Part shown: piece after piece, positions 1 to 64,000 of the stretch
Layout: the number at the start of each line of letters is the position of its first letter
Numbering within the stretch: position 1 is the stretch's first letter
Origin: a virus
Virus record (IMG/VR): IMGVR_UViG_3300042379_000363
Coordinates: 62,001 to 126,000 of that record
Length of the DNA: 64,000 bases
Direction: 5' to 3' (one strand)
Position numbers and translations under genes: made by a program
The notes under the pieces: generated by a model
Seen by the model: only the letters and a program-made list of their open reading frames with translations
Database searches by the model: none
What the model was told of the DNA's origin: nothing

Positions 1-214
1 CTATTTTTGTTGAGAAGAATTTCCCTTGAGATTCCGCCATTCTGAATTGAGTATATACTTGGTGAGGAACCTCATCATACTCGTATTTTTGTCCATTATT
101 AAACTCAACTAACATTACTTTAGTTTCAGTATCGTATTCTGTTTTTTTAACATTTGACGATTGGATTTCATTAATTATCTTCGTCCCTTGAATTGTTTCT
201 TTTAATATTGCCAT
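1..214 (-). CDS. KTSC-domain protein (partial)
   Basis: Partial gene whose 3' end lies beyond the window. The start ATG at 212-214 lies inside the upstream gene, overlapping it by 44 bases. The visible 71 residues match the small KTSC domain: a K-TEYD segment, the strand LVEFNNGQKYEYDEVP, then QVYTQFRMAESQGKFF. KTSC domains occur in phages and bacteria, sometimes fused to Lys-tRNA synthetase; their exact function is unknown. The family call is from motif memory. Confidence 0.75.
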   Translation of the reverse strand, partial: MAILKETIQGTKIINEIQSSNVKKTEYDTETKVMLVEFNNGQKYEYDEVPHQVYTQFRMAESQGKFFSTKI

Positions 215-512
215 CTCTTAAAGGTGTTTCTAAATCTATATGTTTTAATTTACTATGAATGTAATCAGTAAATTCGTCAGAGTCAATATCACCAAAATAA
301 GTTTTCATCTCAGTTTTTAAGTCAGTCACTAAATTAGATATTTTTTGATAGTAATTCATAATATCCTGAGGATAATACGGGGGTTTCTCCAATTGTTCTT
401 GAGTCCAACCCTCTCTTTGGAAGGCGTGACGAATTTTTCTGTAGACATCAGTTAATTCAGATTCCGGATGAACCAAGTCCATATATTTTTTCCAAGCGGG
501 TCTTTTTTCCAT
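171..512 (-). CDS. hypothetical protein, 113 aa
   Basis: Not recognised. A soluble charged protein with no signal peptide or membrane segment and a low-complexity basic-acidic C-terminus. Its 3' end overlaps the KTSC gene start, so the two are probably translationally coupled. Confidence 0.6.
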   Translation of the reverse strand: MEKRPAWKKYMDLVHPESELTDVYRKIRHAFQREGWTQEQLEKPPYYPQDIMNYYQKISNLVTDLKTEMKTYFGDIDSDEFTDYIHSKLKHIDLETPLRDGNIKRNNSRDEDN

Positions 513-538
513 ATTGATAAATATAATTAAAATTTGTT

Positions 539-568
539 TTGTCCATCCAATTATTTGTATTACTTTTG
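539..568 (+). promoter_or_regulatory. Bacteroidota-type promoter for clpC-like gene
   Basis: TTG at 539-541 and TACTTTTG at 561-568 with a 19-base spacer match the Flavobacterium/Bacteroides consensus TTG-N19-TAnnTTTG. Transcription would start near 575, about 50 bases before the ATG at 625. Confidence 0.75.
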
Positions 569-624
569 TAGAATCATTTGAAAAAGTGAAAATAATCCTT
601 ATACTTAATTAAAACAAATAAATT

Positions 625-2670
625 ATGACAGAATCTATGGATGGTGGAAGTAATGGTGGTAATAAAGCAGTTAAGACTGACTCATCAACACCCGTATTAG
701 ACAATTTTAGTAGAGATTTGATAAAACTTGCCGAAGAGGGTAAACTTGACCCGGTTATTGGTAGAGAAAGAGAAATTACTCGAATTGCTCAAATCCTTTC
801 ACGTAGAAAGAAAAATAACCCAATAATCATTGGTGAACCTGGTTGTGGTAAAACCGCAATCGTTGAAGGTCTTGCCATTATGATTTATAATGGGGAATGT
901 CCAAGAAACTTAATGGACAAACGTATCGTATCCTTAGATATGACATCAATTGTTGCCGGAACCAAATACCGTGGACAATTTGAAGAAAGAATGAAAGTAA
1001 TCATCGAAGAACTTCAAAACGCACCAAACATCATCGTATTCATTGACGAAATCCACACCATAGTTGGTGCAGGAAATTCATCAGGTTCAATGGACGCATC
1101 AAACATCTTTAAACCGGCACTTGCCCGTGGGGAGATTCAATGTGTTGGAGCAACAACCTTGGATGAGTATAGAAAAAACTTTGAGAAGGACGGAGCGTTA
1201 GAAAGACGTTTCCAAAAAGTTGTTGTGGATTCAGCAACCAAAGCTGAAACTTTAGAAATCCTTAAAAACGTAAAAGACAAATACGAGAACTTCCATAAGG
1301 TAACTTATACGGATGAAGTATTGTCAGTATGTGTTGACTTAGCCGACAGATACATCACCGATAGAGAATTCCCGGACAAAGGGTTTGACATCATCGATGA
1401 GGTTGGAGCGAGAAGTCAAGTGGAAATTAAAATGCCGGAATCAATCGAGAAGTTGAAACAACAAGCTGCCGACATCAAACAAGAAAAGGTGGACGTTGTA
1501 AAACAACAACGATATGAAGAGGCAGCAAACCTACGTGATAAAGAAAAACGTATCTTAACTAAACTTGAGACTGAAAAGAAAAAGTTTGAGGAAGAACTTC
1601 TTACTCACAAGAAAGTTATCACCCTTGATTTAGTTTATGAGGTTGTTTCCAATATGACTAAAATCCCGGTAACCAAATTAAATGCAGATGAAACCAAACT
1701 ATTATCTGAGATGGAGGCGAATCTATCTGATAAAGTAATTGGACAAGCAGAAGCTGTTTCAAAGATTGCAAAGTCAATCCGTAGAAATAGAATTGGTATC
1801 AAGGACCCGAACAAACCAATCGGTTCATTCATCTTCTTAGGGTCAACAGGTGTGGGTAAAACATACTTGGCAAAACAACTAGCGAAACAAATGTTTGGTA
1901 GTGAAGATAATATGATTCGTGTGGATATGTCTGAATACCAAGAGAAACACACCATTTCAAGATTGATTGGTGCACCTCCGGGATACGTTGGATACGATGA
2001 GGGGGGACAATTAACTGAACAGGTGAAAAACAAACCTTATTCTGTAATTCTATTTGATGAGATTGAGAAAGCAAACAAAGATATCTTCTCAACACTTCTT
2101 CAAGTATTAGACGACGGTCACCTTACCGATGGTATGGGGAGAAAGATTAACTTCAAAAATTGTGTCATCATTATGACATCTAATGTTGGAGCTAAAAAAT
2201 TACAAGATTTTGGTTCAGGGGTTGGTTTCAAAACAGGTGCTAGTTCTTATGTGGAAGAAGAATACAAACGTGAGACACTTAAAAAAGAACTTAAGAAATT
2301 TTTTACTCCGGAATTCTTAAACAGAATTGATGAGGTAGTTATCTTTAATTCTTTGGTTAAGGAAGACGTTAAGAAAATTGTTAAATTGGAATTGGATAAA
2401 TTATCCAACAGACTAGTTGGGTTGAAATATGACATCACATTTGATGAAACTATTTTAGAACTAATATCTGAAGTTGGATTTGATGAGACCTACGGGGCTA
2501 GACCAATCAAAAGAGCAATCCAAGATAAAATTGAGGATTTTGTGTCCGAAGAGATTATCAAAGGAAATATGGTGGAGGGTGTTCCATACACCCTTATCTC
2601 CGTAGAGAAAGAAGTGGTAGTTAAACCGGAAGAGGTAAAAAAGAGTAGAAAGAAAAAAGAGGACAAATAG
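625..2670 (+). CDS. clpC-like: ClpC/ClpA-type AAA+ protein unfoldase lacking the N-domain
   Basis: Double-ring Hsp100 unfoldase of 681 aa. D1 has Walker A GEPGCGKT at residues 70-77 and Walker B VFIDEIH near 138-144. A UVR-like segment ([14 protein letters not shown], about 295-310) marks it as ClpC-like. D2 has GSTGVGKT at 406-413 and a [10 protein letters not shown] Walker B. The usual N-terminal repeat domain that binds adaptors is absent, so the protein begins just before D1. A VGF tripeptide sits where ClpA/ClpC carry their ClpP-docking loop, so it probably feeds substrates to host ClpP; no clpP is in the window. It is a single-gene plus-strand unit with its own promoter and terminator. 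Co-location with tmRNA and SmpB suggests it degrades tagged proteins. Confidence 0.93.
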
Positions 2671-2683
2671 TCCTCTTTTTTTT
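2658..2683 (+). terminator. rho-independent terminator
   Basis: GAGGAC-AAATA-GTCCTC followed by a run of T overlaps the stop codon of the clpC-like gene. The opposing gene ends two bases later. Confidence 0.85.
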
Positions 2684-2684
2684 A

Positions 2685-3122
2685 TTATTTTTCACAACTC
2701 ATAAGAAATTTTTCAAATTCTTTTAGAGTATTAGGTTTCAACAATAAAGGAAACTTTTCAGCTGGAATCGCTAATCCCATTCCGTGAATTTTACCATCAG
2801 TTCCTGTTTGAGTTGGTTCTTTATCTTTTTTCTTATTAACAATCGCATATTCCGGAGTAAAAGTAACAAATAAAGTTAATTTTTTTTCAGGTATATTTTT
2901 CATAAATTTTAATTTAGAACCCCCTGTTTCAATATCATAATTAAGTTTTTTTAAAACTTTATCTAACATCTGTGGTGTTGCAACTTTATTTTTTTTAGGT
3001 TCAGGAATAATCGCCCCTTTTCCGTGTTCAGATTGTTCAGATATTACATTTTTTTTACCTGAGTGCATCTCAAGTATTCTATTTTTTTCTTCTTGAGAAA
3101 TACTGTTGAATAAATTTTTCAT
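2685..3122 (-). CDS. leader-bearing protein (class A leader), 145 aa
   Basis: Begins with the recurring leader MKNLFNSISQEEKNRILEMH and reaches ISEQ near residue 31. The same leader type opens genes at 3806-4618 and 7884-8201. The rest is a basic soluble domain without a recognised fold. By analogy with T4 internal head proteins, the leader could target the protein into the prohead and be removed after SE/SEQ; this is inference. Confidence 0.7.
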   Translation of the reverse strand: MKNLFNSISQEEKNRILEMHSGKKNVISEQSEHGKGAIIPEPKKNKVATPQMLDKVLKKLNYDIETGGSKLKFMKNIPEKKLTLFVTFTPEYAIVNKKKDKEPTQTGTDGKIHGMGLAIPAEKFPLLLKPNTLKEFEKFLMSCEK

Positions 3123-3148
3123 TTTTTTTATTTTTTATTGTTTATATT

Positions 3149-3796
3149 TTATGTAAAATCACCACCGTCTACTTCAGCAAAATTAGAATTTGCTGCCGGT
3201 TTTGGTGCATTAGCAACAACACCTTTAGATATTGAAGCATTTGCCTCAGCGGTTTTTTTAATCGCTTCAGATGATGCGTCACCACCAACAACAGTATTTA
3301 CCGGTGTCGTATTTGCGGTGGTTGTTGTTGATGTTTTTGTTAATGCTGCTAAAATACTTGATGAGGTTTTAGGTCCATACATACCATCCGGAGTTAATCC
3401 TGATTGAAATTTAGTATTTAATGAATTTTGTAATTCCATTATTGATGGATATTTTACACCGATTTTTATTGGTGTTGCAGGGGTTGATGGTGCCGGAGTT
3501 GTTGCTCCTGACGTAGTTCCTGAAGTAGTTCCTGACGTAGTTCCTGACGTAGTTCCTGAAGTTGAGTTAGGTAAAATAGATTGTCCACCAACCATATTCT
3601 GAGATTGTTTAATTGCATCAGCAACTCTTGGGTCAAGATTTGAGTAATCACCTGAATCGATAGAATTTGATATTGATTTAGTTGAGTATTTATCAATCAA
3701 ATCATTTTTTTCTTCTTGTTCAGAAATAACAACACCTCTTTTATACCCCAAAAGGTATTTCATATTTTCAATTTCTTCTAATATAACTTTTTTCAT
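3149..3796 (-). CDS. leader-bearing protein with PG-binding-like domain, 215 aa
   Basis: Class B leader (MKKVILEEIENMKYLLGYK, then ISEQ at about residue 26). The middle has a GTTS tandem repeat and TPA-rich linker (about 75-108). A segment near 110-155 (PSIMELQNSLN...PDGMYGPKTSSSI) resembles a peptidoglycan-binding type 1 repeat. Same operon direction as its neighbours. Virion location is inferred. Confidence 0.7.
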   Translation of the reverse strand: MKKVILEEIENMKYLLGYKRGVVISEQEEKNDLIDKYSTKSISNSIDSGDYSNLDPRVADAIKQSQNMVGGQSILPNSTSGTTSGTTSGTTSGTTSGATTPAPSTPATPIKIGVKYPSIMELQNSLNTKFQSGLTPDGMYGPKTSSSILAALTKTSTTTTANTTPVNTVVGGDASSEAIKKTAEANASISKGVVANAPKPAANSNFAEVDGGDFT

Positions 3797-3805
3797 CTTT
3801 ATATA

Positions 3806-4618
3806 TTATCGTTTTAATCCTGCGGTTGCAGCGGCAGCTTTTTGTTGCATTTGTTGCAACCCTGCGGTTAATTGTTCCGGAGACATAGTTGTTAATTGTT
3901 GTGTTTTAACACCTGCCGGAGTCAGTTGTTGGATTGGTTCAACTTGAGGTCTTGGTTGAGCTTGTTGTCCCCCACCATTTAACACTTCATTAATTTTTTG
4001 TAATAATGTTGTATCCATAATCCCCGTTTCAGGTAACTTTAATAATTTCTGAATTGCCTTTGTGTTATTTTCTGTTTGAGAAATAATTTGTTGTCTATTA
4101 CCAGAACTTTGTTTAGTTTTATTAGTTTTAGGACAAGATTTTTTAGCCGTTTCTATTTCTTGACTAGTTATTTTAAAAGATTTAACATAGTCGTTCCATG
4201 GTGAATTTTTAAGACTTCCGGTTGTTATCATCCCATTTTTAACACTACAATAAACTTTTGTAATATTTGTTTGTCGTTCACCTTCTTTAATAAATTCCGT
4301 CTCACAAGCATAATTTAACATTTTACCGTCAGCCATTTTTTTTCTACCATTACTATAGTATTTTACACCATTAATAATATACATAGTTGACCCATCTTTT
4401 AATTTGGTTGGTTTAACCCCTTGGCTAGGAACACAAGAATATTTTCCTTCCCAATTCGCATTACCTTTCATATTATCAAGGGCTGTCTTATATGGGTTTG
4501 GTGGTATTTGAGGTCCAAATGGAATTTGCTCACTTAAATATTGTCGTTTTGTGGCACTTTCGTGAAGATTTAAAATTCTATTTTTTTCTTCTTCATTTAA
4601 GAAATATAGTTTTTTCAT
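3806..4618 (-). CDS. leader-bearing protein, Q-rich C-terminus, 270 aa
   Basis: Class A leader (MKKLYFLNEEEKNRILNLHE, ending YLSEQ near residue 31). The central region carries several cysteines. A PG-binding-like segment (TKAIQKLLKLPETGIMDT, about 187-204) is followed by a Q/A-rich tail. First gene of a three-gene leftward leader cluster (4618 to 2685). Confidence 0.7.
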   Translation of the reverse strand: MKKLYFLNEEEKNRILNLHESATKRQYLSEQIPFGPQIPPNPYKTALDNMKGNANWEGKYSCVPSQGVKPTKLKDGSTMYIINGVKYYSNGRKKMADGKMLNYACETEFIKEGERQTNITKVYCSVKNGMITTGSLKNSPWNDYVKSFKITSQEIETAKKSCPKTNKTKQSSGNRQQIISQTENNTKAIQKLLKLPETGIMDTTLLQKINEVLNGGGQQAQPRPQVEPIQQLTPAGVKTQQLTTMSPEQLTAGLQQMQQKAAAATAGLKR

Positions 4619-4669
4619 AAAATATTTTATTTATAAATATCATATAAAAAAAAAAGAGACCGAAGTCTC

Positions 4670-5488
4670 TTAAAACATTTTAAATTTTGATTCTACTTTA
4701 TATTGGTATTTTTTATTCCCCAATTCTTGAATCATCTTTTTACCCGTCTCAATTCCATTATAAACATCCTCGATAACCACATACTCATTTCTTGTGTGAT
4801 AGTCGTAATAACCTATCGCAAAATTGATACAGGCGAAGTCAAAAGAGTTCTTTAATGCGTAAACATCGGTATAAGGGTTTGAGAAGTATTCTTGTCGTCC
4901 ATTGAAACTCTCATTTAATACACCGTTACAAGTTTCAAAAAACTCACTGTCTCTATCAAACAATCTTGTTCCCATACAAATTTCTGTAACCATTGTATTT
5001 CCCGGAGCATCAAACTGAATACCATAACCAACATTCATAAAGAAGTTTGGGTCGGCTTTCTTGGACCCGTGACATCCGGTTTCTTCAGATACAAAGAACG
5101 CGGCTTTCAGATTTGGTAATTCTTTTAATAGTTCTAAACACGCATAAACACCACATTTGTCATCACCACCAATTCCGGTTGGGTTACCCAAATCGTTATA
5201 AGCTTTTAAAGCCGGTTTGATTTCATACTGACTATTTTGTAACATTTCCTCACGAATATTAATCGTGTCAATATTATGAACTGTATCAGTGTGAGCAATT
5301 ACACAGGGGAAGTAATCCACAAACTCATCTGTTTGTTTTATTGCATAAATGTTGTTATGTTCATCCACATTGAAGGGAATTCCATTTTCTTCTAACCAAT
5401 TGGTTATAAATTCCACCATACGGTCTTCTTGATATGTTACTGTCGGAACCGACAAAACGTCTTTTAATAATTGATAATTTCTTTCCAT
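4670..5488 (-). CDS. M20-family zinc aminopeptidase (peptidase T-like)
   Basis: 272 aa with the M20 metal-site signature in order: AHTDTVH (H66, D68), GIGGDDK (about 106-111), SEETG (E135/E136), a following D (QFDAPG) and a late H (YDYHTRNEY). It lacks an obvious dimerisation insert, so it is shorter than cellular PepT (about 410 aa). It would cleave short peptides in the cytoplasm, perhaps recycling Clp products. A promoter-like site (5493-5521) precedes it. Confidence 0.85.
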   Translation of the reverse strand: MERNYQLLKDVLSVPTVTYQEDRMVEFITNWLEENGIPFNVDEHNNIYAIKQTDEFVDYFPCVIAHTDTVHNIDTINIREEMLQNSQYEIKPALKAYNDLGNPTGIGGDDKCGVYACLELLKELPNLKAAFFVSEETGCHGSKKADPNFFMNVGYGIQFDAPGNTMVTEICMGTRLFDRDSEFFETCNGVLNESFNGRQEYFSNPYTDVYALKNSFDFACINFAIGYYDYHTRNEYVVIEDVYNGIETGKKMIQELGNKKYQYKVESKFKMF

Positions 5489-5492
5489 TCAG

Positions 5493-5521
5493 CAAAGATA
5501 GAAAAAATAATTAAATAACAA
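5493..5521 (-). promoter_or_regulatory. promoter for M20 peptidase gene
   Basis: On the minus strand TTG (5519-5521), an 18-base spacer and TATCTTTG (5493-5500) lie just upstream of the start at 5488. The leader would be very short. Confidence 0.55.
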
Positions 5522-5530
5522 AGAATTATT

Positions 5531-6898
5531 TTAATTTATTCTAATGAACCCTTCAAATAAATCGGGAGAGACCAAGAAGTTCTCAAATTCTTGTTCATCA
5601 TAACTTCTACTTTCCATCCCACCATTGTCTTTTTTAAAGACATCAATAAGTATTCTGTTATTTCTTACGTTAATCCCTCTGTAGAAAAATTCTCTTCCGG
5701 ATTTAGTTTTATATCGGTTATTTACTTTAAACTTAGCATCAAGTCTTCTGTATATGTCACCATATGCGTGAATATCTTCATATTGAGATTCATCTTCAAG
5801 TTTTTCAATAATTTTATCTAAGTTAGTTGATGTATATGAATCAAATGATTCTTGGTCAAAATCCTCACAATCAACTTCATAAATATATTCACTCCAACCA
5901 GCAATCTGCATCTCTGAACCTATTCTAAACAATAATTCACTTATAGTTAATGTTTTATCACCCATCGTATCGTATAGAGATAATAACATACCAACACTTG
6001 TAAAATATTCTGTAAGACAATATTTTGTAAAAATACCGTAATTGTCAAATGCGTTACAAAAATCATTTTTTATCATTGTGTTAAACCCTTTGGTTTTACA
6101 TTGATTTTGTTCGCTAGTATAATCCGAGATGATGCTATCAATTTCATTTCCAAACATATCAAGTAATTTTTTACCAGCATCTGATTTTTGTTCATCCGTT
6201 TCCAACGGGACTGAACTAGGTTCAATAATTGAAAGGATTTCTTTTATTTTTTTAAGGTTATCACCGTTAAAGTAACTAAAAAAATAACCCTCCCCAAAAT
6301 CCTCGGTAGCTTGGTAACCATCGTCCCATTCATATGAATCATAGTATGATGTAATTACGTTGTAGTACCACATATCGTCATCGCTTGGGTCAAATAGTTT
6401 AATATATTCGTCGTCATCAAACTTCAACACTATTTTACTTTTAAATGGTGCCTTTGGGGTGTATTTAAAATCATAAACTGACTCATCAACATTTTCCATC
6501 CAACGAGAACTAACCGGTTCTCCGTTAACAATTCTAGTTAATAAATCATACATTTTACCAACACCAATAACTTCTACAACTTGTGGTTTAATATCCTCAG
6601 GTATTGCCTCAAGAAAAGTACTCTTTGAAAATGGTTTACTATTCCAATTATAATATGAGATTTTATTATCTTCGTCTTTGAAAATTATATAAGTTCTAAA
6701 TCCTCCTCCAAGACCGGCGTTATTCTCCTTATCTACAATACAAAATAGTTGTCCATTCCTAACATCTTTCCACATTAATCTTGTATTGTCCGGAGCATAA
6801 TATAAATAGGAATCGTAGTCCATAGGTTCTACAATTAACCAATCTTCGTCTTCAAATATTATTTTAGATTCCCCGTGAGAGTCGTTTGTATTAGGCAT
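5531..6898 (-). CDS. hypothetical acidic protein, 455 aa
   Basis: Not recognised. Rich in D, E and Y, with no signal peptide or clear membrane helix. It may contain repeated short beta-rich units (EDEDWLIVEP; YYNVITSYYDSYEWDDG). Large unknown of the kind common in jumbo phages. Confidence 0.65.
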   Translation of the reverse strand: MPNTNDSHGESKIIFEDEDWLIVEPMDYDSYLYYAPDNTRLMWKDVRNGQLFCIVDKENNAGLGGGFRTYIIFKDEDNKISYYNWNSKPFSKSTFLEAIPEDIKPQVVEVIGVGKMYDLLTRIVNGEPVSSRWMENVDESVYDFKYTPKAPFKSKIVLKFDDDEYIKLFDPSDDDMWYYNVITSYYDSYEWDDGYQATEDFGEGYFFSYFNGDNLKKIKEILSIIEPSSVPLETDEQKSDAGKKLLDMFGNEIDSIISDYTSEQNQCKTKGFNTMIKNDFCNAFDNYGIFTKYCLTEYFTSVGMLLSLYDTMGDKTLTISELLFRIGSEMQIAGWSEYIYEVDCEDFDQESFDSYTSTNLDKIIEKLEDESQYEDIHAYGDIYRRLDAKFKVNNRYKTKSGREFFYRGINVRNNRILIDVFKKDNGGMESRSYDEQEFENFLVSPDLFEGFIRIN

Positions 6899-6931
6899 TG
6901 ATATTTATTTTAATAATAAATATAATTTTAT

Positions 6932-6961
6932 TTGGATTTATCCAAAAATGTATTATCTTTG
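6932..6961 (+). promoter_or_regulatory. promoter of tmRNA
   Basis: TTG (6932-6934), 19-base spacer and TATCTTTG (6954-6961); a perfect Bacteroidota-type promoter 14 bases before the mature tmRNA 5' end. Confidence 0.85.
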
Positions 6962-6975
6962 TGGTATCAAAATAT

Positions 6976-7372
6976 GGGAGTGACACGGAATTGACTATTC
7001 GTAATAGTTATTCGGGGCACGTAGTGAGATGTTCTCTATCACTTAAATCTATGGGTACAACAATTTAGACGGAAACGTTTTAAACAAAATGGCTCTAGTA
7101 GGTCTTGTACGTCAAGACGAGCTTGTGAACGTAGCGTAAGCACACTCACATTGGGGTCGGTGGACATATAACCTAGCAACAGAAGTCCCTACAAAGGTGT
7201 GGTACCTATCCGAAAAGGTACAAGTGGAGGATTAGTTCTCAGTAAACCGAACCACTCTAAAAATAAGGGAATTGTGAAATTTTGGATTGTTAGCTTAAAC
7301 AATATCCTAAACGTGTAGTCCTTAATAGGTAATACAAGTAACACCGGAGTTCGAGTCTCCGCACTTCCACCA
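6976..7372 (+). ncRNA. ssrA: tmRNA (SsrA) with unusual tag
   Basis: The 5' GGGAGTG pairs with 3' CACTTCC, followed by encoded ACCA. The T arm GGAG-TTCGAGT-CTCC is at the 3' end. About 397 nt in all. The tag frame is 7101-7139 if resumption follows TAGTA, giving GLVRQDELVNVA then TAA; an in-frame earlier resume at GCT (7092) would add ALV. Most bacterial tags end in LAA; this one ends in NVA. It rescues stalled ribosomes with SmpB, encoded 0.9 kb away. Own promoter and terminator. Confidence 0.92.
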
Positions 7373-7376
7373 AAAG

Positions 7377-7403
7377 AAAAACCCATCATACGATGGGTTT
7401 TTT
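7377..7403 (+). terminator. terminator after tmRNA
   Basis: AACCCATC-ATAC-GATGGGTT followed by a T run directly after the encoded CCA end. Confidence 0.85.
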
Positions 7404-7428
7404 TATTATCAGTTCAAATGTTTATTTT

Positions 7429-7788
7429 TTAATCCTGTAATAAATCCTTTTTTGTTGGATTTAATTTATTTGTTAATTTATCTAATCTTGAATCCATATT
7501 TCTGTATACCTCTTCAATGTCTTTGTATACATTATCAATTCTTCCATTGACGTATCGATTAGTTTCTTCATATATTTTATCTGTCCTACCAATCTCACCA
7601 TCAATACGACGATTAAGAGATTCGTCTCTTCTGTTCATCTCATCAAATATATGTCCTTGAACTAACTCTAATTGAGCGCATTTATTTTTTAATCTTTTAA
7701 TTTGAATGTACATCATAACCACAACCCCAACTCCCAGTACCCCGAGAACCAAACCTATACCCATAATGAACGATGTTAAATCTACCAT
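7429..7788 (-). CDS. single-pass membrane protein with coiled-coil tail, 119 aa
   Basis: Start placed at MVDLTSFIMG; an upstream in-frame ATG would run through the terminator at 7838-7868. A transmembrane helix (about residues 5-27, Gly/Val/Leu rich) is followed by repeated heptad-like RRIDGEIGRTDK/RNMDSRLDK segments. Might be a spanin-like or membrane-anchoring factor; function unknown. Confidence 0.7.
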   Translation of the reverse strand: MVDLTSFIMGIGLVLGVLGVGVVVMMYIQIKRLKNKCAQLELVQGHIFDEMNRRDESLNRRIDGEIGRTDKIYEETNRYVNGRIDNVYKDIEEVYRNMDSRLDKLTNKLNPTKKDLLQD

Positions 7789-7837
7789 AATTTCTTTTTT
7801 TATTTGTTTATTATTGAACTGATGGTATAAATATAAA

Positions 7838-7868
7838 CAAAAAAAAGAGGTAATTAAATACCTCTTTT
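7838..7868 (-). terminator. terminator for 7884-8201 gene
   Basis: On the minus strand AAAGAGGTA-TTTAAT-TACCTCTTT followed by T residues, just past the stop at 7884. Confidence 0.8.
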
Positions 7869-7883
7869 TACATATGTTCTTTC

Positions 7884-8201
7884 TTACCAATCAACTCTTC
7901 TCAATTCTTTGAAGAAGTCGTGTAGATAATCTTCTCCGGGGAAAAATTTTTCAAATTCTTTTTCCAATCCTTCCATCATATCTTTTCCTTCATATTTTTC
8001 TTTTAATTTTTTCTCACTTGAATATCTACGAATGAAACTAGTGAAAAATAGTGTATCGGTAATCTCATTCCATTTTTCAGCAACCTTTCTTTTTGTTTTT
8101 GGTTCTTCATCAGATTCTATAATCGTATTTTTTTTAAATGAGTGCATTTCAAGGATTCTACTTTTTTCTTCTTGAGAAATGGTTTTTAACAAATTTTTCA
8201 T
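7884..8201 (-). CDS. leader-bearing protein (class A), 105 aa
   Basis: Starts MKNLLKTISQEEKSRILEMH, nearly identical to the leader of the 2685-3122 gene, then an acidic IIESDEE junction. The remaining 70 residues are charged and unrecognised. Confidence 0.7.
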   Translation of the reverse strand: MKNLLKTISQEEKSRILEMHSFKKNTIIESDEEPKTKRKVAEKWNEITDTLFFTSFIRRYSSEKKLKEKYEGKDMMEGLEKEFEKFFPGEDYLHDFFKELRRVDW

Positions 8202-8230
8202 ATTATTAGTTTTTACTATAAATACACAGA

Positions 8231-8668
8231 TTATTTTAAATCTCTCTTCATATCTCTCTCAATGTCCCGGGATTTAATACTGTCTCGTTTATCGTGGAGT
8301 TTCTTCCCTTTGGCAAGAGCAATCTCCATCTTAACCAATCCGGTATCATTTAGGAAAACACGATAAGGAATGATGGTTGTCCCGTTAATTAACTCACGCT
8401 CCAACTTATTAAGTTCTTTTCGTTTAAGTAATAGTTTTCTATCCTTAACAGTCTCGTGGAAGGACCCGTAACCGTAATCAGAGATATTCATCCCCTTTAT
8501 AAACAACTCCCCATCATTAAAATAACAATACCCTTCAGATATGGACACCTTTCCCTGACGGATGGACTTAACCTCAGAACCAACTAGTTTGATTCCCACA
8601 ATTAGGGTTTCTAAGAATGAATACTCAAATTTGGCTTTCTTATTGACGATGTTAATTGATTTTTTCAT
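8231..8668 (-). CDS. smpB: SmpB, tmRNA-binding protein
   Basis: 145 aa. Start chosen at MKKSINIVNKKAKFEY, because the longer frame would begin inside the upstream terminator. SmpB hallmarks are GIKLVGSEVKSIRQGKVSI (OB-fold core), YGYGSFHETVKDRKLLLKR, GLVKMEIALAKGKKLHDKR and a basic C-terminal tail. It delivers tmRNA to stalled ribosomes. Phage-borne smpB beside its own tmRNA indicates a complete private trans-translation module. Confidence 0.95.
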   Translation of the reverse strand: MKKSINIVNKKAKFEYSFLETLIVGIKLVGSEVKSIRQGKVSISEGYCYFNDGELFIKGMNISDYGYGSFHETVKDRKLLLKRKELNKLERELINGTTIIPYRVFLNDTGLVKMEIALAKGKKLHDKRDSIKSRDIERDMKRDLK

Positions 8669-8673
8669 ACGAC

Positions 8674-8703
8674 AAAGATAATATAAAAATTGATATAAAC
8701 AAA
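8674..8703 (-). promoter_or_regulatory. promoter of smpB
   Basis: TTG (8701-8703), 19-base spacer and TATCTTTG (8674-8681) on the minus strand, directly before the SmpB start. Confidence 0.75.
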
Positions 8704-8704
8704 A

Positions 8705-8734
8705 AAAGGTGTCACATTTCTGTAACACCTTTTG
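8705..8734 (-). terminator. terminator of the long ncRNA
   Basis: Minus strand AAAAGGTGT-TACAGAAATGTG-ACACCTTTTTTT ends the non-coding transcript entering from 9615; the smpB promoter follows at once. Confidence 0.8.
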
Positions 8735-9615
8735 GCTAATTAGGTTGAGATTAAACCTATTATTGAGAATCTTTAAAAGGATTATTAGTTCCCTTTATAT
8801 CCACATCCTTTTGGGATGTAATCCTCAGTGACGATTGGTTAGACCAATCACTCCTCGAGTCGTAAATTACTCTCTTATTACTCCACTCTCCTCAATCTTG
8901 CGAACTGATTAATCCTTGCGGGATTAGAGGTTTTTGGTAAGAATACACATCAACTTGCGGTCTCTGTGTGCTATGGACAGCCCATAACTAAGTAGTCACC
9001 TTGTCATCTACGACTGACAGACGCTTTTGCTTTTTTCTGTTTAGTTTTTCACCATATTGAAAATAGTTAACGTGTTGTGGATGTGTCGAAGAAGGGGTCT
9101 GTCGTAAGCTCCGTTATCTTTTGGACAACAAAATACTAACCTCCTCCGTGTAATGTCCCCATTACGAAATTTCAAGTGTAGTTCATATCAACATCTTGGT
9201 AGATGTTTGATAGGGATAAAATCGACACCACTCGTTCTTTATCTTACCTTTCGGTTTTAACCCAACTCTAATTTTGGGACCCGCAATCACATATTTGGAA
9301 ATATGTTTCTTACTTGGTTCCTATGGGTTATTCTTATTGGTGTTCCCACCTCAACCGGACAATCCACATTGCCAAGTTAGTATTCCATTTCCCTACGAAG
9401 TTATCCTCGGTACTACAGGACTACTAATATCCCACTTGCTTACTCGAGTTCAGTTTCCCAAACCACAAAATCACTAACACTAATGATTTCATTTTATCCC
9501 CGTTTCCGGGATTATTTAAAGATGATAAGCCACCTATTATCGTTTTTTACTCCACCAAAGTGGGTAAAGGATAATCTAAAATTTCTAAGAACGTCTTGAG
9601 GTTTTCCTCATTTGT
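8735..9615 (-). ncRNA. large structured non-coding RNA (about 0.9 kb)
   Basis: No plausible gene in about 880 bases, but a perfect promoter (9620-9649) and terminator (8705-8734) bound it on the minus strand. Many hairpins are visible. Read on the minus strand, several close with GNRA loops: GCAA (8911-8927), GGGA (about 9151-9166) and GAAA (about 9495-9512). Others are an 11-bp stem at 9187-9215, ACATCC/GGATGT near 8800-8818, and GATTGG/CCAATC near 8834-8850. Size, structure density and tRNA proximity recall the GOLLD and ROOL large RNAs of phages; I cannot confirm membership. Confidence 0.7.
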
Positions 9616-9619
9616 TTTA

Positions 9620-9649
9620 CAAAGGTAAGTGATTTTTTTCATTTGTCAA
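9620..9649 (-). promoter_or_regulatory. promoter of long ncRNA
   Basis: TTG (9647-9649), 19-base spacer and TACCTTTG (9620-9627) on the minus strand. Confidence 0.8.
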
Positions 9650-9739
9650 ACACTTTTGTAATTTTTTTTATTTTTTTTTGAGAAGAGGAAACTATACAAC
9701 GTTTTATGACTCCGGTCAACCTGTTTCTCAAATGTTTAA

Positions 9740-9770
9740 CAAAGGTAAGTAAACTTATTTGAATTGTCAA
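9740..9770 (-). promoter_or_regulatory. second minus-strand promoter upstream of ncRNA
   Basis: TTG (9768-9770), 20-base spacer and TACCTTTG (9740-9747). It would transcribe 9733 leftward through a short structured stretch (GAGAA...TTCTC, about 9680-9728) into the long ncRNA. Confidence 0.6.
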
Positions 9771-9784
9771 ACTTTTTTTTTAAA

Positions 9785-9902
9785 TCTGTGATAAGACCTT
9801 AAGATTTACTCATTCGTAGGTCACCCATTCTATTCTACCTAAAACTCGCACTCCCGTCGGGATAGTCTGCTGTAATAGGTCTATCTGCTATCTTATCACA
9901 GA
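9785..9902. repeat. 12-bp perfect inverted repeat enclosing structured spacer
   Basis: TCTGTGATAAGA at 9785-9796 is exactly complementary to TCTTATCACAGA at 9891-9902. Inside lie smaller stems (TAGGT/ACCTA, TCCCG/CGGGA). It lies just 3' of the permuted tRNA at 9910 in transcription order and may be a processed RNA domain. Confidence 0.55.
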
Positions 9903-9909
9903 ATAAAAT

Positions 9910-9998
9910 ATGTGTGTGTATACTCTACCACTGCAGTTAAACCTTGGTCATTACGATTACGGTTGTTGGAATCGAACCAACGACACTACACCACACAT
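9910..9998 (-). tRNA. circularly permuted tRNA-like gene P1
   Basis: Minus-strand order is: anticodon-stem 3' strand GTGTA, 5-nt variable loop GTGTC, T arm GTTGG-TTCGATT-CCAAC, acceptor 3' strand AACCGTA, a 10-12 nt loop, acceptor 5' strand CAAGGTT, TA, D arm (ACT-GCAGTGGTAG-AGT), A, anticodon-stem 5' strand TACAC. All spacings equal those of a normal tRNA once the halves are rejoined. The outer ends extend the stem by ATGTGT/ACACAT with one bulged G. The acceptor pairs at 5 of 7 positions. The anticodon is not certain; position suggests GTG. Confidence 0.6.
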
Positions 9999-10002
9999 TT
10001 TG

Positions 10003-10093
10003 TGACACCGACAGGGTTCGAACCTGTGGCACAGAGACTTTCGGGACTCCTGCTCTACCAAGGAAGATGAATCTCCCACTGAGCTACAATGTC
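10003..10093 (-). tRNA. tRNA with 17-nt D-loop insertion
   Basis: Acceptor GACATTG/CGGTGTC (two G-U pairs), TA, D stem GCTC/GAGC and a perfect T arm ACAGG-TTCGAAC-CCTGT. The D loop reads AGT, then 17 extra bases that fold 5-7-5 (GGGAG-ATTCATC-TTCCT), then TGGTA. The normal anticodon position reads CGA (Ser) but its stem pairs badly. Isotype unresolved. Confidence 0.55.
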
Positions 10094-10249
10094 ATATAAT
10101 CCTAACTTGTTATGGCGGTTACATTTTTCAGTAACACGTTAGATGCGAAGGGCTACCTCCCGAACTGGTTACGGGTCATACACAATCTCATTTTCCTCAC
10201 ATACCATAACGACCGATTGAACCTAAGTCGTTAATTAGAATATATTTTA
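10094..10249 (-). other. structured spacer between tRNA-like genes
   Basis: No gene seen. An inverted repeat GTTATGG/CCATAAC (about 10108-10114 and 10203-10209) encloses hairpins GTTAC/GTAAC and CCCG/CGGG. AACGAC/GTCGTT stems around a TTCAATC loop near 10210-10232, resembling an imperfect T arm. Confidence 0.4.
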
Positions 10250-10322
10250 GTGGACGTATGCTCTACCATCTGAGCTACGGGGTTAAGACCGGAGGGATTT
10301 GAATCCTCGACACAACGTCCAC
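10250..10322 (-). tRNA. circularly permuted tRNA-like gene P2
   Basis: Minus-strand order is: ACGTT (anticodon stem 3'), variable GTGTC, T arm GAGGA-TTCAAAT-CCCTC, acceptor 3' CGGTCTT, then directly acceptor 5' AACCCCG, TA, textbook D arm GCTC-AGATGGTA-GAGC, A, TACGT (anticodon stem 5'). The flanks GTGGACGT and ACGTCCAC are perfectly complementary (8 bp) and close the molecule. The acceptor has two mismatches and no spacer, so a conventional mature 3' end is not evident. Functional tRNA or tRNA mimic cannot be decided. Confidence 0.6.
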
Positions 10323-10351
10323 CTATTTTTTCAAGAAACTTATTTTTATCT

Positions 10352-10423
10352 TTATTCTGAATCATTAATTTTAATTACGAAAAACACAAAGACTATAGCT
10401 AAACCTATAAAACACCCTACCAT
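10352..10423 (-). CDS. 23-aa membrane peptide
   Basis: Short frame MVGCFIGLAIVFVFFVIK..., almost entirely one transmembrane helix. It lies directly behind the promoter at 10444-10474 and is first in the leftward tRNA unit. Coding status rests on promoter position and similarity in style to other tiny membrane peptides nearby. Confidence 0.45.
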   Translation of the reverse strand: MVGCFIGLAIVFVFFVIKINDSE

Positions 10424-10443
10424 AATTTATTTATTTTCTTCTA

Positions 10444-10474
10444 CAAAGATAATACTTTTATTTTAATCTGTCAA
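10444..10474 (-). promoter_or_regulatory. promoter of first tRNA group
   Basis: TTG (10472-10474), 20-base spacer and TATCTTTG (10444-10451) on the minus strand; reads into the 23-aa peptide and tRNA-like genes at 10322-9910. Confidence 0.75.
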
Positions 10475-10496
10475 ACTTTTTTTTACTTTTTTTTAT

Positions 10497-11006
10497 TTAT
10501 TCACAATGAACCTCTCGGATGTAATAGTTATTAAATAAGTTTGTATAATAATTACGTTCTTCATCACCAACCATAGTATATTGAAAAGAACTAAAATCGT
10601 TACCATTAATATACCTAACAGTGTCAATTTCTTTTTCCTTTAAAATTGCAAACTCTAAATCAGTTAAAGTAAATAACACACTATTATCTAATGTAAGACT
10701 TCCTCCGGATTCCAATCTTAGTTTAGTACCATCTTTGAAAGAGAAAAATAATTGGTCTTCTTTACTCATTGAACCGATGTTTAGTTTTATCACTAAGAAT
10801 CCGGACATACTTAATCTACCACCATCTAATCTGTAATTAGGTATTAGTGTAAACCATTTATCCCTAATTAAATTAGAACATATAACACCGGTTGGTCCGT
10901 GTATCTCTGATTTATTAATACATTTATCAACCACCACTTTTCTACTTTGAGAATATGTTGAATTTAACGCTAATAATAACGATACGGTTAATAATACTTT
11001 CTTCAT
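10497..11006 (-). CDS. secreted protein, about 169 aa
   Basis: Start set at MKKVLLTVSLLLALNSTYSQ, a classic signal peptide with predicted cleavage after YSQ. The ATG overlaps the stop of the upstream 51-aa gene (TAATG). The mature part has beta-rich segments and no recognised domain. Probably exported to the periplasm. Confidence 0.7.
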   Translation of the reverse strand: MKKVLLTVSLLLALNSTYSQSRKVVVDKCINKSEIHGPTGVICSNLIRDKWFTLIPNYRLDGGRLSMSGFLVIKLNIGSMSKEDQLFFSFKDGTKLRLESGGSLTLDNSVLFTLTDLEFAILKEKEIDTVRYINGNDFSSFQYTMVGDEERNYYTNLFNNYYIREVHCE

Positions 11007-11161
11007 TACATTAATAATTTTATTAACTGTATAATTCCACCCATACAACATATTCCTGAGACGAAATAACTGAATCCGGGATTTCTACCATTTTCTTGTT
11101 GTGTTTTCGCTCCATAAAGGTTTAATCCCATTAAACCAAACTGTATTAACATTATTACCAT
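11006..11161 (-). CDS. 51-aa membrane protein
   Basis: Begins MVIMLIQFGLMGLNLYGAKT, a hydrophobic N-terminal helix, and has a second hydrophobic segment SYFVSGICCMGGIIQLIKLL. Stop and next start overlap (TAATG), supporting translation. Unknown function. Confidence 0.55.
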   Translation of the reverse strand: MVIMLIQFGLMGLNLYGAKTQQENGRNPGFSYFVSGICCMGGIIQLIKLLM

Positions 11162-11192
11162 AATTTTTTATTTTTTTATCCTAATTGTACTT

Positions 11193-11267
11193 TTAATCTT
11201 TATCTACCATTGCAATTATAATCATCCAAATCATAACAACTAAACCCAATGTAATAAACCAACCCAT
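11193..11267 (-). CDS. 24-aa membrane peptide
   Basis: MGWFITLGLVVMIWMIII... followed by a charged VDKD end. One helix spanning the membrane; one of several tiny membrane peptides beside tRNA genes. Confidence 0.4.
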   Translation of the reverse strand: MGWFITLGLVVMIWMIIIAMVDKD

Positions 11268-11282
11268 ATCTTATATTTTTAG

Positions 11283-11385
11283 TAGTCAGGACAGGACTCG
11301 AACCTGTAACTTCTTTATCATACAGAGTGCCATTAGCTGTTATCTCAACCTGGAGGGTGATGCGTTACCACTACGCCACCTGACT
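11283..11385 (-). tRNA. tRNA with expanded anticodon/variable region
   Basis: Perfect acceptor AGTCAGG/CCTGACT, D arm GCG-TAGTGGTAA-CGC and T arm ACAGG-TTCGAGT-CCTGT. Between D and T stems are 54 bases instead of about 23; TCACC-CTCCA-GGTTGA lies at the anticodon place (CCA or TCC). Same acceptor and T arm as tRNAs at 22370 and 30726. Isotype unresolved; an intron or long variable arm is possible. Confidence 0.5.
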
Positions 11386-11574
11386 ATTTTCGTTAATGTT
11401 AAAAACTGACTCAATCTCCCTAAAAAACACTAACTTGCTACTTACTCTATAATAGGCTCGCCCGTCCCGTTTTAAATATAGTTTTACCTGAAACTTCTTT
11501 GGGTTGTTGATTGACCACTCCCACTTACTCAAGTAGTTTTTATTTACGTCTACTAACCCCCAACGCCATTTCAT
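11371..11574 (-). CDS. hypothetical protein, 67 aa
   Basis: Basic, W/K-rich small protein (VDVNKNYLSKWEWSINNPKK). Its last codons and TAG stop lie in the 5' part of the tRNA at 11283-11385. It overlaps the preceding gene by 35 bases. Confidence 0.5.
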   Translation of the reverse strand: MKWRWGLVDVNKNYLSKWEWSINNPKKFQVKLYLKRDGRAYYRVSSKLVFFREIESVFNINENSQVA

Positions 11575-12037
11575 ATGACTTCAATAAATCGCTTGTATCA
11601 TCACTAAAAAGATACGAAGATTCTCTTAAAGTGTCAAATCCCCCTCTTCCGGTGTAAATCTTAAATTCCGGATTATATGATTTTTTTTTCTCCGGTAAAC
11701 GAAATTTACTCTCATTAATTATGTAAAAATCAAAATCTCTAATCGAACATATTGAAAAATCAAAATTTAGTGATTTCTTCATTAAACGGGTAATCACCAT
11801 TACACCGGTACTATCTAAAAGTTTCTTACTAATACCATCCCAACGATAATCCAATATTTTAACGGAGACAAGTATCTTATCTCTAATCGAACTACCAAGG
11901 TTTATAACTTGGAATTTAAGAAAATCTTTACTGTGTTCACTCTCCCAAAGGTATTCATTCTTATCTAAGAATAAACGTTTATATGAATCTATACTATGTT
12001 GTGTGTGACTTTCCATAATTACATACTCATCATCCAA
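11540..12037 (-). CDS. hypothetical protein, 165 aa
   Basis: Not recognised. A soluble mixed alpha/beta sequence; starts MDDEYVIMESH. It overlaps both neighbours slightly, as expected in a leftward operon from the promoter at 12297-12326. Confidence 0.55.
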   Translation of the reverse strand: MDDEYVIMESHTQHSIDSYKRLFLDKNEYLWESEHSKDFLKFQVINLGSSIRDKILVSVKILDYRWDGISKKLLDSTGVMVITRLMKKSLNFDFSICSIRDFDFYIINESKFRLPEKKKSYNPEFKIYTGRGGFDTLRESSYLFSDDTSDLLKSYEMALGVSRRK

Positions 12038-12273
12038 CCCATTCGGTTTTGTGCTTGATACTCACTATAAGTGCATTTTCTCATTGTCTTATAATCCGGT
12101 CTCAACTTAACGTGTGTTGGATATTTCTTCTCGTGTTCTTTGTTTTCTCTCACCACCTTAGCGTAAGCCTCTCTTTTACTTGGTGCCCACACGTCATTGA
12201 ATCCACCACCTATCCAATTGAACAAATATAAATACTCTCCGTTAACACTTCTATACAATTTCTCTTTAGCCAT
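12019..12273 (-). CDS. hypothetical protein, 84 aa
   Basis: Start at MAKEKLYRSVNGEYLYLFNW, 24 bases from a perfect promoter. Contains WAPSKREAYAKVV and a basic middle; not recognised. First gene of the 12273-11371 operon. Confidence 0.65.
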   Translation of the reverse strand: MAKEKLYRSVNGEYLYLFNWIGGGFNDVWAPSKREAYAKVVRENKEHEKKYPTHVKLRPDYKTMRKCTYSEYQAQNRMGWMMSM

Positions 12274-12296
12274 AATGATTAGTTTTAAATCCGATA

Positions 12297-12326
12297 CAAA
12301 GATAAGCCTTAATTCGAGACTACCAA
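12297..12326 (-). promoter_or_regulatory. promoter of 12273-11371 operon
   Basis: TTG (12324-12326), 19-base spacer, TATCTTTG (12297-12304), minus strand. Confidence 0.75.
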
Positions 12327-12459
12327 ACATTATTTCAGTTTTTTTCAAAAAAAATTTTACTACAACGATTAAGTAAATTTTTTTGGTATGAAACTTGATT
12401 TATCAATTTTAATAACCTATTTATTTAACGAACTTAAATTTAATTAAAACAAAAGTATT

Positions 12460-12633
12460 ATGAAAAAAGTATTATTAGCTTTAGCAATTATCGGAACATT
12501 GACGGTAACATCTTGTAAACAAGTAAACACAGAGGAATCAACAACTACAGTTGATACAACAGCGGTTGATTCAGTATCAGTAGATACAACAGCCGTAGAC
12601 ACTACCAAAGTAGACACTACTCAAGTGAAGTAA
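12460..12633 (+). CDS. small lipoprotein, 57 aa
   Basis: MKKVLLALAIIGTLTVTSCK is a lipoprotein signal with lipobox TVTSC. The mature part is a repetitive D/T/V linker (VDTTAVDSVSVDTT), as seen in many Flavobacterium surface lipoproteins. Single gene followed by a terminator. Function unknown; it could alter the host surface. Confidence 0.65.
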   Translation: MKKVLLALAIIGTLTVTSCKQVNTEESTTTVDTTAVDSVSVDTTAVDTTKVDTTQVK

Positions 12634-12635
12634 AA

Positions 12636-12665
12636 CAAAAAACCCCTCTTCGGAGGGGTTTTTTT
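12636..12665. terminator. bidirectional terminator
   Basis: CCCCTC-TTCG-GAGGGG flanked by A and T runs serves the lipoprotein (+) and peptidase (-) genes. Confidence 0.85.
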
Positions 12666-13284
12666 ATTTTAATAAATTCTTAATTTTTTCAATATTGAGA
12701 ATTATTCGTTTTTGTTTACTCTCATTTAAACCTAACAATGGTTTAAAGGCTCCACTAAGAGCATTTATTAAAGTGTCTGTAGCATATTCCTCGGCACTTG
12801 TTGGCGCTGCGGGTTTTTCCGGGGTTACCTCAGCCGCTGGACTACCTACTTTATTTGAGATATGAATGTGGTCATCGTGTTGTGGAAATCCAAAATATAA
12901 AACTGCCTTAGGATTACCAGATTCGCTATTCACGGTATATCCGGCATTTTTTAAATTAGTTACAAAACTTTCAATACCCCCTAATATTTTTTTAGATTCT
13001 GCATCAGATTTACTATTCCAACCCAAACCATTTACTCTAGAAATGTCTACAGCCTCTCCTGTAGTGTGTCTACTAACATTACCGGAACTAGTTACTTCTT
13101 TATGTCCTGTAACAGCCGTACCGATAGAAACAGTAATATCCGCCGCGTTGGCAGCTGAATTAATATCTGATAATAACGATAAATTTATTTTATCAGATGC
13201 TGTGGTTCCTTCAAATTTTATTTTTGGGTATGATGATTTATCAACACTACCAACCTCTTCTATAATTGTTATTAATTTTTTCAT
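12664..13284 (-). CDS. M15-like peptidoglycan peptidase (second endolysin)
   Basis: 206 aa. Signature residues of the VanY/M15 zinc fold are visible: SRHTTGEAVDIS (H and D ligands, about residues 76-87) and HDDHIHIS (about 136-143). It probably cleaves peptide cross-links in the host wall. The C-terminus ends LNESKQKRIILNIEKIKNLL, resembling the leader motif found at the N-terminus of other proteins. It starts one base after the GAF membrane protein ends, so the two are coupled. Confidence 0.75.
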   Translation of the reverse strand: MKKLITIIEEVGSVDKSSYPKIKFEGTTASDKINLSLLSDINSAANAADITVSIGTAVTGHKEVTSSGNVSRHTTGEAVDISRVNGLGWNSKSDAESKKILGGIESFVTNLKNAGYTVNSESGNPKAVLYFGFPQHDDHIHISNKVGSPAAEVTPEKPAAPTSAEEYATDTLINALSGAFKPLLGLNESKQKRIILNIEKIKNLLK

Positions 13285-13285
13285 A

Positions 13286-13891
13286 TTATTGTGATAAGTG
13301 GGTCATTAAAACACCCCCAATTGATGTTGCCTGTATTAATAAATTATTTACGGATTCATCTTCTAATTTAGTTTTTCTTTTAGTGTAATCAATCCCTAAT
13401 ATTCCTATAAATTTTCCTTCAATAGATTTAATTCCAAATAGATATGCGGATTTACATCCGGTATCATCTGCAATATATTTTAATCCGTATGTTGCAATTG
13501 TCTCATCTTTAAAATCTGAAATTTCAATAGTGTCATTAAGTAGTAATTGATTAATTGATTTACTAAACAAATTAACGGGTATGTTATGAAAATTACTTTG
13601 AATTGATGATACATTAGAACTAACGGATTCATAAATTATACTAAATTTTGCCATTGATTTTCCTGTTGGATAGAAATTTCCACCATTGTGAAATTGAGCA
13701 ACCCAAACTCGTTCAGCCTTAAATTCCTCTTTAATATGTTCAATTTTTGACATTATAAGTTCACTAACTTTTAACGTTTCCAACACCATATCAGGTTTTT
13801 CTGACTTTTTATCTAATCTATTCTTAATAAATAATACTAGAAGAGGTCCTAACACCCCCGTGATAAACGCTACTATTATTGATACACTCAT
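13286..13891 (-). CDS. GAF-domain single-pass membrane protein
   Basis: 201 aa. One N-terminal transmembrane helix (about residues 4-24), a short charged linker, then a GAF-like ligand-binding domain (about 50-195; VWVAQFHNGG...GCKSAYLFGI...FIGILGIDYT). Directly upstream of the M15-like peptidase. A single helix plus soluble sensor domain recalls the layout of T4 holin T, but homology is not claimed. It could gate release or activation of the peptidase according to a small-molecule signal. Confidence 0.7.
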   Translation of the reverse strand: MSVSIIVAFITGVLGPLLVLFIKNRLDKKSEKPDMVLETLKVSELIMSKIEHIKEEFKAERVWVAQFHNGGNFYPTGKSMAKFSIIYESVSSNVSSIQSNFHNIPVNLFSKSINQLLLNDTIEISDFKDETIATYGLKYIADDTGCKSAYLFGIKSIEGKFIGILGIDYTKRKTKLEDESVNNLLIQATSIGGVLMTHLSQ

Positions 13892-13938
13892 AACTTTATT
13901 TTATGTTTTTATATAACTTATAAATAGTGAATAAATAA

Positions 13939-13962
13939 AAAAAGTGAGGTGTTACCCTCACT
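13939..13962 (-). terminator. terminator of RNA ligase gene
   Basis: Minus strand AAGTGAGG-GTAA-CACCTCACTT followed by T residues, just after the ligase stop. Confidence 0.8.
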
Positions 13963-13965
13963 TTG

Positions 13966-15003
13966 TTACAATTTTTTGAATTCCGGTCTCATTAGATTCC
14001 ATATGATTTCAGAGTAGTCTTTTTTATCAAACATCCTAAATAGAATCCCTGACATATGTTTTGGTTGGGTTAACACCCACTCAGCAAACTCTTTTCTATC
14101 TTCTATAGGTTCTTTATCATTGTATTTACCATACATCATACCATCAAATTTTTTACCAGCATCCTCAGATATTTGAAAATAACCGTATTTTAAATGTTGG
14201 ACATAAGATTTAATTTTGTTATAGAATTCATCAGGGACATCTTTTAATATTTCCATAACATCTTCACCATTTTTTAAATACTCCCAAACACCGGTTGTGG
14301 TAACGTTAGTCATTATCTTATGAAGACGAAGATACTCAACACCTTTTACTTTGACTCTATCCCCATTAGAGAACTTCACAACAAACCCTTCTTGGTTATC
14401 TTTTACCATAGATTTAAGTTCTTTAAAATCTTTGATACCATCGTATTTTTTAACTACATCAAATCCCCATTGAGACCACATTTCCGCATCTATCTCTTTA
14501 CCATTTTTATCAAAGGTTCCCAATAGGACCAATTTTTCATCATCTCCATAATCCAAAACAATTCTGTTCTCCGGATAGATGATTTCAAAACAGAAAGTCA
14601 GATGTCTGAACATTATGTCGGTATTGTATTTTCTTAAGATTTCTCTCGCTTTGATTGCTTGGTCAGAGGTGAATGAACCACGAGTGGCAACCACCCATTG
14701 TCCTCGGTACCAAAATACAATTCCCAATGAACCGTCCATTTTTTCAAATACTTCAAAGTTTTCAGTTGGTTCAAATTTTCCTTCTTCTATATTGAAGAAC
14801 TTTTGGAATGGAGTTGCGACTATATCTCCGGTGTCGTCGGTAACTAAACCTCTACACATCAAAGTCACCTCATCCCACAGGTTCTCGTACTGAACTTTTT
14901 CAGTATAATTCCATATGGTTAATGGAAGTGATGGATGTACTTGTTTGTAAAGTAATCCGTCTTCGTAATATTTGTTTAGTTTTTCTAACATAATTTTATT
15001 CAA
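13966..15003 (-). CDS. RNA ligase, T4 Rnl1-like
   Basis: 345 aa. Nucleotidyltransferase motifs appear in order: motif I EKMDGSLG with adenylated Lys88, motif III-like CFEIIYPENRIV (about 145-156), motif IV EGFVVKF (about 211-217) and motif V RVKVKGVEYLRLH (about 222-234). It joins 3'-OH and 5'-phosphate RNA ends using ATP; T4 Rnl1 repairs anticodon-cleaved tRNA. It sits between two tRNA-rich regions and upstream kinase/phosphatase genes, fitting tRNA repair or splicing of the permuted tRNAs. Confidence 0.85.
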   Translation of the reverse strand: MNKIMLEKLNKYYEDGLLYKQVHPSLPLTIWNYTEKVQYENLWDEVTLMCRGLVTDDTGDIVATPFQKFFNIEEGKFEPTENFEVFEKMDGSLGIVFWYRGQWVVATRGSFTSDQAIKAREILRKYNTDIMFRHLTFCFEIIYPENRIVLDYGDDEKLVLLGTFDKNGKEIDAEMWSQWGFDVVKKYDGIKDFKELKSMVKDNQEGFVVKFSNGDRVKVKGVEYLRLHKIMTNVTTTGVWEYLKNGEDVMEILKDVPDEFYNKIKSYVQHLKYGYFQISEDAGKKFDGMMYGKYNDKEPIEDRKEFAEWVLTQPKHMSGILFRMFDKKDYSEIIWNLMRPEFKKL

Positions 15004-15280
15004 AAATTTTATAAATTCTACTTTTATTAATTCTATCCAAACGATAGATGGTTATTGGGTATTCAAATTTACCATCACTAATATAGACTTTAACTCTATC
15101 ACCAAATTGATATCTTAACCCTTTTTGTTTTCTTTTAATTTTCTTAGATGGGGTCGTTAACTTAAACACACATTTATTTAGATATTCTTCATATGTAATT
15201 TGTTCTTCAAACCTTTCTTGTAATCTTTTAGAATAATGGTTAAAACTACTTAATAGATAATCAGGCATAATTTTATCCAA
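14996..15280 (-). CDS. hypothetical protein, 94 aa
   Basis: Basic protein (PSKKIKRKQKGLRYQFGDRVKVYIS), overlapping the ligase start by 8 bases. The tail resembles a small beta domain. Unknown; coupled with ligase. Confidence 0.6.
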   Translation of the reverse strand: MDKIMPDYLLSSFNHYSKRLQERFEEQITYEEYLNKCVFKLTTPSKKIKRKQKGLRYQFGDRVKVYISDGKFEYPITIYRLDRINKSRIYKIFE

Positions 15281-15602
15281 TTTTTTTTAAATTCTCATCT
15301 AATCTACTTAAAAACGATTCTTCACCATCATCACCTGATAATAACCAATCTACTCGTTGAGCGTATTCTTGAGCGATATGAAGTGCTTTAACCGCCTCTT
15401 TCATCTTCTCAATAACCTCATCCGGATATTGGTAATGGAATTTATCTTCAGGGTATTTTGTATACCACTCAGGGTCTCTCCAACCTTCTTGTTTTAATTC
15501 TTCAGGTGTTTTCTCTAAACCATTCTTCACAATAACCTCATCTATTTGGTCTGCGATGTAACCAATCTTATATTGGTTGTAATCAAATGCTCCTCCACTC
15601 AT
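15273..15602 (-). CDS. conserved phage protein, SGGAFDY family, 109 aa
   Basis: Starts MSGGAFDYNQYKIGYIADQI, a recognisable family of small phage proteins of unknown function. Contains ALHIAQEYAQRVDWLLSGDDGEESF. Overlaps neighbours by a few bases in the repair operon. Confidence 0.7.
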   Translation of the reverse strand: MSGGAFDYNQYKIGYIADQIDEVIVKNGLEKTPEELKQEGWRDPEWYTKYPEDKFHYQYPDEVIEKMKEAVKALHIAQEYAQRVDWLLSGDDGEESFLSRLDENLKKIG

Positions 15603-15982
15603 ATCAATTCAAATTTTGTTAATGTGTCTCTTCTTTCTTCTTTGTTAATCCCCAATAAATAATTCTTAACATTACTGACAATTGGTTTACTGTAAATTTG
15701 AACTATCTCACTAAAAGTAATTGTTTTCTTTACAATCTGAGTCGGGTCACCTTTTAATCTACCATTTTTGTAATCACTAATAGCTGTGAGAATAGTTTTC
15801 TTATAACCACTATTCCCATCAATTAGATTTATTGTATGGTCAGTGTATTGTCCGTTGATAATCAATCTAAGTAAATGAACCTTTCTCGCCTTACCATAAG
15901 TAATAACATACTCATCATATCCATTACGATTGAATCCGGTCTCAGTTTTTTCGTATTTGGCAACTTTAAAGATATTTTCCAT
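15599..15982 (-). CDS. hypothetical protein, 127 aa
   Basis: Not recognised; lies behind the promoter at 16003-16032 and overlaps the SGGAFDY gene by 4 bases (ATGA type). Confidence 0.6.
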   Translation of the reverse strand: MENIFKVAKYEKTETGFNRNGYDEYVITYGKARKVHLLRLIINGQYTDHTINLIDGNSGYKKTILTAISDYKNGRLKGDPTQIVKKTITFSEIVQIYSKPIVSNVKNYLLGINKEERRDTLTKFELI

Positions 15983-16002
15983 AATTAAATAATTTTATGG
16001 GA

Positions 16003-16032
16003 CAAAGATATGGAATTAAAGTTTTACCTCAA
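16003..16032 (-). promoter_or_regulatory. promoter within repair operon
   Basis: TTG (16030-16032), 19-base spacer, TATCTTTG (16003-16010) on the minus strand, overlapping the 3' end of the kinase gene; it drives 15982 to 13966, including the ligase. Confidence 0.7.
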
Positions 16033-16411
16033 AACGATTTTTCATTATTTCCAATTTATCTTCCGGAACTCCGTGTTCATTAACTCCTCCGTGTCTATTT
16101 TCTACAATAAGTGAATGAACTCTATATCCGTATTTTTTAGCCAAGTCATAATAAGGTAACATTTCCCACTCTTGGGTGAATGTATTTGATACCACAACTT
16201 TATGTTCGTATTTCATAAGAAACTCAACCTCTTCTTGACACCAAGCGTGAGCATCTCTCAATGATGTAACATCAAACTTATAGTTACCATCCCCATCGAC
16301 AAAATACATATCCGCCTCTTTATGGCAATAATCTTTATCACCAACTAACATTTTTGCCAATGTTGATTTACCACTCCCGGGTAATCCCCTCAATAAAAAT
16401 AACTCTTTCAT
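16016..16411 (-). CDS. P-loop polynucleotide-kinase-like protein, 131 aa
   Basis: Walker A GLPGSGKST at residues 9-17 after MKELFLLR, and a DMYF segment matching the PNK/AAA_33 kinase fold. Ends after a putative lid region (RHGGVNEHGVPEDKL). Size equals a kinase domain alone, without the phosphatase half of T4 Pnk. Likely 5'-OH RNA kinase given the ligase downstream; other small-molecule kinase roles are possible. Confidence 0.75.
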   Translation of the reverse strand: MKELFLLRGLPGSGKSTLAKMLVGDKDYCHKEADMYFVDGDGNYKFDVTSLRDAHAWCQEEVEFLMKYEHKVVVSNTFTQEWEMLPYYDLAKKYGYRVHSLIVENRHGGVNEHGVPEDKLEIMKNRFEVKL

Positions 16412-16614
16412 AACTTAATATACTGTCTTTTAAATTTTGTTTGTTTTTCATTTAACACAATAATGTATTTTTTACCTGATTTTGTTTTATATACTTGAAA
16501 CCTCATAGTATCAATATAATACCATTCATTAGTGTAAGAATGGTCTTTTATTCTCTGTTCAACACTACAAGATGATAGAATAAACACAATCAAAATTAAT
16601 ATTAAATATTTCAT
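16408..16614 (-). CDS. small lipoprotein, 68 aa
   Basis: MKYLILILIVFILSSCS signal with lipobox LSSC, then TKSGKKYIIVLNEKQTKFKRQYI, a motif seen in short Bacteroidota/phage lipoproteins. Overlaps kinase start by 4 bases. Confidence 0.65.
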   Translation of the reverse strand: MKYLILILIVFILSSCSVEQRIKDHSYTNEWYYIDTMRFQVYKTKSGKKYIIVLNEKQTKFKRQYIKL

Positions 16615-16904
16615 TATACTTCACATTCTTTTAGATGTTTAACAATTTTTTCAATACCTTCAACATCATCCGAATTTACAATAAACTCATCAAAAGCCCC
16701 GTATCTTGATTGATAACCAAAAATATATTTTAACCCATAACCAACTCTTTGCCAAAATGGTCTTTTATTAAGATGTGTATGAATGTAAACCATTGGATAT
16801 GTCATACCGTTAATTTCATCTTCAGCGTATAACACAACCATTTGATGTTCTGTACTATGACAAGAACATACGAATAAATCTTTTTTTGTTTGTTTAACTC
16901 TCAT
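16614..16904 (-). CDS. conserved phage protein, 96 aa
   Basis: Start set at MRVKQTKKDLFVCSCHSTEH because the longer frame overlaps the phosphoesterase. The CSCHSTEHQ motif and IHTHLNKRPFWQRV are typical of a small phage family of unknown function; Cys/His pairs may bind metal. Confidence 0.6.
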   Translation of the reverse strand: MRVKQTKKDLFVCSCHSTEHQMVVLYAEDEINGMTYPMVYIHTHLNKRPFWQRVGYGLKYIFGYQSRYGAFDEFIVNSDDVEGIEKIVKHLKECEV

Positions 16905-16905
16905 A

Positions 16906-17568
16906 TTACTTTCTTTTTTTTCCGTCTTCAGTTTCAACCTCATCCGTGTGGTGGTCAAATAACATATCTGACACAATCTCACGTTTATCCATCATTCTTA
17001 CGATATCGTCCATATCGTACACACCAAACGTTGGGTGACCGTCAATACCAACATCCATTTTTTTACCTTTACCAAATCTTAAGTTTGTTGGTAAGTGAAC
17101 GTGTCCGTGAAGGTGAATAACACCTCTATTTAAGTTTTCCCAAGATGCAATCGGGTAGTGAAACAATTCAAATGTTTTGAATTTGTAACTCATCGTCGTT
17201 GAACGAGAAACACTTGCAAATAACTCCTGACAATCACCTCTGTTGTTTTGAATGTGGTGGTCGTGGTTACCTAATATAAGGTGAATCTCTTTACATATAA
17301 TTCTATCTCTGAACTTTTGAATGTTTTCAAACCCACCAAAGGACCAATCACCCAAGTGAATCAACACATCATCTTCACCAACAACACTATTGATTCCACT
17401 GATGATTACCTCATTCATTTGTTCTATGGTTTCAAAATCTCTCGTTTGGTCTATCGGGACACTACCATCCGGTAATCTCCAAGCCGTTACTCCACGGCAA
17501 ATGTTTTTGTGTCCGTAATGTGTGTCGGACGTAACAAAAACTTTTCTATTTTTTTCTATTTTAATCAT
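16906..17568 (-). CDS. calcineurin-like metallophosphoesterase
   Basis: 220 aa with the full metal-site series: SDTHYGH (about 14-20), LGDWSFGG (about 71-78), LGNHDHH (about 98-104), H in LFHYPI and LHGHVH (about 153-158). It could remove 2',3'-cyclic or 3' phosphate from RNA, as in bacterial Pnkp. Together with the separate kinase and ligase it reconstructs the three Pnkp activities as split genes. Confidence 0.85.
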   Translation of the reverse strand: MIKIEKNRKVFVTSDTHYGHKNICRGVTAWRLPDGSVPIDQTRDFETIEQMNEVIISGINSVVGEDDVLIHLGDWSFGGFENIQKFRDRIICKEIHLILGNHDHHIQNNRGDCQELFASVSRSTTMSYKFKTFELFHYPIASWENLNRGVIHLHGHVHLPTNLRFGKGKKMDVGIDGHPTFGVYDMDDIVRMMDKREIVSDMLFDHHTDEVETEDGKKRK

Positions 17569-18079
17569 ATTGCAAATCTAATTCTTTTTTTCCAAACCAA
17601 AATGGTTTTTCTCTGTTTTTCCAAGATGCCAAACTAATTTTCGCACCAATATAATAATTCCTGTAAGATTCCACAACAGAATCCGTTTTATATTCATCCG
17701 GCATCGCCATCGCCGGAGTAGTAAAATCAATATCCGGAATGTTTGGTTTATTCACAATACACCATTCAATAACATCAATCGATTTATGTCTTTTACCATA
17801 CCTATGAGTATATTCTTTTCCTAACTCCAACCCCAATTCACACAAGTATAAGTAATTCGATAAACTCTGACGAGCCCACACCGCACAAGGGTGATTTTTA
17901 TGTGACAACTTGTAGGGTACTTCTACGGTACTCCTACGGTAGTTGGTCGGTAGTTGGTCGGTTACGTGATGAACCGAACATAATAACTGAGCCGTTTCCA
18001 AAATCATTTTAACTACGTGTTTATCTACGTGGTATTGTGCCGACAATGTCGGATTCTCATCCAAGAAAAATATATTCAT
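17561..18079 (-). CDS. conserved phage protein with DKHVVKM motif, 172 aa
   Basis: Starts MNIFFLDENPTLSAQYHVDK and continues HVVKMILETAQLLCS, then NHPCAVWARQS and YGKRHKS. I know this pattern as a widespread phage family, but its activity is not established. Overlaps the phosphoesterase by 8 bases. Confidence 0.65.
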   Translation of the reverse strand: MNIFFLDENPTLSAQYHVDKHVVKMILETAQLLCSVHHVTDQLPTNYRRSTVEVPYKLSHKNHPCAVWARQSLSNYLYLCELGLELGKEYTHRYGKRHKSIDVIEWCIVNKPNIPDIDFTTPAMAMPDEYKTDSVVESYRNYYIGAKISLASWKNREKPFWFGKKELDLQYD

Positions 18080-18082
18080 AAT

Positions 18083-18541
18083 TTAGTCAATTGTATCGTG
18101 AGGAATTTTAACTCTAACACAAGTTTGAGCTTGACCCTCGTTCATATAAAAGTTGTTCAAATAACCCATAATGTTCGCACTCCCGATTGGGTTTGCAGAA
18201 TGAACATATACAATTGGAAAAACAAACCTATCTCTTTTTCTTTCACTTCTACTCATATTGAATCTACCTTCATTTGTGTTGTGAAATAATGCAACTAAAA
18301 ACTTAGCAGCATCGTATCCGGTTTTTTCGTCAATATTGTTATAATCCAAAGTATAATTTGGTGAAACGTTATTGAAATATTCTTTCATTGCCGTATCACC
18401 CAAATCGTGGTCCAAGGAAATTATATCAATATTTCCTAAACCAATCTCACTAACTTTACTAACAAATTCATCGTAATTTCTCACCACTATCCAATTATCT
18501 CCGGTTGGGGTTCTTACGTCATCTAAATAAATTCTTTTCAT
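18083..18541 (-). CDS. receiver-like protein (cREC type)
   Basis: Start at MKRIYLDDVRTP. LDDVRTP and ISLDHDLGD (about 43-51) match a compact receiver-like domain that has been linked to cyclic-phosphate processing in RNA-repair contexts (family name from memory). Last of the leftward repair-type genes 18541-13966. It may process cleaved RNA ends; this is inference. Confidence 0.6.
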   Translation of the reverse strand: MKRIYLDDVRTPTGDNWIVVRNYDEFVSKVSEIGLGNIDIISLDHDLGDTAMKEYFNNVSPNYTLDYNNIDEKTGYDAAKFLVALFHNTNEGRFNMSRSERKRDRFVFPIVYVHSANPIGSANIMGYLNNFYMNEGQAQTCVRVKIPHDTID

Positions 18542-18636
18542 AATCATATAATTTGACACAAAGATAATCATTTTTTTTAATATAAAAAATGTTTATTTAA
18601 AAAAAGTAAATATTTATATAATAAAAACAAATAAAA

Positions 18637-20451
18637 ATGATAGGAAAAAAATACATTTTAAAAAATATTTGTCAAAGCACAATATTTTTCAACTACAAAA
18701 CATTGTCAGATAGTATGTGGCAATACCAAGTTTCATTATCTCCTGGTCAAGTTAAAAATATTTGGGCTTTTGATGGAACATTAAGATTTTTAAATAATCA
18801 AGGGACAGCTTCTTGTGTTGATATTATTGAGGTATTGGATTTTCCACCTACTCACTCACCAATACTTCCGTCTCAAACACCTAGTCAAACACCAACTCAA
18901 ACACCTACAATGACTCCAACACAGACTCCGACGCAAACTGAGACTCCAACACAGACTCCGACGCAAACTGAGACTCCAACTCCAACTCCAACATTCCCAT
19001 TAAATGGTATAATATTATCAAGTGTTGTTAATACATCAGCATATAATTGGGAATACACTTTTATAAACATTGATAGTAATTGTTCTAATTTATACTTAGA
19101 ATACTCGCTTGATGGTGGTTTTAATTGGGTAACAAATATCATTGGATGTGTTACGTCTCCAACAACTTGGGATGTGGGTATAGAATTATACGACAGTGTT
19201 ATCTTTAGAATAACACAAGAATCAATTGTTGGTGGACCAACAACCTCAAATGAGATTCAAAATAATATCCCAACACCAACTCCAACACCTACAATGACAC
19301 CAACAAATACGATGACATTGACTCCAACACCAACATTCCCATTATGTGGAATAGAATTACTTAGCGTAACATATAGTGCTGGCACAACTTGGGAATATAA
19401 CTTTGTAAATTTAGAACCTAATTGTGTTCAAGCATTCTTATCATACTCTTTAGACCTTATAACTTGGGTTCCAATAGTTGGTCAGTGTTCAACACCGGAA
19501 CCATTTGATATTGGTATAGACCCAACAAATATTATTTATTTTAGAATAACTCAAGAATGTATTAATGGTGGACCTACAACGTCAAATATTTTCACATACA
19601 ATATTCCGACACCAACACCAACTCAAACATCAACACCAACCGAGACTCCGACGCAAACACCAACTCCAACTCAAACTGAAACTCCAACTCAAACACCAAC
19701 ACCAACTCAAACACCAACTCAAACTGAAACTCCAACTCAAACACCAACACCTACCGTTGTAACAAGAACTTTATTTAATGTATTATTTGACACTAGTATT
19801 TATTCAGTATGTTCTACCGGTACACCAATAGTTATTTATGGAGAAAATAGTACTTTCGATATGAATACTGAATTCTTTAATGATGTATATGGACCATCAA
19901 CTATTGATATGTCAGGATATTACGCGTATTTAGGACAAGAAGTTGAATTAGATAACACAGGATTTGCTATATCACCATTTACATTATGTTCAATAATTCC
20001 AACACCAACACCTACTATCACACCAACACCTACAACGACAATAACTCCAACACCTTCAATGACACCAACAGCAACATTTGGTTATTACACATATAGTTTA
20101 GGAACCGGAGCAACATCAATTGATGCTTGTACTAATGTTGGTTCACCAATTAATGTTTACGCACCTGTTGCAGGTGGAATTGGACCGAATCTTAATGAAT
20201 ATATATACATTGACACATCATTAATAACTCCTGCTCCTGATGGTTACTATTCTAACGGAACTGCCTGGTATAACATTACGGGAGGACTTGGACAAATTAC
20301 ATCATCCGACCCTAATGGATGTCCAACCCCAACCCCAACCCCAACACCAACTGAGACTCCGACGCAAACACCAACACCTACCGAGACTCCAACTCAAACT
20401 CCAACACCTACTAATACTGAAACACCAACCCCAACACCAACAACACCATAA
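18637..20451 (+). CDS. TP-repeat linker protein with repeated beta domains, 604 aa
   Basis: An N-terminal domain of about 70 residues is followed by tracts of TPTQTPT/TPTPT alternating with globular units. Two homologous units (GIILSSVVNTSAYNWEY... and GIELLSVTYSAGTTWEY..., each ending GGPTTSN) and two shorter units follow, ending in a TP tail. No signal peptide. Likely a virion surface or fibre protein with extended linkers. DNA repeats here favour slippage and length variation. Confidence 0.7.
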   Translation: MIGKKYILKNICQSTIFFNYKTLSDSMWQYQVSLSPGQVKNIWAFDGTLRFLNNQGTASCVDIIEVLDFPPTHSPILPSQTPSQTPTQTPTMTPTQTPTQTETPTQTPTQTETPTPTPTFPLNGIILSSVVNTSAYNWEYTFINIDSNCSNLYLEYSLDGGFNWVTNIIGCVTSPTTWDVGIELYDSVIFRITQESIVGGPTTSNEIQNNIPTPTPTPTMTPTNTMTLTPTPTFPLCGIELLSVTYSAGTTWEYNFVNLEPNCVQAFLSYSLDLITWVPIVGQCSTPEPFDIGIDPTNIIYFRITQECINGGPTTSNIFTYNIPTPTPTQTSTPTETPTQTPTPTQTETPTQTPTPTQTPTQTETPTQTPTPTVVTRTLFNVLFDTSIYSVCSTGTPIVIYGENSTFDMNTEFFNDVYGPSTIDMSGYYAYLGQEVELDNTGFAISPFTLCSIIPTPTPTITPTPTTTITPTPSMTPTATFGYYTYSLGTGATSIDACTNVGSPINVYAPVAGGIGPNLNEYIYIDTSLITPAPDGYYSNGTAWYNITGGLGQITSSDPNGCPTPTPTPTPTETPTQTPTPTETPTQTPTPTNTETPTPTPTTP

Positions 20452-20468
20452 AATTAATATAAAATCAA

Positions 20469-20499
20469 AAACCCCCTCTGAAAAGAAGGGGTTTTTTTA
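20469..20499. terminator. terminator after TP-repeat gene
   Basis: ACCCCCTCTGAAAAGAAGGGGT stem with flanking A/T runs. Confidence 0.7.
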
Positions 20500-20524
20500 T
20501 GAAACCTTGTTATTTGTTTATTTT

Positions 20525-21388
20525 TTAGAATTTGTCCCCACAAGAAGAACAAAATTTATCGGAATCTTTTTTTCTTTTTTTTCCACAGTTAACACAATAC
20601 ACTTTTAAATCCTGTTTTTCAAAAACCTGTTGTGACACCGGTAATATCTTCCATATCGATGTAGAACAAGTATAATGATTAAAAGTTTTATCTACCGTTT
20701 TAAAAGATTGGTCAGATGAACCACCTTTTTCAACTCTACCGGTTTCTACTGAGTCCATAGATAACATACCATCCATAGTAACCTCACTACGAGAATTACC
20801 TTTAGATTTTAATATACCTCTTTTACTTCTAATGTTTGGTCCTGCAAAAGTATTACTTATTGAGGTAGTATTAAAATTAACTCCCGCAGTATTACTTGAT
20901 GACGTAAAAGATACATTATTACTTAATGTTGTATGAGCATATCCACCTGAAAATGTACCTGTATTGTTATAATATGTATGAGTTGGTCCACCAAATGAAC
21001 CACCAACATAAGTTATTGGGTTGTTCCACACCGGTTGTTTATATTCATCAAAGAAGTCGATAACAACATCCCCATTTCCGGCGATGGCATCCAATACCTC
21101 ATTTGATGTTCCATCAACCTCATAAGTTTCAAACTTAAATTTACAAGCGTCGTCAAGGTATCTCTCAAGAAATACTCTTTGTCCCGGTTTAAGAACAATT
21201 CCTCCTCCGGAGATATAACTTCCGTCAAGTTTGATTTTCGCTAATACTGTGGTTGATGATGGGTTGAATAATTCCAATTGGAATTCGTCCCCGTTGTTTA
21301 GATAGACAGTTTGTCCAAATTGTTTAAGACGTTTTCTGTCTTTTGAGATATACGCACAAGGCGTACCTGTTTTTGTTTGGTAATACAT
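20525..21388 (-). CDS. probable virion protein with C-terminal zinc ribbon, 287 aa
   Basis: The N-terminal half (GDEFQLELFNPSS...GIVLKPGQRVFLERYLDD) resembles structural proteins of very large phages. A low-complexity S/T/G/N middle precedes a zinc ribbon CVNCGKK...CSSCG (last 25 residues). Faces the TP-repeat gene. Confidence 0.6.
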   Translation of the reverse strand: MYYQTKTGTPCAYISKDRKRLKQFGQTVYLNNGDEFQLELFNPSSTTVLAKIKLDGSYISGGGIVLKPGQRVFLERYLDDACKFKFETYEVDGTSNEVLDAIAGNGDVVIDFFDEYKQPVWNNPITYVGGSFGGPTHTYYNNTGTFSGGYAHTTLSNNVSFTSSSNTAGVNFNTTSISNTFAGPNIRSKRGILKSKGNSRSEVTMDGMLSMDSVETGRVEKGGSSDQSFKTVDKTFNHYTCSTSIWKILPVSQQVFEKQDLKVYCVNCGKKRKKDSDKFCSSCGDKF

Positions 21389-21528
21389 AATTTCCTTATT
21401 TTATTTTTTATGTTTATTGAACTTCTCTTCGTTGGTATCAATTCCAACTCAAATGCCTCTGTGGACACGAGAACCTCAGCAACAAGGTTTCAGTTATAAA
21501 TATAAGGATGATTTATTTTATTGTAAAT

Positions 21529-21557
21529 AAAAAACCCCCAAGTTTCCTTGAAGGTTC
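21529..21557 (-). terminator. terminator of tRNA array segment
   Basis: Minus strand CCTTCAAG-GAAA-CTTGGGGG followed by TTTTTT ends the leftward transcript carrying tRNA-Met. The trailer between 21558 and 21668 contains only small hairpins. Confidence 0.75.
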
Positions 21558-21668
21558 TATGTAGAGTTAACTGGTATCTACACTTAGGAATGACCCTAAG
21601 ACCACCGTTCATCACCTGTAAGGGTCTAACGATAGATATTGTACTTGCTTACACTCAAATATCCGCTG

Positions 21669-21740
21669 TGGTCTCGGGGAATCACGATATCCCATCCTTT
21701 TCGTTATGAGCGAACTGCTCCACCTTTGAGCTACGAGACC
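21669..21740 (-). tRNA. tRNA-Met(CAT), elongator, variant T loop
   Basis: Acceptor GGTCTCG/CGAGACC, D stem GCTC/GAGC, anticodon arm GTTCG-CTCATAA-CGAAA, variable AGGAT. T arm GGGAT-ATCGTGA-TTCCC lacks the usual TTC at its start: positions 54/58 are A/T instead of T/A. Confidence 0.85.
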
Positions 21741-21779
21741 AATTATGGGTTTTTAATGAACCCACAAACATATGTCAAC

Positions 21780-22010
21780 TTATTGGTGGTGTTTCACATA
21801 CCTACCAAATTTATCAACCCTCACAGAGAGTTTCTCCAATCTAAAGTTCCATTGTTTGAACTTTCCTAAGCCCGATTTAATTCGTGCTTGTTTAATCGCA
21901 GATTCCTCTGCCTTCTCACGTCCTTCTTCCGTAGTTTCTACGAAAAAAGTGGGAGCCTGAACACCGTTACTAACGGGTACTACTCTCCAAATTCTCAATT
22001 TCTGAGTCAT
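21780..22010 (-). CDS. hypothetical protein, 76 aa
   Basis: MTQKLRIWRVVPVSNGVQ... then an EEGREKAEESAIKQARIK helix. Real by codon pattern and its position between tRNAs in the same transcript. Unknown. Confidence 0.6.
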   Translation of the reverse strand: MTQKLRIWRVVPVSNGVQAPTFFVETTEEGREKAEESAIKQARIKSGLGKFKQWNFRLEKLSVRVDKFGRYVKHHQ

Positions 22011-22076
22011 AATTTTAGCTAATAGCTAAAACTAAGTGGAGTTGGGTTGGTTGTTTTTCATAATATTAAATATTAG

Positions 22077-22149
22077 TATCCCCGGTAGGAGTCGAACCTA
22101 CAGCTTACGATGCTTAAAACCGTTGTGTTTACCGTTTCACCACGAGGAC
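22077..22149 (-). tRNA. tRNA-Leu(TAA) with short variable loop
   Basis: Acceptor GTCCTCG/CGGGGAT, D arm GTG-AAACGGTAAA-CAC (Leu-like), anticodon ACGGT-TTTAAGC-ATCGT, 5-nt variable loop, T arm GTAGG-TTCGACT-CCTAC. A bacterial Leu tRNA normally has a long variable arm. Confidence 0.75.
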
Positions 22150-22369
22150 ATTTTTCCACCAATGAGATTATTTTGGTGTAGATATTCTTAGTTTTTCCTA
22201 TTCAAAAACCCTACGTGTCTTACCACTTAAAAAGTCAACCATTACTAGGAGGTGAGTTGGTAGGCTCCCTATTAACCCTAAGACCCCCTCTGTAAAACCG
22301 TTTGAGGCGTCAGCTACATCTTTGTTTAAGAAACGATGCCAAATCTATTGAGTATCTCTATCTCAATTG
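22150..22369 (-). other. non-coding spacer between tRNAs
   Basis: No gene and no clear tRNA. Several short stems are possible; part of the tRNA precursor transcript. Confidence 0.4.
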
Positions 22370-22449
22370 TAGTCAGGACAGGACTCGAACCTGTAATTCC
22401 GGTTAAACCCCTCAACGGGGCCGCGTCTATCCAATTCCGCCACCTAACT
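22370..22449 (-). tRNA. tRNA-Leu-like, anticodon arm unusual
   Basis: Acceptor AGTTAGG/CCTGACT, Leu-type D arm GCGGAATTGGATAGACGC, T arm ACAGG-TTCGAGT-CCTGT and a longer variable region. The anticodon arm CCCC-GTTGA-GGGG gives a 5-base loop, or GAG/TTG depending on register. Leu(GAG) is most likely from the D arm. Confidence 0.6.
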
Positions 22450-22452
22450 ATT

Positions 22453-23166
22453 TTAATAACTTTTACCATCTTGGTATCTTTCTCTTCTATTATGTCTTCC
22501 ATTACCTTTATTCGCCCCCTTATATGTTGGAGTTAAAGAATGACAATTAGGACATAATAATTTTAAATTACTTAATGTGTTGTTAGACCCATTTCCGTCG
22601 ATATGTTCTAACTCAATTGGTATTGTATTACTTTTTGGGTTTTTTTCACCCCATCCACATTCCATACATTTATTACCATATTTTTCAATAAGATATTTTT
22701 TATATTGTCTTGGATTTAATGTAGTATCATTATTATTGATTAAATTAAAAATATTTTTTTTACGATTTTCGTGAAAACAAATTTGATTACAATATGTTTT
22801 TGTTGAATCATTAATTTCACACCCACAATTCAAACAATTTTTAATTTGTTTATTCAGATTTTTAACTTCTACATTAAATTCGGTTTTTTGTCGTTTAACA
22901 TATAATTTATTATTTTCTTTTGCGGAACACGACTGAGAACAATATTTTCTTTCTTCACTAATAAACGATATAAAATCATTATTACAATGAATACATTTTT
23001 TTTCAATAGTATAAATTTTTGGTTTAACATAAACACCAAATTTATTTAACTTTATTCTAACCGATTTTTTAGTTCTATTTAAGAATTCCGCAATTTCATC
23101 ATAAGTCAACCCATTATTTATGTAATTCACTGATAAATTAAATTCTTCTTCTGTCCATTTTTTCAT
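22453..23166 (-). CDS. HNH endonuclease with helix-turn-helix N-terminus
   Basis: 237 aa. The N-terminus (LTYDEIAEFLNRTKKSVRIKL) is a DNA-binding HTH. Zinc-type Cys pairs (CIHC, CSQSC, CLNC, CNQIC) come next, then an HNH core CMECGW...ELEHIDGNGSNN...LLCPNCH (about 165-212). Free-standing homing type. It ends 3 bases before the tRNA at 22370-22449. Confidence 0.85.
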   Translation of the reverse strand: MKKWTEEEFNLSVNYINNGLTYDEIAEFLNRTKKSVRIKLNKFGVYVKPKIYTIEKKCIHCNNDFISFISEERKYCSQSCSAKENNKLYVKRQKTEFNVEVKNLNKQIKNCLNCGCEINDSTKTYCNQICFHENRKKNIFNLINNNDTTLNPRQYKKYLIEKYGNKCMECGWGEKNPKSNTIPIELEHIDGNGSNNTLSNLKLLCPNCHSLTPTYKGANKGNGRHNRRERYQDGKSY

Positions 23167-23232
23167 AACTTCTCTTTATTATAAATATCACAAAAAGAGT
23201 CAAAAGTCAGATTCGAACAATAAAAAAAATTG

Positions 23233-23304
23233 AGCTGGTATAAGGAATCGAACCCTATTATCTTGTGTACAAAACAAGCACATCACCATTTATGTTTTAC
23301 CAGC
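23233..23304 (-). tRNA. tRNA-Thr(TGT)
   Basis: Acceptor GCTGGTA/TACCAGC, D stem ACAT/ATGT, anticodon arm CTTGT-TTTGTAC-ACAAG, T arm TAGGG-TTCGATT-CCTTA, discriminator T. Confidence 0.9.
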
Positions 23305-23707
23305 CTGTCGCAGAGCATTTTTTTAAAGTAGAAGTCAGCTCTGTCTCTTAAACTACTAAAAGAAACTGTCCAAGGTCTATCCTGCTTTCGCTGTCCAGAT
23401 TTTTCTCTGTTTCTTTTTACATCATCACTTCGGCCACATTGGGAGAACCGCAGTTCCCACGTTGTTTAAGGAGGTAGTTGGCGGTGTATCACACCGAGTT
23501 ATGATAATGTATATTTTTACACATCCCTCAAGATGGGGATAATTCTATGGAGGTTACGACTCTCACCTTAATCCATACCTAACTCACGTCCAGGTTTTTC
23601 TTTATCTTACTCAACAAACATAACACTTCTTGATAGTGTTGTAATACATTGTAGTGCATTAACTGTTGTGGCTTGTATTTTGTTTGTCTTTCTATGCGTA
23701 AATTTTG
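23305..23707 (-). other. non-coding interval in tRNA array (about 400 bases)
   Basis: No credible long gene. On the minus strand it has hairpins such as CGGTG/CACCG and an AGC-GAAA-GC tetraloop, so it may be structured RNA. Around 23600-23640 is a segment that recurs near 27020-27060. A 25-codon frame (MHYNVLQHYQEVLCLLSK...) crosses that segment; coding status is doubtful. Confidence 0.4.
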
Positions 23708-23780
23708 TACCTCAGGAGGGAATCGAACCCTCAATATGAAGTTCCTAAGACTTCCGTGTCTACCGTTCCACCACCAAGGC
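23708..23780 (-). tRNA. tRNA-Leu(TAG) with short variable loop
   Basis: Acceptor GCCTTGG/CTGAGGT with several G-U pairs, Leu-type D arm GTG-GAACGGTAGA-CAC, anticodon GAAGT-CTTAGGA-ACTTC, variable ATATT, T arm GAGGG-TTCGATT-CCCTC. Class I variable loop on a Leu tRNA, as at 22077. Confidence 0.8.
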
Positions 23781-23788
23781 AATTGTTG

Positions 23789-23860
23789 TGACTCCACAGG
23801 GATTCGAACCCCGATAATTTCCTTAGAAGAGAAATGTCCTATCCGTTGAACGATGGAGCC
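23789..23860 (-). tRNA. tRNA-Arg(TCT)
   Basis: Acceptor GGCTCCA/TGGAGTC, D arm GTTCAACGGATAGGAC, anticodon TTTCT-CTTCTAA-GGAAA, T arm CGGGG-TTCGAAT-CCCTG. Confidence 0.9.
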
Positions 23861-24294
23861 AATTTATTCTGTTACCGACATAGATTGGTAATTAAGTGTG
23901 AAGGCCCAAACCCCTTCACTCCCCTATTATAGTCTGTCGCAACGTTGGAACGAATGCCGACCTTTTCACTTAACCTTTCGTTAGACATACGAATCTATGT
24001 TTTCTGTATGTGGTGAGTAACTTCCTTCCCCACTTGTGTTTCCGAGATATCCAGGGCACCATACTGTCTAACGTCAAACAGAATATAAAAATTAAAATAG
24101 TTCGACCAAATTTTTCACCATTGCGGTCCTAAGGAGCTGTGACTTCATCTCCACATCCGTTATGGGTAATTACTCCCAGATGGTTGACCGGTGCGCCGTT
24201 GTCTTTCATCATACTTTTCACCTACCTATGTGTTAAAGGGTTCCGGCAGTGTCCCCGAAGGTTACTTCATATAATTACTTTTTCACTATTTTTG
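23861..24294 (-). ncRNA. candidate structured RNA between tRNAs
   Basis: No gene over 430 bases. Nested helices are visible: ACATAGATT (about 23880-23888) with AATCTATGT (about 23992-24000); inside it TTAAGTG with CACTTAA; inside that GTGAAGG/CCTTCAC. A further CATAC/GTATG stem follows. This is consistent with a multi-branched RNA domain of about 130 nt. Confidence 0.5.
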
Positions 24295-24368
24295 AGCGGA
24301 TATTCGGATTCGAACCGAAACTTCAGACTTGGAAGGCCCACGTGCTAGCCGTTAAACACCATACCCGC
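24295..24368 (-). tRNA. tRNA-Gly(TCC)
   Basis: Acceptor GCGGGTA/TATCCGC, anticodon TGGGC-CTTCCAA-GTCTG (several wobble pairs), T arm TTCGG-TTCGAAT-CCGAA, discriminator T. Confidence 0.85.
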
Positions 24369-24417
24369 ATTTTAAACTTATACCTTGAAAATAAATTTAA
24401 ATTTTAAACTTATAAGT

Positions 24418-24591
24418 TTATACTTTTGTTTTGAGATTCTCAATCTCTTTAACGATTCTCTTCTTATCAGAATCAGTTAATGGAACCTTCACATCTCGTG
24501 TTCCTTTTTCGGTTTTTAAACCATTTTTTAATTGTTTCTCCAACATTTCAAGAACTCTTTGTTGTCTTGACCTTTTTGCTACTGTAGCCAT
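24418..24591 (-). CDS. small basic helical protein, 57 aa
   Basis: Starts MATVAKRSRQQRVLEMLEKQ, followed by TDSDKKRIVKEIENLK; all-helical and basic. Ends just before tRNA-Gly. May bind RNA; function unknown. Confidence 0.6.
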   Translation of the reverse strand: MATVAKRSRQQRVLEMLEKQLKNGLKTEKGTRDVKVPLTDSDKKRIVKEIENLKTKV

Positions 24592-24613
24592 ACGGATTTA
24601 GTTATTAAATTAG

Positions 24614-24686
24614 TAGCGGGAGGAGGACTCGAACCTCCGACCTTATGGTTATGAGCCACACGAGCTGCCAACTGCTCTATCCCACG
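24614..24686 (-). tRNA. initiator tRNA-fMet(CAT)
   Basis: CGTGGGA/TCCCGCT leaves position 1-72 unpaired (C x T), the initiator hallmark. D stem GAGC/GCTC has A11-T24, also initiator-specific. Anticodon arm TGTGG-CTCATAA-CCATA, then AGGTC and T arm GGAGG-TTCGAGT-CCTCC. The three G-C pairs typical of the initiator anticodon stem are reduced to two. Confidence 0.85.
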
Positions 24687-24701
24687 ATGTTTATTCTTAG
24701 T

Positions 24702-24769
24702 AGCGTAACGTGGACTCGAACCACCCCCCAAGCTTATGAGACTTAGATGCAACCTTTACACTTTAACGC
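24702..24769 (-). tRNA. tRNA(CAT), Met or Ile2
   Basis: Anticodon arm TAAGT-CTCATAA-GCTTG, T stem GTGG/CCAC, short D arm TGT-AAAGGTT-GCA, acceptor GCGTTAA/GTTACGC with mismatches. Lysidine-modified Ile is possible. Confidence 0.7.
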
Positions 24770-24775
24770 AATTTG

Positions 24776-24883
24776 CTGATTAGTAAGGATTCGAACCTTA
24801 ATCTCCCTTCCCCTGAGAAGCCCACGTTCCAGGGACTCGAACCCTGTTTTGGGGGGATGGTGTGCACCATTACACTATAATCA
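24776..24883 (-). tRNA. tRNA with about 38-nt insertion in the anticodon loop (P3)
   Basis: Acceptor TGATTAT/CTAATCA (6 of 7 pairs), D arm GTG-TAATGGTG-CAC, anticodon stem CCATC/GAAGG (one A-A mismatch), 5-nt variable GAGAT, T arm TAAGG-TTCGAAT-CCTTA. The loop is replaced by about 45 bases that extend the stem with CCC/GGG and contain a second T-arm-like hairpin CAGGG-TTCGAGT-CCCTG. The anticodon cannot be read. Confidence 0.55.
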
Positions 24884-24929
24884 ATCGGAAGTTTCGAACC
24901 TTCCATTCTCAAGGTAATTAATCTTGAGT
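24884..24929 (-). pseudogene. tRNA 3'-half-like fragment
   Basis: A stem CTCAAG/CTTGAG with 9-nt loop, then a T-arm-like hairpin GGAAG/CTTCC around GTTCGAAA, lies between tRNA-Asp and the P3 tRNA. No D arm or 5' acceptor precedes it. Could be a decayed tRNA or a part used in trans. Confidence 0.4.
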
Positions 24930-24933
24930 TTTG

Positions 24934-25005
24934 CGGTCTATGAGAGAATCGAACTCTCGCCTCTACCGTGACAGGGTAGCATCCTAGCCGTTAGACAAAT
25001 AGACC
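24934..25005 (-). tRNA. tRNA-Asp(GTC)
   Basis: Acceptor GGTCTAT/ATAGACC, anticodon CTACC-CTGTCAC-GGTAG, T arm GAGAG-TTCGATT-CTCTC, discriminator G as usual for Asp. Confidence 0.92.
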
Positions 25006-25105
25006 AAAATTTTCAATTCAAAGGTGACTATCCTATAACAATTGAAGGAGAAAGAACCGTGTTTCCCGGGTAGTGACTTCCCGTATTCTGTCTTTCTGTT
25101 TTTTG

Positions 25106-25175
25106 TGGATACAGTGGGAGTCGAACCCAAACAATCTGATTGCAAATCAGTTGAACTGCCGTTGTCATCTGACCC
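25106..25175 (-). tRNA. tRNA-Cys(GCA), weak acceptor stem
   Basis: Anticodon arm CTGAT-TTGCAAT-CAGAT region with GCA, T stem TGGG/CCCA with loop TTCGACT. The 5' GGGTCAG and 3' TGTATCC pair poorly (about 4 of 7). A second, well-paired tRNA-Cys lies at 26889. Confidence 0.6.
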
Positions 25176-25240
25176 ATTTACTCGTCTTTCCGAATTGTCA
25201 ACATTGTGAAATTAAGGGGACACGTTGTTCATAACCCTTG

Positions 25241-25312
25241 TAGCCCCACCGGGAGTCGAACCCGACTTTTTTGGATGAAAACCAAATATCCTAACCGATA
25301 GATGATAGGGCC
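25241..25312 (-). tRNA. tRNA-Glu(TTC)
   Basis: Acceptor GGCCCTA/TGGGGCT, anticodon TTTGG-TTTTCAT-CCAAA, T stem CGGG/CCCG, discriminator A. Confidence 0.9.
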
Positions 25313-25359
25313 GTTTTATATTACCAATATGTCAATTAACTTGTTTCATTTTGATGGTA

Positions 25360-25389
25360 CAAAGATAATACTTTATTTCATTATACCAA
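25360..25389 (-). promoter_or_regulatory. promoter of tRNA sub-array
   Basis: TTG (25387-25389), 19-base spacer, TATCTTTG (25360-25367); reads into tRNA-Glu and onward. Confidence 0.75.
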
Positions 25390-25406
25390 ACTTTTTAATC
25401 TTTTTT

Positions 25407-25517
25407 TTATTCTTCTTTTTCTGTTGAATCATCCTCAACCAAAACATTTTTTAATCCGTAGGTTACTCCTAATATTGGTGAGTAATCCATAACCAACTCT
25501 TCTCTTGTATCGTCCAT
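25407..25517 (-). CDS. 36-aa acidic peptide
   Basis: MDDTREELVMDYSPILGVTY... ends in an acidic tail. It has its own perfect promoter 22 bases upstream, which supports it despite the length. Confidence 0.5.
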   Translation of the reverse strand: MDDTREELVMDYSPILGVTYGLKNVLVEDDSTEKEE

Positions 25518-25538
25518 ATCTTGTTTTTTAATTCCTTA

Positions 25539-25568
25539 CAAAGATAATCTTTTATTTCAATATACCAA
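25539..25568 (-). promoter_or_regulatory. promoter of 36-aa peptide gene
   Basis: TTG (25566-25568), 19-base spacer, TATCTTTG (25539-25546). Confidence 0.75.
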
Positions 25569-25573
25569 ACTTT

Positions 25574-25610
25574 AAGACAAAAAAAAATCCACCTTTTTTG
25601 AAGATGGATT
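25574..25610 (-). terminator. terminator downstream of 26131 transcript
   Basis: Minus strand ATCCATCTTC-AAAA-AAGGTGGAT with a T run; the stretch 25611-25786 beyond it holds at most a doubtful 24-codon frame (MQTLNILLTIAG...). Confidence 0.7.
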
Positions 25611-25786
25611 TTTGAATATTTTTTTTACTTAAATATATATCATACCATCTGCTTCCAAGTTGTATCTCTACCCTCAGTTCCCGCTATCGTAAGTAATATG
25701 TTTAAAGTTTGCATTTGTTGTGTTATTGTAATTTCTAATAAATATACGTTAGTTTTGTAAAAAGTCAATTATTGGTAAGATTTATT

Positions 25787-26131
25787 TTAATTATCCCAAA
25801 TATTTTTATCTTTATTCCTTTTAAGGGATTTTTTATATTCAATAACTTTCTTTGGATTTATGAATCGAACCCCATTATAAACGAATGAGTGATTATCAAT
25901 TAAGTCATCAATATCGTATTCGGGCCAATTATTGAAAAATTCAATATCTTTGGTTCTATATTCACCTTCATCATTAAATTCCCATTTTGATGGACGTATA
26001 ATTACGTCTAAGTCATTAACATCATTAATCATTCCGGTGATTACTAATGGTGCGGAACCAAAAACCGCATAATCCTCAGAATCTAAATTATAGTCCTTGA
26101 GTTTATCCATTAAAAATTTAAAGTTTTTCAT
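25787..26131 (-). CDS. minimal nucleotidyltransferase-fold protein, 114 aa
   Basis: AVFGSAPLVITGMINDVNDL (about 22-41) followed by DVIIR gives the G-S and D-x-D signature of the Pol-beta-type nucleotidyltransferase fold. Lacks extra domains. Placed inside the tRNA array, so tRNA or a small effector is a plausible substrate; unproven. Confidence 0.6.
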   Translation of the reverse strand: MKNFKFLMDKLKDYNLDSEDYAVFGSAPLVITGMINDVNDLDVIIRPSKWEFNDEGEYRTKDIEFFNNWPEYDIDDLIDNHSFVYNGVRFINPKKVIEYKKSLKRNKDKNIWDN

Positions 26132-26139
26132 ATTGATAA

Positions 26140-26500
26140 ATATAAAGAAAAAAGTTTAACAACCCCGCCCTCGGGTCGTAGCGGGCTACAATGGGAATTC
26201 CGGAATTCGTCGTGTTCGTCACCGGCGTACTAGTCCTTATCTATCCTTTACCGTATTACTACGGTGCTACTATTGGGAGGTCACCCCTATCAACACGCTA
26301 GTCCATTAATTTTTTAGAGTATGGACACCCCGGTTGTTAAACTTTTTATTTTAAAAAAACAGACAATGAGGATTCTCCGATATTTCAGTCTTAGGGGACT
26401 AGACAAGCATCATACTCGTGTTTACCCTCGGCGGTTTCTTGGTTTGGTTGATTACTCCGAACCTCACCCCTACACTACCACTGACGTAAGTTATAGGTCT
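26140..26500 (-). ncRNA. candidate structured RNA (about 360 bases)
   Basis: No credible gene. Minus-strand features: ACCGTA-GTAA-TACGGT hairpin with GNRA loop (26250-26265), a GAATTC-CG-GAATTC palindrome near 26200, and a GC-rich 3' hairpin CCCGC/GCGGG followed by T residues at about 26150 that looks like a terminator. The GC content is higher than the surroundings. Confidence 0.5.
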
Positions 26501-26508
26501 GTTTCTTG

Positions 26509-26582
26509 GGATAATGATAGGATTCGAACCTATATCCTCCCGGTCTTACACCGGTCGCACGTCCAATTGTACTTCAAAATCC
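26509..26582 (-). tRNA. tRNA, anticodon uncertain
   Basis: 8-bp acceptor frame GGATTTTG/CATTATCC with two T-T mismatches, D arm GTAC-AATTGGAC-GTGC, anticodon arm CCGG-TGTAAGA-CCGG, T arm ATAGG-TTCGAAT-CCTAT. By position the anticodon is TAA with G at 33; a shifted register would give GTA. Extra 5' G opposite C73 recalls His. Confidence 0.55.
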
Positions 26583-26654
26583 ATATTTCTTCAGGAGAGA
26601 CCCTCGAGGGATAACCATAACGGAATTACCCTTGACTCACTCTCCGTCTTCTTG

Positions 26655-26726
26655 CACGCCATTCAGAACTCGAATCTGAAACTTTAGTTTTGGAGACTAA
26701 AATGATAACCATTTCACCAATGACGT
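26655..26726 (-). tRNA. tRNA-Trp(CCA)
   Basis: Acceptor ACGTCAT/ATGGCGT, anticodon TTAGT-CTCCAAA-ACTAA, T arm TCAGA-TTCGAGT-TCTGA, discriminator G. Confidence 0.9.
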
Positions 26727-26888
26727 ATATAATAACACAATTATTTTAGTCCCTGCCGGGAGCTCCCTACTTTTTCACACAACCCGGATGCCTCCGAATC
26801 TAATTTTCTATTTTACTCCCTAGTAAGAAACGCGTCTTCCATTCGGTTGTTCAAGCCCATTTTCGTGGTTAAACAATTATGTTATTTG

Positions 26889-26958
26889 AGGTCTCGGTGA
26901 GAATCGAACTCACTCTGTTAGTTTTGCAGACTAACCGGTCGCCACGACCAACAAGACC
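26889..26958 (-). tRNA. tRNA-Cys(GCA)
   Basis: Acceptor GGTCTTG/CGAGACC, compact D arm GGTC-GTGGC-GACC, anticodon TTAGT-CTGCAAA-ACTAA, T arm GTGAG-TTCGATT-CTCAC. Confidence 0.9.
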
Positions 26959-27146
26959 ATTTAATAAAAACAACACATCCACCAAGTTGGGATAAGTATG
27001 TTTTGGACTTTCAACCTTCTCTTACCTTACTCAACAAAACATAACACTTCTTGGGGTGTTTAGAGTCGTCACAATATAGGCTAATGCTATATCGGGGCGT
27101 GGACTAACCAATTTACGCCTCTATTGTCCGTTTTTCTATGTGTTGT

Positions 27147-27746
27147 TTAATCTAAACTATTTGGATAATACAATAATGTTGGATTTTTCTTTTGAATATC
27201 AACATCCGGGTATTTTTCACTAAATGTTTTAACATCGAATCGAGATGTGATTAAATGTCTACCATTTTTGGTAGGTATTACTTTTTCAACTTTAAAACCA
27301 ACTGGTTTAAGGTCTTTAATAAAATCCGCAACTTCATATAAAAAATCAGGGTCAGTTGTATCAATATCTACAATCCATCTTTTTTCTTGTGTTTTGATTT
27401 GACCCACAACGGAATCAAATAAACCCTTTTGGTTTTTCACACCATTTTTAATTCTCTCAGCTAACGACATCATCATTTCCAAAGAAACATCCATATGGTT
27501 TTGTTTCTGAACGTGAATGTAAGCTCTTGCCTTGAACATCTCACATAATTGTTTGATTTCATCGTATCTCTTATCAAGATGTTCAATGCTGTCAATACAA
27601 TATGTTTTGATTGTTCTAACCGATTGGTGATTATCTCTCTCACCCTCAGGTTGGTCCTTTTTTCTCTTGAAAACGTATAACATATAGAAATCGTTTTTGT
27701 CCGAGAAATTCAGTAATTCTTTGATTTCTTTTATATTATCTATCAT
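27147..27746 (-). CDS. primase-like (AEP-type?) protein, 199 aa
   Basis: RWIVDIDTTDPD (about 123-134) gives an hDhD motif and KNGRHLIT (about 160-167) an sGxH-like motif, in the order of archaeo-eukaryotic primases. No helicase domain. The family call is tentative; another nucleic-acid enzyme is possible. First of a gene block inserted between tRNA groups. Confidence 0.4.
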   Translation of the reverse strand: MIDNIKEIKELLNFSDKNDFYMLYVFKRKKDQPEGERDNHQSVRTIKTYCIDSIEHLDKRYDEIKQLCEMFKARAYIHVQKQNHMDVSLEMMMSLAERIKNGVKNQKGLFDSVVGQIKTQEKRWIVDIDTTDPDFLYEVADFIKDLKPVGFKVEKVIPTKNGRHLITSRFDVKTFSEKYPDVDIQKKNPTLLYYPNSLD

Positions 27747-27747
27747 C

Positions 27748-27990
27748 TTAATATCCTATTTCATTTTTTTCATTCCATTGTTCCTCCGGAGTTAATCTTT
27801 CAATTCTCTCAACCGGGACAAACCCATCTAATCTTTGTTCTTTAACATCTTCAAAATGTTCTATGGTATCCAAACGATACCCGAACTTATATCGGATGTA
27901 TTGGAACTTCTCTCCGTCCCAAAAAGCCATATAATTGTTTCTACAGAAACCCTTATACCAACCTTCAACCATTTCATTTTTTGGTATCAT
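27748..27990 (-). CDS. hypothetical protein, 80 aa
   Basis: Aromatic-rich N-terminus (EGWYKGFCRNNYMAFWDGEKF) of a small phage family type; co-directional with the primase-like gene one base away. Confidence 0.6.
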   Translation of the reverse strand: MIPKNEMVEGWYKGFCRNNYMAFWDGEKFQYIRYKFGYRLDTIEHFEDVKEQRLDGFVPVERIERLTPEEQWNEKNEIGY

Positions 27991-27995
27991 AATTT

Positions 27996-28157
27996 CTATT
28001 CTTTATATTCGGCAATTAGTTCATATTCGACCATTAGTTCGTTAATATAACCAATTTCCTTTGTTTCAAGATTCAAACACATACCATCACCAATTAGTTT
28101 CCAATTGTTAGTGTATAACCAATTTGTAAAACCTAAAATTTCTTGTTCCATTGTCAT
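27996..28157 (-). CDS. hypothetical protein, 53 aa
   Basis: MTMEQEILGFTNWLYTNNWK... acidic end EYELIAEYKE, TAG stop. It has its own promoter at 28174-28203 and abuts the next gene, supporting expression. Confidence 0.6.
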   Translation of the reverse strand: MTMEQEILGFTNWLYTNNWKLIGDGMCLNLETKEIGYINELMVEYELIAEYKE

Positions 28158-28173
28158 ATCTATTAATTTTTGA

Positions 28174-28203
28174 CAAAGATATAACTATTTTTTAAATAAA
28201 CAA
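28174..28203 (-). promoter_or_regulatory. promoter of 28157-27147 operon
   Basis: TTG (28201-28203), 19-base spacer, TATCTTTG (28174-28181). Confidence 0.75.
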
Positions 28204-28698
28204 ATAATCTTCCCATTCTTTTGGAACATAATGAACTTGTTTCATCATCATTAAATAGTGTGGTCGTCTTGGTTGGGGGATTTCTTTACCATACTCTTCC
28301 AAAGTCAAATTGGACTTCTCACCATTACATCTTCTACAAGCGGTAACCAAGTTGTCCCACGCGTCTTTACCCCCTTTAGATTGGGGTATTACGTGGTCTA
28401 ATGTCAATGTCTTACGATTATCACACCCACAGTAAACACACTCAAAGTTATCTCTACGATAAACATTCTCTCTACTTAATGGAACTTTATGAATTGGTTG
28501 ATTCACGTATTTATAAACCCTTATGATTGAAGGTTTCTTAATATCTAATTCAGGATTGATTAGATTAAATGATTCCGGATGTTCGGCAATTACACTTGCA
28601 TTACCTTTATAAGTTATTACAAAAGCCCTTTCAGTGTTTATGATAGACCTTGGCATATAACTTGAATCCAAAACCAATGTTTTTCCGTACTTATTCAT
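28192..28698 (-). CDS. HNH endonuclease (HNH_5 type)
   Basis: 168 aa. HNH core RRDNFECVYCGCDNRKTLTL, then DHVIPQSKGGKDAWDN and LVTACRRCNGEKSN (about 80-135). The N-terminal region resembles bacterial and phage HNH proteins rather than intron homing enzymes. DNA nicking or cleavage expected. Confidence 0.85.
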   Translation of the reverse strand: MNKYGKTLVLDSSYMPRSIINTERAFVITYKGNASVIAEHPESFNLINPELDIKKPSIIRVYKYVNQPIHKVPLSRENVYRRDNFECVYCGCDNRKTLTLDHVIPQSKGGKDAWDNLVTACRRCNGEKSNLTLEEYGKEIPQPRRPHYLMMMKQVHYVPKEWEDYLFI

Positions 28699-28840
28699 TA
28701 TTTCTATATGTTTTAATTGGTCCTTTTAGTGGAAATTCCGGATTATCTATTAACCCTAAAAATTTACACTTTCTTCTTTTTCCTTCAACATCACTAAATC
28801 TCCAATCTGTTGTCATATCTACGTTGGATAAATCTCCCAT
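28691..28840 (-). CDS. small protein, about 49 aa
   Basis: Start uncertain: MGDLSNVDMTTDWRFSDVEG is used because the longer frame reads through tRNA-Lys. Basic KRRKCKF segment. Overlaps HNH start by 8 bases. Confidence 0.4.
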   Translation of the reverse strand: MGDLSNVDMTTDWRFSDVEGKRRKCKFLGLIDNPEFPLKGPIKTYRNNE

Positions 28841-28963
28841 ATAAAGAAAAGTTTGTTTTCTCCACACTAATTCTTTTTTTACTTCACTAAAATATTCAGC
28901 ACTAAATACTGACCAAGTAACACTACTCACAACTTTTGATTTATTAGTTAAACATTTTTTTTG

Positions 28964-29036
28964 TACCCCCAGGTGGTATCGAACCAACTTCCCGATATTA
29001 AAAGTATCGTGCTTCACCTTAAAGCTTTGGGGGCGA
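28964..29036 (-). tRNA. tRNA-Lys(TTT)
   Basis: Acceptor GCCCCCA/TGGGGGT, D arm GCTTTAAGGTGAAGC, anticodon CGATA-CTTTTAA-TATCG, T loop TTCGATA. Confidence 0.9.
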
Positions 29037-29116
29037 TTGGGCTCATTTTACTCTATTATTTGGCTCAAAATATAAGTAATTTGAGCTTAATAATCAAAAT
29101 CAGTGAGCCACATTTG

Positions 29117-29189
29117 TCGGTCAGGTAGGCTACGCTCCTACTACCTTTCGCGTATCAGGCGAATGCTCTACTGATTGAGCTACTGACCG
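29117..29189 (-). tRNA. tRNA-Ile(GAT), variant T loop
   Basis: Acceptor CGGTCAG/CTGACCG, D stem GCTC/GAGC with loop AATCAGTA lacking GG, anticodon TTCGC-CTGATAC-GCGAA, T arm GTAGG-AGCGTAG-CCTAC. T loop has A54/T58 and no TTC; the D and T loops have both lost the usual contact bases. Confidence 0.85.
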
Positions 29190-29752
29190 AGTAAATTGTA
29201 ATGTAATTCTCTATGACAATTCGCACATAATAAAATACATTTATCTAATTCTTCTTTTATTTTATCCCAAGATAAAACACTATATGTTCCAATCCCGAAA
29301 TCTTTTTTATTAGGGTCTAAATGATGGAATTCTAACGCCGAATTACATCTATTATATCCACATTTTTCACACGAACCACCTTTATAACTAATAGATTTTT
29401 CTTTTAACCTTTGTCTATGTGTTTTAACTTTATTGTAATTCCTATCTCTTAATTCATCTACACTTAATTTAACATATTTGTTTTTCGTGTATTTAATAAC
29501 TGTTGACCGGCCAAGATTAAATTTAATTATACATTCCTCAATTGAATGGTCTTTATAATATATGTTTAACTCTTCAATTTCAACATCTGTTAACTTTTCT
29601 CTAACATTACTAACATAGTTACCCCCTACACTATTATTATTACAATGATATGAAACAGTCCCTTTAGAACAATTTAATATTTCGCAAATCTCATTATAAT
29701 TTTTACCTTCTTTCCTTAATTTTAATATATCTTCTTTCAAACTCGTAGTCAT
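29180..29752 (-). CDS. HNH endonuclease with HTH domains, 190 aa
   Basis: Two HTH-like segments (YNEICEILNCSKGTVSYH; IECIIKFNLGRSTVIKY type) precede an HNH motif CEKCGYNRCNSALEFHHLDP...LLCANCHRELH (about 130-183). Its TAG stop lies inside the 5' end of tRNA-Ile, as if it homed beside that gene. Confidence 0.85.
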   Translation of the reverse strand: MTTSLKEDILKLRKEGKNYNEICEILNCSKGTVSYHCNNNSVGGNYVSNVREKLTDVEIEELNIYYKDHSIEECIIKFNLGRSTVIKYTKNKYVKLSVDELRDRNYNKVKTHRQRLKEKSISYKGGSCEKCGYNRCNSALEFHHLDPNKKDFGIGTYSVLSWDKIKEELDKCILLCANCHRELHYNLLGQ

Positions 29753-29818
29753 AATGTATCTTATTTATATTATAAATATACTATAAGTTCAAAAAAAGTA
29801 AATAATATTAATTAATTG

Positions 29819-29892
29819 TCGGGGTGGCAGAAATCGAATCTGCTCGATGTCCTGGTCCCAAACCAGGCGACTAGCCTTTAGTCCACACCCCG
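29819..29892 (-). tRNA. tRNA-Pro(TGG)
   Basis: Acceptor CGGGGTG/CACCCCG, D stem GAC/GTC, anticodon CCTGG-TTTGGGA-CCAGG, T arm GCAGA-TTCGATT-TCTGC. Confidence 0.9.
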
Positions 29893-29956
29893 AATTTTCT
29901 AATTCTACGATTCCCCCCACTATGAGGTCCAATAAATTAGTAACAGTTTCCTTTCG

Positions 29957-30029
29957 TCTAAATGGCTGGACTCGAACCAGCGGTCTCTACGGTCCAAGTG
30001 TAGCGGATTACCAACTTTCCCACATCTAG
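29957..30029 (-). tRNA. tRNA with TGG anticodon (second Pro-type)
   Basis: Acceptor CTAGATG/CATTTAG, D stem GGA/TCC, anticodon CTACA-CTTGGAC-CGTAG (one mismatch), T arm GCTGG-TTCGAGT-CCAGC. Its acceptor differs completely from the first Pro tRNA. Confidence 0.75.
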
Positions 30030-30148
30030 AATTTAATTAGTTGAGTTTATAACATCTTTATCCTACTAAGGCAAGGACTCCATTTGGGGTTCCGTTGATT
30101 GATGTCTCTTTATACCCCTTGACGGAACAAACGGGGGAACTAATTATT

Positions 30149-30343
30149 TTATAACGATTTAATCACTTCATCAAATTTACCGGAATTATAATCTTCCACC
30201 ATTTGTTTAATTCTTAAATCTCTTTTTTCAATACTTTTCTTTAATCTCTCAATTTTTTCAGGACTCGGGTTAGAATCAATTGTATAAACCACCCCCATCT
30301 TATCTAATTCATTTAAGAATTCTTTTGTTTCAAATGTTTTCAT
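30149..30343 (-). CDS. hypothetical helical protein, 64 aa
   Basis: MKTFETKEFLNELDKMGVVY... with a coiled K/E-rich C-terminal half. Unknown; within the tRNA array. Confidence 0.6.
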   Translation of the reverse strand: MKTFETKEFLNELDKMGVVYTIDSNPSPEKIERLKKSIEKRDLRIKQMVEDYNSGKFDEVIKSL

Positions 30344-30348
30344 AATGT

Positions 30349-30444
30349 CTATTTTACCTCTAAATAAAGAGTTACTTTAATACCTTTTTTAGTTATGAAA
30401 GACCCTGCTTCATACCAAAATTTTTCTTTCTCTTTTTCTTCCAT
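30349..30444 (-). CDS. 31-aa peptide
   Basis: MEEKEKEKFWYEAGSFITKK..., TAG stop, six bases upstream of the next start. Small but in the same transcript. Confidence 0.45.
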   Translation of the reverse strand: MEEKEKEKFWYEAGSFITKKGIKVTLYLEVK

Positions 30445-30460
30445 AATCTTTAATTTTCTG

Positions 30461-30546
30461 CGGAGAGCAGAATACTCGAAATCCATCCATTTAACCGAAC
30501 CACTCGCTTAGCAGGCGGTGACAATACCCTGATTGTTTTACTCTCC
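30461..30546 (-). tRNA. tRNA-Ser(GCT)
   Basis: Acceptor GGAGAGT/GCTCTCC, anticodon loop CTGCTAA, long variable arm, T loop TTCGAGT, discriminator G as for Ser. T stem has one mismatch. Confidence 0.85.
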
Positions 30547-30551
30547 AAATG

Positions 30552-30643
30552 AAAGTAGAGTCTCAATGCCGGGGGATAAACCCCCGGCTTAGGATTCGAA
30601 CCTAATTAATGAATTTGCGCATCATCCTCGTTGTCTCTACTTT
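30552..30643 (-). tRNA. tRNA-like RNA with closed acceptor hairpin (P4)
   Basis: AAAGTAGAG and CTCTACTTT (9 bp) close the element. Inside are a stem ATGA/TCAT with loop containing GCGCAAA, T arm TTAGG-TTCGAAT-CCTAA, then hairpin GCCGGGGG-TTTAT-CCCCCGGC. This order fits a tRNA opened in the D loop with acceptor strands joined by a 5-nt loop. D-arm consensus is missing, so the call is tentative. Confidence 0.4.
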
Positions 30644-30645
30644 TG

Positions 30646-30718
30646 TGTCCCCAAGAGGATTCGAACCCCTATTCTATCTGTCGTAAAGATAAGTCCTTTC
30701 CAGTTGAACGATGGAGAC
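30646..30718 (-). tRNA. tRNA-Arg(ACG)
   Basis: Acceptor GTCTCCA/TGGGGAC, anticodon TATCT-TTACGAC-AGATA, T stem GGGG/CCTC with loop TTCGAAT. A34 would normally be edited to inosine. Confidence 0.88.
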
Positions 30719-30725
30719 AATTTTG

Positions 30726-30817
30726 TAGTCAGGACAGGTCTCGAACCTGTAATTGGACAGAATGAATGATACCAACCTTAGACATTCCTTTGCGTCTACC
30801 AATTCCGCCACCTGACC
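30726..30817 (-). tRNA. tRNA-Leu-like with unresolved anticodon arm
   Basis: Acceptor GGTCAGG/CCTGACT, Leu D arm GCGGAATTGGTAGACGC and T arm ACAGG-TTCGAGA-CCTGT. The 41 bases between D and T stems do not give a 5-7-5 anticodon arm; GAATG/CATTC encloses a 14-base loop containing CTAAGG. Possible intron-like insertion. Confidence 0.55.
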
Positions 30818-30905
30818 ATTTTGAGGTTAAGAACTCCTCTGTGTTGTGTAGGATGATATAACCTACCTCGTATTTCATACCCCCCTCTCACGGGAACAAC
30901 ACATT

Positions 30906-31094
30906 TTACTTCCATTGAGTTTTTCGGTTATACTTCCAAGTTTTATGTTCTCTGTATTTGTGAGAAAATTGTCCTTTTCTGTAATAAACACCCTCATCCC
31001 AATAAGGGGAGTATTCAAACTTTAACCAAATCAATCTGTAATCTTTTGAACAAGTCGCGTTGTTCAGTTTCATTCTGTTTGTGTTTACACTCAT
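30906..31094 (-). CDS. hypothetical protein, 62 aa
   Basis: Basic, aromatic-rich (YRLIWLKFEYSPYWDEGVYY). Unknown; in tRNA transcript. Confidence 0.55.
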   Translation of the reverse strand: MSVNTNRMKLNNATCSKDYRLIWLKFEYSPYWDEGVYYRKGQFSHKYREHKTWKYNRKTQWK

Positions 31095-31144
31095 AATCTT
31101 GAGTCTGTTGTTTAGCAGACCTCAAAGATTATCCAATACCTTTT

Positions 31145-31402
31145 TCATAACCGTAATTTATAAACTCGTTTATATTCGTCCAACGCCGACTTTAGATTCT
31201 CAATACATTCTCGGTAATTAACATCATCACCAAGATTAAATCTCTCATTTTCTTGTTCCCTCTTGAACAACACTTTTAACGAATTATCAATGTTGGATAA
31301 AATGTCCAAGTAAATCAACTCTTTATCTTTGGATTTCTTTAAATCAAATCTTAAATCTACAATTAGACCCTCTAATTCTTCAATTTTTCCATCTTCATCC
31401 AT
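31145..31402 (-). CDS. hypothetical coiled-coil protein, 85 aa
   Basis: Start at MDEDGKIEELEGLIVDLRFD; the longer frame reads through tRNA-His. Predicted all helical. Confidence 0.6.
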   Translation of the reverse strand: MDEDGKIEELEGLIVDLRFDLKKSKDKELIYLDILSNIDNSLKVLFKREQENERFNLGDDVNYRECIENLKSALDEYKRVYKLRL

Positions 31403-31417
31403 AACACATAATTTAAG

Positions 31418-31490
31418 TGTGAAAGGTGGGACTCGAACCCACAATCTCCTGAACCACAATCAGACGCTTTACCAATTCAGCTACAATCAC
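31418..31490 (-). tRNA. tRNA-His(GTG)
   Basis: Anticodon TCTGA-TTGTGGT-TCAGG, T arm GTGGG-TTCGAGT-CCCAC, D stem GCTG/AAGC region. Acceptor GTGATTG/CTTTCAC has two T-T mismatches. A G precedes position 1 but faces A, not the usual C73. Confidence 0.8.
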
Positions 31491-31604
31491 CATATATCAC
31501 CTATCAATGTGGGTTTGAGAAGTACCCTTTTCAATCAGCTTTCACACCCATCACCCCTTCTTAAGCAGGAGCTGTCAGTATCTGATACCACATTTAAGGT
31601 TTTG

Positions 31605-31676
31605 CGGACTTGGAGAATTACGATATCCCGACCCGATGATTAACAACCATCCGCTCTTCCTCTGAGCTACAAGTCC
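31605..31676 (-). tRNA. tRNA-Asn(GTT), variant T loop
   Basis: Acceptor GGACTTG/CAAGTCC, anticodon GATGG-TTGTTAA-TCATC, T arm GGGAT-ATCGTAA-TTCTC with A54/T58 as in tRNA-Met at 21669. Confidence 0.85.
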
Positions 31677-31808
31677 AATTTTGACTACCACCTGACTATT
31701 TTCGAACTTTGCAGGCTCGTATCATTCCTTAATAGTAGTCATTTTTTTTTACCTCACTTCCCCGGCTTAACGGACCGAGTGCCATATAGGAGGTGTAAGG
31801 TAACCTCG

Positions 31809-31880
31809 CTGCCCCGGGAGGACTCGAACCTCCATAAGATGATTAACAGTCATCCGTAATAACCTTTATACGACAAGGCA
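31809..31880 (-). tRNA. tRNA-Asn(GTT), second copy
   Basis: Acceptor TGCCTTG/CGGGGCA, anticodon GATGA-CTGTTAA-TCATC, standard T arm GGAGG-TTCGAGT-CCTCC, discriminator G. Unrelated acceptor to the other Asn tRNA. Confidence 0.85.
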
Positions 31881-32010
31881 ATTTTTGACTACAACGATTT
31901 TCACCGCAAAATGGCTTGTTGTAGTCCAAGGATGTAGGAGCTCATCTTTACACTTAGGCTTTTTGTCTTCTCGATTCCGGAATCTTACGACTGTAGCGTC
32001 ACCTTGTTTG

Positions 32011-32083
32011 TGGGTCCTCAGGGAATCGAACCCTATCCTCTAGTTCTTCAGACTAGCGTACGAACCATCTATACAAAAGACCC
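32011..32083 (-). tRNA. tRNA-Phe(GAA)
   Basis: Acceptor GGGTCTT/AGGACCC, anticodon CTAGT-CTGAAGA-ACTAG, T arm TAGGG-TTCGATT-CCCTG. Confidence 0.9.
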
Positions 32084-32240
32084 AATTATAATAATGTTGG
32101 AGTACCCGTCTCGCCCCAATCTTAAGTGCTTAATCGTAGTTTTACGAGGCCCTCGGCACATTCCCTTTTCAGGGGGGTGATGAATTCTTGAACCCATATT
32201 GAATTGTCGACATCCAATATAGAGAAAACCATTATCATAG

Positions 32241-32321
32241 TGGGCAACAGTGGACTCGAACCACTCCCGTGAAGACCTGATTTACAGTCAGGTTGCCGTA
32301 TCCGAACGACTTTTGCTACCC
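32241..32321 (-). tRNA. tRNA-Tyr(GTA)
   Basis: Acceptor GGGTAGC/GTTGCCC, anticodon CCTGA-CTGTAAA-TCAGG, long variable arm as in bacterial Tyr, T arm AGTGG-TTCGAGT-CCACT. Confidence 0.9.
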
Positions 32322-32367
32322 AATTACACTTCCTAACTCCCTACAGTGTAGTGTGAACCCATTCTAG

Positions 32368-32438
32368 TACCTCGTAGTGGAATCGAACCACTTCCCTTTG
32401 CATGTAAAACAAATACGCTTCCGTTACGCCAACAAGGC
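32368..32438 (-). tRNA. tRNA-Val(TAC)
   Basis: Acceptor GCCTTGT/ACGAGGT, anticodon TTTGT-TTTACAT-GCAAA, T arm AGTGG-TTCGATT-CCACT. Confidence 0.88.
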
Positions 32439-32494
32439 AATTTGCACATTTTAATTCTTCCCACTCCTCAAACGTACAAATCTGAGTGCATCCG

Positions 32495-32562
32495 TACCGA
32501 GTAATGGTGTTGAGCCATTCTAGAGTCAGATATGAACCGTCTCTGGTCCCGGACCACTCGGC
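32495..32562 (-). tRNA. tRNA(CAT) with mini D arm
   Basis: Acceptor GCCGAGT/ACTCGGT (7 bp), D hairpin GGTC-CGG-GACC, anticodon GACGG-TTCATAT-CTGAC (one mismatch), variable TCTAG, T arm AATGG-CTCAACA-CCATT. Only 68 nt. Ile2 or Met. Confidence 0.7.
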
Positions 32563-32616
32563 GTTTTGGTGGACATAGGCTCATCACCTACTCTTGGGGT
32601 TCCACCGAACCCTTTG

Positions 32617-32688
32617 TTACCCCTGAGAGAATCGAACTCCCCCCGCATGGACCAAAACCATGTGTACTAACCGATATACGAAGGGGCA
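32617..32688 (-). tRNA. tRNA-Gln(TTG)
   Basis: Acceptor TGCCCCT/AGGGGTA, anticodon CATGG-TTTTGGT-CCATG, T arm GGGAG-TTCGATT-CTCTC. Confidence 0.9.
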
Positions 32689-32789
32689 AAATATTTTTTA
32701 GTTAATGAACGGTTACCACAATTACGTTCGCCCCGGACACGCTCCGGACATTCTTTTTTGGGTGTGGATTAAACTATTTAACTAACCCG

Positions 32790-32877
32790 CGGAAGAGGTG
32801 AGACTCGAACTCACACGGGTGTTACCCCCAACGGTTTTCAAGACCGCGACCCATAGACCGACTTGGCTTACCCTTCC
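32790..32877 (-). tRNA. tRNA-Ser(TGA)
   Basis: Acceptor GGAAGGG/CTCTTCC, anticodon GCGGT-CTTGAAA-ACCGT, long variable arm GGGGGTAACACCC, T arm GTGAG-TTCGAGT-CTCAC, discriminator G. First tRNA after the array promoter. Confidence 0.92.
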
Positions 32878-32926
32878 ATTTTTTCTTACCAATATTTCAA
32901 ATAACATATCCTTTATTTTGATGGGA

Positions 32927-32956
32927 CAAAGGTAATCCTTTTTTTTTAACTTCCAA
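32927..32956 (-). promoter_or_regulatory. main promoter of the leftward tRNA array
   Basis: TTG (32954-32956), 19-base spacer, TACCTTTG (32927-32934); start near 32920, before tRNA-Ser. Confidence 0.8.
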
Positions 32957-33009
32957 ACTTTGTTTCATTTTTTTTGAAATTTCAGTTCGTATTTCATTTA
33001 TTATGAAAC

Positions 33010-33045
33010 AAAAAAAAATCCTGAACTTTTTGAGTTCAGGACTTT
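33010..33045 (-). terminator. terminator of 33-34 kb small-gene unit
   Basis: Minus strand TCCTGAACT-CAAAA-AGTTCAGGA followed by T run. Confidence 0.85.
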
Positions 33046-33068
33046 ATCTTATATTGTTGGTTTAATCT

Positions 33069-33191
33069 TTAGTATAAAATTAAATCACTTGATAAATCAT
33101 CTGAACTTGTATGCGAGATACGCGGATACGAACAATTACTAAATTGTTGGTTCCAAATCACGACGTTCATATGTTTATTAGTGTTTTTCAT
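33069..33191 (-). CDS. 40-aa peptide
   Basis: MKNTNKHMNVVIWNQQFSNC... then S/T/D-rich SHTSSDDLSSDLILY. Directly before a terminator. Function unknown. Confidence 0.45.
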   Translation of the reverse strand: MKNTNKHMNVVIWNQQFSNCSYPRISHTSSDDLSSDLILY

Positions 33192-33276
33192 TTTTTTAAA
33201 TTTTGTGGTATCTCTACCTTTGTTTTCTATAATTATATCAAACTTACGAAAAGTTTAATAAAAGTCAAATATTTTT

Positions 33277-33369
33277 TTATTTTCTTTTTAAGAATTTTGA
33301 AATATGATACCAAGCAAATATGATTATTAACACCGTGAAGAACAATTTTACACCAATTTCTAAACTCAT
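33277..33369 (-). CDS. 30-aa membrane peptide
   Basis: MSLEIGVKLFFTVLIIIFAW followed by a basic KFLKRK end; a single transmembrane helix. Confidence 0.45.
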   Translation of the reverse strand: MSLEIGVKLFFTVLIIIFAWYHISKFLKRK

Positions 33370-33375
33370 TTTATT

Positions 33376-33762
33376 TTAACATTTTTTCAAACATAACCTA
33401 AAATACTTCTCACCTGGTCTATCAGAATAGAAGTAAAATACTACATAATCGTCACTTATATTCTCTAATTCTATCCTAATACTTGATTCATTACCGTAAT
33501 CATCAACTAATGTGTATAAAAAATTATATTGTCTAATAAACAGTTGTTTAGACTTTACATACATTTTATTATTACGATGTTCCGTAATTATTGAAATTGT
33601 ATTTGTTTTTCTGTCTTCGTAAAAAACTACTTCTCCTTTTATTTTTTTTATATCCCACCCATCCGGTGTTCTTACATCAATCGATTCAAATTCATATCTT
33701 TTCTCTTGAGAAAAAGAGATTGATGATATTACAAGAAATATCAATAATATTAATTTTCTCAT
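33376..33762 (-). CDS. secreted protein, 128 aa
   Basis: MRKLILLIFLVISSISFSQE signal peptide with cleavage after FSQ, typical of Flavobacteria. Mature beta-rich part, C-terminal Cys. Unknown periplasmic role. Confidence 0.65.
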   Translation of the reverse strand: MRKLILLIFLVISSISFSQEKRYEFESIDVRTPDGWDIKKIKGEVVFYEDRKTNTISIITEHRNNKMYVKSKQLFIRQYNFLYTLVDDYGNESSIRIELENISDDYVVFYFYSDRPGEKYFRLCLKKC

Positions 33763-33763
33763 A

Positions 33764-34030
33764 CTATACCAATCTTTTTGCTACATCAACAATTCTTTGT
33801 TCGTCTTCGGAAGACATTAAATGTCTTGAATCTCTAAGTTTATTTAATGTTTCGCTCCATTCATCATCCAATAGGGAATTATGTACATTTGCGGGTTTAA
33901 CTTGTCCGTTGAATGAATCTAAATGACCATCTTCAACAAGAGCCTCGATTAACTCTTTAACCTCTCTGTTTGAACACGCTGAGATATAATCCCAAGCATC
34001 AATATCGATTTCTGCACTAAAATCTGGCAT
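33764..34030 (-). CDS. hypothetical acidic protein, 88 aa
   Basis: MPDFSAEIDIDAWDYISACS... helical, phage-type small protein; adjacent genes are 1-4 bases away. Confidence 0.6.
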   Translation of the reverse strand: MPDFSAEIDIDAWDYISACSNREVKELIEALVEDGHLDSFNGQVKPANVHNSLLDDEWSETLNKLRDSRHLMSSEDEQRIVDVAKRLV

Positions 34031-34033
34031 AAT

Positions 34034-34294
34034 TTATAAATTTTCTAATCTATTAATAATTTTTGTTACTTCTTCTTTTGAGTTCCATCCTGAAATATCA
34101 TCACCATCTTCAAATGGAACAAATTTACCAAGAGTTTTGTAAAACGCCGCAACTTCAAAAGAAGTTACACCATTCCCATATAATCCCTCACCACCAACCA
34201 CAGAAACTTCAATATCGTTCCCTAAGTCCAATTTTGCTTGAACTCCGTTACGTATTACGTGTGGTTTAAATACTAAATCGTCAAATGTTTTCAT
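34034..34294 (-). CDS. hypothetical protein, 86 aa
   Basis: MKTFDDLVFKPHVIRNGVQA..., small beta-rich protein. First gene behind a perfect promoter (34299-34328). Confidence 0.6.
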   Translation of the reverse strand: MKTFDDLVFKPHVIRNGVQAKLDLGNDIEVSVVGGEGLYGNGVTSFEVAAFYKTLGKFVPFEDGDDISGWNSKEEVTKIINRLENL

Positions 34295-34298
34295 ACGG

Positions 34299-34328
34299 CA
34301 AATATATTACTTTTTTTTATTCTACCAA
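34299..34328 (-). promoter_or_regulatory. promoter of small-gene operon
   Basis: TTG (34326-34328), 19-base spacer, TATATTTG (34299-34306). Confidence 0.75.
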
Positions 34329-34333
34329 AACAA

Positions 34334-34510
34334 TTAATGTTTTTTTACTAAATATTTGTGACCCGAATCTGAATTAACCTCAAAAATCTTTTTTATTTTT
34401 AACGCCTCTTCTTCAGTTTCAAAAGTCATTATTTCAGAATAAGAATCAACTAAAATAACCGGTAACTCAACTCCGGTGTGATGTTTCATCATTTTTACTA
34501 TTACCCACAT
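34334..34510 (-). CDS. hypothetical protein, 58 aa
   Basis: Start at MWVIVKMMKHHTGVELPVIL; the longer frame runs into the upstream terminator. FETEEEALKIKKIF resembles small conserved phage proteins. Confidence 0.6.
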   Translation of the reverse strand: MWVIVKMMKHHTGVELPVILVDSYSEIMTFETEEEALKIKKIFEVNSDSGHKYLVKKH

Positions 34511-34540
34511 AATCTTTTTTTTTATAAGTATAAATAAAAA

Positions 34541-34567
34541 ACAAAAAGGTGTCAAATGACACCTTTT
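34541..34567 (-). terminator. terminator of virion-protein operon
   Basis: Minus strand AAAAGGTGTCA-TTT-GACACCTTTTT after the 34638 gene; a CCGGA/TCCGG hairpin lies between (34604-34621). Confidence 0.8.
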
Positions 34568-34637
34568 CGCTAGATACAGAATTTTCCCCTTTCTTTTAGA
34601 TGGTTAATCCCGTCCGGAATCTACTCCGGAGGTACAA

Positions 34638-37586
34638 TTAGGCTTGTACTGCCTTTGTTTTCATTTCGTGTGCCTTATCTTCTAATTTCTTAGAAAGTTC
34701 TCCTAATGAAGGACAAACTTGTTTTGACACACCTTTTTCAATATCTCTTCTCAACTGTTCTTTATCAATTGAACCTGATAAACCATTTTTAACAACACTT
34801 GATATACTACCACCAACTTCGTTGTCTTTACCTATTTTATCAATAAGGTTAGTAATGATTGATTGAGACACTTTTTTAGTAATAAACTCACAATCAATAA
34901 TCTTATCAAGGTCCTCATTGTGAATCTCATTAACAGATTTAGTAATACTAGTTGCCATCCAACCATTTGGTTTGTCTGACGTTAATTTTCCTACTAACCA
35001 TTTACCCATATATTCTTTGAATGTTTTGAATATTGCTTCAGAACCTTCTTTCCCAAATAATCCTTTTAACGTTCCCCAAAATTCTTCTTTGATAATTTGT
35101 TTATCAAAACCTTGAGATTTAAGATAAATAGCCTCCGATATAATTTCATTGAAGAATTTTTCTCTTGGTTGTTTAAATTTAAGAATTCTATTTTCCGTTA
35201 AGATTTTAGTTCTTGTTTGGATAATCTTAGTTTCGGATAATAAATTATTATTCTTTTCTTCAGACAATTTTTGTAAATTTTCTTTAATCAAATTATCTAA
35301 TTTTGTTTTAGATTCGTTTCTTGTTCTATCAATAATAAACGGTAAATAAGGATTCTTACCTGCCGGTAAATTATTATCCTTACCCGATAATAATTTATAT
35401 ACATTCTTAATGTTTAAAGTATCACCTCTCCAAAAATTAAATACTTTATTGTCTTTTTTAACCTTTGGTAATTGGTCAGGAGTAATTACAAGGTCTTGGT
35501 ATACACCTGAACCGTCACAACCTTTAATAAATTCTCTATTTTCAGCACTATTAATTGTTTTGTTATCACTCTTATCTTGTCGAGTCTGATATCTAATTGC
35601 TCCCGATAAATAACCTATTATTGCTGCATCACAATCCGCTTTTGTAAATTCTTGATTTTCACCACCTGAAATTACCGGTGCTTTGTTACTTGGAAATAAA
35701 ATTTGAACATCTTTGTCGTTATAATTTAAACCATAATTTCTACCATTAATTGGCATATATTGAGCTAATTGACCTCTATTAGTTGGGGGATTTAATGACC
35801 CACCTGAAAGAGGAACTAAAGCAAAAGTCGCATAATCATTTGGATGATAATATCTTAACATATCATTCCAACTTTTAAATACTGTTGACACAGCACCTTG
35901 TTCAACAAGTTTTTTTAAATCTAAACTAATATTATTAATTAAAAAATATGGGTCAGTATCGTAATTTTTAGGGTCAATACCAAACTTCATTAAGATGTCC
36001 GTATACTGTAAATCTAAATCAAAGAATGTCATTCCCGCAATCTTCATTGGACTTCCCTTATCATTCAAAGCGTATGAGAATCTACAATCACCACCCTTTA
36101 AAATCATACCATCATATGTTAAATAATATGGGGTTGTTGTATCACCTTTTTTAAACGACTTTTTAGCCGCATAATAGATTTTACCATTAACGTTAACCGG
36201 TTTTGATGTCCCGTTATTAGTTCTACATAACGCTGTTAAAATCCCTTTATCTTTTAAAAATGGACTTGTTTGTAATATATCTAATTCATCCTTAGGTGCT
36301 TGGATAATTTGTTGTGTTTGTTCTGTAATAAGAGTGTTAACCTCACTAATTATATTTTCTAATTTATCCATAGTTGATTCATTTTGATTTAAACTAATAG
36401 GTTTATTTTTATCAAAACCTTTAAATTCCGGGAAATCTGTTTTCATAGATGAAAAAGGATTTTTTATTTGATGAGATTGTTTATCACTTGAGGATGTCGC
36501 ATCACTTGATGATGAAAAATCATCTCCGTCTACCCAAGTTGGGTCAAAATTTTTATCCGGAAGTTCTGATTTATCTTGAACTTTTTTCCATCCTGAACCT
36601 GACATCCACACTTCACCATCGTCTGTATTAATAACTAATACATTATCTTTACAAGACCATTTACCGTATACTTTGGTTCCATCTTTAGAAACATACAAGA
36701 ATGTCATATCTTTCCAAAAATAACCTAAATCTTTATCAAAAGGTCCTATAACAACTTCTTCTCCTTTACTGTCTTTAGATAAACTAAGATTTTTTATCAC
36801 TCTTAAACAATTTGCCCATTCCGGTAAGTTCGCAGGTGTTGTGTCAGCGTCTACAGTATTAATAACAGTGGAGGCTGTTGTAGTACCAGTGCTCGATGAA
36901 TTACAATTTTTAATTAAATCAGGGAAAGCCTTATTCAATATTTGAACTGAACTATCATATTTTGGAATATCACTAATATTAAATATTTTTCCTGAACTAA
37001 CTCTTTTAGCCAACCATTTACAATCTTTATTAAGTTGATAAACATACATCTTACTACCTGTTGGGTCTTTTAACCAATCTGTAGATGATGATGTTCCACC
37101 ACCACCATTATTAGTTGAGCCACCACTATGTTCTTTTTTATATTTTTCCCACCATTTTTCTAAATCTTGACTTTTATCGTAAACATATTTACCGGCTCTC
37201 ACAATTATTGACGGAATTCCAATTTTAATTTTATCCCAAAACTCTTTACCACCTGTTTTTATTTTATCTAATATCTCTGTATTAGTAATTGTTTCTAAAT
37301 CTGTTGGTGTAGGAGTTTCACCACTACCACCACAATATTGTGTTGATTTTGCCCAAGTTAAATCACACGCATATTTTTGATAAAATTGTTTAATAGTCCA
37401 ATCATTTGTAATGATATTATTAGTTTTTGACTTATTAAAAGTAATTTCTGTATTTTCTTCATTTTTAAATCTAATACGTACCCAAGTATTCATATCAGGA
37501 TAATTTGATTTGAATTCCGTTTCCTTTCCGTCCTTTTTAGCTTTATTTTTGAATTTTATATAAAGTTGTTGTCTATCTAATGCCAT
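34638..37586 (-). CDS. large probable internal virion protein, 982 aa
   Basis: No enzymatic motif recognised. N-terminal region, then S/T/G linkers (about 165-175, 240-260, 365-380). Two internal leader-like stretches, MDKLENIISEVNTLITEQ (about 410) and KLDNLIKENLQKLSEE, occur between domains, as if cleavage sites separate mature parts. C-terminal helical domain ends DKAHEMKTKAVQA. Third gene of the 40742-34638 operon. Confidence 0.6.
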   Translation of the reverse strand: MALDRQQLYIKFKNKAKKDGKETEFKSNYPDMNTWVRIRFKNEENTEITFNKSKTNNIITNDWTIKQFYQKYACDLTWAKSTQYCGGSGETPTPTDLETITNTEILDKIKTGGKEFWDKIKIGIPSIIVRAGKYVYDKSQDLEKWWEKYKKEHSGGSTNNGGGGTSSSTDWLKDPTGSKMYVYQLNKDCKWLAKRVSSGKIFNISDIPKYDSSVQILNKAFPDLIKNCNSSSTGTTTASTVINTVDADTTPANLPEWANCLRVIKNLSLSKDSKGEEVVIGPFDKDLGYFWKDMTFLYVSKDGTKVYGKWSCKDNVLVINTDDGEVWMSGSGWKKVQDKSELPDKNFDPTWVDGDDFSSSSDATSSSDKQSHQIKNPFSSMKTDFPEFKGFDKNKPISLNQNESTMDKLENIISEVNTLITEQTQQIIQAPKDELDILQTSPFLKDKGILTALCRTNNGTSKPVNVNGKIYYAAKKSFKKGDTTTPYYLTYDGMILKGGDCRFSYALNDKGSPMKIAGMTFFDLDLQYTDILMKFGIDPKNYDTDPYFLINNISLDLKKLVEQGAVSTVFKSWNDMLRYYHPNDYATFALVPLSGGSLNPPTNRGQLAQYMPINGRNYGLNYNDKDVQILFPSNKAPVISGGENQEFTKADCDAAIIGYLSGAIRYQTRQDKSDNKTINSAENREFIKGCDGSGVYQDLVITPDQLPKVKKDNKVFNFWRGDTLNIKNVYKLLSGKDNNLPAGKNPYLPFIIDRTRNESKTKLDNLIKENLQKLSEEKNNNLLSETKIIQTRTKILTENRILKFKQPREKFFNEIISEAIYLKSQGFDKQIIKEEFWGTLKGLFGKEGSEAIFKTFKEYMGKWLVGKLTSDKPNGWMATSITKSVNEIHNEDLDKIIDCEFITKKVSQSIITNLIDKIGKDNEVGGSISSVVKNGLSGSIDKEQLRRDIEKGVSKQVCPSLGELSKKLEDKAHEMKTKAVQA

Positions 37587-37588
37587 AA

Positions 37589-39331
37589 TTAATAATTTGA
37601 GTCGTTAGCTTTTTTCTCTTGGTCCGGAGTTATAATGGTATCATTATCTTTCGGTGCCGGTATTGGTTTATTATCTAAAATTTCTTCAACTGATTTACCT
37701 GTCGCTTGCTCTAATTCTTTTTCAGATGTTTTAGCTTCTTCTTCAAGTTTTTTCACTTCTTCATCAAGAGTACCATTTTGAGTTGCTTTAATTGCCTCCC
37801 TAACTACTTGAATAACTTTACCTAACGGCCACATTCCTACCCATTGTCTAAAAGGTTCACTTTGTTTAACCATCATTTCTAATAGAGTTTCCGCGTATTC
37901 ATAATCTGACTTGTTAGGGTCTTCTTTAAATTTTTTATTTAATTCATCAAAATCTTTAGTACCAAAAAGAAAATTAAGTATTTTATTATCAGACATTTCG
38001 GTGTCAGCAACTAAATCAATACCTTCAGTTGCTAAAGCCCCTACAGTTCTAAAAATCCCAATCATAGTAGAAACCCAAAGATATCTATATAACGCTTGGA
38101 AACCTACATAAGTCATACCCCCTATTATTCCATTATCTTTAAACGCTAATCTCACACCTTTTACACCAGCAGGATTTGTTGTTAAAAACCAATTTTTAAA
38201 AGCCGTAACTTGTTCCGGAGTTAATTTACCTAACATGTTTAAATTTTTACCCCAAATTTTATTGACGATAGCTGACATAATATTTATCGGTATAGTAACA
38301 GGTTTAACTAAAACTTTTAAATAAGCCTTGTTCAAGTTTTTTCCATTATCCAAAATATCTTTCATAGCAATGTTTATAGAATTATAAACATTTTCTAACA
38401 TTTTTATTTTACCCCACCCTTCTTTATTTTTTATTTTGTTATAAAATTCACGAATTAAAGGGTCTGTCGCCGCTTTAGGTCTTATTTCTTTTTCTATCCA
38501 TGAATTAGTAGCCTCTAAAATATTATTTTGAGAAGTTTCTAACGACTTTAATTTGGCTATAATTTTATTTTTAATAATAGGTTTTTCATTTGGTTTCGCC
38601 AATTTCCAAATACCAAAATCTTCAATAATTTCATTTTGTAATCGTAAACTAGTTTTAAACGGTACCGATACAGTAGTTTTTAGTCGTTCTAATATTGACG
38701 ACCATCGTTTCCCATATCTTCCACTTATTTTATTTATTGTTTCATCCGGTATTGAATCAGTAACTTCGTTCCAAGTTTTTTCAATATTAGGAATACTATT
38801 ATTATTAATTGGACTAGGGTTTGGTGGAGGTGGTGGTGTTGGAGGTACTGGTTCAGGTGGATTAATTTTTTGTTGTATAGTATCAATTTTTTTAGATAGT
38901 TTTAATTTAAAATCATCTAATATTTTAGCGTTAATAAAGTCACCATAAACCGAGTTTAAATCAGATAGTATTTCATTTGTTATTTCAGATTCGGTAGCAC
39001 CATCAGATAATCTTTTTGTTATGTGATTTGAATACTTAGTAGATGAAGCCTTATCTACAATACTTTTTTCAAATTTATTAATTAACGTAATTAAACCACT
39101 ATCAACGTTTCTCATAAGTTTAATTTCGTCAATCAAATTTCTAAATTCAACACCACTTATATTTGGTTTACTCATTAATTTGGTAATTTTTGATTTTAAC
39201 CCTCCTTTAGATAATTTAACTAAAGACGTAAGTATATTATCAAATACCTGTGGTTGTTCAGTTAATAAACGAACACCCATTATTTCTTTGATACGATTTA
39301 TTTCAGTTAATATTTTTTTATCTTTCATCAT
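37589..39331 (-). CDS. leader-bearing virion-like membrane protein, 580 aa
   Basis: Class B leader KKILTEINRIKEIMGVRLLT then EQ. Helical region, P-rich linker PPEPVPPTPPPPPNPSP (about 170-187), long helical part and hydrophobic segments around 390-440 (GGMTYVGFQALYRYLWVSTM). Could be an ejected internal head protein that enters the host membrane. Confidence 0.6.
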   Translation of the reverse strand: MMKDKKILTEINRIKEIMGVRLLTEQPQVFDNILTSLVKLSKGGLKSKITKLMSKPNISGVEFRNLIDEIKLMRNVDSGLITLINKFEKSIVDKASSTKYSNHITKRLSDGATESEITNEILSDLNSVYGDFINAKILDDFKLKLSKKIDTIQQKINPPEPVPPTPPPPPNPSPINNNSIPNIEKTWNEVTDSIPDETINKISGRYGKRWSSILERLKTTVSVPFKTSLRLQNEIIEDFGIWKLAKPNEKPIIKNKIIAKLKSLETSQNNILEATNSWIEKEIRPKAATDPLIREFYNKIKNKEGWGKIKMLENVYNSINIAMKDILDNGKNLNKAYLKVLVKPVTIPINIMSAIVNKIWGKNLNMLGKLTPEQVTAFKNWFLTTNPAGVKGVRLAFKDNGIIGGMTYVGFQALYRYLWVSTMIGIFRTVGALATEGIDLVADTEMSDNKILNFLFGTKDFDELNKKFKEDPNKSDYEYAETLLEMMVKQSEPFRQWVGMWPLGKVIQVVREAIKATQNGTLDEEVKKLEEEAKTSEKELEQATGKSVEEILDNKPIPAPKDNDTIITPDQEKKANDSNY

Positions 39332-40742
39332 ATTTTTCTTTTAACTTATTAGCGGTTATCTTATCAACCACACCAGTTTCGTTTAAGTTATTTTCTATTT
39401 GAAAATATTTAACTACAGTTTCTGTTGATGTTCCAAAATCTCCATCAACTCCGTTGGTTTGTTTTCCGGAATCACCTAAATAATATCCTATTGAAGATAA
39501 CATATTTTGTATTTCTCTAACAACATTCCCTTTATCTCCTTTTTTAATTGTTTGAGTTCCTTTAATCACATCGTTAAAAGTAACTGATGTAGTTTTTACG
39601 GGTTGGTTATTTGTTTTATTAATTTTTTCCCATCTATTTGGTATGACCTTATCACTAATTGGAATTTTTGATAATTCAAAATTTTCATCATATTTATCCA
39701 TTTGAGATTCCATTTCGTTTATTAACTCCTCATTAATATCTTCATTAACGTCATTACCTAATATTTTTTGCCATACAATCCATAAACCTTCTTTGACAGA
39801 ATCAGTTAATGTTCCATCGTATAACATATCTAAAATTTTAGAAAATTCACCTTTGTCTCTCATTTTTTCTCTCCAACTGTCAGGTGTTGACATTAACGTC
39901 CATAATTGGTCGACCGTAATTGATACTCTACCTATCTTAATAATTAAATTTCCTATAAAAGAAGGGGTCTTTTTTAATCCAAAATGTAAAAGGCTTACAA
40001 TTGTCCGTAAAACAATTGATGATTTTTCTCTTTTTAATTTTAATGATAATGCTTTAAACGAATGTTTTCTAAGTAATTTAGCTATTGTAGGTAAGTGTTT
40101 ATTAAATAGTTTAGTACCCCATTCAAAAATTTTACCTTCAACATCAGTTATTACTTTATTTTTACTTAATTTCTCAATAATTTTAACAAATTTAGGGTAA
40201 TATTTGGCAAATTTCGCAGAATTTTTTGCTAAAATACCTACCAACTCCCCACCCGGTATTAACTGTAACGCTAACATCATAGTTCCCATGTAAGGATTAT
40301 TTTCATCATAATATTTTATCGCGTCAGCAATACCCACAGCCGTACCCGCAGCGATTAAGACCGCTCCTAAAGGTGCTCCAACACCTGTTAGAGCTAATAA
40401 AAACCCAGCACCTGTTAACCCTATTTCAACATAACCGGAGGTGTCGTGGTCCCAGTTAACCCAAATTTTTTCAATACCGGATATTAATTGTTCATTAGAT
40501 AAATTAACTTTTGGGAATGTTGCTGTCGATATTTGTTTACCATCAGGTCCTCGAAATGAAACTGCCGTATTATCTACAAATTTTTGAGTGTTATTGTAAC
40601 GCTCATTATCTTTAAATTTTTTTATATCCTTATCAGTAGGTATTTTTTGTTCATCCAATGTTTTACCCAATTCGTATTGCATCATAAGAAGAACCCTGTT
40701 TAGAGCGTAGTTCCCCTCATTAATTGAGTAAGTTGTGGTCAT
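39318..40742 (-). CDS. leader-bearing protein with glycine-zipper and PG-binding domain, 474 aa
   Basis: The N-terminus ends its leader at LDEQ (about residue 33). A Gly/Ala-rich membrane segment (GFLLALTGVGAPLGAVLIAA, about 108-127) and a C-terminal peptidoglycan-binding type 1 repeat (KGDKGNVVREIQNML...GDFGTST, about 400-470) suggest wall and membrane passage during DNA entry. Overlaps the next gene by 14 bases. Confidence 0.65.
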   Translation of the reverse strand: MTTTYSINEGNYALNRVLLMMQYELGKTLDEQKIPTDKDIKKFKDNERYNNTQKFVDNTAVSFRGPDGKQISTATFPKVNLSNEQLISGIEKIWVNWDHDTSGYVEIGLTGAGFLLALTGVGAPLGAVLIAAGTAVGIADAIKYYDENNPYMGTMMLALQLIPGGELVGILAKNSAKFAKYYPKFVKIIEKLSKNKVITDVEGKIFEWGTKLFNKHLPTIAKLLRKHSFKALSLKLKREKSSIVLRTIVSLLHFGLKKTPSFIGNLIIKIGRVSITVDQLWTLMSTPDSWREKMRDKGEFSKILDMLYDGTLTDSVKEGLWIVWQKILGNDVNEDINEELINEMESQMDKYDENFELSKIPISDKVIPNRWEKINKTNNQPVKTTSVTFNDVIKGTQTIKKGDKGNVVREIQNMLSSIGYYLGDSGKQTNGVDGDFGTSTETVVKYFQIENNLNETGVVDKITANKLKEKYDER

Positions 40743-40783
40743 AATTATGTTTTATCTTTAATTTAATTTTTATTATAAATAGT

Positions 40784-40814
40784 TTGTTAATCAAAAAAAA
40801 TAATAATACCTTTG
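40784..40814 (+). promoter_or_regulatory. promoter of 40828 gene
   Basis: TTG (40784-40786), 20-base spacer, TACCTTTG (40807-40814). Confidence 0.75.
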
Positions 40815-40827
40815 TAAAATAAAATAA

Positions 40828-41052
40828 ATGATTATGAAATATAAAATTAATGAATCGGTAATAACTCTAACTTGTAAAAGTGTGAAACAAATAATTGATA
40901 GTGAAATAATTTTAGATGTTGAAATATATTATATGTCAGATAAAACATCTTATTCATCAGAACAATTATTAAGTATGTGTGAATTTGCAGATAATTATCT
41001 AACTCCTATGTTTGACGAATTTGAAAAAAAGTTTGACGAAACCCCAATGTAA
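40828..41052 (+). CDS. hypothetical acidic protein, 74 aa
   Basis: MIMKYKINESVITLTCKSVK..., small alpha/beta protein; single gene with own promoter. An INES leader-like start is present. Unknown. Confidence 0.55.
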   Translation: MIMKYKINESVITLTCKSVKQIIDSEIILDVEIYYMSDKTSYSSEQLLSMCEFADNYLTPMFDEFEKKFDETPM

Positions 41053-41065
41053 TTATAACGATAAC

Positions 41066-41305
41066 TTAAGGAACAGGGTTTGCGTGACCTCTAGATAATC
41101 CGGTTCCCCACTTTTCACCTTTTAACCCCAACATATTAGCCGGACCTCTTGTTAGTCCGGTTTCCCATTTTCTACCTCTAGCATTAGTGTTACCACCTCC
41201 ACCACCTCCTGCCGCAGGTGCGGATTCCTGTTCACCCAATTCACCGTCAGTTTTTGGGGTATATTCCTTCATTAAGGAAATAATATAATCAATATCTGTT
41301 CTCAT
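41066..41305 (-). CDS. leader-bearing protein with RGPAN repeats, 79 aa
   Basis: Leader-like MRTDIDYIISLMKEYTPKTD ending GELGEQE, a GGGGGG linker, then two copies of KWETGLTRGPAN / KWGTGLSRGHAN. The repeat looks like a short binding tag for another virion component. Confidence 0.55.
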   Translation of the reverse strand: MRTDIDYIISLMKEYTPKTDGELGEQESAPAAGGGGGGNTNARGRKWETGLTRGPANMLGLKGEKWGTGLSRGHANPVP

Positions 41306-41320
41306 ATGTAATAAATATTT

Positions 41321-41350
41321 TGATATTCAATAAAAAAGTAATATATTTGT
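41321..41350 (+). promoter_or_regulatory. promoter of 41365 lipoprotein gene
   Basis: TTG (41321-41323), 19-base spacer, TATATTTG (41343-41350). Confidence 0.8.
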
Positions 41351-41364
41351 AAAAATAAACTGCT

Positions 41365-41871
41365 ATGAAGAAATTACTATTATTATTGTTGACTTTGTTA
41401 ACAATGAGTTCTTGTGAAGTATATCAAGAACCAACATTATTATCGTTAAGTGGTGAATACGTCATTAGTAAGATTACTGTGGTAAGTACGGAGAATACCA
41501 CAAACTTAAGTGGAACAATATATAATCCGGGTTCACATTATGTTAACACATATGATATATTTCCTTTAGATGATATCCAAGTAGGGTTTACAAGATGGCA
41601 TTTAGATTATAGTGTTATATCATTTTACCCAATACAAACCGGTGGAGGAACAACAACTTGGCAAAGAAAGTATTTTTACTCCATTGTAGGACACAATAAC
41701 ATATATGACTTGGGTTATCTCCAATTTCAGGTTAACGGGAGTGTTAGGACGTTTAAAATCCTTGATGATGGTGTTGAAAGTATAACCCTTCAAACCACCG
41801 GATTATGGCCTTATTCAAGTTCAGGACCAAATCAGATTGTAACACTACAATTAACTCGTGTAGGACCATAA
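41365..41871 (+). CDS. lipoprotein, 168 aa
   Basis: MKKLLLLLLTLLTMSSCEVY has lipobox MSSC. Mature beta-rich domain rich in T/G (GGGTTTWQRKYFYS). Monocistronic with promoter and terminator. May change the infected cell surface, for example superinfection exclusion; inference only. Confidence 0.65.
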   Translation: MKKLLLLLLTLLTMSSCEVYQEPTLLSLSGEYVISKITVVSTENTTNLSGTIYNPGSHYVNTYDIFPLDDIQVGFTRWHLDYSVISFYPIQTGGGTTTWQRKYFYSIVGHNNIYDLGYLQFQVNGSVRTFKILDDGVESITLQTTGLWPYSSSGPNQIVTLQLTRVGP

Positions 41872-41872
41872 A

Positions 41873-41900
41873 AAAACCCCTCTTAACGGAGGGGTTATTT
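41873..41900. terminator. terminator between convergent lipoprotein genes
   Basis: AACCCCTC-TTAACG-GAGGGGTT with flanking A and T tracts. Confidence 0.8.
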
Positions 41901-41901
41901 A

Positions 41902-42594
41902 TTATTTTTCTTTTTTCTGAAGTTCTTTACTATACTCAGCAACCGGAATTGGTGTTCCAACAGGATAAGGGAATCCTTCTTTAGCTGCGGTAACCGAAGT
42001 CTGTCCATTTTTAACAGGAACTGCTTTACGTAATGGAACTGCTGCTTCATTAAGTGGTCCATATACTTTAGCTAACACAATACCTGTATCAGTTGTATCA
42101 ATAATTACACCCGGCATTGCGAACATATTACTTTCACTTGTACTTGGAGAATCTAAATTAATTACAAATGAACGATTTACAGGTGGTAATAATTCCCACT
42201 TTTTAGTTTCAGGATTAAATTGTGGTATAGTTGTACTTGAATCATAATACCAAAATAGAGACCATACGGTTTTGTTAGTCCCATCAGGTGTTTGGAAGTT
42301 TTTATCCACATTGAACTTTCCATAAGTTCCACTTTCACCTTTCATTGCTAAATTAGAAAGAGATGGACCTTCTAATACAGGACATATTGCACATCCTTCA
42401 TCATATACCACACCTTGAACAACAATCTTTCTTCCCGTAGGAACCGCCGCTGATGCCCCACAAAAGGCAAAAGACCCTTGGTGTAACTTAACAATTTTAT
42501 CAGATTTAATATCTTCTACAGTTTCTGTTTTTGTTTTTGAATTACAACTAAGTAACATAGTAGCTGCAATAATAGTTAAAATAATTTTTTTCAT
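41902..42594 (-). CDS. lipoprotein, 230 aa
   Basis: MKKIILTIIAATMLLSCNSK with lipobox LLSC. A Cys-containing region FAFCGASAAVPTGRKIVVQG and DEGCAICPVLEG may bind a metal or disulphide. No family recognised. Confidence 0.65.
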   Translation of the reverse strand: MKKIILTIIAATMLLSCNSKTKTETVEDIKSDKIVKLHQGSFAFCGASAAVPTGRKIVVQGVVYDEGCAICPVLEGPSLSNLAMKGESGTYGKFNVDKNFQTPDGTNKTVWSLFWYYDSSTTIPQFNPETKKWELLPPVNRSFVINLDSPSTSESNMFAMPGVIIDTTDTGIVLAKVYGPLNEAAVPLRKAVPVKNGQTSVTAAKEGFPYPVGTPIPVAEYSKELQKKEK

Positions 42595-42599
42595 TTTTT

Positions 42600-42908
42600 T
42601 TAATATAATTGTGTATTTGGTAATCTATTTGGATATATTAAATAATACTCATTTAAAAATGATATCATTTCTTCTTCATCCATATCAAATTCTTCACCGT
42701 AGGTGTCAAAATAATCTTCATCGTCATCTTCGTCCCATAAATCATCGGTATCGTCTTTTGAAAAATTATACCCGAATGTTTTTGTTTCGGATAAATCTAT
42801 TTGGTCAGCTCTAATTTCATCATCATTATCTGATAATATTCTAAATGTAACATCTAAAGTTTGAGACGATTCATTTATATAAAATGATTCTAAATCTTTA
42901 ATTTCCAT
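42600..42908 (-). CDS. acidic protein, 102 aa
   Basis: Very D/E-rich (DDTDDLWDEDDDEDYFD). Starts MEIKDLESFYINESSQTLDV. Acidic composition resembles scaffolding or DNA-mimic proteins; unknown. Confidence 0.55.
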   Translation of the reverse strand: MEIKDLESFYINESSQTLDVTFRILSDNDDEIRADQIDLSETKTFGYNFSKDDTDDLWDEDDDEDYFDTYGEEFDMDEEEMISFLNEYYLIYPNRLPNTQLY

Positions 42909-42920
42909 CGTAATCTATTT

Positions 42921-43187
42921 TTATTTGTCAAATGCGTCGTGGAATTTTCCTCTTTGCTTATAAATATTTCTTTTAGACACTTCACCTTTCCAACCTAAAT
43001 ATTCAGATGTAGGTGAGAAATTTTTAAAATGTCTTGGGTGTTTTTTAATGTGTGGATGTAATGAGTGTAATTCTTCATCTGACATTTTTTCAAAATCTAA
43101 TCTATCTTCTTCCACCTCTTGTTCTTTAATAACACGTCTTATGATGTTAATTAAATCACTTTCTTTTAATTTAATTACTTTTTTCAT
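42921..43187 (-). CDS. leader-bearing protein (class C), 88 aa
   Basis: MKKVIKLKESDLINIIRRVI then KEQE: the classic KESD/TESD-type leader seen in many proteins of Bacteroidota phages. Short basic C-terminal domain with KHPRHFKNFS. Confidence 0.65.
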   Translation of the reverse strand: MKKVIKLKESDLINIIRRVIKEQEVEEDRLDFEKMSDEELHSLHPHIKKHPRHFKNFSPTSEYLGWKGEVSKRNIYKQRGKFHDAFDK

Positions 43188-43188
43188 A

Positions 43189-43878
43189 TTAGTTATATTT
43201 TGTAAATCTTTTAAACATATCTAACGATTCTCTTAAATTATCAAATAATCCTTCAACCTCTTCATCATCAATATCATCCTCATCGTCAAATATTTTATCA
43301 CCAAGGTTAAATACTAACTCATCATTATCATCGTCACCGTAATTAGCTCCCGGCCAAGTTGATGCGTCATCCCCATCATAATCCATAAATTCATCTTCAT
43401 CGTCAAAATATCTACCTTCACCCGATTTTCTACGTAGATATTCGTCGTCAGAATAATCTTCGTCATCGTGTCCGAATACTCCGTGTTCTAAATCATCATC
43501 ACCATCACCAATCATATCTAATTGTTCACCTAATGAAACATAGTATTCATCATCTTTATCTTCAGATTCAAAAGATTCTTCAGGTTCAAATTGACTACCC
43601 GGAGATATGTGACCTTCCTTTGGTTCTTCTTCAGAAAATAATCCGGTAGATTTACCATCGTGTCTCATTTCATTTATTCTTAAATTACTATAAGCAGATA
43701 CTTCACCTCTATTATTCACATTAAGTCCTTTTTTATCATTAGCAAAGTCTTGTGTATATAATGGTTGTTCTTTTTCTGGTTGTACGTAACTTGTTACATA
43801 CCCATCATAAATCTCTTTATGTTGGTCAAGGATGTTATCTCTTTCCTCGTTTGTCATTTTAAAAAAATATGCGTTCAT
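43189..43878 (-). CDS. leader-bearing acidic protein, 229 aa
   Basis: MNAYFFKMTNEERDNILDQH is a divergent class A leader. The remainder is extremely acidic with DDDE repeats (about 105-215). Probably disordered; may act in head assembly. Confidence 0.6.
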   Translation of the reverse strand: MNAYFFKMTNEERDNILDQHKEIYDGYVTSYVQPEKEQPLYTQDFANDKKGLNVNNRGEVSAYSNLRINEMRHDGKSTGLFSEEEPKEGHISPGSQFEPEESFESEDKDDEYYVSLGEQLDMIGDGDDDLEHGVFGHDDEDYSDDEYLRRKSGEGRYFDDEDEFMDYDGDDASTWPGANYGDDDNDELVFNLGDKIFDDEDDIDDEEVEGLFDNLRESLDMFKRFTKYN

Positions 43879-43916
43879 ATTGTTTGTTTTGTATATAAAT
43901 ATATTTGTTTATTGAA

Positions 43917-44492
43917 TTATCCGATGTGCATATAGTTCTGAACTATTTTAGTGGCAAATCTTTTTAAGTATTTGTTAATACTTGACATATCTTCTTCAAT
44001 CCCCTCACTTTCCAAATAATCAATCACACCATTAATCATTTCAGCTTGAGCTTGGTCCGCCATATCTAACATTTCTTCAAAAGCCTCTTCATTGGGGATA
44101 TCTTTGTATTTGAATTCGTGTTTAATTCTTTCTCTACCCATCCATAGGTAATCCCCCGCACCAAACATATTGACAATACTAGCCTTTCTAACTAATAATA
44201 AGTATTTGTATAAAAACCCCATCTTAAAAAACCGAAATACGTCAATATTGTTATATAGAACATCCATTTTTTGTAATTCATCTTCTTTAATTTGTTTTTT
44301 TTCTAATTTCCAAGCGTCGGTATCCGCCAATAAGGCTAATTTACTTCCACTATCCCATTTTACTCCGTATTGTTTATCACCAAAGATTACGTCAACACTA
44401 GTTACTGTCCCACTATCACCGGGAAACATAGAACTTTCATCTCTCATATATAGTAGAGTTATTCTATCACCTTTTTTTAATTCTGGATTCAT
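43917..44492 (-). CDS. DUF4314-like protein, 191 aa
   Basis: The N-terminal 65 residues (KKGDRITLLYMRDESSMFPG, then GTVTSVD and YGVKWDSGSKLALL) match the small SH3-like DUF4314 domain. The C-terminal helical domain contains EEMLDMADQAQAEMINGVID. Unknown function. Confidence 0.6.
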   Translation of the reverse strand: MNPELKKGDRITLLYMRDESSMFPGDSGTVTSVDVIFGDKQYGVKWDSGSKLALLADTDAWKLEKKQIKEDELQKMDVLYNNIDVFRFFKMGFLYKYLLLVRKASIVNMFGAGDYLWMGRERIKHEFKYKDIPNEEAFEEMLDMADQAQAEMINGVIDYLESEGIEEDMSSINKYLKRFATKIVQNYMHIG

Positions 44493-44542
44493 ATTTTTTT
44501 AAATGTTATATAACAATAAATATAATTAAAGTATTTATAATT

Positions 44543-45169
44543 ATGGAAATGAATATTTTAATTACCGAATCACAAGAAAGAATGTTACTTAACGAATCAA
44601 TTGGACGTGAATTTGGTAGTATTTTAAAACGAAATAGTGATGTGGGTAAATTAATTACCTCTCAAATTAAAGAAATTATGGGTGGAGATAAAGCCGCCTT
44701 GTTAACATTCGGAGCGTCTATCGGTGGTCTTATGGGACCTGTTGGTGATTTCCTTGAAGGGAAATATCCGTCTATGAATGATGTTGAGATTAGTTTATTA
44801 CTTACCGGAGCAATTGCGACATTCTTCTATAATAGTCCAAAATTAATTGAGAGAATTAAAGATAAAATTACAGATAAAGGTTTAGAACGTGAGTTTGAAG
44901 TAACTCTTTCTAAAACACAAGAATTGAATGAAACGTTTTTTGAATTTATGGAAAGTCTTAACATTACTTTATTTAAAATAAGTAATATATTAGGGTTTGC
45001 GTTTTTAATCCCGTTATTACCTTATATTCATCAAATTTCTGAAGGTAAATTCTCAATTATGGATGTTAATAAAATTGTCACAATATTATTATCCTACGGA
45101 ATTATCACAATTTCAAGTTCAACCTTAAAAGAAATTATAATTAAATTAATCAAAAGATTTAAAGGTTAA
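44543..45169 (+). CDS. leader-bearing membrane protein, 208 aa
   Basis: Class C leader MNILITESQERMLLNES. Hydrophobic segments around 48-66, 77-95 and 150-175, then a last helix. Probable multi-pass membrane protein; an ejected pore or holin-type role is possible. Confidence 0.6.
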   Translation: MEMNILITESQERMLLNESIGREFGSILKRNSDVGKLITSQIKEIMGGDKAALLTFGASIGGLMGPVGDFLEGKYPSMNDVEISLLLTGAIATFFYNSPKLIERIKDKITDKGLEREFEVTLSKTQELNETFFEFMESLNITLFKISNILGFAFLIPLLPYIHQISEGKFSIMDVNKIVTILLSYGIITISSSTLKEIIIKLIKRFKG

Positions 45170-45948
45170 TAATCTCCGGAAATAAAATCACACATTTTAC
45201 CTGAGAATGTTGATTGATTAACATAATTATAATCATCAATCTCAATATCTCCAATATTCCTAATATATGTATAAGTATGTGTCCATAACTCACAATCTTC
45301 TAAATCCATATATTTAGTTACTTCATCCCAAACAATACCATCTAAAGGTATTCTAAGGTCATCACTTTCAGTCATATATCCAACAATAGTTTCCGCAAGG
45401 TCTTGAGGAATGTTTTCCAAAAGTTCCCCGTTAACTAATGCTTGCTGACAATAAACTGAAACATCCGTAGTTATTCCATCGTCAATATAAACATCTGAAA
45501 GTTTATAAGTAATATTTAAAATTAGTTGTTTTTTTTCACCACCACACCAAAAGTGTCCTTTTATTTGTTTTGGTCCTAAATGTTGTATCTCATCAGATAT
45601 TTTTTGAATAAATGATACCGGGATATTCCCACCATATTTACGTATTTTCACACCATCATAATAAATGTCGTTAAGATTAGTAAAAACCTCACCAAAACTA
45701 ACGCTAACCATATCACAACCCTCTTCAATAATGTGTTTTGACTTACAATGGAAGAAATCCCATATATAAGGAATATCTGATTTTTTTGAGGTAATATCTA
45801 AATCATATTGAATCTCAGGTTGAGATTTCATATTTCTAGTTACAGAATTAATACTAACATTAACAAATTTAAATCTAAATTCATCAATAGTGTGTGTTAG
45901 TTTAGTTAGATATGATATAACACCTCTTATTTGTCCACTATTATCCAT
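45166..45948 (-). CDS. hypothetical protein, 260 aa
   Basis: Beta-rich soluble protein, Cys-containing (HFWCGGEKKQL, SVYCQQALVNG). Overlaps 45941 gene by 8 bases and the convergent 44543 gene by 4. Confidence 0.55.
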   Translation of the reverse strand: MDNSGQIRGVISYLTKLTHTIDEFRFKFVNVSINSVTRNMKSQPEIQYDLDITSKKSDIPYIWDFFHCKSKHIIEEGCDMVSVSFGEVFTNLNDIYYDGVKIRKYGGNIPVSFIQKISDEIQHLGPKQIKGHFWCGGEKKQLILNITYKLSDVYIDDGITTDVSVYCQQALVNGELLENIPQDLAETIVGYMTESDDLRIPLDGIVWDEVTKYMDLEDCELWTHTYTYIRNIGDIEIDDYNYVNQSTFSGKMCDFISGDY

Positions 45949-46912
45949 TAATTATAATTTCTATTACTTTTTCCATTTCATCGTCTGTTAATCCGTGAAT
46001 TTCTTTATGGGTTTCAAACCAATCTCTAACTACATCATTATATGGTAATTTTCTTAATTTGGCAACTCTTCTAAACCCAATTCTTTGAGCACCTACCTCC
46101 TGTGGTTCTGTGTAATATTTAAAAGATTTCTTTGATTGTTTTTTAAATTTGTGTTCACCTCTAAAATATTGATATAAATGTTCTAACTCGTGTGCAACAA
46201 TATCATTCAATTCCCCTATTATATTATAAAAATTTCTTCTTAATGTTTTTGGGTTAAATTTAACTATTATTTGAATTACATCATTTTCCGTGATTTGACC
46301 GTTCATTTCATATTTTTCAATATCATTATCTATTACAACATATAAATCAAGTGAATAACCAAAAGGTAAATTTGTGAAATTATATTCACTACCATCGTCA
46401 ACATCAGGTAATCTAAATTCTCCTGATTTACCATTTTTTAATATATTAACAATATCCGTTACCGTTGTTCTAATCGCTAATCTACTCATTCTTGATTCTG
46501 TTATGTTTTCAGGGGTTTTAAAATCAAAACTTAAATCATCGATTGTTGTTCTTACAAATTCTTCTCCGGAATCATTAAAATATTTCAGATATTCCATAAT
46601 TTCTTGATTTAAACTTGAGTAAAATCTATATAATTGACTCTCAAACATTCTAGCAACCGCTTTACCTGTATCCGTTGGTTCAGGTTTAAATATTAATTTA
46701 CTTACAGGGTCGTGAACATCAGTAATTACAACTTTAAGTAATAGGTAATCATAATATTCTCCAACACTCATCAGTTTTTTATGACCGGTTATTGTAAATT
46801 TATAATCAATATCCGCAGGTTGGTCAACACCTTGAATTATTTCACCTGTGTATTTGAATGTATCTTTAGACGCAATTTTATTTATTAATTTTACTTGTTT
46901 CTCACTTATCAT
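45941..46912 (-). CDS. HExxH metalloprotease-like protein, 323 aa
   Basis: Start at MISEKQVKLINKI (leader-like). Zincin motif AHELEHLYQYF (HELEH, about residue 250) with later acidic residues. A repeated beta region precedes it. Could be a virion maturation or entry protease; substrate unknown. Confidence 0.6.
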   Translation of the reverse strand: MISEKQVKLINKIASKDTFKYTGEIIQGVDQPADIDYKFTITGHKKLMSVGEYYDYLLLKVVITDVHDPVSKLIFKPEPTDTGKAVARMFESQLYRFYSSLNQEIMEYLKYFNDSGEEFVRTTIDDLSFDFKTPENITESRMSRLAIRTTVTDIVNILKNGKSGEFRLPDVDDGSEYNFTNLPFGYSLDLYVVIDNDIEKYEMNGQITENDVIQIIVKFNPKTLRRNFYNIIGELNDIVAHELEHLYQYFRGEHKFKKQSKKSFKYYTEPQEVGAQRIGFRRVAKLRKLPYNDVVRDWFETHKEIHGLTDDEMEKVIEIIING

Positions 46913-46976
46913 AACTATAAATACTTTTATAATCAATTAATGTGTTTTATATCCAAAATTTTATTATACTTAACAT

Positions 46977-47384
46977 ATGGAATTATTAAACACACACCCA
47001 ATTAAAAAATCCGACTTAGGATTTCACGGAAACCTCTTCGGGGGAAAATTACTCGCGTGGATTGACGCTGCCGCCGCGGGATATTCAATGCAATTATGTG
47101 ACACACCAAGAATGGTTACAGTATCTATTGACAAATGTTTTTTTGAGAAACCCGCAAAAGAAGGGCAACTATTAAAAATTTATGGTTCACCATCATCCAT
47201 CGGAACAACATCCGTTACCTTATATATGGAGGCACGTGCTCACAACGTATATACCGGTAATCAAGTAATTGTTTTGAGAACAAACATTAAATTCGTTATG
47301 ATTGACGAAGGGGGTAACGCTATCCCTATCGGTGATAAAGGTAGAAAAAAAATACAGAACTTAATTGATAGTGTTACTAAATAA
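46977..47384 (+). CDS. acyl-CoA thioesterase, hot-dog fold (YciA-like)
   Basis: 135 aa. Signature HGNLFGGKLLAWIDAAAAGY (about 17-36) with catalytic D in WIDAAAA, and later VTVSIDKCFFEKPAKEGQLL. Hydrolyses acyl-CoA. Unusual in a phage; may free CoA or alter fatty-acid pools. Confidence 0.85.
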   Translation: MELLNTHPIKKSDLGFHGNLFGGKLLAWIDAAAAGYSMQLCDTPRMVTVSIDKCFFEKPAKEGQLLKIYGSPSSIGTTSVTLYMEARAHNVYTGNQVIVLRTNIKFVMIDEGGNAIPIGDKGRKKIQNLIDSVTK

Positions 47385-47426
47385 TTCTATTTATCACTAT
47401 ATTTATAGTATAAAAGAATTTTAGTT

Positions 47427-48704
47427 ATGAAAAAAATAAATGAGGATTTACATAGTTTATTGGTTAATACTGCGGGTATTATTACTGCATCAGTAGCCAT
47501 AAAATTATTTGGTAAAAAAATATTTCTAAAAATTATAGAACAATTACTTAAATATGGATTAACGGTAAAAGATAAATTACTTTTTAAAACAATTATAGAT
47601 TTATTAACAAATCATCCTGAAAACTTAGTTATTAAATATAAAAAAAACAACGACCATTACCAAATATACATTGATTTACATCATTATAATAATGATATGA
47701 TTTTCACAGATAGTTCAAATCCGTTTAAAAATGTAAGAACTTATGATTTTCCGGTAAAAATGAAAATTTATGAAAATGATAGTGTTGTTATGAGACATTT
47801 TTTACCATATTCAAAAAAAATTCCGGGGATATATTCATCTTTTGTTGAATTTTTAAAATCAAATGGGAATGAAGATAACAGTATTAGAAATCAAGACGAA
47901 TATAGTGATTTGATGGATTTAATGAGAAATCATTTGAATAGTTGGGATGATAATTATGAAGAATCATTATCTAAATTAAAAGAAGAAAATCTAAAATTTT
48001 TATCTGAAAAAATATCAAAATTACTTAATATTGACGAAAAAATTGTTTTAACTGCGTTAAAAAATGTGATACATCATAATGCTGGAGAATATAGAAATAA
48101 AGATTTTGGAAGTCTTGTTAATAACATTTATGATAATGCAATATATTTACACAATAAAACATTAACAACGGAATCAACATTTAATAATAGAAAATTAAAA
48201 ATGAATAAAATAGTAATCAACGAAATAGAACTTAAACAATCAATTAGAAAACATCTAATTGAACAAGATTCAGAAAAAGAACAAGACCAAAAACCAAGGT
48301 GTGTTGCCGGTAACATAATCCCTTTAGATACAATGGTTGGTCCATCGGATAACTTTAGTAACTACACTTCAAGTGTTTTAAAACGTGATGGTGGTATTAA
48401 CGGAATGGTTGATACTTTAGATGTTTTAAGAACTTTGAGATTACACAATGGTATTGAAGATTCTGGTGAACATTTGGCTTATAACTTAATGAACCACATT
48501 AACACTTTTAGAAACAAAAATTATTTTGATGAAACAAATAATGAATGTCAAAAAGCTATGGATAAAGTTATTGAGTTATATAAAGAAAATGAACACGGGG
48601 AAGACCTTGTTAAAGACATTGAAAAAGTGTTGGCACACAAAGACCCATCTTCAAGAGCAAAAGAATACCTTAAAAGATGTTTAATCTTAGTTAAGGAAAA
48701 ATAA
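47427..48704 (+). CDS. two-part protein with internal leader, 425 aa
   Basis: N-terminal half: MKKINEDLHSLLVNTAGIIT with a hydrophobic helix, then a helical domain. At about residue 259 a full class C leader MNKIVINEIELKQSIRKHLI then EQ starts a second domain (residues 285-425). Either two virion proteins are fused and cleaved, or an internal start at 48201 yields a separate protein. Confidence 0.6.
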   Translation: MKKINEDLHSLLVNTAGIITASVAIKLFGKKIFLKIIEQLLKYGLTVKDKLLFKTIIDLLTNHPENLVIKYKKNNDHYQIYIDLHHYNNDMIFTDSSNPFKNVRTYDFPVKMKIYENDSVVMRHFLPYSKKIPGIYSSFVEFLKSNGNEDNSIRNQDEYSDLMDLMRNHLNSWDDNYEESLSKLKEENLKFLSEKISKLLNIDEKIVLTALKNVIHHNAGEYRNKDFGSLVNNIYDNAIYLHNKTLTTESTFNNRKLKMNKIVINEIELKQSIRKHLIEQDSEKEQDQKPRCVAGNIIPLDTMVGPSDNFSNYTSSVLKRDGGINGMVDTLDVLRTLRLHNGIEDSGEHLAYNLMNHINTFRNKNYFDETNNECQKAMDKVIELYKENEHGEDLVKDIEKVLAHKDPSSRAKEYLKRCLILVKEK

Positions 48705-48752
48705 ACCCCACCATTGGGGACGTTTAGGACCGTTATCAGTGATGGTAACAAA

Positions 48753-48788
48753 ATAAAGGGGAAGTATCGCTACGTCCCCTTTTTTATT
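48753..48788 (+). terminator. terminator after 47427 gene
   Basis: AAGGGGA...TCCCCTTTTTT stem-loop; another small stem (CCCCA/TGGGG) overlaps the stop. Confidence 0.7.
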
Positions 48789-48838
48789 TTATGAGATATT
48801 TATATATGAGTAAATAAACGTATTAAACCTTAATCAAA

Positions 48839-48973
48839 ATGGCAAAACCAAAAGGTGGTTCTTCTTCTAGTACTAAACTTTCTTTTAATAAGAAAAAGTT
48901 TTCCGGTAAACACAAAAAATCAAAAAACAAACACGATAGGACAGAACGAAACTACCAAGGACAAGGACGTTAA
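48839..48973 (+). CDS. small basic protein, 44 aa
   Basis: MAKPKGGSSSSTKLSFNKKK... ends RNYQGQGR. Highly basic and S/K-rich; similar short K-rich proteins with a YxGQG(R/K) end occur in phages. May bind nucleic acid. Confidence 0.6.
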   Translation: MAKPKGGSSSSTKLSFNKKKFSGKHKKSKNKHDRTERNYQGQGR

Positions 48974-49002
48974 TTTACCATAAACAATAAAAATTAAAAA
49001 TT

Positions 49003-49275
49003 ATGGGTATTTTTTCGAGTATTTATGGTGGAATTAAAGGGTTGTTCACTGACGAACACGGAATTGTATCATCGAAAAGATTTGTTGGTATTATGTGTTC
49101 GGTAATGCTTTGTATTACAATGTATCACAATAGTTTTTCAACAGTAGATGTTGCTCCGGCACCTTATTTAGTTGATGCAGTTGCATTATTAGCTTTTGGT
49201 TGTTTAGGATTATCTTCAGTGGATAAATTCACAAACACAAAGAAAAAGATTAAAGACGCTACAAGTCAAGAGTAA
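49003..49275 (+). CDS. holin-like protein, 90 aa
   Basis: The N-terminal amphipathic part is followed by SSKRFVGIMCSVMLCITMYH and a second helix YLVDAVALLAFGCLGLSSVD, with a charged C-terminus. Size and two-helix plan match Bacteroidota phage holins. Lies near a spanin-like gene at 49657. Confidence 0.65.
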   Translation: MGIFSSIYGGIKGLFTDEHGIVSSKRFVGIMCSVMLCITMYHNSFSTVDVAPAPYLVDAVALLAFGCLGLSSVDKFTNTKKKIKDATSQE

Positions 49276-49279
49276 AAAT

Positions 49280-49305
49280 TAACCCCCAATCAAGGGGGTT
49301 TTTTA
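49280..49305. terminator. bidirectional terminator
   Basis: AACCCCC-AATCAA-GGGGGTT with T tract. Confidence 0.8.
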
Positions 49306-49306
49306 T

Positions 49307-49660
49307 TTATCGTTTTTGTGGTAAATGAAATTCTTGTTGTATAACGTCTTTGGCTTGTTGACGTAATTCCTTAGCTTGTCTCTCCAATTCACGAGATTGA
49401 TTTATTAAATCATTGGCTTGTTCGGCTTGTTCATCAGTTAAATAGAAAATTTCTGTTCTACTACCCCCGTGACGAGTGACACCTCTTTCCAATGGTTTTT
49501 TTTCTCTTTTTGTAAAAACACCATCACTATAAGTGTATATATTTTTACCCTCACTTTTATGTGTTAATACATCCGCTGACCAAGTCCCGGAATCATCTAA
49601 ATCAGATTTTTTAACGATTCTTAATTTATTATGTTGGTTTTCAGTAATTATTAGTCTCAT
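49307..49660 (-). CDS. leader-bearing protein (class C), 117 aa
   Basis: MRLIITENQHNKLRIVKKSD leader; C-terminal helix rich in E/Q/R (LINQSRELERQAKELRQQAK). Overlaps upstream gene by 4 bases. Confidence 0.6.
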   Translation of the reverse strand: MRLIITENQHNKLRIVKKSDLDDSGTWSADVLTHKSEGKNIYTYSDGVFTKREKKPLERGVTRHGGSRTEIFYLTDEQAEQANDLINQSRELERQAKELRQQAKDVIQQEFHLPQKR

Positions 49661-50160
49661 TTCTTATTTTTAATCTTATTTTTTAACTTACATAAAGCGG
49701 ATATGACCTCTTCAGTGTTATCATCATCAATCACTTTAACCTCATCTCGAACAACACTATCGTTGTCAGGATTTGATGAGCCAGGTCCTTCATTACGTTT
49801 TACCATTCTTTCTTTTTGTCTAAGACTACCTCTCAACATATTTTCTAATTCATCAATCTGAGCAATTATCTCTTTCTCTCTTTGAATCCTTTTATAGGAA
49901 CATTCAGATTGTCCGTTAATTACTTCCTGAGTCAAATCATCAACTCTAAAGGACAAAGTATCCAATTGGGTGTTAAGAGATGTAATCATAATTCTTTGTC
50001 TCTTAATGACCAAATTCTGTTGTGTTTGGTCCGGTTTTAACGCGTCAATAACATCTGAACCAAATGTTATAAAAAAGACGGATATACATAAAATAATCAA
50101 AGCCCAAATACGTTGGGCTATTGAAAATGTTTTAAGGATTTCAGTGAAGTATTGCATCAT
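49657..50160 (-). CDS. spanin-like membrane coiled-coil protein, 167 aa
   Basis: N-terminal transmembrane helix (about 18-36, IWALIILCISVFFITFG) then a long coiled coil (about 50-120) and an acidic tail. Topology matches inner-membrane spanin (Rz); no outer partner recognised. Confidence 0.5.
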   Translation of the reverse strand: MMQYFTEILKTFSIAQRIWALIILCISVFFITFGSDVIDALKPDQTQQNLVIKRQRIMITSLNTQLDTLSFRVDDLTQEVINGQSECSYKRIQREKEIIAQIDELENMLRGSLRQKERMVKRNEGPGSSNPDNDSVVRDEVKVIDDDNTEEVISALCKLKNKIKNKK

Positions 50161-50186
50161 ACTGATAAATATCAGTCATTCAGGTA

Positions 50187-50648
50187 TTATTTACCTATGG
50201 CATCTTTTTCAGATATAACTAATGGGTGTAAACCGGTAAAATTTTTAACAACGTCTTTAACAACCGGATTAGTTGTCCAAACAATACTATGTTCTGATTC
50301 CGGGTTGTATTCTCCTTCCGCCAAATAAACCACAATTGTGTTGGGTTCCAAAGTTAAGAATCCGTGAGCTTTGTCATTTGGAATTAATACCGAGTCAGAA
50401 TCACGAAGAACAATATAATCGGTTTCACCTGTTTGTAAATCAACCATAAAATCAACAATCGAACCCTGAACTACTTTAATATACTTTGTCTGTGGGGGAT
50501 TTAACTGATAATGAAGTCCTCTAAAGGTATATTCCTTATCGTTGACACTAATTGAACACTGAGTCCACTTTAGGTCTAATTCAGTCGTTGAAATGGGTGT
50601 GTAAGACCCTCTGTTATCTTTGAATGTTTTATGTTCTATTCTTTCCAT
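50187..50648 (-). CDS. dTDP-4-dehydrorhamnose 3,5-epimerase-like (RmlC cupin)
   Basis: 153 aa. FRGLHYQLNPPQTKYIKVVQ then GSIVDFMVDL is the RmlC core with catalytic H in GLHYQ; KAHGFLTLEPN follows. Acts in rhamnose-type sugar synthesis or is a related sugar isomerase. May alter host glycans. Confidence 0.8.
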   Translation of the reverse strand: MERIEHKTFKDNRGSYTPISTTELDLKWTQCSISVNDKEYTFRGLHYQLNPPQTKYIKVVQGSIVDFMVDLQTGETDYIVLRDSDSVLIPNDKAHGFLTLEPNTIVVYLAEGEYNPESEHSIVWTTNPVVKDVVKNFTGLHPLVISEKDAIGK

Positions 50649-50649
50649 A

Positions 50650-51234
50650 TTATTTTAAGTATTGTAACATTTTATCTTTAACCCCGGACTGTTTGATTCC
50701 CTCACTAGCTCTTGGTGTATGAACAAAATTGGATAATCCCCACTTTTGTTCTCTATCGTGAGTATCTGTTTCACCTAGTTCCAAATCATCGACACAAACC
50801 CAATGAGTTACATCCGGATGGTCCGTTAGATATTGTCTAACTTCTATACATCTTTGTTGTTCATACATTGTTCTTCTTGTCCATTCAAATTCATCAGGTT
50901 TATCACAACCTATGTATCGTTTGGTGAATGCGATTGGGGCTTTTGAGATTCCTTTTGATAGGTAATACTCACCAAGTTCTTCCAATGTTGCGTGTAATCT
51001 CCAATCAGAGGAAACAACGATTTCAGCACCGGTTTCTTCCAAGATTTCATTTAATACCTTAACAGCTTTTTTATCAAAGTTGTCAAATCTCACTTCAACG
51101 GGAGCCATAGTATCACTAGTCGCCTCAGGATTAAGTTTTTTATACTCACTCCATTTTTTGGAACGTCCACCCCAATTATTATCTAAACAGATAACACCAT
51201 CGTTATCAAGAAACAGTATTTTGTTCGTTTTCAT
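50650..51234 (-). CDS. HAD phosphatase of RNA-repair (SAK) type
   Basis: Start at MKTNKILFLDNDGVICLDNN (HAD motif I DNDG). TGAEIVVSSDWR is motif II; CVDDLELG supplies the late acidic motif. Family resembles HAD domains of Swiss-army-knife RNA repair proteins. A 3'-phosphatase role is inferred. Second copy at 52686. Confidence 0.65.
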   Translation of the reverse strand: MKTNKILFLDNDGVICLDNNWGGRSKKWSEYKKLNPEATSDTMAPVEVRFDNFDKKAVKVLNEILEETGAEIVVSSDWRLHATLEELGEYYLSKGISKAPIAFTKRYIGCDKPDEFEWTRRTMYEQQRCIEVRQYLTDHPDVTHWVCVDDLELGETDTHDREQKWGLSNFVHTPRASEGIKQSGVKDKMLQYLK

Positions 51235-51607
51235 CTTTTTCTCTTTTGTATATGTAATTTTTATACTCACCAATTATTCTTATTTCATACGGGATTCTTA
51301 AAACCGCTATTTTGACATCTGAAAAATGATTAACATACGCTTCCATTCCTTCAGGAGACAAAGGTAGTGATTTTCTTCTACGTTCCATCAACCATTCTAA
51401 TTTATATTCTTCAATATTAAAATATTTTTTTCTTTCAATTAATTCCCACAATAATTCGGGCGTTAAAAGGTCCAATTTTTCTAAGGTAATGATTGTCCGG
51501 TCGGTTAAACTATTCAACGATTTAATATTTACACTTTTCCCTTTTGCTCGTTTGTAATTCAATTTCTTTAATGAATCAAAACTTCTAACTTTTATAATTC
51601 CTTTCAT
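51206..51607 (-). CDS. hypothetical protein, 133 aa
   Basis: Basic protein, MKGIIKVRSFDSLKKLNYKR; not recognised. Overlaps neighbours on both sides. Confidence 0.55.
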   Translation of the reverse strand: MKGIIKVRSFDSLKKLNYKRAKGKSVNIKSLNSLTDRTIITLEKLDLLTPELLWELIERKKYFNIEEYKLEWLMERRRKSLPLSPEGMEAYVNHFSDVKIAVLRIPYEIRIIGEYKNYIYKREKDENEQNTVS

Positions 51608-51891
51608 TCTTCGTTAAATTTACTTATTTCGTCCCAAATTTCCTGTGATGTAGATACTTCACCCATTTCCATAGTAAAACTCTTTAAACCTCTTCTATAA
51701 TCATTACTAAACCATTTTCCCTCACCATTTAATCTGACATAGGTTCTGAAACCATTTAAGTTCCAATGTGGTTTAATTTCACTATTTGGGTTATGAGCAC
51801 AATCACCATACCAAACATCAATACATCCTTCTACACAGGGAACTCTACTGAATTTAACCCACCCTTCTTGTAATTGTTCGGGATTTATCAT
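51604..51891 (-). CDS. hypothetical protein, 95 aa
   Basis: W/Y-rich, WVKFSRVPCVEGCIDVWYGD; several Cys. Overlaps next by 4 bases. Confidence 0.55.
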   Translation of the reverse strand: MINPEQLQEGWVKFSRVPCVEGCIDVWYGDCAHNPNSEIKPHWNLNGFRTYVRLNGEGKWFSNDYRRGLKSFTMEMGEVSTSQEIWDEISKFNEE

Positions 51892-52055
51892 ATCCTTATT
51901 TCAAAATTAAAATCATCTTCATCATCTTCTTCTTCCTCTTCCGGTTCATTTGCCTCAAGTATTTTTGAGACACTTAAATTGTAAAGGATATCACCTATAC
52001 TATCCTGTGATAGAATATACTTTCTAATCTCGTCTATTGTGAATGTGTTTTGCAT
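51888..52055 (-). CDS. small acidic protein, 55 aa
   Basis: Start MQNTFTIDEIRKYILSQDSI, ends in an E/D run; the longer frame reads through the neighbour. Confidence 0.5.
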   Translation of the reverse strand: MQNTFTIDEIRKYILSQDSIGDILYNLSVSKILEANEPEEEEEDDEDDFNFEIRI

Positions 52056-52056
52056 C

Positions 52057-52314
52057 TTATATGTATGTATTAACTTTATACGCTTCGTAATCATAGAGAT
52101 TTGCCGAATAATGTGAGTATTTTGGGTCAACCAAATATTGGATAATATTACCCGTCCTCAAATTCTTACTTTCCCAAATGTATTGACCGGTCTCATTTAA
52201 TGTTGGTAACGTTGTTACCTCACATTTAATACCAACCCCCAATTCATATTCATAATGAATATCTCCAACTTTAATCTCCTCAACTATTACGTTTCCTTTT
52301 GTGTATGTTTTCAT
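52057..52314 (-). CDS. hypothetical protein, 85 aa
   Basis: MKTYTKGNVIVEEIKVGDIH..., small beta-rich domain; abuts the zinc-ribbon gene (TAATATG). Confidence 0.55.
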   Translation of the reverse strand: MKTYTKGNVIVEEIKVGDIHYEYELGVGIKCEVTTLPTLNETGQYIWESKNLRTGNIIQYLVDPKYSHYSANLYDYEAYKVNTYI

Positions 52315-52315
52315 A

Positions 52316-52495
52316 TTATTCTTCACATTTATGTTCTTTATCTTTGTAGATGGAACAACCACAATTACTACAAATTTTTACACCCTTTTCTCTCATCTCT
52401 TTGAAGATGGTTTCAATATTACCAGAATGGTGATTAAATTGGTTTTCAATTCGTTCCAAGTATTCTGTAACCGTTTCTGTTTCTAACTTTTCCAT
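52316..52495 (-). CDS. small zinc-ribbon-like protein, 59 aa
   Basis: MEKLETETVTEYLERIENQF helix, then ICSNCGCSIYKDKEHKC as a probable zinc site. Confidence 0.6.
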   Translation of the reverse strand: MEKLETETVTEYLERIENQFNHHSGNIETIFKEMREKGVKICSNCGCSIYKDKEHKCEE

Positions 52496-52498
52496 CTC

Positions 52499-52681
52499 TT
52501 AATTATTTACAGATACAATATACAAAGTATTTGTGTCAAAATCAAACTCAACCCAAGAAACCATATAACTTTCTTCTTTCCACACAAAATGGTCGTCTTT
52601 TCTCGGTGTCATATTGTATGGGTTTGGAATATCAATAAATTCACTACCTTCTCTACTTACTATTCTTAATACGGTTTTCAT
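52499..52681 (-). CDS. hypothetical protein, 60 aa
   Basis: MKTVLRIVSREGSEFIDIPN..., small beta protein with EESYMVSWVEFDFDTNTLYI; tight operon spacing. Confidence 0.55.
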   Translation of the reverse strand: MKTVLRIVSREGSEFIDIPNPYNMTPRKDDHFVWKEESYMVSWVEFDFDTNTLYIVSVNN

Positions 52682-52685
52682 TTTA

Positions 52686-53186
52686 TTACGCTTTTAATAT
52701 TCTTATTGCTCTGTTTGCACATTCATTTGTTAATCCATAACCGATGTCCAACGAATCCGGATGATTGATGTTGTTTGCTGTTCTAACAAAATTTCCTCTC
52801 TGATTTGGTAAGAAATCATTATCGTCGTCAAAGATAACATATTTTTCCACTTCGGGATGTTCATTTAACCAATATTCAACTTCGTGACCTCTCTCAACTT
52901 GGTCTAACCATTCAAATAAACCTTCATTAAATAAGTAAGTACAATCCTCTGTGATATCAATCACCTCACCAGGTAAGTTTCTCTTTTCCCACATTTCTTT
53001 CATCCTATCAAGACCCGCATATCTCCAAGTTGATGATATTACAATCTTGGCTCCGGTTTCTTCAATAACTCGTTTAAGGTTATTGACGAATTGGGGTTGA
53101 AATTGACTACCAAACTCATCGTGGTCGTGGGAGTAAACATTAAGAACTCCATCTATGTCTAAAAATATAACTTTAATCTTTTCCAT
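52686..53186 (-). CDS. HAD phosphatase of RNA-repair (SAK) type, second copy
   Basis: 166 aa. KVIFLDIDGVLNVYSHDHDE (motif I), TGAKIVISSTWR (motif II), then EVEYWLNEHPEVEKYVIFDD (late acidic motif). Clearer match than 50650. Possible RNA 3'-end phosphatase. Confidence 0.75.
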   Translation of the reverse strand: MEKIKVIFLDIDGVLNVYSHDHDEFGSQFQPQFVNNLKRVIEETGAKIVISSTWRYAGLDRMKEMWEKRNLPGEVIDITEDCTYLFNEGLFEWLDQVERGHEVEYWLNEHPEVEKYVIFDDDNDFLPNQRGNFVRTANNINHPDSLDIGYGLTNECANRAIRILKA

Positions 53187-53319
53187 CTTTTCTTATAAAT
53201 TTACCATTATTTTTATTTAACACCAAAGTTTCCCATTCCGTCTCAATAATCACCGGATATCCCGTAAAAGGAATCCCCATCTTTATCATAACTTGTTTGT
53301 GCCAATAATTATAATCCAT
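53173..53319 (-). CDS. 48-aa protein
   Basis: MDYNYWHKQVMIKMGIPFTG..., overlaps HAD start by 14 bases and the upstream gene end by 11. Function unknown. Confidence 0.5.
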   Translation of the reverse strand: MDYNYWHKQVMIKMGIPFTGYPVIIETEWETLVLNKNNGKFIRKDGKD

Positions 53320-53725
53320 TTTTTTTCTTTGGTATTTCGTAATTTTCTTTTAACCATTCAAATAATTCGTCAGGTAATTGACACGGGTAAAAATCTATAA
53401 AATCAAATAAGATTTCTTCCCAATCCATTATAACAACATCAACATTAATGTTATACATTTCCTCCATTTCTTCCGGCATAATTCCGTATAATGTGTTGAT
53501 GTTTTCACTATTACCACCTTTGAAATATTCACGAACCATATTTCGTCTTCTTTCCTCAGTTTGGTTTAACCACCAAGTTCTAATTTCTTTATTGGTGTAG
53601 GTATCCTCATAAACCATATTCATCATTTCAATCTCAGTTAACGCCAATTCTTCCGGTGTGATTTTTGATATCATATCTTTTAAGATTTCTGAAGTATACA
53701 CTCTTGGTTTGTTATTCTCGCTCAT
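53309..53725 (-). CDS. hypothetical protein, 138 aa
   Basis: Helical, M/E-rich protein; ends FEWLKENYEIPKKKNG. No recognised family. Confidence 0.55.
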   Translation of the reverse strand: MSENNKPRVYTSEILKDMISKITPEELALTEIEMMNMVYEDTYTNKEIRTWWLNQTEERRRNMVREYFKGGNSENINTLYGIMPEEMEEMYNINVDVVIMDWEEILFDFIDFYPCQLPDELFEWLKENYEIPKKKNGL

Positions 53726-53728
53726 TTT

Positions 53729-54526
53729 TTATTCTTTATTTAATTGGTTAATAATATATTGAATACCTTTATGAGTCAATTTATAACCATCCGGAAATTC
53801 TCCGTGACCATCACTTGTCATTTCCAAATGAACAGGGTTGATTAAATACAAACCTTTCAAAACTTTATGTTGATGAATTACTCTTTTAGCTCCTTCTCTT
53901 TTCTCATCGTTAAAGATATCCTCAAGTTTAATTTCTTGTTTAGATTTAAAACTTTGCAACTCAATAATACTTCTGTTTCCAAATCCAATTTGTTTTAGTT
54001 TGTACGTTTCTGTATTCATTGCTTCTTCTAAAGTTAGATTGAATTGTTTTAATGAATTTTGTAGTCTTACAGATAATTCTTGTTTAGGATTACAAATCAT
54101 ATCAACAAAAAACTTATCAATTTCATCTTTAGATAATTCTTGTTTAGGTTCATCATACAAACCCAACTCTTCATCAGATTTCATCATATCAATTAGATGT
54201 TGTTTTTGTTCTTCTTTTTCTACTAAAGAGGGTTTAGCGTACCATTTACATTTTGAGAGATTTTTACCTAAATCATTCGGGTCAACTTCTCTTCCCATAG
54301 GATTAACTAATACTTGAGTAAATTCAACCTCGTCACCATCGTAAACCTTAATACCTTTAACCCAAACATAATCTGTCATTGTAACAAAATTAGGATGTAA
54401 TGGTAAAGTTTTTTTCTCAACTTTTTTTGTGTAATTACCTAATTGTTTTGGATTACCACCTTTATATGAAACACCTGAGTATTCAATAACCCACTTATCA
54501 TCAATTTTTTTTAATCTACCTTTCAT
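53729..54526 (-). CDS. protein with RpoA-CTD-like helix-hairpin-helix, 265 aa
   Basis: The N-terminal module (MKGRLKKIDDKWVIEYSG...LPLHP) is shared with the next gene. Residues about 150-193 (LSVRLQNSLKQFNLTLEEA then YKLKQIGFGNRSIIEL) align with the alpha C-terminal domain of RNA polymerase. May influence host transcription or bind DNA. C-terminal winged-helix-like region ends THKGIQYIINQL. Confidence 0.6.
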   Translation of the reverse strand: MKGRLKKIDDKWVIEYSGVSYKGGNPKQLGNYTKKVEKKTLPLHPNFVTMTDYVWVKGIKVYDGDEVEFTQVLVNPMGREVDPNDLGKNLSKCKWYAKPSLVEKEEQKQHLIDMMKSDEELGLYDEPKQELSKDEIDKFFVDMICNPKQELSVRLQNSLKQFNLTLEEAMNTETYKLKQIGFGNRSIIELQSFKSKQEIKLEDIFNDEKREGAKRVIHQHKVLKGLYLINPVHLEMTSDGHGEFPDGYKLTHKGIQYIINQLNKE

Positions 54527-54926
54527 CTTCTACCCATTTTTGCCATTCGTTATACGCCTCCATTTGTTTTGGATATATATCCGGGTCACAAGGACTTTTC
54601 TCAATAAAAAGTTCGGCAGCCAAACATCTATTTTTCCAATATTCCCAATCAAATTTTGGTTTAATTGGTTTAGCTAACTGAACTTGGTAATTTGTATATC
54701 CACCACCCATAGAACTAAACTCACCGGTAATGGTTTCATTAACAATTTCAAATTCAATTGTCTTACCAACAAATTTTTTGAAGAAATCTTCTCGTTCCGT
54801 TACCGACCACCCTTCAGTCGCCTTTGGATGTAATGGAAGTGAGTCATATGCCGTGGCAACCTCATCAACCGGTTTATCATACCAAACAAAAAAACCACCT
54901 GTCGTTTTTTTCAATATTCCTTTCAT
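54516..54926 (-). CDS. hypothetical protein sharing N-module with 53729, 136 aa
   Basis: MKGILKKTTGGFFVWYDKPV...LPLHP repeats the opening of the downstream protein, implying duplication. Overlaps it by 11 bases. Confidence 0.6.
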   Translation of the reverse strand: MKGILKKTTGGFFVWYDKPVDEVATAYDSLPLHPKATEGWSVTEREDFFKKFVGKTIEFEIVNETITGEFSSMGGGYTNYQVQLAKPIKPKFDWEYWKNRCLAAELFIEKSPCDPDIYPKQMEAYNEWQKWVEDER

Positions 54927-55009
54927 AATATTATTTATTTATGGAACAAAGATAAACAAAAAATCCCAATAAAAAAATTATTGGGATTAAAAAACATTAT
55001 CGTAAAATG

Positions 55010-56878
55010 TTACTCAGGTTTAACTTCTTCAAACTCTACGTCAGAAGCGTTAATATCTGATTCCGGAGTCTCACTCTCATTTACACTATTGTATAATTCC
55101 TGTGTGATGGTTTGAAACTTTTGGGTAAGTTCTTCCATAATCGTTTTAACATTTTCCACATCTTTATTAGAATGAGATTCTTTCAAGGTATCAAGAAGAG
55201 TTGTTATTTCTGTTTTTTGTTCTTCAGAAATCTTATCCTCTAAATCCGTTAAAGATTTACCTGTTTGGAATATCAGGTTGTCAGCGGAGTTTAATGTGTC
55301 CACATCCTCTTTAAGTTTTTTGTCCGCTTCAGCATTTTCTTCAGCTTCAGCCTTCATTCTTTCAATATCCTCTTGAGATAATCCCGTTGAACCCTCAATT
55401 CTAATTGATTGTGTTTTGTTTGTTGATTTGTCAACTGCAGATACATTGATGATACCATTCGCGTCAATATCAAAGATTACCTCAATTTGAGGAACACCTC
55501 TCATTGATGGTGGTAAACCATCTAAATGGAATCTACCCATCGTTCTGTTGTCTTTTGCCATTGGTCTCTCTCCTTGTAAGACGTGAATCTCTACAGAAGG
55601 TTGATTATCAACAGCTGTTGAGAACACTTGTGACTTTTTGGTTGGGATTGTGGTATTTGCCTCAATAAGTCGTGTTAAAATACCACCCATTGTTTCAATA
55701 CCTAATGAAAGTGGTGTTACGTCTAATAACAACACGTCTTTCACATCACCAGCCAATACACCTCCTTGAATAGCCGCACCTAACGCAACTACCTCATCCG
55801 GATTAACACCTTTTGATGGTTCTTTACCAAAGAACTTCTTAACCGCATCTTGTATTGCCGGGATTCTTGTTGTTCCACCAACAAGGATAATCTCATCAAT
55901 ATCGGAAACCTTAAGTTTCGCGTTTTTCAATGCCGTTTTACAAGGGTCAATGGTTCTTTTGATTAACTCAGCCGCAAGTTGTTCAAACTTCGCTCTTGTT
56001 AATGTTTTTACCAAGTGTTTTGGTCCGGTAGCATCAGCACTTAAATAAGGTAAGTTGATTTCTGTCTGAGGTGATGAAGATAATTCAACCTTCGCTTTCT
56101 CAGCACCTTCTCTTAACCTTTGTAATGCCATAGCATCTTTTGAGATGTCTAAACCACCATTATCGTTCTTAAATTCTTCAACCAAGAAATCAATAATGAC
56201 TCTGTCAAAGTCGTCCCCTCCTAAATGTGTGTCTCCATCGGTAGATAATACCTCAAATACACCACCACCTAAGTCAAGAATAGACACGTCGTGAGTTCCC
56301 CCTCCACAGTCAAACACAACAATTTTACTATCACCTTTTTTGTCAAGTCCATACGCAAGAGCCGCCGCGGTTGGTTCGTTGATAATACGACGAACATTTA
56401 ATCCGGCAATTTCACCCGCCTCTTTTGTAGCCTGACGTTGGGCATCGTTAAAGTAAGCTGGGACGGTGATTACCGCATCAGTTACTGATTCACCTAAATA
56501 ATCTTCGGCAGTTTGTTTCATCTTTTGTAAGATGATTGCCGACAATTCTTGTGGTGAGTATTTTCTATCGTCAATCTGAACTCTTGGTTGAGAACCTTCG
56601 TTTACAACAGAGTAAGGAACTTTCCCAATTTCGTTTTTACTCTCGTCATAGGTAGAACCCATAAATCGTTTAATTGATGATATTGTTTTAGTCGGGTTGG
56701 TTACCGCCTGTCTTTTTGCCGGGTCACCAACTTTTCTTTCTCCTTCGTTGATGAAACCGATGATTGAAGGTGTTGTTCTTTTACCTTCTGAATTTGCTAT
56801 TACAACCGGTTCGTTACCCTCCATTACAGAGACACACGAGTTAGTTGTTCCTAAGTCAATTCCAATAATTTTTCCCAT
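55010..56878 (-). CDS. dnaK: DnaK (Hsp70) chaperone
   Basis: Full-length, 622 aa. ATPase signatures are [18 protein letters not shown] (about 4-21), [14 protein letters not shown] (about 192-205) and [13 protein letters not shown] (about 331-343). The substrate domain ([14 protein letters not shown] onward) and an acidic C-terminal tail are intact. No dnaJ or grpE in the window, so it would use host co-chaperones. May fold virion proteins. Confidence 0.96.
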
Positions 56879-56962
56879 AGTTTAATAAGTTTTGTTAAAG
56901 TATATATATTAATTTATAATGTGTCAAGCACAAATCTCATTTTATCAAAATCGTGCCAAAAC

Positions 56963-56989
56963 AAAAAACCTGACAAGATGTCAGGTTAG
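56963..56989 (-). terminator. terminator of 57976-57015 unit
   Basis: Minus strand AACCTGACA-TCT-TGTCAGGTT followed by T residues. Confidence 0.8.
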
Positions 56990-57014
56990 TTTGTTATTTT
57001 GTCAGGTATTGTGT

Positions 57015-57269
57015 TTAAATTGTTAAAGTGTGAGTCAATCCAGATAAACCTTCAGGTAAATCCAACGATTTTGGTAAAGTATCTTCATATATTATATTAT
57101 GAACTAATAATTCGTCAATATATTCCTGTTCCACTGTTGTTGTATAAACGGTTTCTTTTCCTGTCACCATACATTGGTCAACATCTATTATTCCATAATG
57201 AACATTATCATCGTTTTCATTATATCCAATGAAATACGTTTTTTCTGAAGGGTAATTTATTTCTGTCAT
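57015..57269 (-). CDS. hypothetical protein, 84 aa
   Basis: MTEINYPSEKTYFIGYNEND..., acidic; not recognised. Confidence 0.55.
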   Translation of the reverse strand: MTEINYPSEKTYFIGYNENDDNVHYGIIDVDQCMVTGKETVYTTTVEQEYIDELLVHNIIYEDTLPKSLDLPEGLSGLTHTLTI

Positions 57270-57281
57270 AATTGTTTTTTT

Positions 57282-57740
57282 TTACATTCTATTTTTTATA
57301 TCGTCCAACATACTCTCATCAAACTCAACTCCGTGTCTTTCTTGGAAGTGGTCTAGTAATGTTCGGATTGATTCGTAATATCCTTTATCTTGTAATAATA
57401 GGTAAGCTCCCAAGTCAGCCTCCAACTCATCTTTCTCATCTCTTGGACCATCGTGACTTAATAATACGTGGGTAACCTCGTGAGCTTCAATAAATTTTAA
57501 AACACTTTTAGCGTCCGGTTGTCCCACTAATATTTCACCATCAATAATGATTAAATTCTTACCGGGAACCATAAACCCAAACCCATACTCCTCAAAGTAT
57601 CCTTTAACTTGTTCGTATAATGGGTCATCCTCAAATACCACAACAACCGTAACACCATCCAAAAATTCACTAGTGTATTCTAATTGAGTATCTTCTTTGA
57701 TTATTTTTCTATACTGACTTTCTGTAATTATTAGTTTCAT
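57282..57740 (-). CDS. leader-bearing zinc metalloprotease-like protein, 152 aa
   Basis: Class C leader MKLIITESQYRKIIKEDTQL. Zincin motif EAHEVTHVLLSH (HEVTH) and downstream DELEADLGAYLLL giving the third ligand, near residues 87-122. Candidate virion-packed protease. Confidence 0.65.
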   Translation of the reverse strand: MKLIITESQYRKIIKEDTQLEYTSEFLDGVTVVVVFEDDPLYEQVKGYFEEYGFGFMVPGKNLIIIDGEILVGQPDAKSVLKFIEAHEVTHVLLSHDGPRDEKDELEADLGAYLLLQDKGYYESIRTLLDHFQERHGVEFDESMLDDIKNRM

Positions 57741-57976
57741 ATTTTATCAACCTTAGCTTTAAATTTAACACCATTTGTTCTTAATATATAAACTAATCTA
57801 TGATATTGAATTGAATCCGTCAATGTTATTGAAAATGGTTCTATTACCTCAACATTAAAGACTTCTTTTTGTTGTTTGGTTCCCGTAATACCTTTTAACG
57901 CATTTAAGTTCTCCTCATCCCAAAAGATACCTTCTTCGATTTTTTTTATTTGCGATTCAGTTATTCTAATTTTCAT
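57737..57976 (-). CDS. leader-bearing protein (class C), 79 aa
   Basis: MKIRITESQIKKIEEGIFWD leader, then a small beta domain. Overlaps the protease gene by 4 bases. Confidence 0.55.
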   Translation of the reverse strand: MKIRITESQIKKIEEGIFWDEENLNALKGITGTKQQKEVFNVEVIEPFSITLTDSIQYHRLVYILRTNGVKFKAKVDKI

Positions 57977-58024
57977 ATTGATAAATACTTTGAAATTTCA
58001 TATCATTACATAAAATTTTATATT

Positions 58025-58717
58025 ATGATAAAAAATACAACTCCCTACATTGGGAAAATCAAATTAAAGTTTGAAAAATACCCTGAATATACCGGAAAAT
58101 CTAAATTAAACAAAATTCACATTAATTTAGGTTTCACAAAACTAGTGTCCCGAATTACTCCACACCGAGATTTAAATGGGTGGTTAATAAATCCGGAATG
58201 TATTTATTTTATACAAAAATATACCGGAGGAAAAATTGGTTCTCATTATTTTGGAGATACCCCAGAATTAAAAAGAGAACAACATTTACCAAATTCATTT
58301 TTAACCAAAGATGATGAATATGTTGGTGATATTGAACGTGGTTGGTGGTATTACCAAAACAAAATGAAAGTTTGTGAGGAATATCCTCACGGAGTTGCTG
58401 AAGTATATGACGATAATAATAAACTAATTGGTTACCACGGATATACACACAGAGGAGGTCAAACATTTAAAATTGGGGATAGATTATTTGATGCCGACTA
58501 TAAACCAAAAGAAGAAGACTACGAAGAGTGGGAATGGGCTGGTTGGGAATATAAGTATCTTGAATTATATGGTAAATCTGACAAGTTAGATAAAAAATGG
58601 ATGAGAGAATCCGGTATATCTTATGTTATACCATATAAGAAACGTGGTAAATTAGTAATTGAGGATATGGGAATGGCTTTACAAGCTGCAATCAATATGT
58701 CCAAAGACTTATCTTAA
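58025..58717 (+). CDS. hypothetical protein, 230 aa
   Basis: Start at MIKNTTPYIGKIKLKFEKYP; earlier in-frame ATG overlaps the divergent gene. W/Y-rich; HGYTHRGGQTFKIGDRLFDA and EWEWAGWEYKYLELYG. Unknown. Confidence 0.6.
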   Translation: MIKNTTPYIGKIKLKFEKYPEYTGKSKLNKIHINLGFTKLVSRITPHRDLNGWLINPECIYFIQKYTGGKIGSHYFGDTPELKREQHLPNSFLTKDDEYVGDIERGWWYYQNKMKVCEEYPHGVAEVYDDNNKLIGYHGYTHRGGQTFKIGDRLFDADYKPKEEDYEEWEWAGWEYKYLELYGKSDKLDKKWMRESGISYVIPYKKRGKLVIEDMGMALQAAINMSKDLS

Positions 58718-58718
58718 A

Positions 58719-58748
58719 TAAAAAACCCCCTAAATTGGGGGTTTTATT
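58719..58748. terminator. bidirectional terminator
   Basis: AAAACCCCC-TAAATT-GGGGGTTTT. Confidence 0.8.
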
Positions 58749-58758
58749 TTTTTAATAT

Positions 58759-59637
58759 CTATTCAAGGAAATAAAAAGGTGAATCTTCTGTGTTAGCACA
58801 TTCATAATCTTGTTCTTCAAAATTATTTTCAGTACCATTTAAGTTTATAAAAGCTAAGTTAGGTAAACTACAAATGTCCACATCAGAAAAATCTGCTGAT
58901 TCACAATTTATAAACGCTAAAAACCCTAATTCAGTAAATGAAGGTAAAAGTGATAAAATCTTTTGAACAACTTCAGATGATTGATTTCTAAGTAATATTC
59001 TTGCATCATCCGGTTCTACTACGTTATCAAGTAAACGATGTTTTTTAAGGATTGATATCACACCCCCTTCAACATCATTGTCATCATCTATTGGACTTTG
59101 TCTATCCATTGTAGTATTTTGAACCCAATTCATACCATTTTGGTTGTCATATTGTTCATTCATATCCTCATCAAATTCATCTTCATCATCTTCATCGTCA
59201 AAACCTGAACGACTATTATAAAAATCAAATATTGTTTCATCTTCATTATTTCTAAGATAATCATCAACATCATCTTCGTATTCTTCAAAATCCTCACCAA
59301 ATTCATCACGTAATTTATTTAAGACTTGACTAATTATTACACCCGCAAAATCATACATATCTGAATAATCAGATGGGTCGTTATCCGGGTCTTCCATTAC
59401 TTCATCTAATAAATCATAAATGTCACTTAATCTATCTTTTAATTTATCAGGGAAATTGTAATCTTCAAATCCCCCACCAATTTTGAATGGGTTACTTTCT
59501 TCTAATTCAGTGTCGTTAGTATCTAAATAATCGTCAGTAGTGTAATCAATATCTTGTTCAGAAATAACTCTTCCCGGTTTATAACCAAAAAGGTATTTCA
59601 TATTTGCAATGTCTTCTTTAATTAATTTCTTATTCAT
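58759..59637 (-). CDS. leader-bearing acidic protein, 292 aa
   Basis: Class B leader KKLIKEDIANMKYLFGYKPG then ISEQ, nearly the same as at 3149-3796. Highly acidic middle with DDEDDEDEFDED; C-terminal leucine-rich part. Immediately downstream of the endolysin. Confidence 0.65.
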   Translation of the reverse strand: MNKKLIKEDIANMKYLFGYKPGRVISEQDIDYTTDDYLDTNDTELEESNPFKIGGGFEDYNFPDKLKDRLSDIYDLLDEVMEDPDNDPSDYSDMYDFAGVIISQVLNKLRDEFGEDFEEYEDDVDDYLRNNEDETIFDFYNSRSGFDDEDDEDEFDEDMNEQYDNQNGMNWVQNTTMDRQSPIDDDNDVEGGVISILKKHRLLDNVVEPDDARILLRNQSSEVVQKILSLLPSFTELGFLAFINCESADFSDVDICSLPNLAFINLNGTENNFEEQDYECANTEDSPFYFLE

Positions 59638-59680
59638 TTTTAATTGTTTTTTATTATAAATATACCGTAAATATATAAAA

Positions 59681-60505
59681 TTATTTTAATAAGTTATAAT
59701 ATTCTTTAAAGTGTTTAATTCTGTCAGGTAAACCAATGGTTCCACCATTTACTCTTTTAGTAACCGACGTTACCGTAGCATCATCCGAGCCTTTATCACA
59801 AATAGACCATAATTTATTTGAGTCAAAGAAGAATGCCGCAGACGCTAACGGATATTTTGTTGCAACTAAATCAGGATTTCCAATACAATCTTCTCCGATG
59901 AATTTAGTGAAATTTTTATAGTTGTCTTTACCAGTTAATTGGATATATCCTCTACCTCTGAATTTATAACCTTCCTTTGTAGATTCATCACCATTACCCA
60001 TTCTTCCACCATATACTTTTGATGCGATTTTTTCAGGGTTTTTTGCGTAAGGTGTTGCCGCAGCTTCACTTATAAAATATTTTTTAAATGTGTCTTTTAA
60101 ACCTTTTGCTGAATAATTTAAGTTTTCCGACACTGATTTGAATCCACCTGATTCGTGACCACATTGAGCTAAGAAGTGAGCTAATCTTAATGGATTAGTA
60201 ATGTTGAATTTTTTTGCTGTGTCCGGAATCTGAGCAATTACTGATTCAGGGATATGTCCTTTTAATTTTTCTAATTTAAATGGACCACCTGTTGGAATCA
60301 CAACATCTTCTTTGATTATCTCACCCGGAAACATTTTTTTCCAAGTTCCTTCACCAACTATTCCGTCAGCAGTTAATCCGTTTTTGGTTTGCCATTCTTT
60401 AACCAATTTCTCGGTACCGGGACCAAAATTACCATCAGAGGTTGTCCCTAATTTTGTTTGTAGTTTTTTTACGTCGTCACCTTTCGACCCTACTTTTAAT
60501 AACAT
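59681..60505 (-). CDS. endolysin: PG-binding + GH19 chitinase-like lysozyme
   Basis: 274 aa. N-terminal PG-binding type 1 repeat (KGDDVKKLQTKLGTTSDGNF, about 8-65). GH19-type catalytic domain (about 95-270): LAHFLAQCGHESGGFKSVSE contains the catalytic Glu, then YGGRMGN, YKFRGRGYIQLTGKDNY and CIGNPDLVATKYPLA. No signal peptide, so needs a holin. Directly behind the PAS membrane gene. Confidence 0.9.
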   Translation of the reverse strand: MLLKVGSKGDDVKKLQTKLGTTSDGNFGPGTEKLVKEWQTKNGLTADGIVGEGTWKKMFPGEIIKEDVVIPTGGPFKLEKLKGHIPESVIAQIPDTAKKFNITNPLRLAHFLAQCGHESGGFKSVSENLNYSAKGLKDTFKKYFISEAAATPYAKNPEKIASKVYGGRMGNGDESTKEGYKFRGRGYIQLTGKDNYKNFTKFIGEDCIGNPDLVATKYPLASAAFFFDSNKLWSICDKGSDDATVTSVTKRVNGGTIGLPDRIKHFKEYYNLLK

Positions 60506-60580
60506 ATTGTCTTTGATATTTAATTAGTTTATTAATATAAATATCAAAGACAATTCAATTTTAGTTATTTGTGGTAAATT

Positions 60581-61702
60581 TTAATTACTTGAGGGTTTAT
60601 TACTACCATCCTGCGTGGCGTATTTAATTCCCATAATTGTACCAACGATTGAAAATGCGTTAGTTAATAATACACTAAACATATTTGACCAAGTTGAACC
60701 AATAATTTGTGTATCTTGATTTGTCACAATAGCCACCCAATATAACATAGTTGTCACAATACCAACACCAACTATAACAGCCAATGCACATTTAACAATT
60801 ATTTTTATTAACTCATTTTGACTCTTTTTCAATACTACATCTAAATCATTCAGAGCGGCATTTTTTTCTAATTCAATTGAGTGTTTAAGTTTTTGAGAGT
60901 TTTCCAACTCAATTGTCAAATTAGTCGTAAGTTCATTTATTTTTTTCTTATTATTTACTGACTCAGTAATATCTGTCGCAATTTTAACTACTTCAGTAAT
61001 ATTTCCTTTACTGTCAACCACAGGATTATAAGATGCCTGTAAATAAACAATAGAACCATCTACTTTTCTTCTTTCAAATATTCCATCAAAAAACTTACCC
61101 TTTCTTAGATTTTCCCAAAACTTAATATACTCATCGGACTTTGAATACTCGTAACTTACAAAAACACTGTGATGTTTCCCTATTAAATTATTTTTTTCGT
61201 TGGGTTTATACCCCATAGTTTCTAAAAATATAGAATTTACATCTAATATAAATCCATCTGTATTAAAATTAATAAGAGCAGTACTTCGGTTAATTGCGTC
61301 TATTTGTTTCTTGCTATCAACAATTGACGTAATGTCAGTAGCGATTTTCATTATTTTAGTAATCTTACCACTATCATCAAAAATAGGATTATAAGTCGCT
61401 TGAAGATTTATAAGACTTCTATCTTTTCTTCTCCTTTCAAATTCTCCCTGGTAGTACTTACCACTTCTTAATATGTCCCAAAATTTTTCATATTCAGGTG
61501 ACTTTGCATATTCTTCACATACAAAAGTACTATGGTGTTTACCAATAAGTTCATCGTGATTACCGATTCCATACCCCATTGCCACCAAAAAAATGTCATT
61601 AACACCTAATATAATTCCCGATAAATCGAAATAAATAATAGCATTACTTCTGTTAATTGCCTCAAGACGGCTTAATAATTCTTCTTTTGATAGGTTTTTC
61701 AT
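60581..61702 (-). CDS. tandem-PAS membrane protein beside endolysin
   Basis: 373 aa. Two homologous PAS/PAC units (about 15-130 and 135-250; each NRSxAxIxFxxxGxILxVN...GKHHSxFV...GxFxRRxxDGS). A coiled linker (about 252-300) and two membrane helices follow (about 303-325 and 337-358), then a short polar tail. PAS pairs of this type sense redox, oxygen or small ligands in chemoreceptors; no kinase or MCP signalling domain follows. The hairpin at the C-terminus plus location suggests a sensor-gated holin. Confidence 0.75.
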   Translation of the reverse strand: MKNLSKEELLSRLEAINRSNAIIYFDLSGIILGVNDIFLVAMGYGIGNHDELIGKHHSTFVCEEYAKSPEYEKFWDILRSGKYYQGEFERRRKDRSLINLQATYNPIFDDSGKITKIMKIATDITSIVDSKKQIDAINRSTALINFNTDGFILDVNSIFLETMGYKPNEKNNLIGKHHSVFVSYEYSKSDEYIKFWENLRKGKFFDGIFERRKVDGSIVYLQASYNPVVDSKGNITEVVKIATDITESVNNKKKINELTTNLTIELENSQKLKHSIELEKNAALNDLDVVLKKSQNELIKIIVKCALAVIVGVGIVTTMLYWVAIVTNQDTQIIGSTWSNMFSVLLTNAFSIVGTIMGIKYATQDGSNKPSSN

Positions 61703-61783
61703 AATTGTTGTGTTTTATAGATTTGGTTACTAATAAATATCAACAAATAATTGTATTAACTATTTCTTTTATTTTTTTTTGTG

Positions 61784-61956
61784 TTATATTGGTAAACCGT
61801 GAAAATTAGGTATAATTGGTGAAATTTGATTATTATACCCCTGAAGTTGTGAATTATGGGTATACCCAACCTGATTCCTTGTGGAGTTATTATAATTTGG
61901 TGTTGTGGAGTTATTAGTTTTTGGTGTAGAATTATCACCGGATGTTACAGATGACT
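61784..61956 (-). other. open frame after stop of 61945 gene
   Basis: In the -1 frame relative to the 60-aa gene, an N/S/T/P-rich open stretch (TPKTNNSTTPNYNNSTRNQ) continues for about 57 codons with no ATG. It may be a tail lost by frameshift or reached by -1 slippage. Confidence 0.35.
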
Positions 61957-62127
61957 AAGTCGATTGATTTCCTGTTGTAGTTGGATAACTTTATTTTGAT
62001 TTGATTCCTCTTTTTTGGTAATTATTTCTTCCAATTCAACTAATAAAGGTTTAACTTCTTTCAATTTAGTTTGACTTTTAATTTCCTCAAATAGTTGATT
62101 AATTTCTGACATTCTTGTTTGTTCCAT
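61945..62127 (-). CDS. coiled-coil protein, 60 aa
   Basis: MEQTRMSEINQLFEEIKSQT..., K/E/Q heptads to the end. Unknown. Confidence 0.55.
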   Translation of the reverse strand: MEQTRMSEINQLFEEIKSQTKLKEVKPLLVELEEIITKKEESNQNKVIQLQQEINRLSHL

Positions 62128-62161
62128 AATTCATAAATATTTTATAAACCAAAAAAAGTCA

Positions 62162-62341
62162 CTATATTGTGACTTTCCTTATTACCTTCTTGGTTTTAAC
62201 CACCGGTCGTTTATATTTTATTTCGACCTCATACGGTCCAAATGTGCTTTTTGAAGTGTCGTATCTCCAAATAATCGTCTCGTCTATATCATCATAAACT
62301 TGTTCCCATTTTTTCCCTATTTCTTTTACTACTTTACTCAT
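62162..62341 (-). CDS. hypothetical basic protein, 59 aa
   Basis: MSKVVKEIGKKWEQVYDDID... ends KTKKVIRKVTI, TAG stop. Unknown. Confidence 0.55.
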   Translation of the reverse strand: MSKVVKEIGKKWEQVYDDIDETIIWRYDTSKSTFGPYEVEIKYKRPVVKTKKVIRKVTI

Positions 62342-62377
62342 AGGACAAAATTAAATAATCTTTATGACATTTCAAAA

Positions 62378-62575
62378 TTAATTTTCTTTTTTTTTCTCTT
62401 TTTTCCATTCAAACCAAAAAGCCAACAAAACTAATATGTTCATACCACAAGAAGCCAAGATTTCATAAATATCTTTATAGATATTCAAACTTAAATGAAC
62501 GTGACCAACAACCCAAAAAGGTACTGCCAAATTACTACCAATCCATATTATTAAAAATGTTAAAAATTTCTTCAT
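62378..62575 (-). CDS. two-helix membrane protein, 65 aa
   Basis: Hydrophobic helices at about 3-25 and 39-56 with a K/E-rich tail (FEWKKEKKKEN). Holin-like size and plan, close to the lysis genes. Confidence 0.55.
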   Translation of the reverse strand: MKKFLTFLIIWIGSNLAVPFWVVGHVHLSLNIYKDIYEILASCGMNILVLLAFWFEWKKEKKKEN

Positions 62576-62595
62576 AGTAATAAATACTATTCATT

Positions 62596-63423
62596 TTAAT
62601 ATGTCTCAACTAATTCTTTATTTATATTGTAAGCTCTCGCCAATCTTGTTAGACCAATCCCCGCACCAAAACGTGGGAAGAAGTCCAAAGATAAGAATTC
62701 TTCCAATTCTTTCTCAACTCTATCTTTCCCAAATAATTCAAATAGTTTCTGAGAGTAACCACCATTTTCTATGGTATAGAACATCTCTCTCATCTTAACA
62801 ACATCACAACTTCTCTCAGCTGAACCAATTGTTTCTTGCCCAAAAAGGATTACGTCAACCTTATTGAAGATGTTATCTGAATTATGTTTCATATTCCAAA
62901 ATGGGTTTGTTCTAATTGGGAAGTTTTGTAATGAAATAACCTCACTTTTTTCTTTCCACATTCTTGATTCGTGTTCGTCCTCTAAAATGGATACACCACC
63001 GTATTCTTTACACACATCTTCATAGTTTACCTCAACCGGTGAATCAAATCCTAAGAATTGTAACAATTCAAGTTCTAATGCAACCAAATCTTCCATCGTT
63101 CCTTTTGATTCAAATTCAAACATTGGGAAGATTAATTCGTGACGACCCGGGATTGGATTTTTCTCTTCTCTGTATGATGTTGATATACAGAATACACCGT
63201 CCCATTCAGGATTTTTCAATAATTCATATTCCAACCACATTTGTCCTGTCTGTGGTAACGGCCAAATTTCACCTCCATATTCAAATGTTTTAACTGAATG
63301 TGGATTTTCGCAAGCAGCTAAAATAGATAATCGTGATTGAGATGGAACCTCAATAAAGTTCTTGTTTACAAAGAACGTTCTCATTTTTTGTACCAATTCG
63401 TGGTAAGTTTTTGTTTGTTTCAT
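62596..63423 (-). CDS. class II aminoacyl-tRNA synthetase-like core, 275 aa
   Basis: Motif 2 SYREEKNPIPGRHELIFPMF (about 83-102) and motif 3 GAGIGLTRLARAY (about 253-265) mark a class IIb catalytic core (Asp/Asn/Lys type). No anticodon-binding OB domain, so it may aminoacylate something other than a full tRNA, as the EpmA and AsnA paralogs do. Notable beside a phage tRNA array. Confidence 0.8.
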   Translation of the reverse strand: MKQTKTYHELVQKMRTFFVNKNFIEVPSQSRLSILAACENPHSVKTFEYGGEIWPLPQTGQMWLEYELLKNPEWDGVFCISTSYREEKNPIPGRHELIFPMFEFESKGTMEDLVALELELLQFLGFDSPVEVNYEDVCKEYGGVSILEDEHESRMWKEKSEVISLQNFPIRTNPFWNMKHNSDNIFNKVDVILFGQETIGSAERSCDVVKMREMFYTIENGGYSQKLFELFGKDRVEKELEEFLSLDFFPRFGAGIGLTRLARAYNINKELVETY

Positions 63424-63616
63424 AGTTTTATATTTAATTTTAATTGTTTACGTATGGGCAAAAAAAAGTCCCTAAAATAAAATAGGGACTTACTTGTTAA
63501 GTAATATAATTGTTCGGCGTGTATAGTTTGTATCTCGTCATTGGTAATAAATATACTATACTCAGATAAAAAATCAATATGTTTTACTTTTTAATTTACT
63601 TATTTATTATTGGGAT

Positions 63617-63802
63617 ATGAACAACGACCAAAAAGCCCAATTGTACAGCCAATTAACTTATAGTTTTGATAAGCTGTCTAACGAAATCGCCTCAATTAAA
63701 GGTGAGAGTATCGACCTAAATTCAAATCAGTTACTGAAAATTAGACAACTCCAAGAAGAACAGGGTCGTATAATGAATAAGTTACAACAGATTATGTCTT
63801 AA
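63617..63802 (+). CDS. coiled-coil protein, 61 aa
   Basis: MNNDQKAQLYSQLTYSFDKL...QLQEEQGRIMNKLQQIM; helical. Single gene with terminator. Confidence 0.6.
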   Translation: MNNDQKAQLYSQLTYSFDKLSNEIASIKGESIDLNSNQLLKIRQLQEEQGRIMNKLQQIMS

Positions 63803-63803
63803 A

Positions 63804-63835
63804 AAATAAACCCCCAATTAAGGGGGTTTTTTATT
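63804..63835. terminator. bidirectional terminator
   Basis: AACCCCC-AATTAA-GGGGGTT with T tract. Confidence 0.8.
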
Positions 63836-64000
63836 AAACAAACTCTACTTCGTTTGTATCCGGATTCCAATCAACAGTCATTGGTTTTTGAGTGTAGATG
63901 TATCTCTCATCTAATACCGCAGAGTTAAAGTGATGTGTGTCCCCTTTTTTAACGTAACCATATCCGGTGTGGATATGACCAACATTATGAAGTTTAACGT
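63834..64000 (-). CDS. metallophosphoesterase C-terminus (partial)
   Basis: Ends ...LHNVGHIHTGYGYVKKGDTH then FNSAVLDERYIYTQKP. GHIHTG is the last metal-ligand motif of calcineurin-like phosphoesterases. 5' part outside the window. A second phosphoesterase besides 16906-17568. Confidence 0.7.
   Translation of the reverse strand, partial: VKLHNVGHIHTGYGYVKKGDTHHFNSAVLDERYIYTQKPMTVDWNPDTNEVEFV

What the first reader, a model, noticed from the sequence alone, without database searches (positions are those of the whole stretch)
10250..10322. Circularly permuted tRNA gene (P2) in a probable phage
A textbook D arm (GCTC-AGATGGTA-GAGC preceded by TA) lies downstream of a T arm with normal variable-loop spacing. 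The outer ends GTGGACGT/ACGTCCAC pair perfectly, extending the anticodon stem. Rejoining the ends at the anticodon restores normal tRNA spacing. Permuted tRNA genes are known from some algae and archaea; I know of none established in phages. Weak points are two acceptor mismatches and no spacer between acceptor strands.
Basis: partly seen in the sequence, partly recalled or inferred. Interest (0 to 1): 0.9.

Follow-up and report, generated by a model that had tools for sequence, protein, structure and literature searches.

The report
Phage tRNA mimic, bacterial Y-RNA type
The "circularly permuted tRNA gene" is a real, conserved RNA structure, but it cannot be made into a tRNA: it is a tRNA look-alike built like the bacterial Y RNA YrlA, and in a family of large phages it sits at the head of a noncoding unit next to the giant GOLLD RNA and a ribosome-rescue gene.

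Summary
Observation confirmed. On the minus strand, 10322-10250 reads T arm, short hairpin, D arm, closed by a perfect 8-9 bp stem. The element occurs in 31 viral records (13 distinct sequences). Three closing-stem pairs differ on both sides between two subtypes, and no closing-stem pair is broken.

Interpretation corrected. It is not a permuted tRNA gene. In relatives the "acceptor" shrinks to a 12-nt capped hairpin (CGGATTTATCCG). There is no anticodon loop or U33, and the T-loop closing pair is always mismatched. The topology is that of the tRNA-like module of bacterial Y RNAs: Rfam YrlA matches end to end (41.5 bits, below the 69-bit cut-off). A model built only from phage Y RNAs found in Rsr-encoding records ranks this element first in the window (52.8 bits, E 1e-14). 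A second such element (9910-9999) ranks second.

It is not a standard YrlA either. Its flanks lack the lower-stem motif seen in 20/21 Y RNAs from Rsr-encoding records, and Rsr was found in 0/31 records. Instead it lies upstream of GOLLD RNA (28/31 records; the 3 misses are short contigs), with smpB downstream of GOLLD in most (26/30).

Best reading: a GOLLD/SmpB-linked, Rsr-less, Y-RNA-like tRNA mimic; partner unknown.

The parts
10250..10322 (-). P2: Y-RNA-like tRNA mimic (T arm 10308-10292, capped hairpin 10291-10278, D arm 10275-10260, closing stem 10322-10315 with 10257-10250)
10444..10475 (-). Bacteroidota-type promoter TTTGACA-N-TATCTTTG upstream of P2
   Evidence: sequence; conserved 77-85 nt upstream of the T arm in relatives, 167 nt in the window and L123
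10102..10226 (-). conserved block between P2 and T2, shared with a 735-kb phage
   Evidence: 75% identity; also in L007
10003..10093 (-). T2: tRNA-like element with a hairpin in the D loop and a 6-nt loop NYGAAA in the anticodon arm; the Pro(TGG) call is spurious
9910..9999 (-). P1: second permuted tRNA mimic; absent from several relatives
9785..9902 (-). domain closed by TCTGTGATAAG/CTTATCACAGA between P1 and GOLLD
   Evidence: sequence; present in L008 and the L015 group, absent in L022, L063
9620..9650 (-). second Bacteroidota-type promoter, directly before the GOLLD 5' region
   Evidence: sequence
8742..9148 (-). GOLLD RNA, conserved 3' region (RF02032, 326 bits)
8231..8728 (-). smpB (PF01668, 5e-48), downstream of GOLLD, same strand
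6976..7372 (+). tmRNA (RF00023, 68 bits)

Best explanation
P2 (10250-10322, minus strand) encodes a small structured RNA module that mimics the body of a tRNA. A T arm and a D arm carry the nucleotides that join the tRNA elbow (U8/A14, G15/C48, G18G19 with U55C56, U54/A58). A short capped hairpin stands where the acceptor stem would be, and a long helix replaces the anticodon arm. This is the layout of the tRNA-like module of bacterial Y RNA YrlA. It is not a tRNA precursor: there is nothing to mature into an acceptor end or an anticodon (shown by sequence). The module is transcribed from its own Bacteroidota-type promoter (inferred), at the head of a cassette of tRNA mimics (P2, T2, optional P1) upstream of GOLLD RNA and smpB. 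Most likely it works as a protein-docking tRNA decoy or tether, offering a tRNA elbow to a tRNA-binding protein (inferred). Because the Rsr-linked lower-stem motif and the Rsr gene are missing, the partner is probably not Ro60/Rsr. Host PNPase (the ligand of the YrlA module) or the phage's own SmpB are the best candidates (inferred, weak). The confidence given is for the identification as a Y-RNA-like tRNA mimic; the choice of partner is far less certain.
For: Rfam YrlA matches 10231-10335 over the whole model, 41.5 bits, E 7e-8, with the same helix order; the next best match in the record is 14 bits. Model R1, built from 20 phage Y RNAs from Rsr-encoding records and no P2, scores P2 52.8 bits (rank 1) and P1 37.3 (rank 2); other hits in the window are 22.5 or less. 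Across 81 sources (GOLLD-bearing and related loci plus the window), P2-type elements (52.8-55.7) beat every other hit, including tandem-tRNA false positives (at most 45.2). 31 records, 13 distinct sequences; 3 closing-stem pairs changed on both sides, 100% of closing-stem cells paired; sliding the partner strand of the whole structure drops pairing from 98% to 33-59%. The acceptor-like hairpin is 3-4 bp with a 4-8 nt loop in every subtype. Rsr/TROVE 0/31 P2 records vs 21/31 of the other permuted-topology records. GOLLD in 16/19 vs 1/31. smpB in 26/30 P2 records vs 3/20 GOLLD records without P2. Motif GTTACT-like 20/21 vs 0/31.
Against: The YrlA score is below Rfam's gathering cut-off (69 bits), and most of it comes from T and D arm consensus, so P2 could be an independent derivative of a tRNA rather than a descendant of YrlA. 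The P2 records are related phages, so the association counts are not independent events and the p values overstate them. The closing-stem changes separate two subtypes and may be few events. The T-loop closing mismatch (A/U53.C61) could weaken the elbow. The GTTACT-like motif was defined on the Rsr-linked set itself. No expression or binding data.
Confidence: 0.85

Rival explanations
1. A genuine circularly permuted tRNA gene whose transcript is circularised at the anticodon and cut at the acceptor to give a tRNA.
For: T and D arms in permuted order, compensated outer stem; an RNA ligase of T4 Rnl1 type is encoded 4 kb away (13966-15003).
Against: The acceptor strands cannot make 7 bp in any subtype, and subtypes C and D leave only 12 nt for both strands. 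No discriminator, no anticodon, no U33; the stem runs through the anticodon-loop position. The fold forms a closed hairpin.
Confidence: 0.03
2. A canonical YrlA Y RNA that works with an Rsr (Ro60) protein and PNPase in an RNA-degrading machine, using host Rsr.
For: Same module topology; YrlA CM and R1 matches.
Against: No TROVE gene in any of 31 records, including contigs of 308-322 kb. The lower-stem motif found in 20/21 Y RNAs of Rsr-encoding records is missing, and the CUA/AUGU internal loop of the YrlA consensus is deleted.
Confidence: 0.08
3. A remnant of two adjacent tRNA genes after deletion, with no function.
For: The phage has a large tRNA array; the acceptor strands mismatch.
Against: Conserved in 31 records with a compensated 9-14 bp stem and a conserved promoter at a near-constant distance; two different copies, P2 and P1; chance of the descriptor is low.
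Confidence: 0.03
4. P2, T2 and P1 are parts of one long GOLLD transcript (variable 5'/linker domain) and serve as structural or cargo-docking arms of the GOLLD cage. This concerns context and can be true together with the tRNA-mimic reading.
For: Same strand, fixed order, 400-870 nt upstream of the GOLLD motif in the loci read; tRNAs sometimes sit in the GOLLD linker region (PMC12286853).
Against: A separate promoter-like sequence stands directly before GOLLD, and in subtype D the closing stem is followed by T7-8, like an intrinsic terminator, which suggests an independent small RNA.
Confidence: 0.25

Closest known systems
YrlA, bacterial Y RNA (Rfam RF02553)
   Same: Order T arm - capped acceptor-like hairpin - D arm, closed by a basal stem in place of the anticodon arm; elbow nucleotides kept; known in bacteria and mycobacteriophages
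   Different: Score below gathering; no Rsr-linked lower stem or internal loop; no Rsr gene in the phage; linked to GOLLD and smpB; 53-61 mismatch
Circularly permuted tRNA genes of algae and Thermofilum (type II, junction 37/38; PMC3978253)
   Same: 3' half precedes 5' half
   Different: Those keep a full acceptor stem, anticodon, U33, an intervening sequence and a BHB motif; P2 lacks the acceptor, anticodon and U33 (a BHB motif was not looked for with a dedicated tool)
tmRNA tRNA-like domain
   Same: tRNA elbow with the anticodon arm replaced by a long helix; the phage encodes tmRNA and SmpB nearby
   Different: tmRNA has a real acceptor stem with CCA; P2 has a closed hairpin and a full D arm
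GOLLD RNA (RF02032) with tRNAs in its linker (PMC12286853)
   Same: tRNA-like units beside or upstream of the conserved 3' region
   Different: Here the units are non-decoding mimics, two of them permuted

Membership tests
Circularly permuted tRNA gene | 7-bp acceptor stem formed by the two strands | tested here: not met
   3-4 bp with a 4-8 nt loop in all subtypes; 12 nt in total in subtypes C and D
Circularly permuted tRNA gene | Anticodon loop of 7 nt with U33 after rejoining | tested here: not met
   Ends pair as a 9-14 bp helix; the joined loop would be 8 nt with C33
Circularly permuted tRNA gene | Permuted order of T and D arms | tested here: met
Circularly permuted tRNA gene | Circular intermediate and mature tRNA | not testable with these tools
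   needs RNA
YrlA (RF02553) | tRNA-like module: T arm, capped acceptor-like hairpin, D arm | tested here: met
YrlA (RF02553) | Reaches Rfam gathering score 69 | tested here: not met
   41.5 bits
YrlA (RF02553) | Lower stem shared by Y RNAs of Rsr-encoding records (GTTACT-like motif, internal loop) | tested here: not met
   0/31 vs 20/21; internal loop deleted
YrlA (RF02553) | Rsr (TROVE) gene in the same genome | tested here: not met
   0/31 records, some of them fragments; a host Rsr cannot be excluded
YrlA (RF02553) | Binding of Rsr or PNPase | not testable with these tools
   needs biochemistry
GOLLD RNA | GOLLD 3' domain on the same strand downstream of P2 | tested here: met
GOLLD RNA | Same transcript as GOLLD | tested here: inconclusive
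   promoter-like sequences before both P2 and GOLLD

The most novel reading that the evidence does not exclude
A separate class of phage tRNA-mimic RNA that does not use Rsr but works with the phage's own ribosome-rescue set (SmpB, tmRNA) and GOLLD RNA, for example as an SmpB-binding or ribosome-directed tether.
Probability: 0.25. Interest if true: 0.8.

Novelty: new variant of a known kind. Interest (0 to 1): 0.6.

Why it matters
The functions of GOLLD and of most bacterial Y RNAs are open questions. A conserved phage locus that puts a cassette of non-decoding tRNA mimics, GOLLD, smpB and usually tmRNA together gives a testable lead on what GOLLD-linked RNAs bind during infection. It also suggests that a tRNA-like module of the Y RNA kind can exist without its classic partner Rsr.

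Tried and rejected
Permuted tRNA gene: rejected on the relatives' hairpins and the missing anticodon. Chance: rejected by shuffles and conservation. Tandem tRNA read-through: ARAGORN finds no tRNA overlapping any P2-type site, while true tandem tRNAs in the same scan show one or two. Canonical YrlA with Rsr: no TROVE, no lower-stem motif. P2 in cellular genomes: an exact-pattern scan of the 84,980-species collection gave 0 hits. P2 in named phages: no GenBank phage record covers 80% of P2; the listed hits are mostly tRNA stretches. tRNA-Pro at 10002-10093: the TGG lies in the D loop, and the anticodon arm has a 6-nt loop. The primary YrlA papers (Chen 2014, Wang 2018, Sim 2018) are not held, so YrlA facts come from reviews and citing papers.

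Full report
What is there. The window lies in a 175,757-bp virus record. Reading the minus strand from 10322 to 10250 gives a T arm, a short hairpin and a D arm, closed by GTGGACGT/ACGTCCAC. This four-way junction is the minimum-free-energy fold (z -3.1 for 10245-10330). A strict descriptor finds one site in the window; with an outer stem of at least 8 bp it finds none in 60 shuffled windows. No ORF of 60 aa or more covers the site.

Relatives. A conserved GOLLD motif pulled 76 viral loci, and two patterns for a T arm followed closely by a D arm pulled 49 and 52 (a few overlap). Together they hold two kinds of non-tandem permuted modules. One is the P2 family: 31 records, 13 distinct sequences. 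The other is a set of records whose modules look like ordinary bacterial Y RNAs, with a 4-6 bp hairpin often capped by UUCG or GNRA-like loops and a short upper stem; 31 of these were tested for Rsr and GOLLD. In the P2 family the closing stem pairs in every sequence, and three of its nine pairs differ on both sides between subtypes (G-U/U-A, A-U/G-C, C-G/U-A). Sliding the partner strands of the whole structure drops pairing from 98% to 33-59%. The changes separate two subtypes and may reflect few events.

Why it is not a tRNA gene. In subtypes C and D only 12 nt (CGGATTCATCCG, CGGATTTATCCG) separate the T arm from the D arm: a 4-bp hairpin with a 4-nt loop. In the other subtypes it is 3-4 bp with a 6-8 nt loop. 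No 7-bp acceptor and no discriminator base can exist. The outer helix continues for 9-14 bp through the place of the anticodon loop. Joined ends would give an 8-nt self-complementary loop without U33. Known permuted tRNA genes keep the acceptor, the anticodon, U33 and a BHB junction (PMC3978253).

What it resembles. In E-value mode Rfam gives YrlA, the bacterial Y RNA, over the full model: 41.5 bits, E 7e-8, with identical helix order. Because that is below the gathering score of 69 and weak YrlA matches ring in many control genomes, I built model R1 from 20 phage Y RNAs found in records that also encode Rsr, with no P2 sequence in it. In the window it ranks P2 first (52.8 bits, E 1e-14) and a second permuted element, P1 (9910-9999), second (37.3 bits); the other hits are at most 22.5 bits. 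Over 81 sources (GOLLD-bearing and related loci plus the window) P2-type elements score 52.8-55.7, above the best tandem-tRNA false positive of 45.2. YrlA is described as a tRNA-like module resembling the D, T and acceptor arms on a basal stem that holds Rsr, with the module binding PNPase (PMC8394870). Y RNAs have been reported in mycobacteriophages (PMC12282133), and Rsr-like proteins in a Listeria and a Vibrio phage.

How it differs from YrlA. TROVE (Rsr) is absent from all 31 P2 records, including contigs of 308-322 kb, but present in 21 of the 31 Y-RNA-type records tested. A GTTACT-like lower-stem motif occurs in 20 of 21 Y RNAs of Rsr-encoding records and in 0 of 31 P2 elements; the motif was defined on the Rsr-linked set, so the contrast is descriptive. 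The internal loop of the YrlA consensus is deleted in P2. The T-loop closing pair, G-C in all R1 sequences, is A.C or U.C in all P2 sequences. P2 therefore shares the module but should not be filed as a YrlA member.

The locus. Upstream of P2 a Bacteroidota-type promoter (TTTGA-N-TANCTTTG; the promoter type is named from general knowledge) sits 77-85 nt before the T arm; in the window and one near-identical record an insert pushes it to 167 nt. The order on the strand is promoter, P2, an optional conserved block, T2, optional P1, an optional closed domain, a second promoter, GOLLD, then smpB. T2 (10003-10093) was called tRNA-Pro, but the TGG is in the D loop. It carries a hairpin in the D loop and a 6-nt anticodon-arm loop NYGAAA, with compensatory changes in the acceptor, anticodon and T stems, so it too looks like a non-decoding tRNA-like element. 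P1 is cleanly missing in L008, L031 and the L015 group. GOLLD was found in 16 of 19 P2 records picked up only by the T/D pattern scans; the three misses are contigs of about 15 kb or less. The other 12 P2 records, including the window, carry GOLLD or its motif. smpB was found in 26 of 30 P2 records against 3 of 20 GOLLD records without P2; it lies close downstream of GOLLD in the window and in several records (for example 92 nt by family matches in G051 and G057). tmRNA is also frequent nearby, but is common in GOLLD phages without P2 too. These counts come from related phages and are not independent.

Mechanism. Shown: sequence, fold support, compensation, conservation, neighbours. Inferred: it is transcribed, it forms a tRNA elbow, and it docks a tRNA-binding protein. 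PNPase is suggested by analogy with YrlA, SmpB by the neighbourhood. Whether P2 ends as its own small RNA (subtype D has T7-8 right after the stem) or runs into GOLLD is open. An RNA ligase, a P-loop kinase and a cyclic-phosphate-processing receiver domain lie 4-8 kb away, which recalls that Y RNAs of some bacteria sit in RNA-repair operons (PMC7790460); this is only a parallel.

Novelty. Phage Y RNAs are known, and tRNAs in the GOLLD linker are known (PMC12286853). I found no paper in the held library that links Y-RNA-like mimics to GOLLD; the one paper holding both terms mentions them separately. The family had no exact-pattern match in the 84,980-species collection, and no named phage record covers most of P2. 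I rate it a new variant of a known kind.

Noticed in passing
window 8231-8728 (-) and 6976-7372 (+): Phage-encoded SmpB directly downstream of GOLLD and a tmRNA on the opposite strand; the smpB link is conserved in P2 phages (26/30).
   Followed up: partly
window 10003-10093 (-): tRNA-like element with a D-loop hairpin and a covarying anticodon-arm stem with a 6-nt loop NYGAAA; probably a non-decoding tRNA mimic miscalled tRNA-Pro.
   Followed up: partly
L002 3774-3893, L003 3401-3488: GOLLD loci of 635-642 kb phages also carry odd tRNA-like elements; in L002 a tRNA-Glu-like element has two hairpins inserted in the D loop and, like the tRNA at 4837, a 6-nt anticodon loop.
   Followed up: no
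L137, L142, L168, L182 and others: Many uncultured phages carry ordinary Y RNAs in records that also encode Rsr (21 of 31 tested).
   Followed up: partly
L121, L124, L149, L172: Permuted tRNA-like modules without Rsr that share a different lower stem (AGGATAC-like / GTATCCTGTT-like); possibly a further class.
   Followed up: no
window 10102-10226 (-), L004 4001-4116, L007 8806-8832: A block conserved at 75% between this phage and a 735-kb phage, without an Rfam match; possibly an unnamed RNA family.
   Followed up: no
window 13966-15003, 16016-16411, 18083-18571 (-): RNA-repair-like genes: T4 Rnl1-type RNA ligase, P-loop kinase, cyclic-phosphate-processing receiver domain.
   Followed up: partly
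window ~10356-10427 (-): An 83-nt insert between promoter and P2, only in this phage and a near-identical one, holds a 23-codon ORF with a hydrophobic stretch.
   Followed up: no
window 11283-11385 (-): Rfam tRNA of 103 nt that ARAGORN does not call; long insert between anticodon and T arm; a similar long one in L008 (4828-4941).
   Followed up: no
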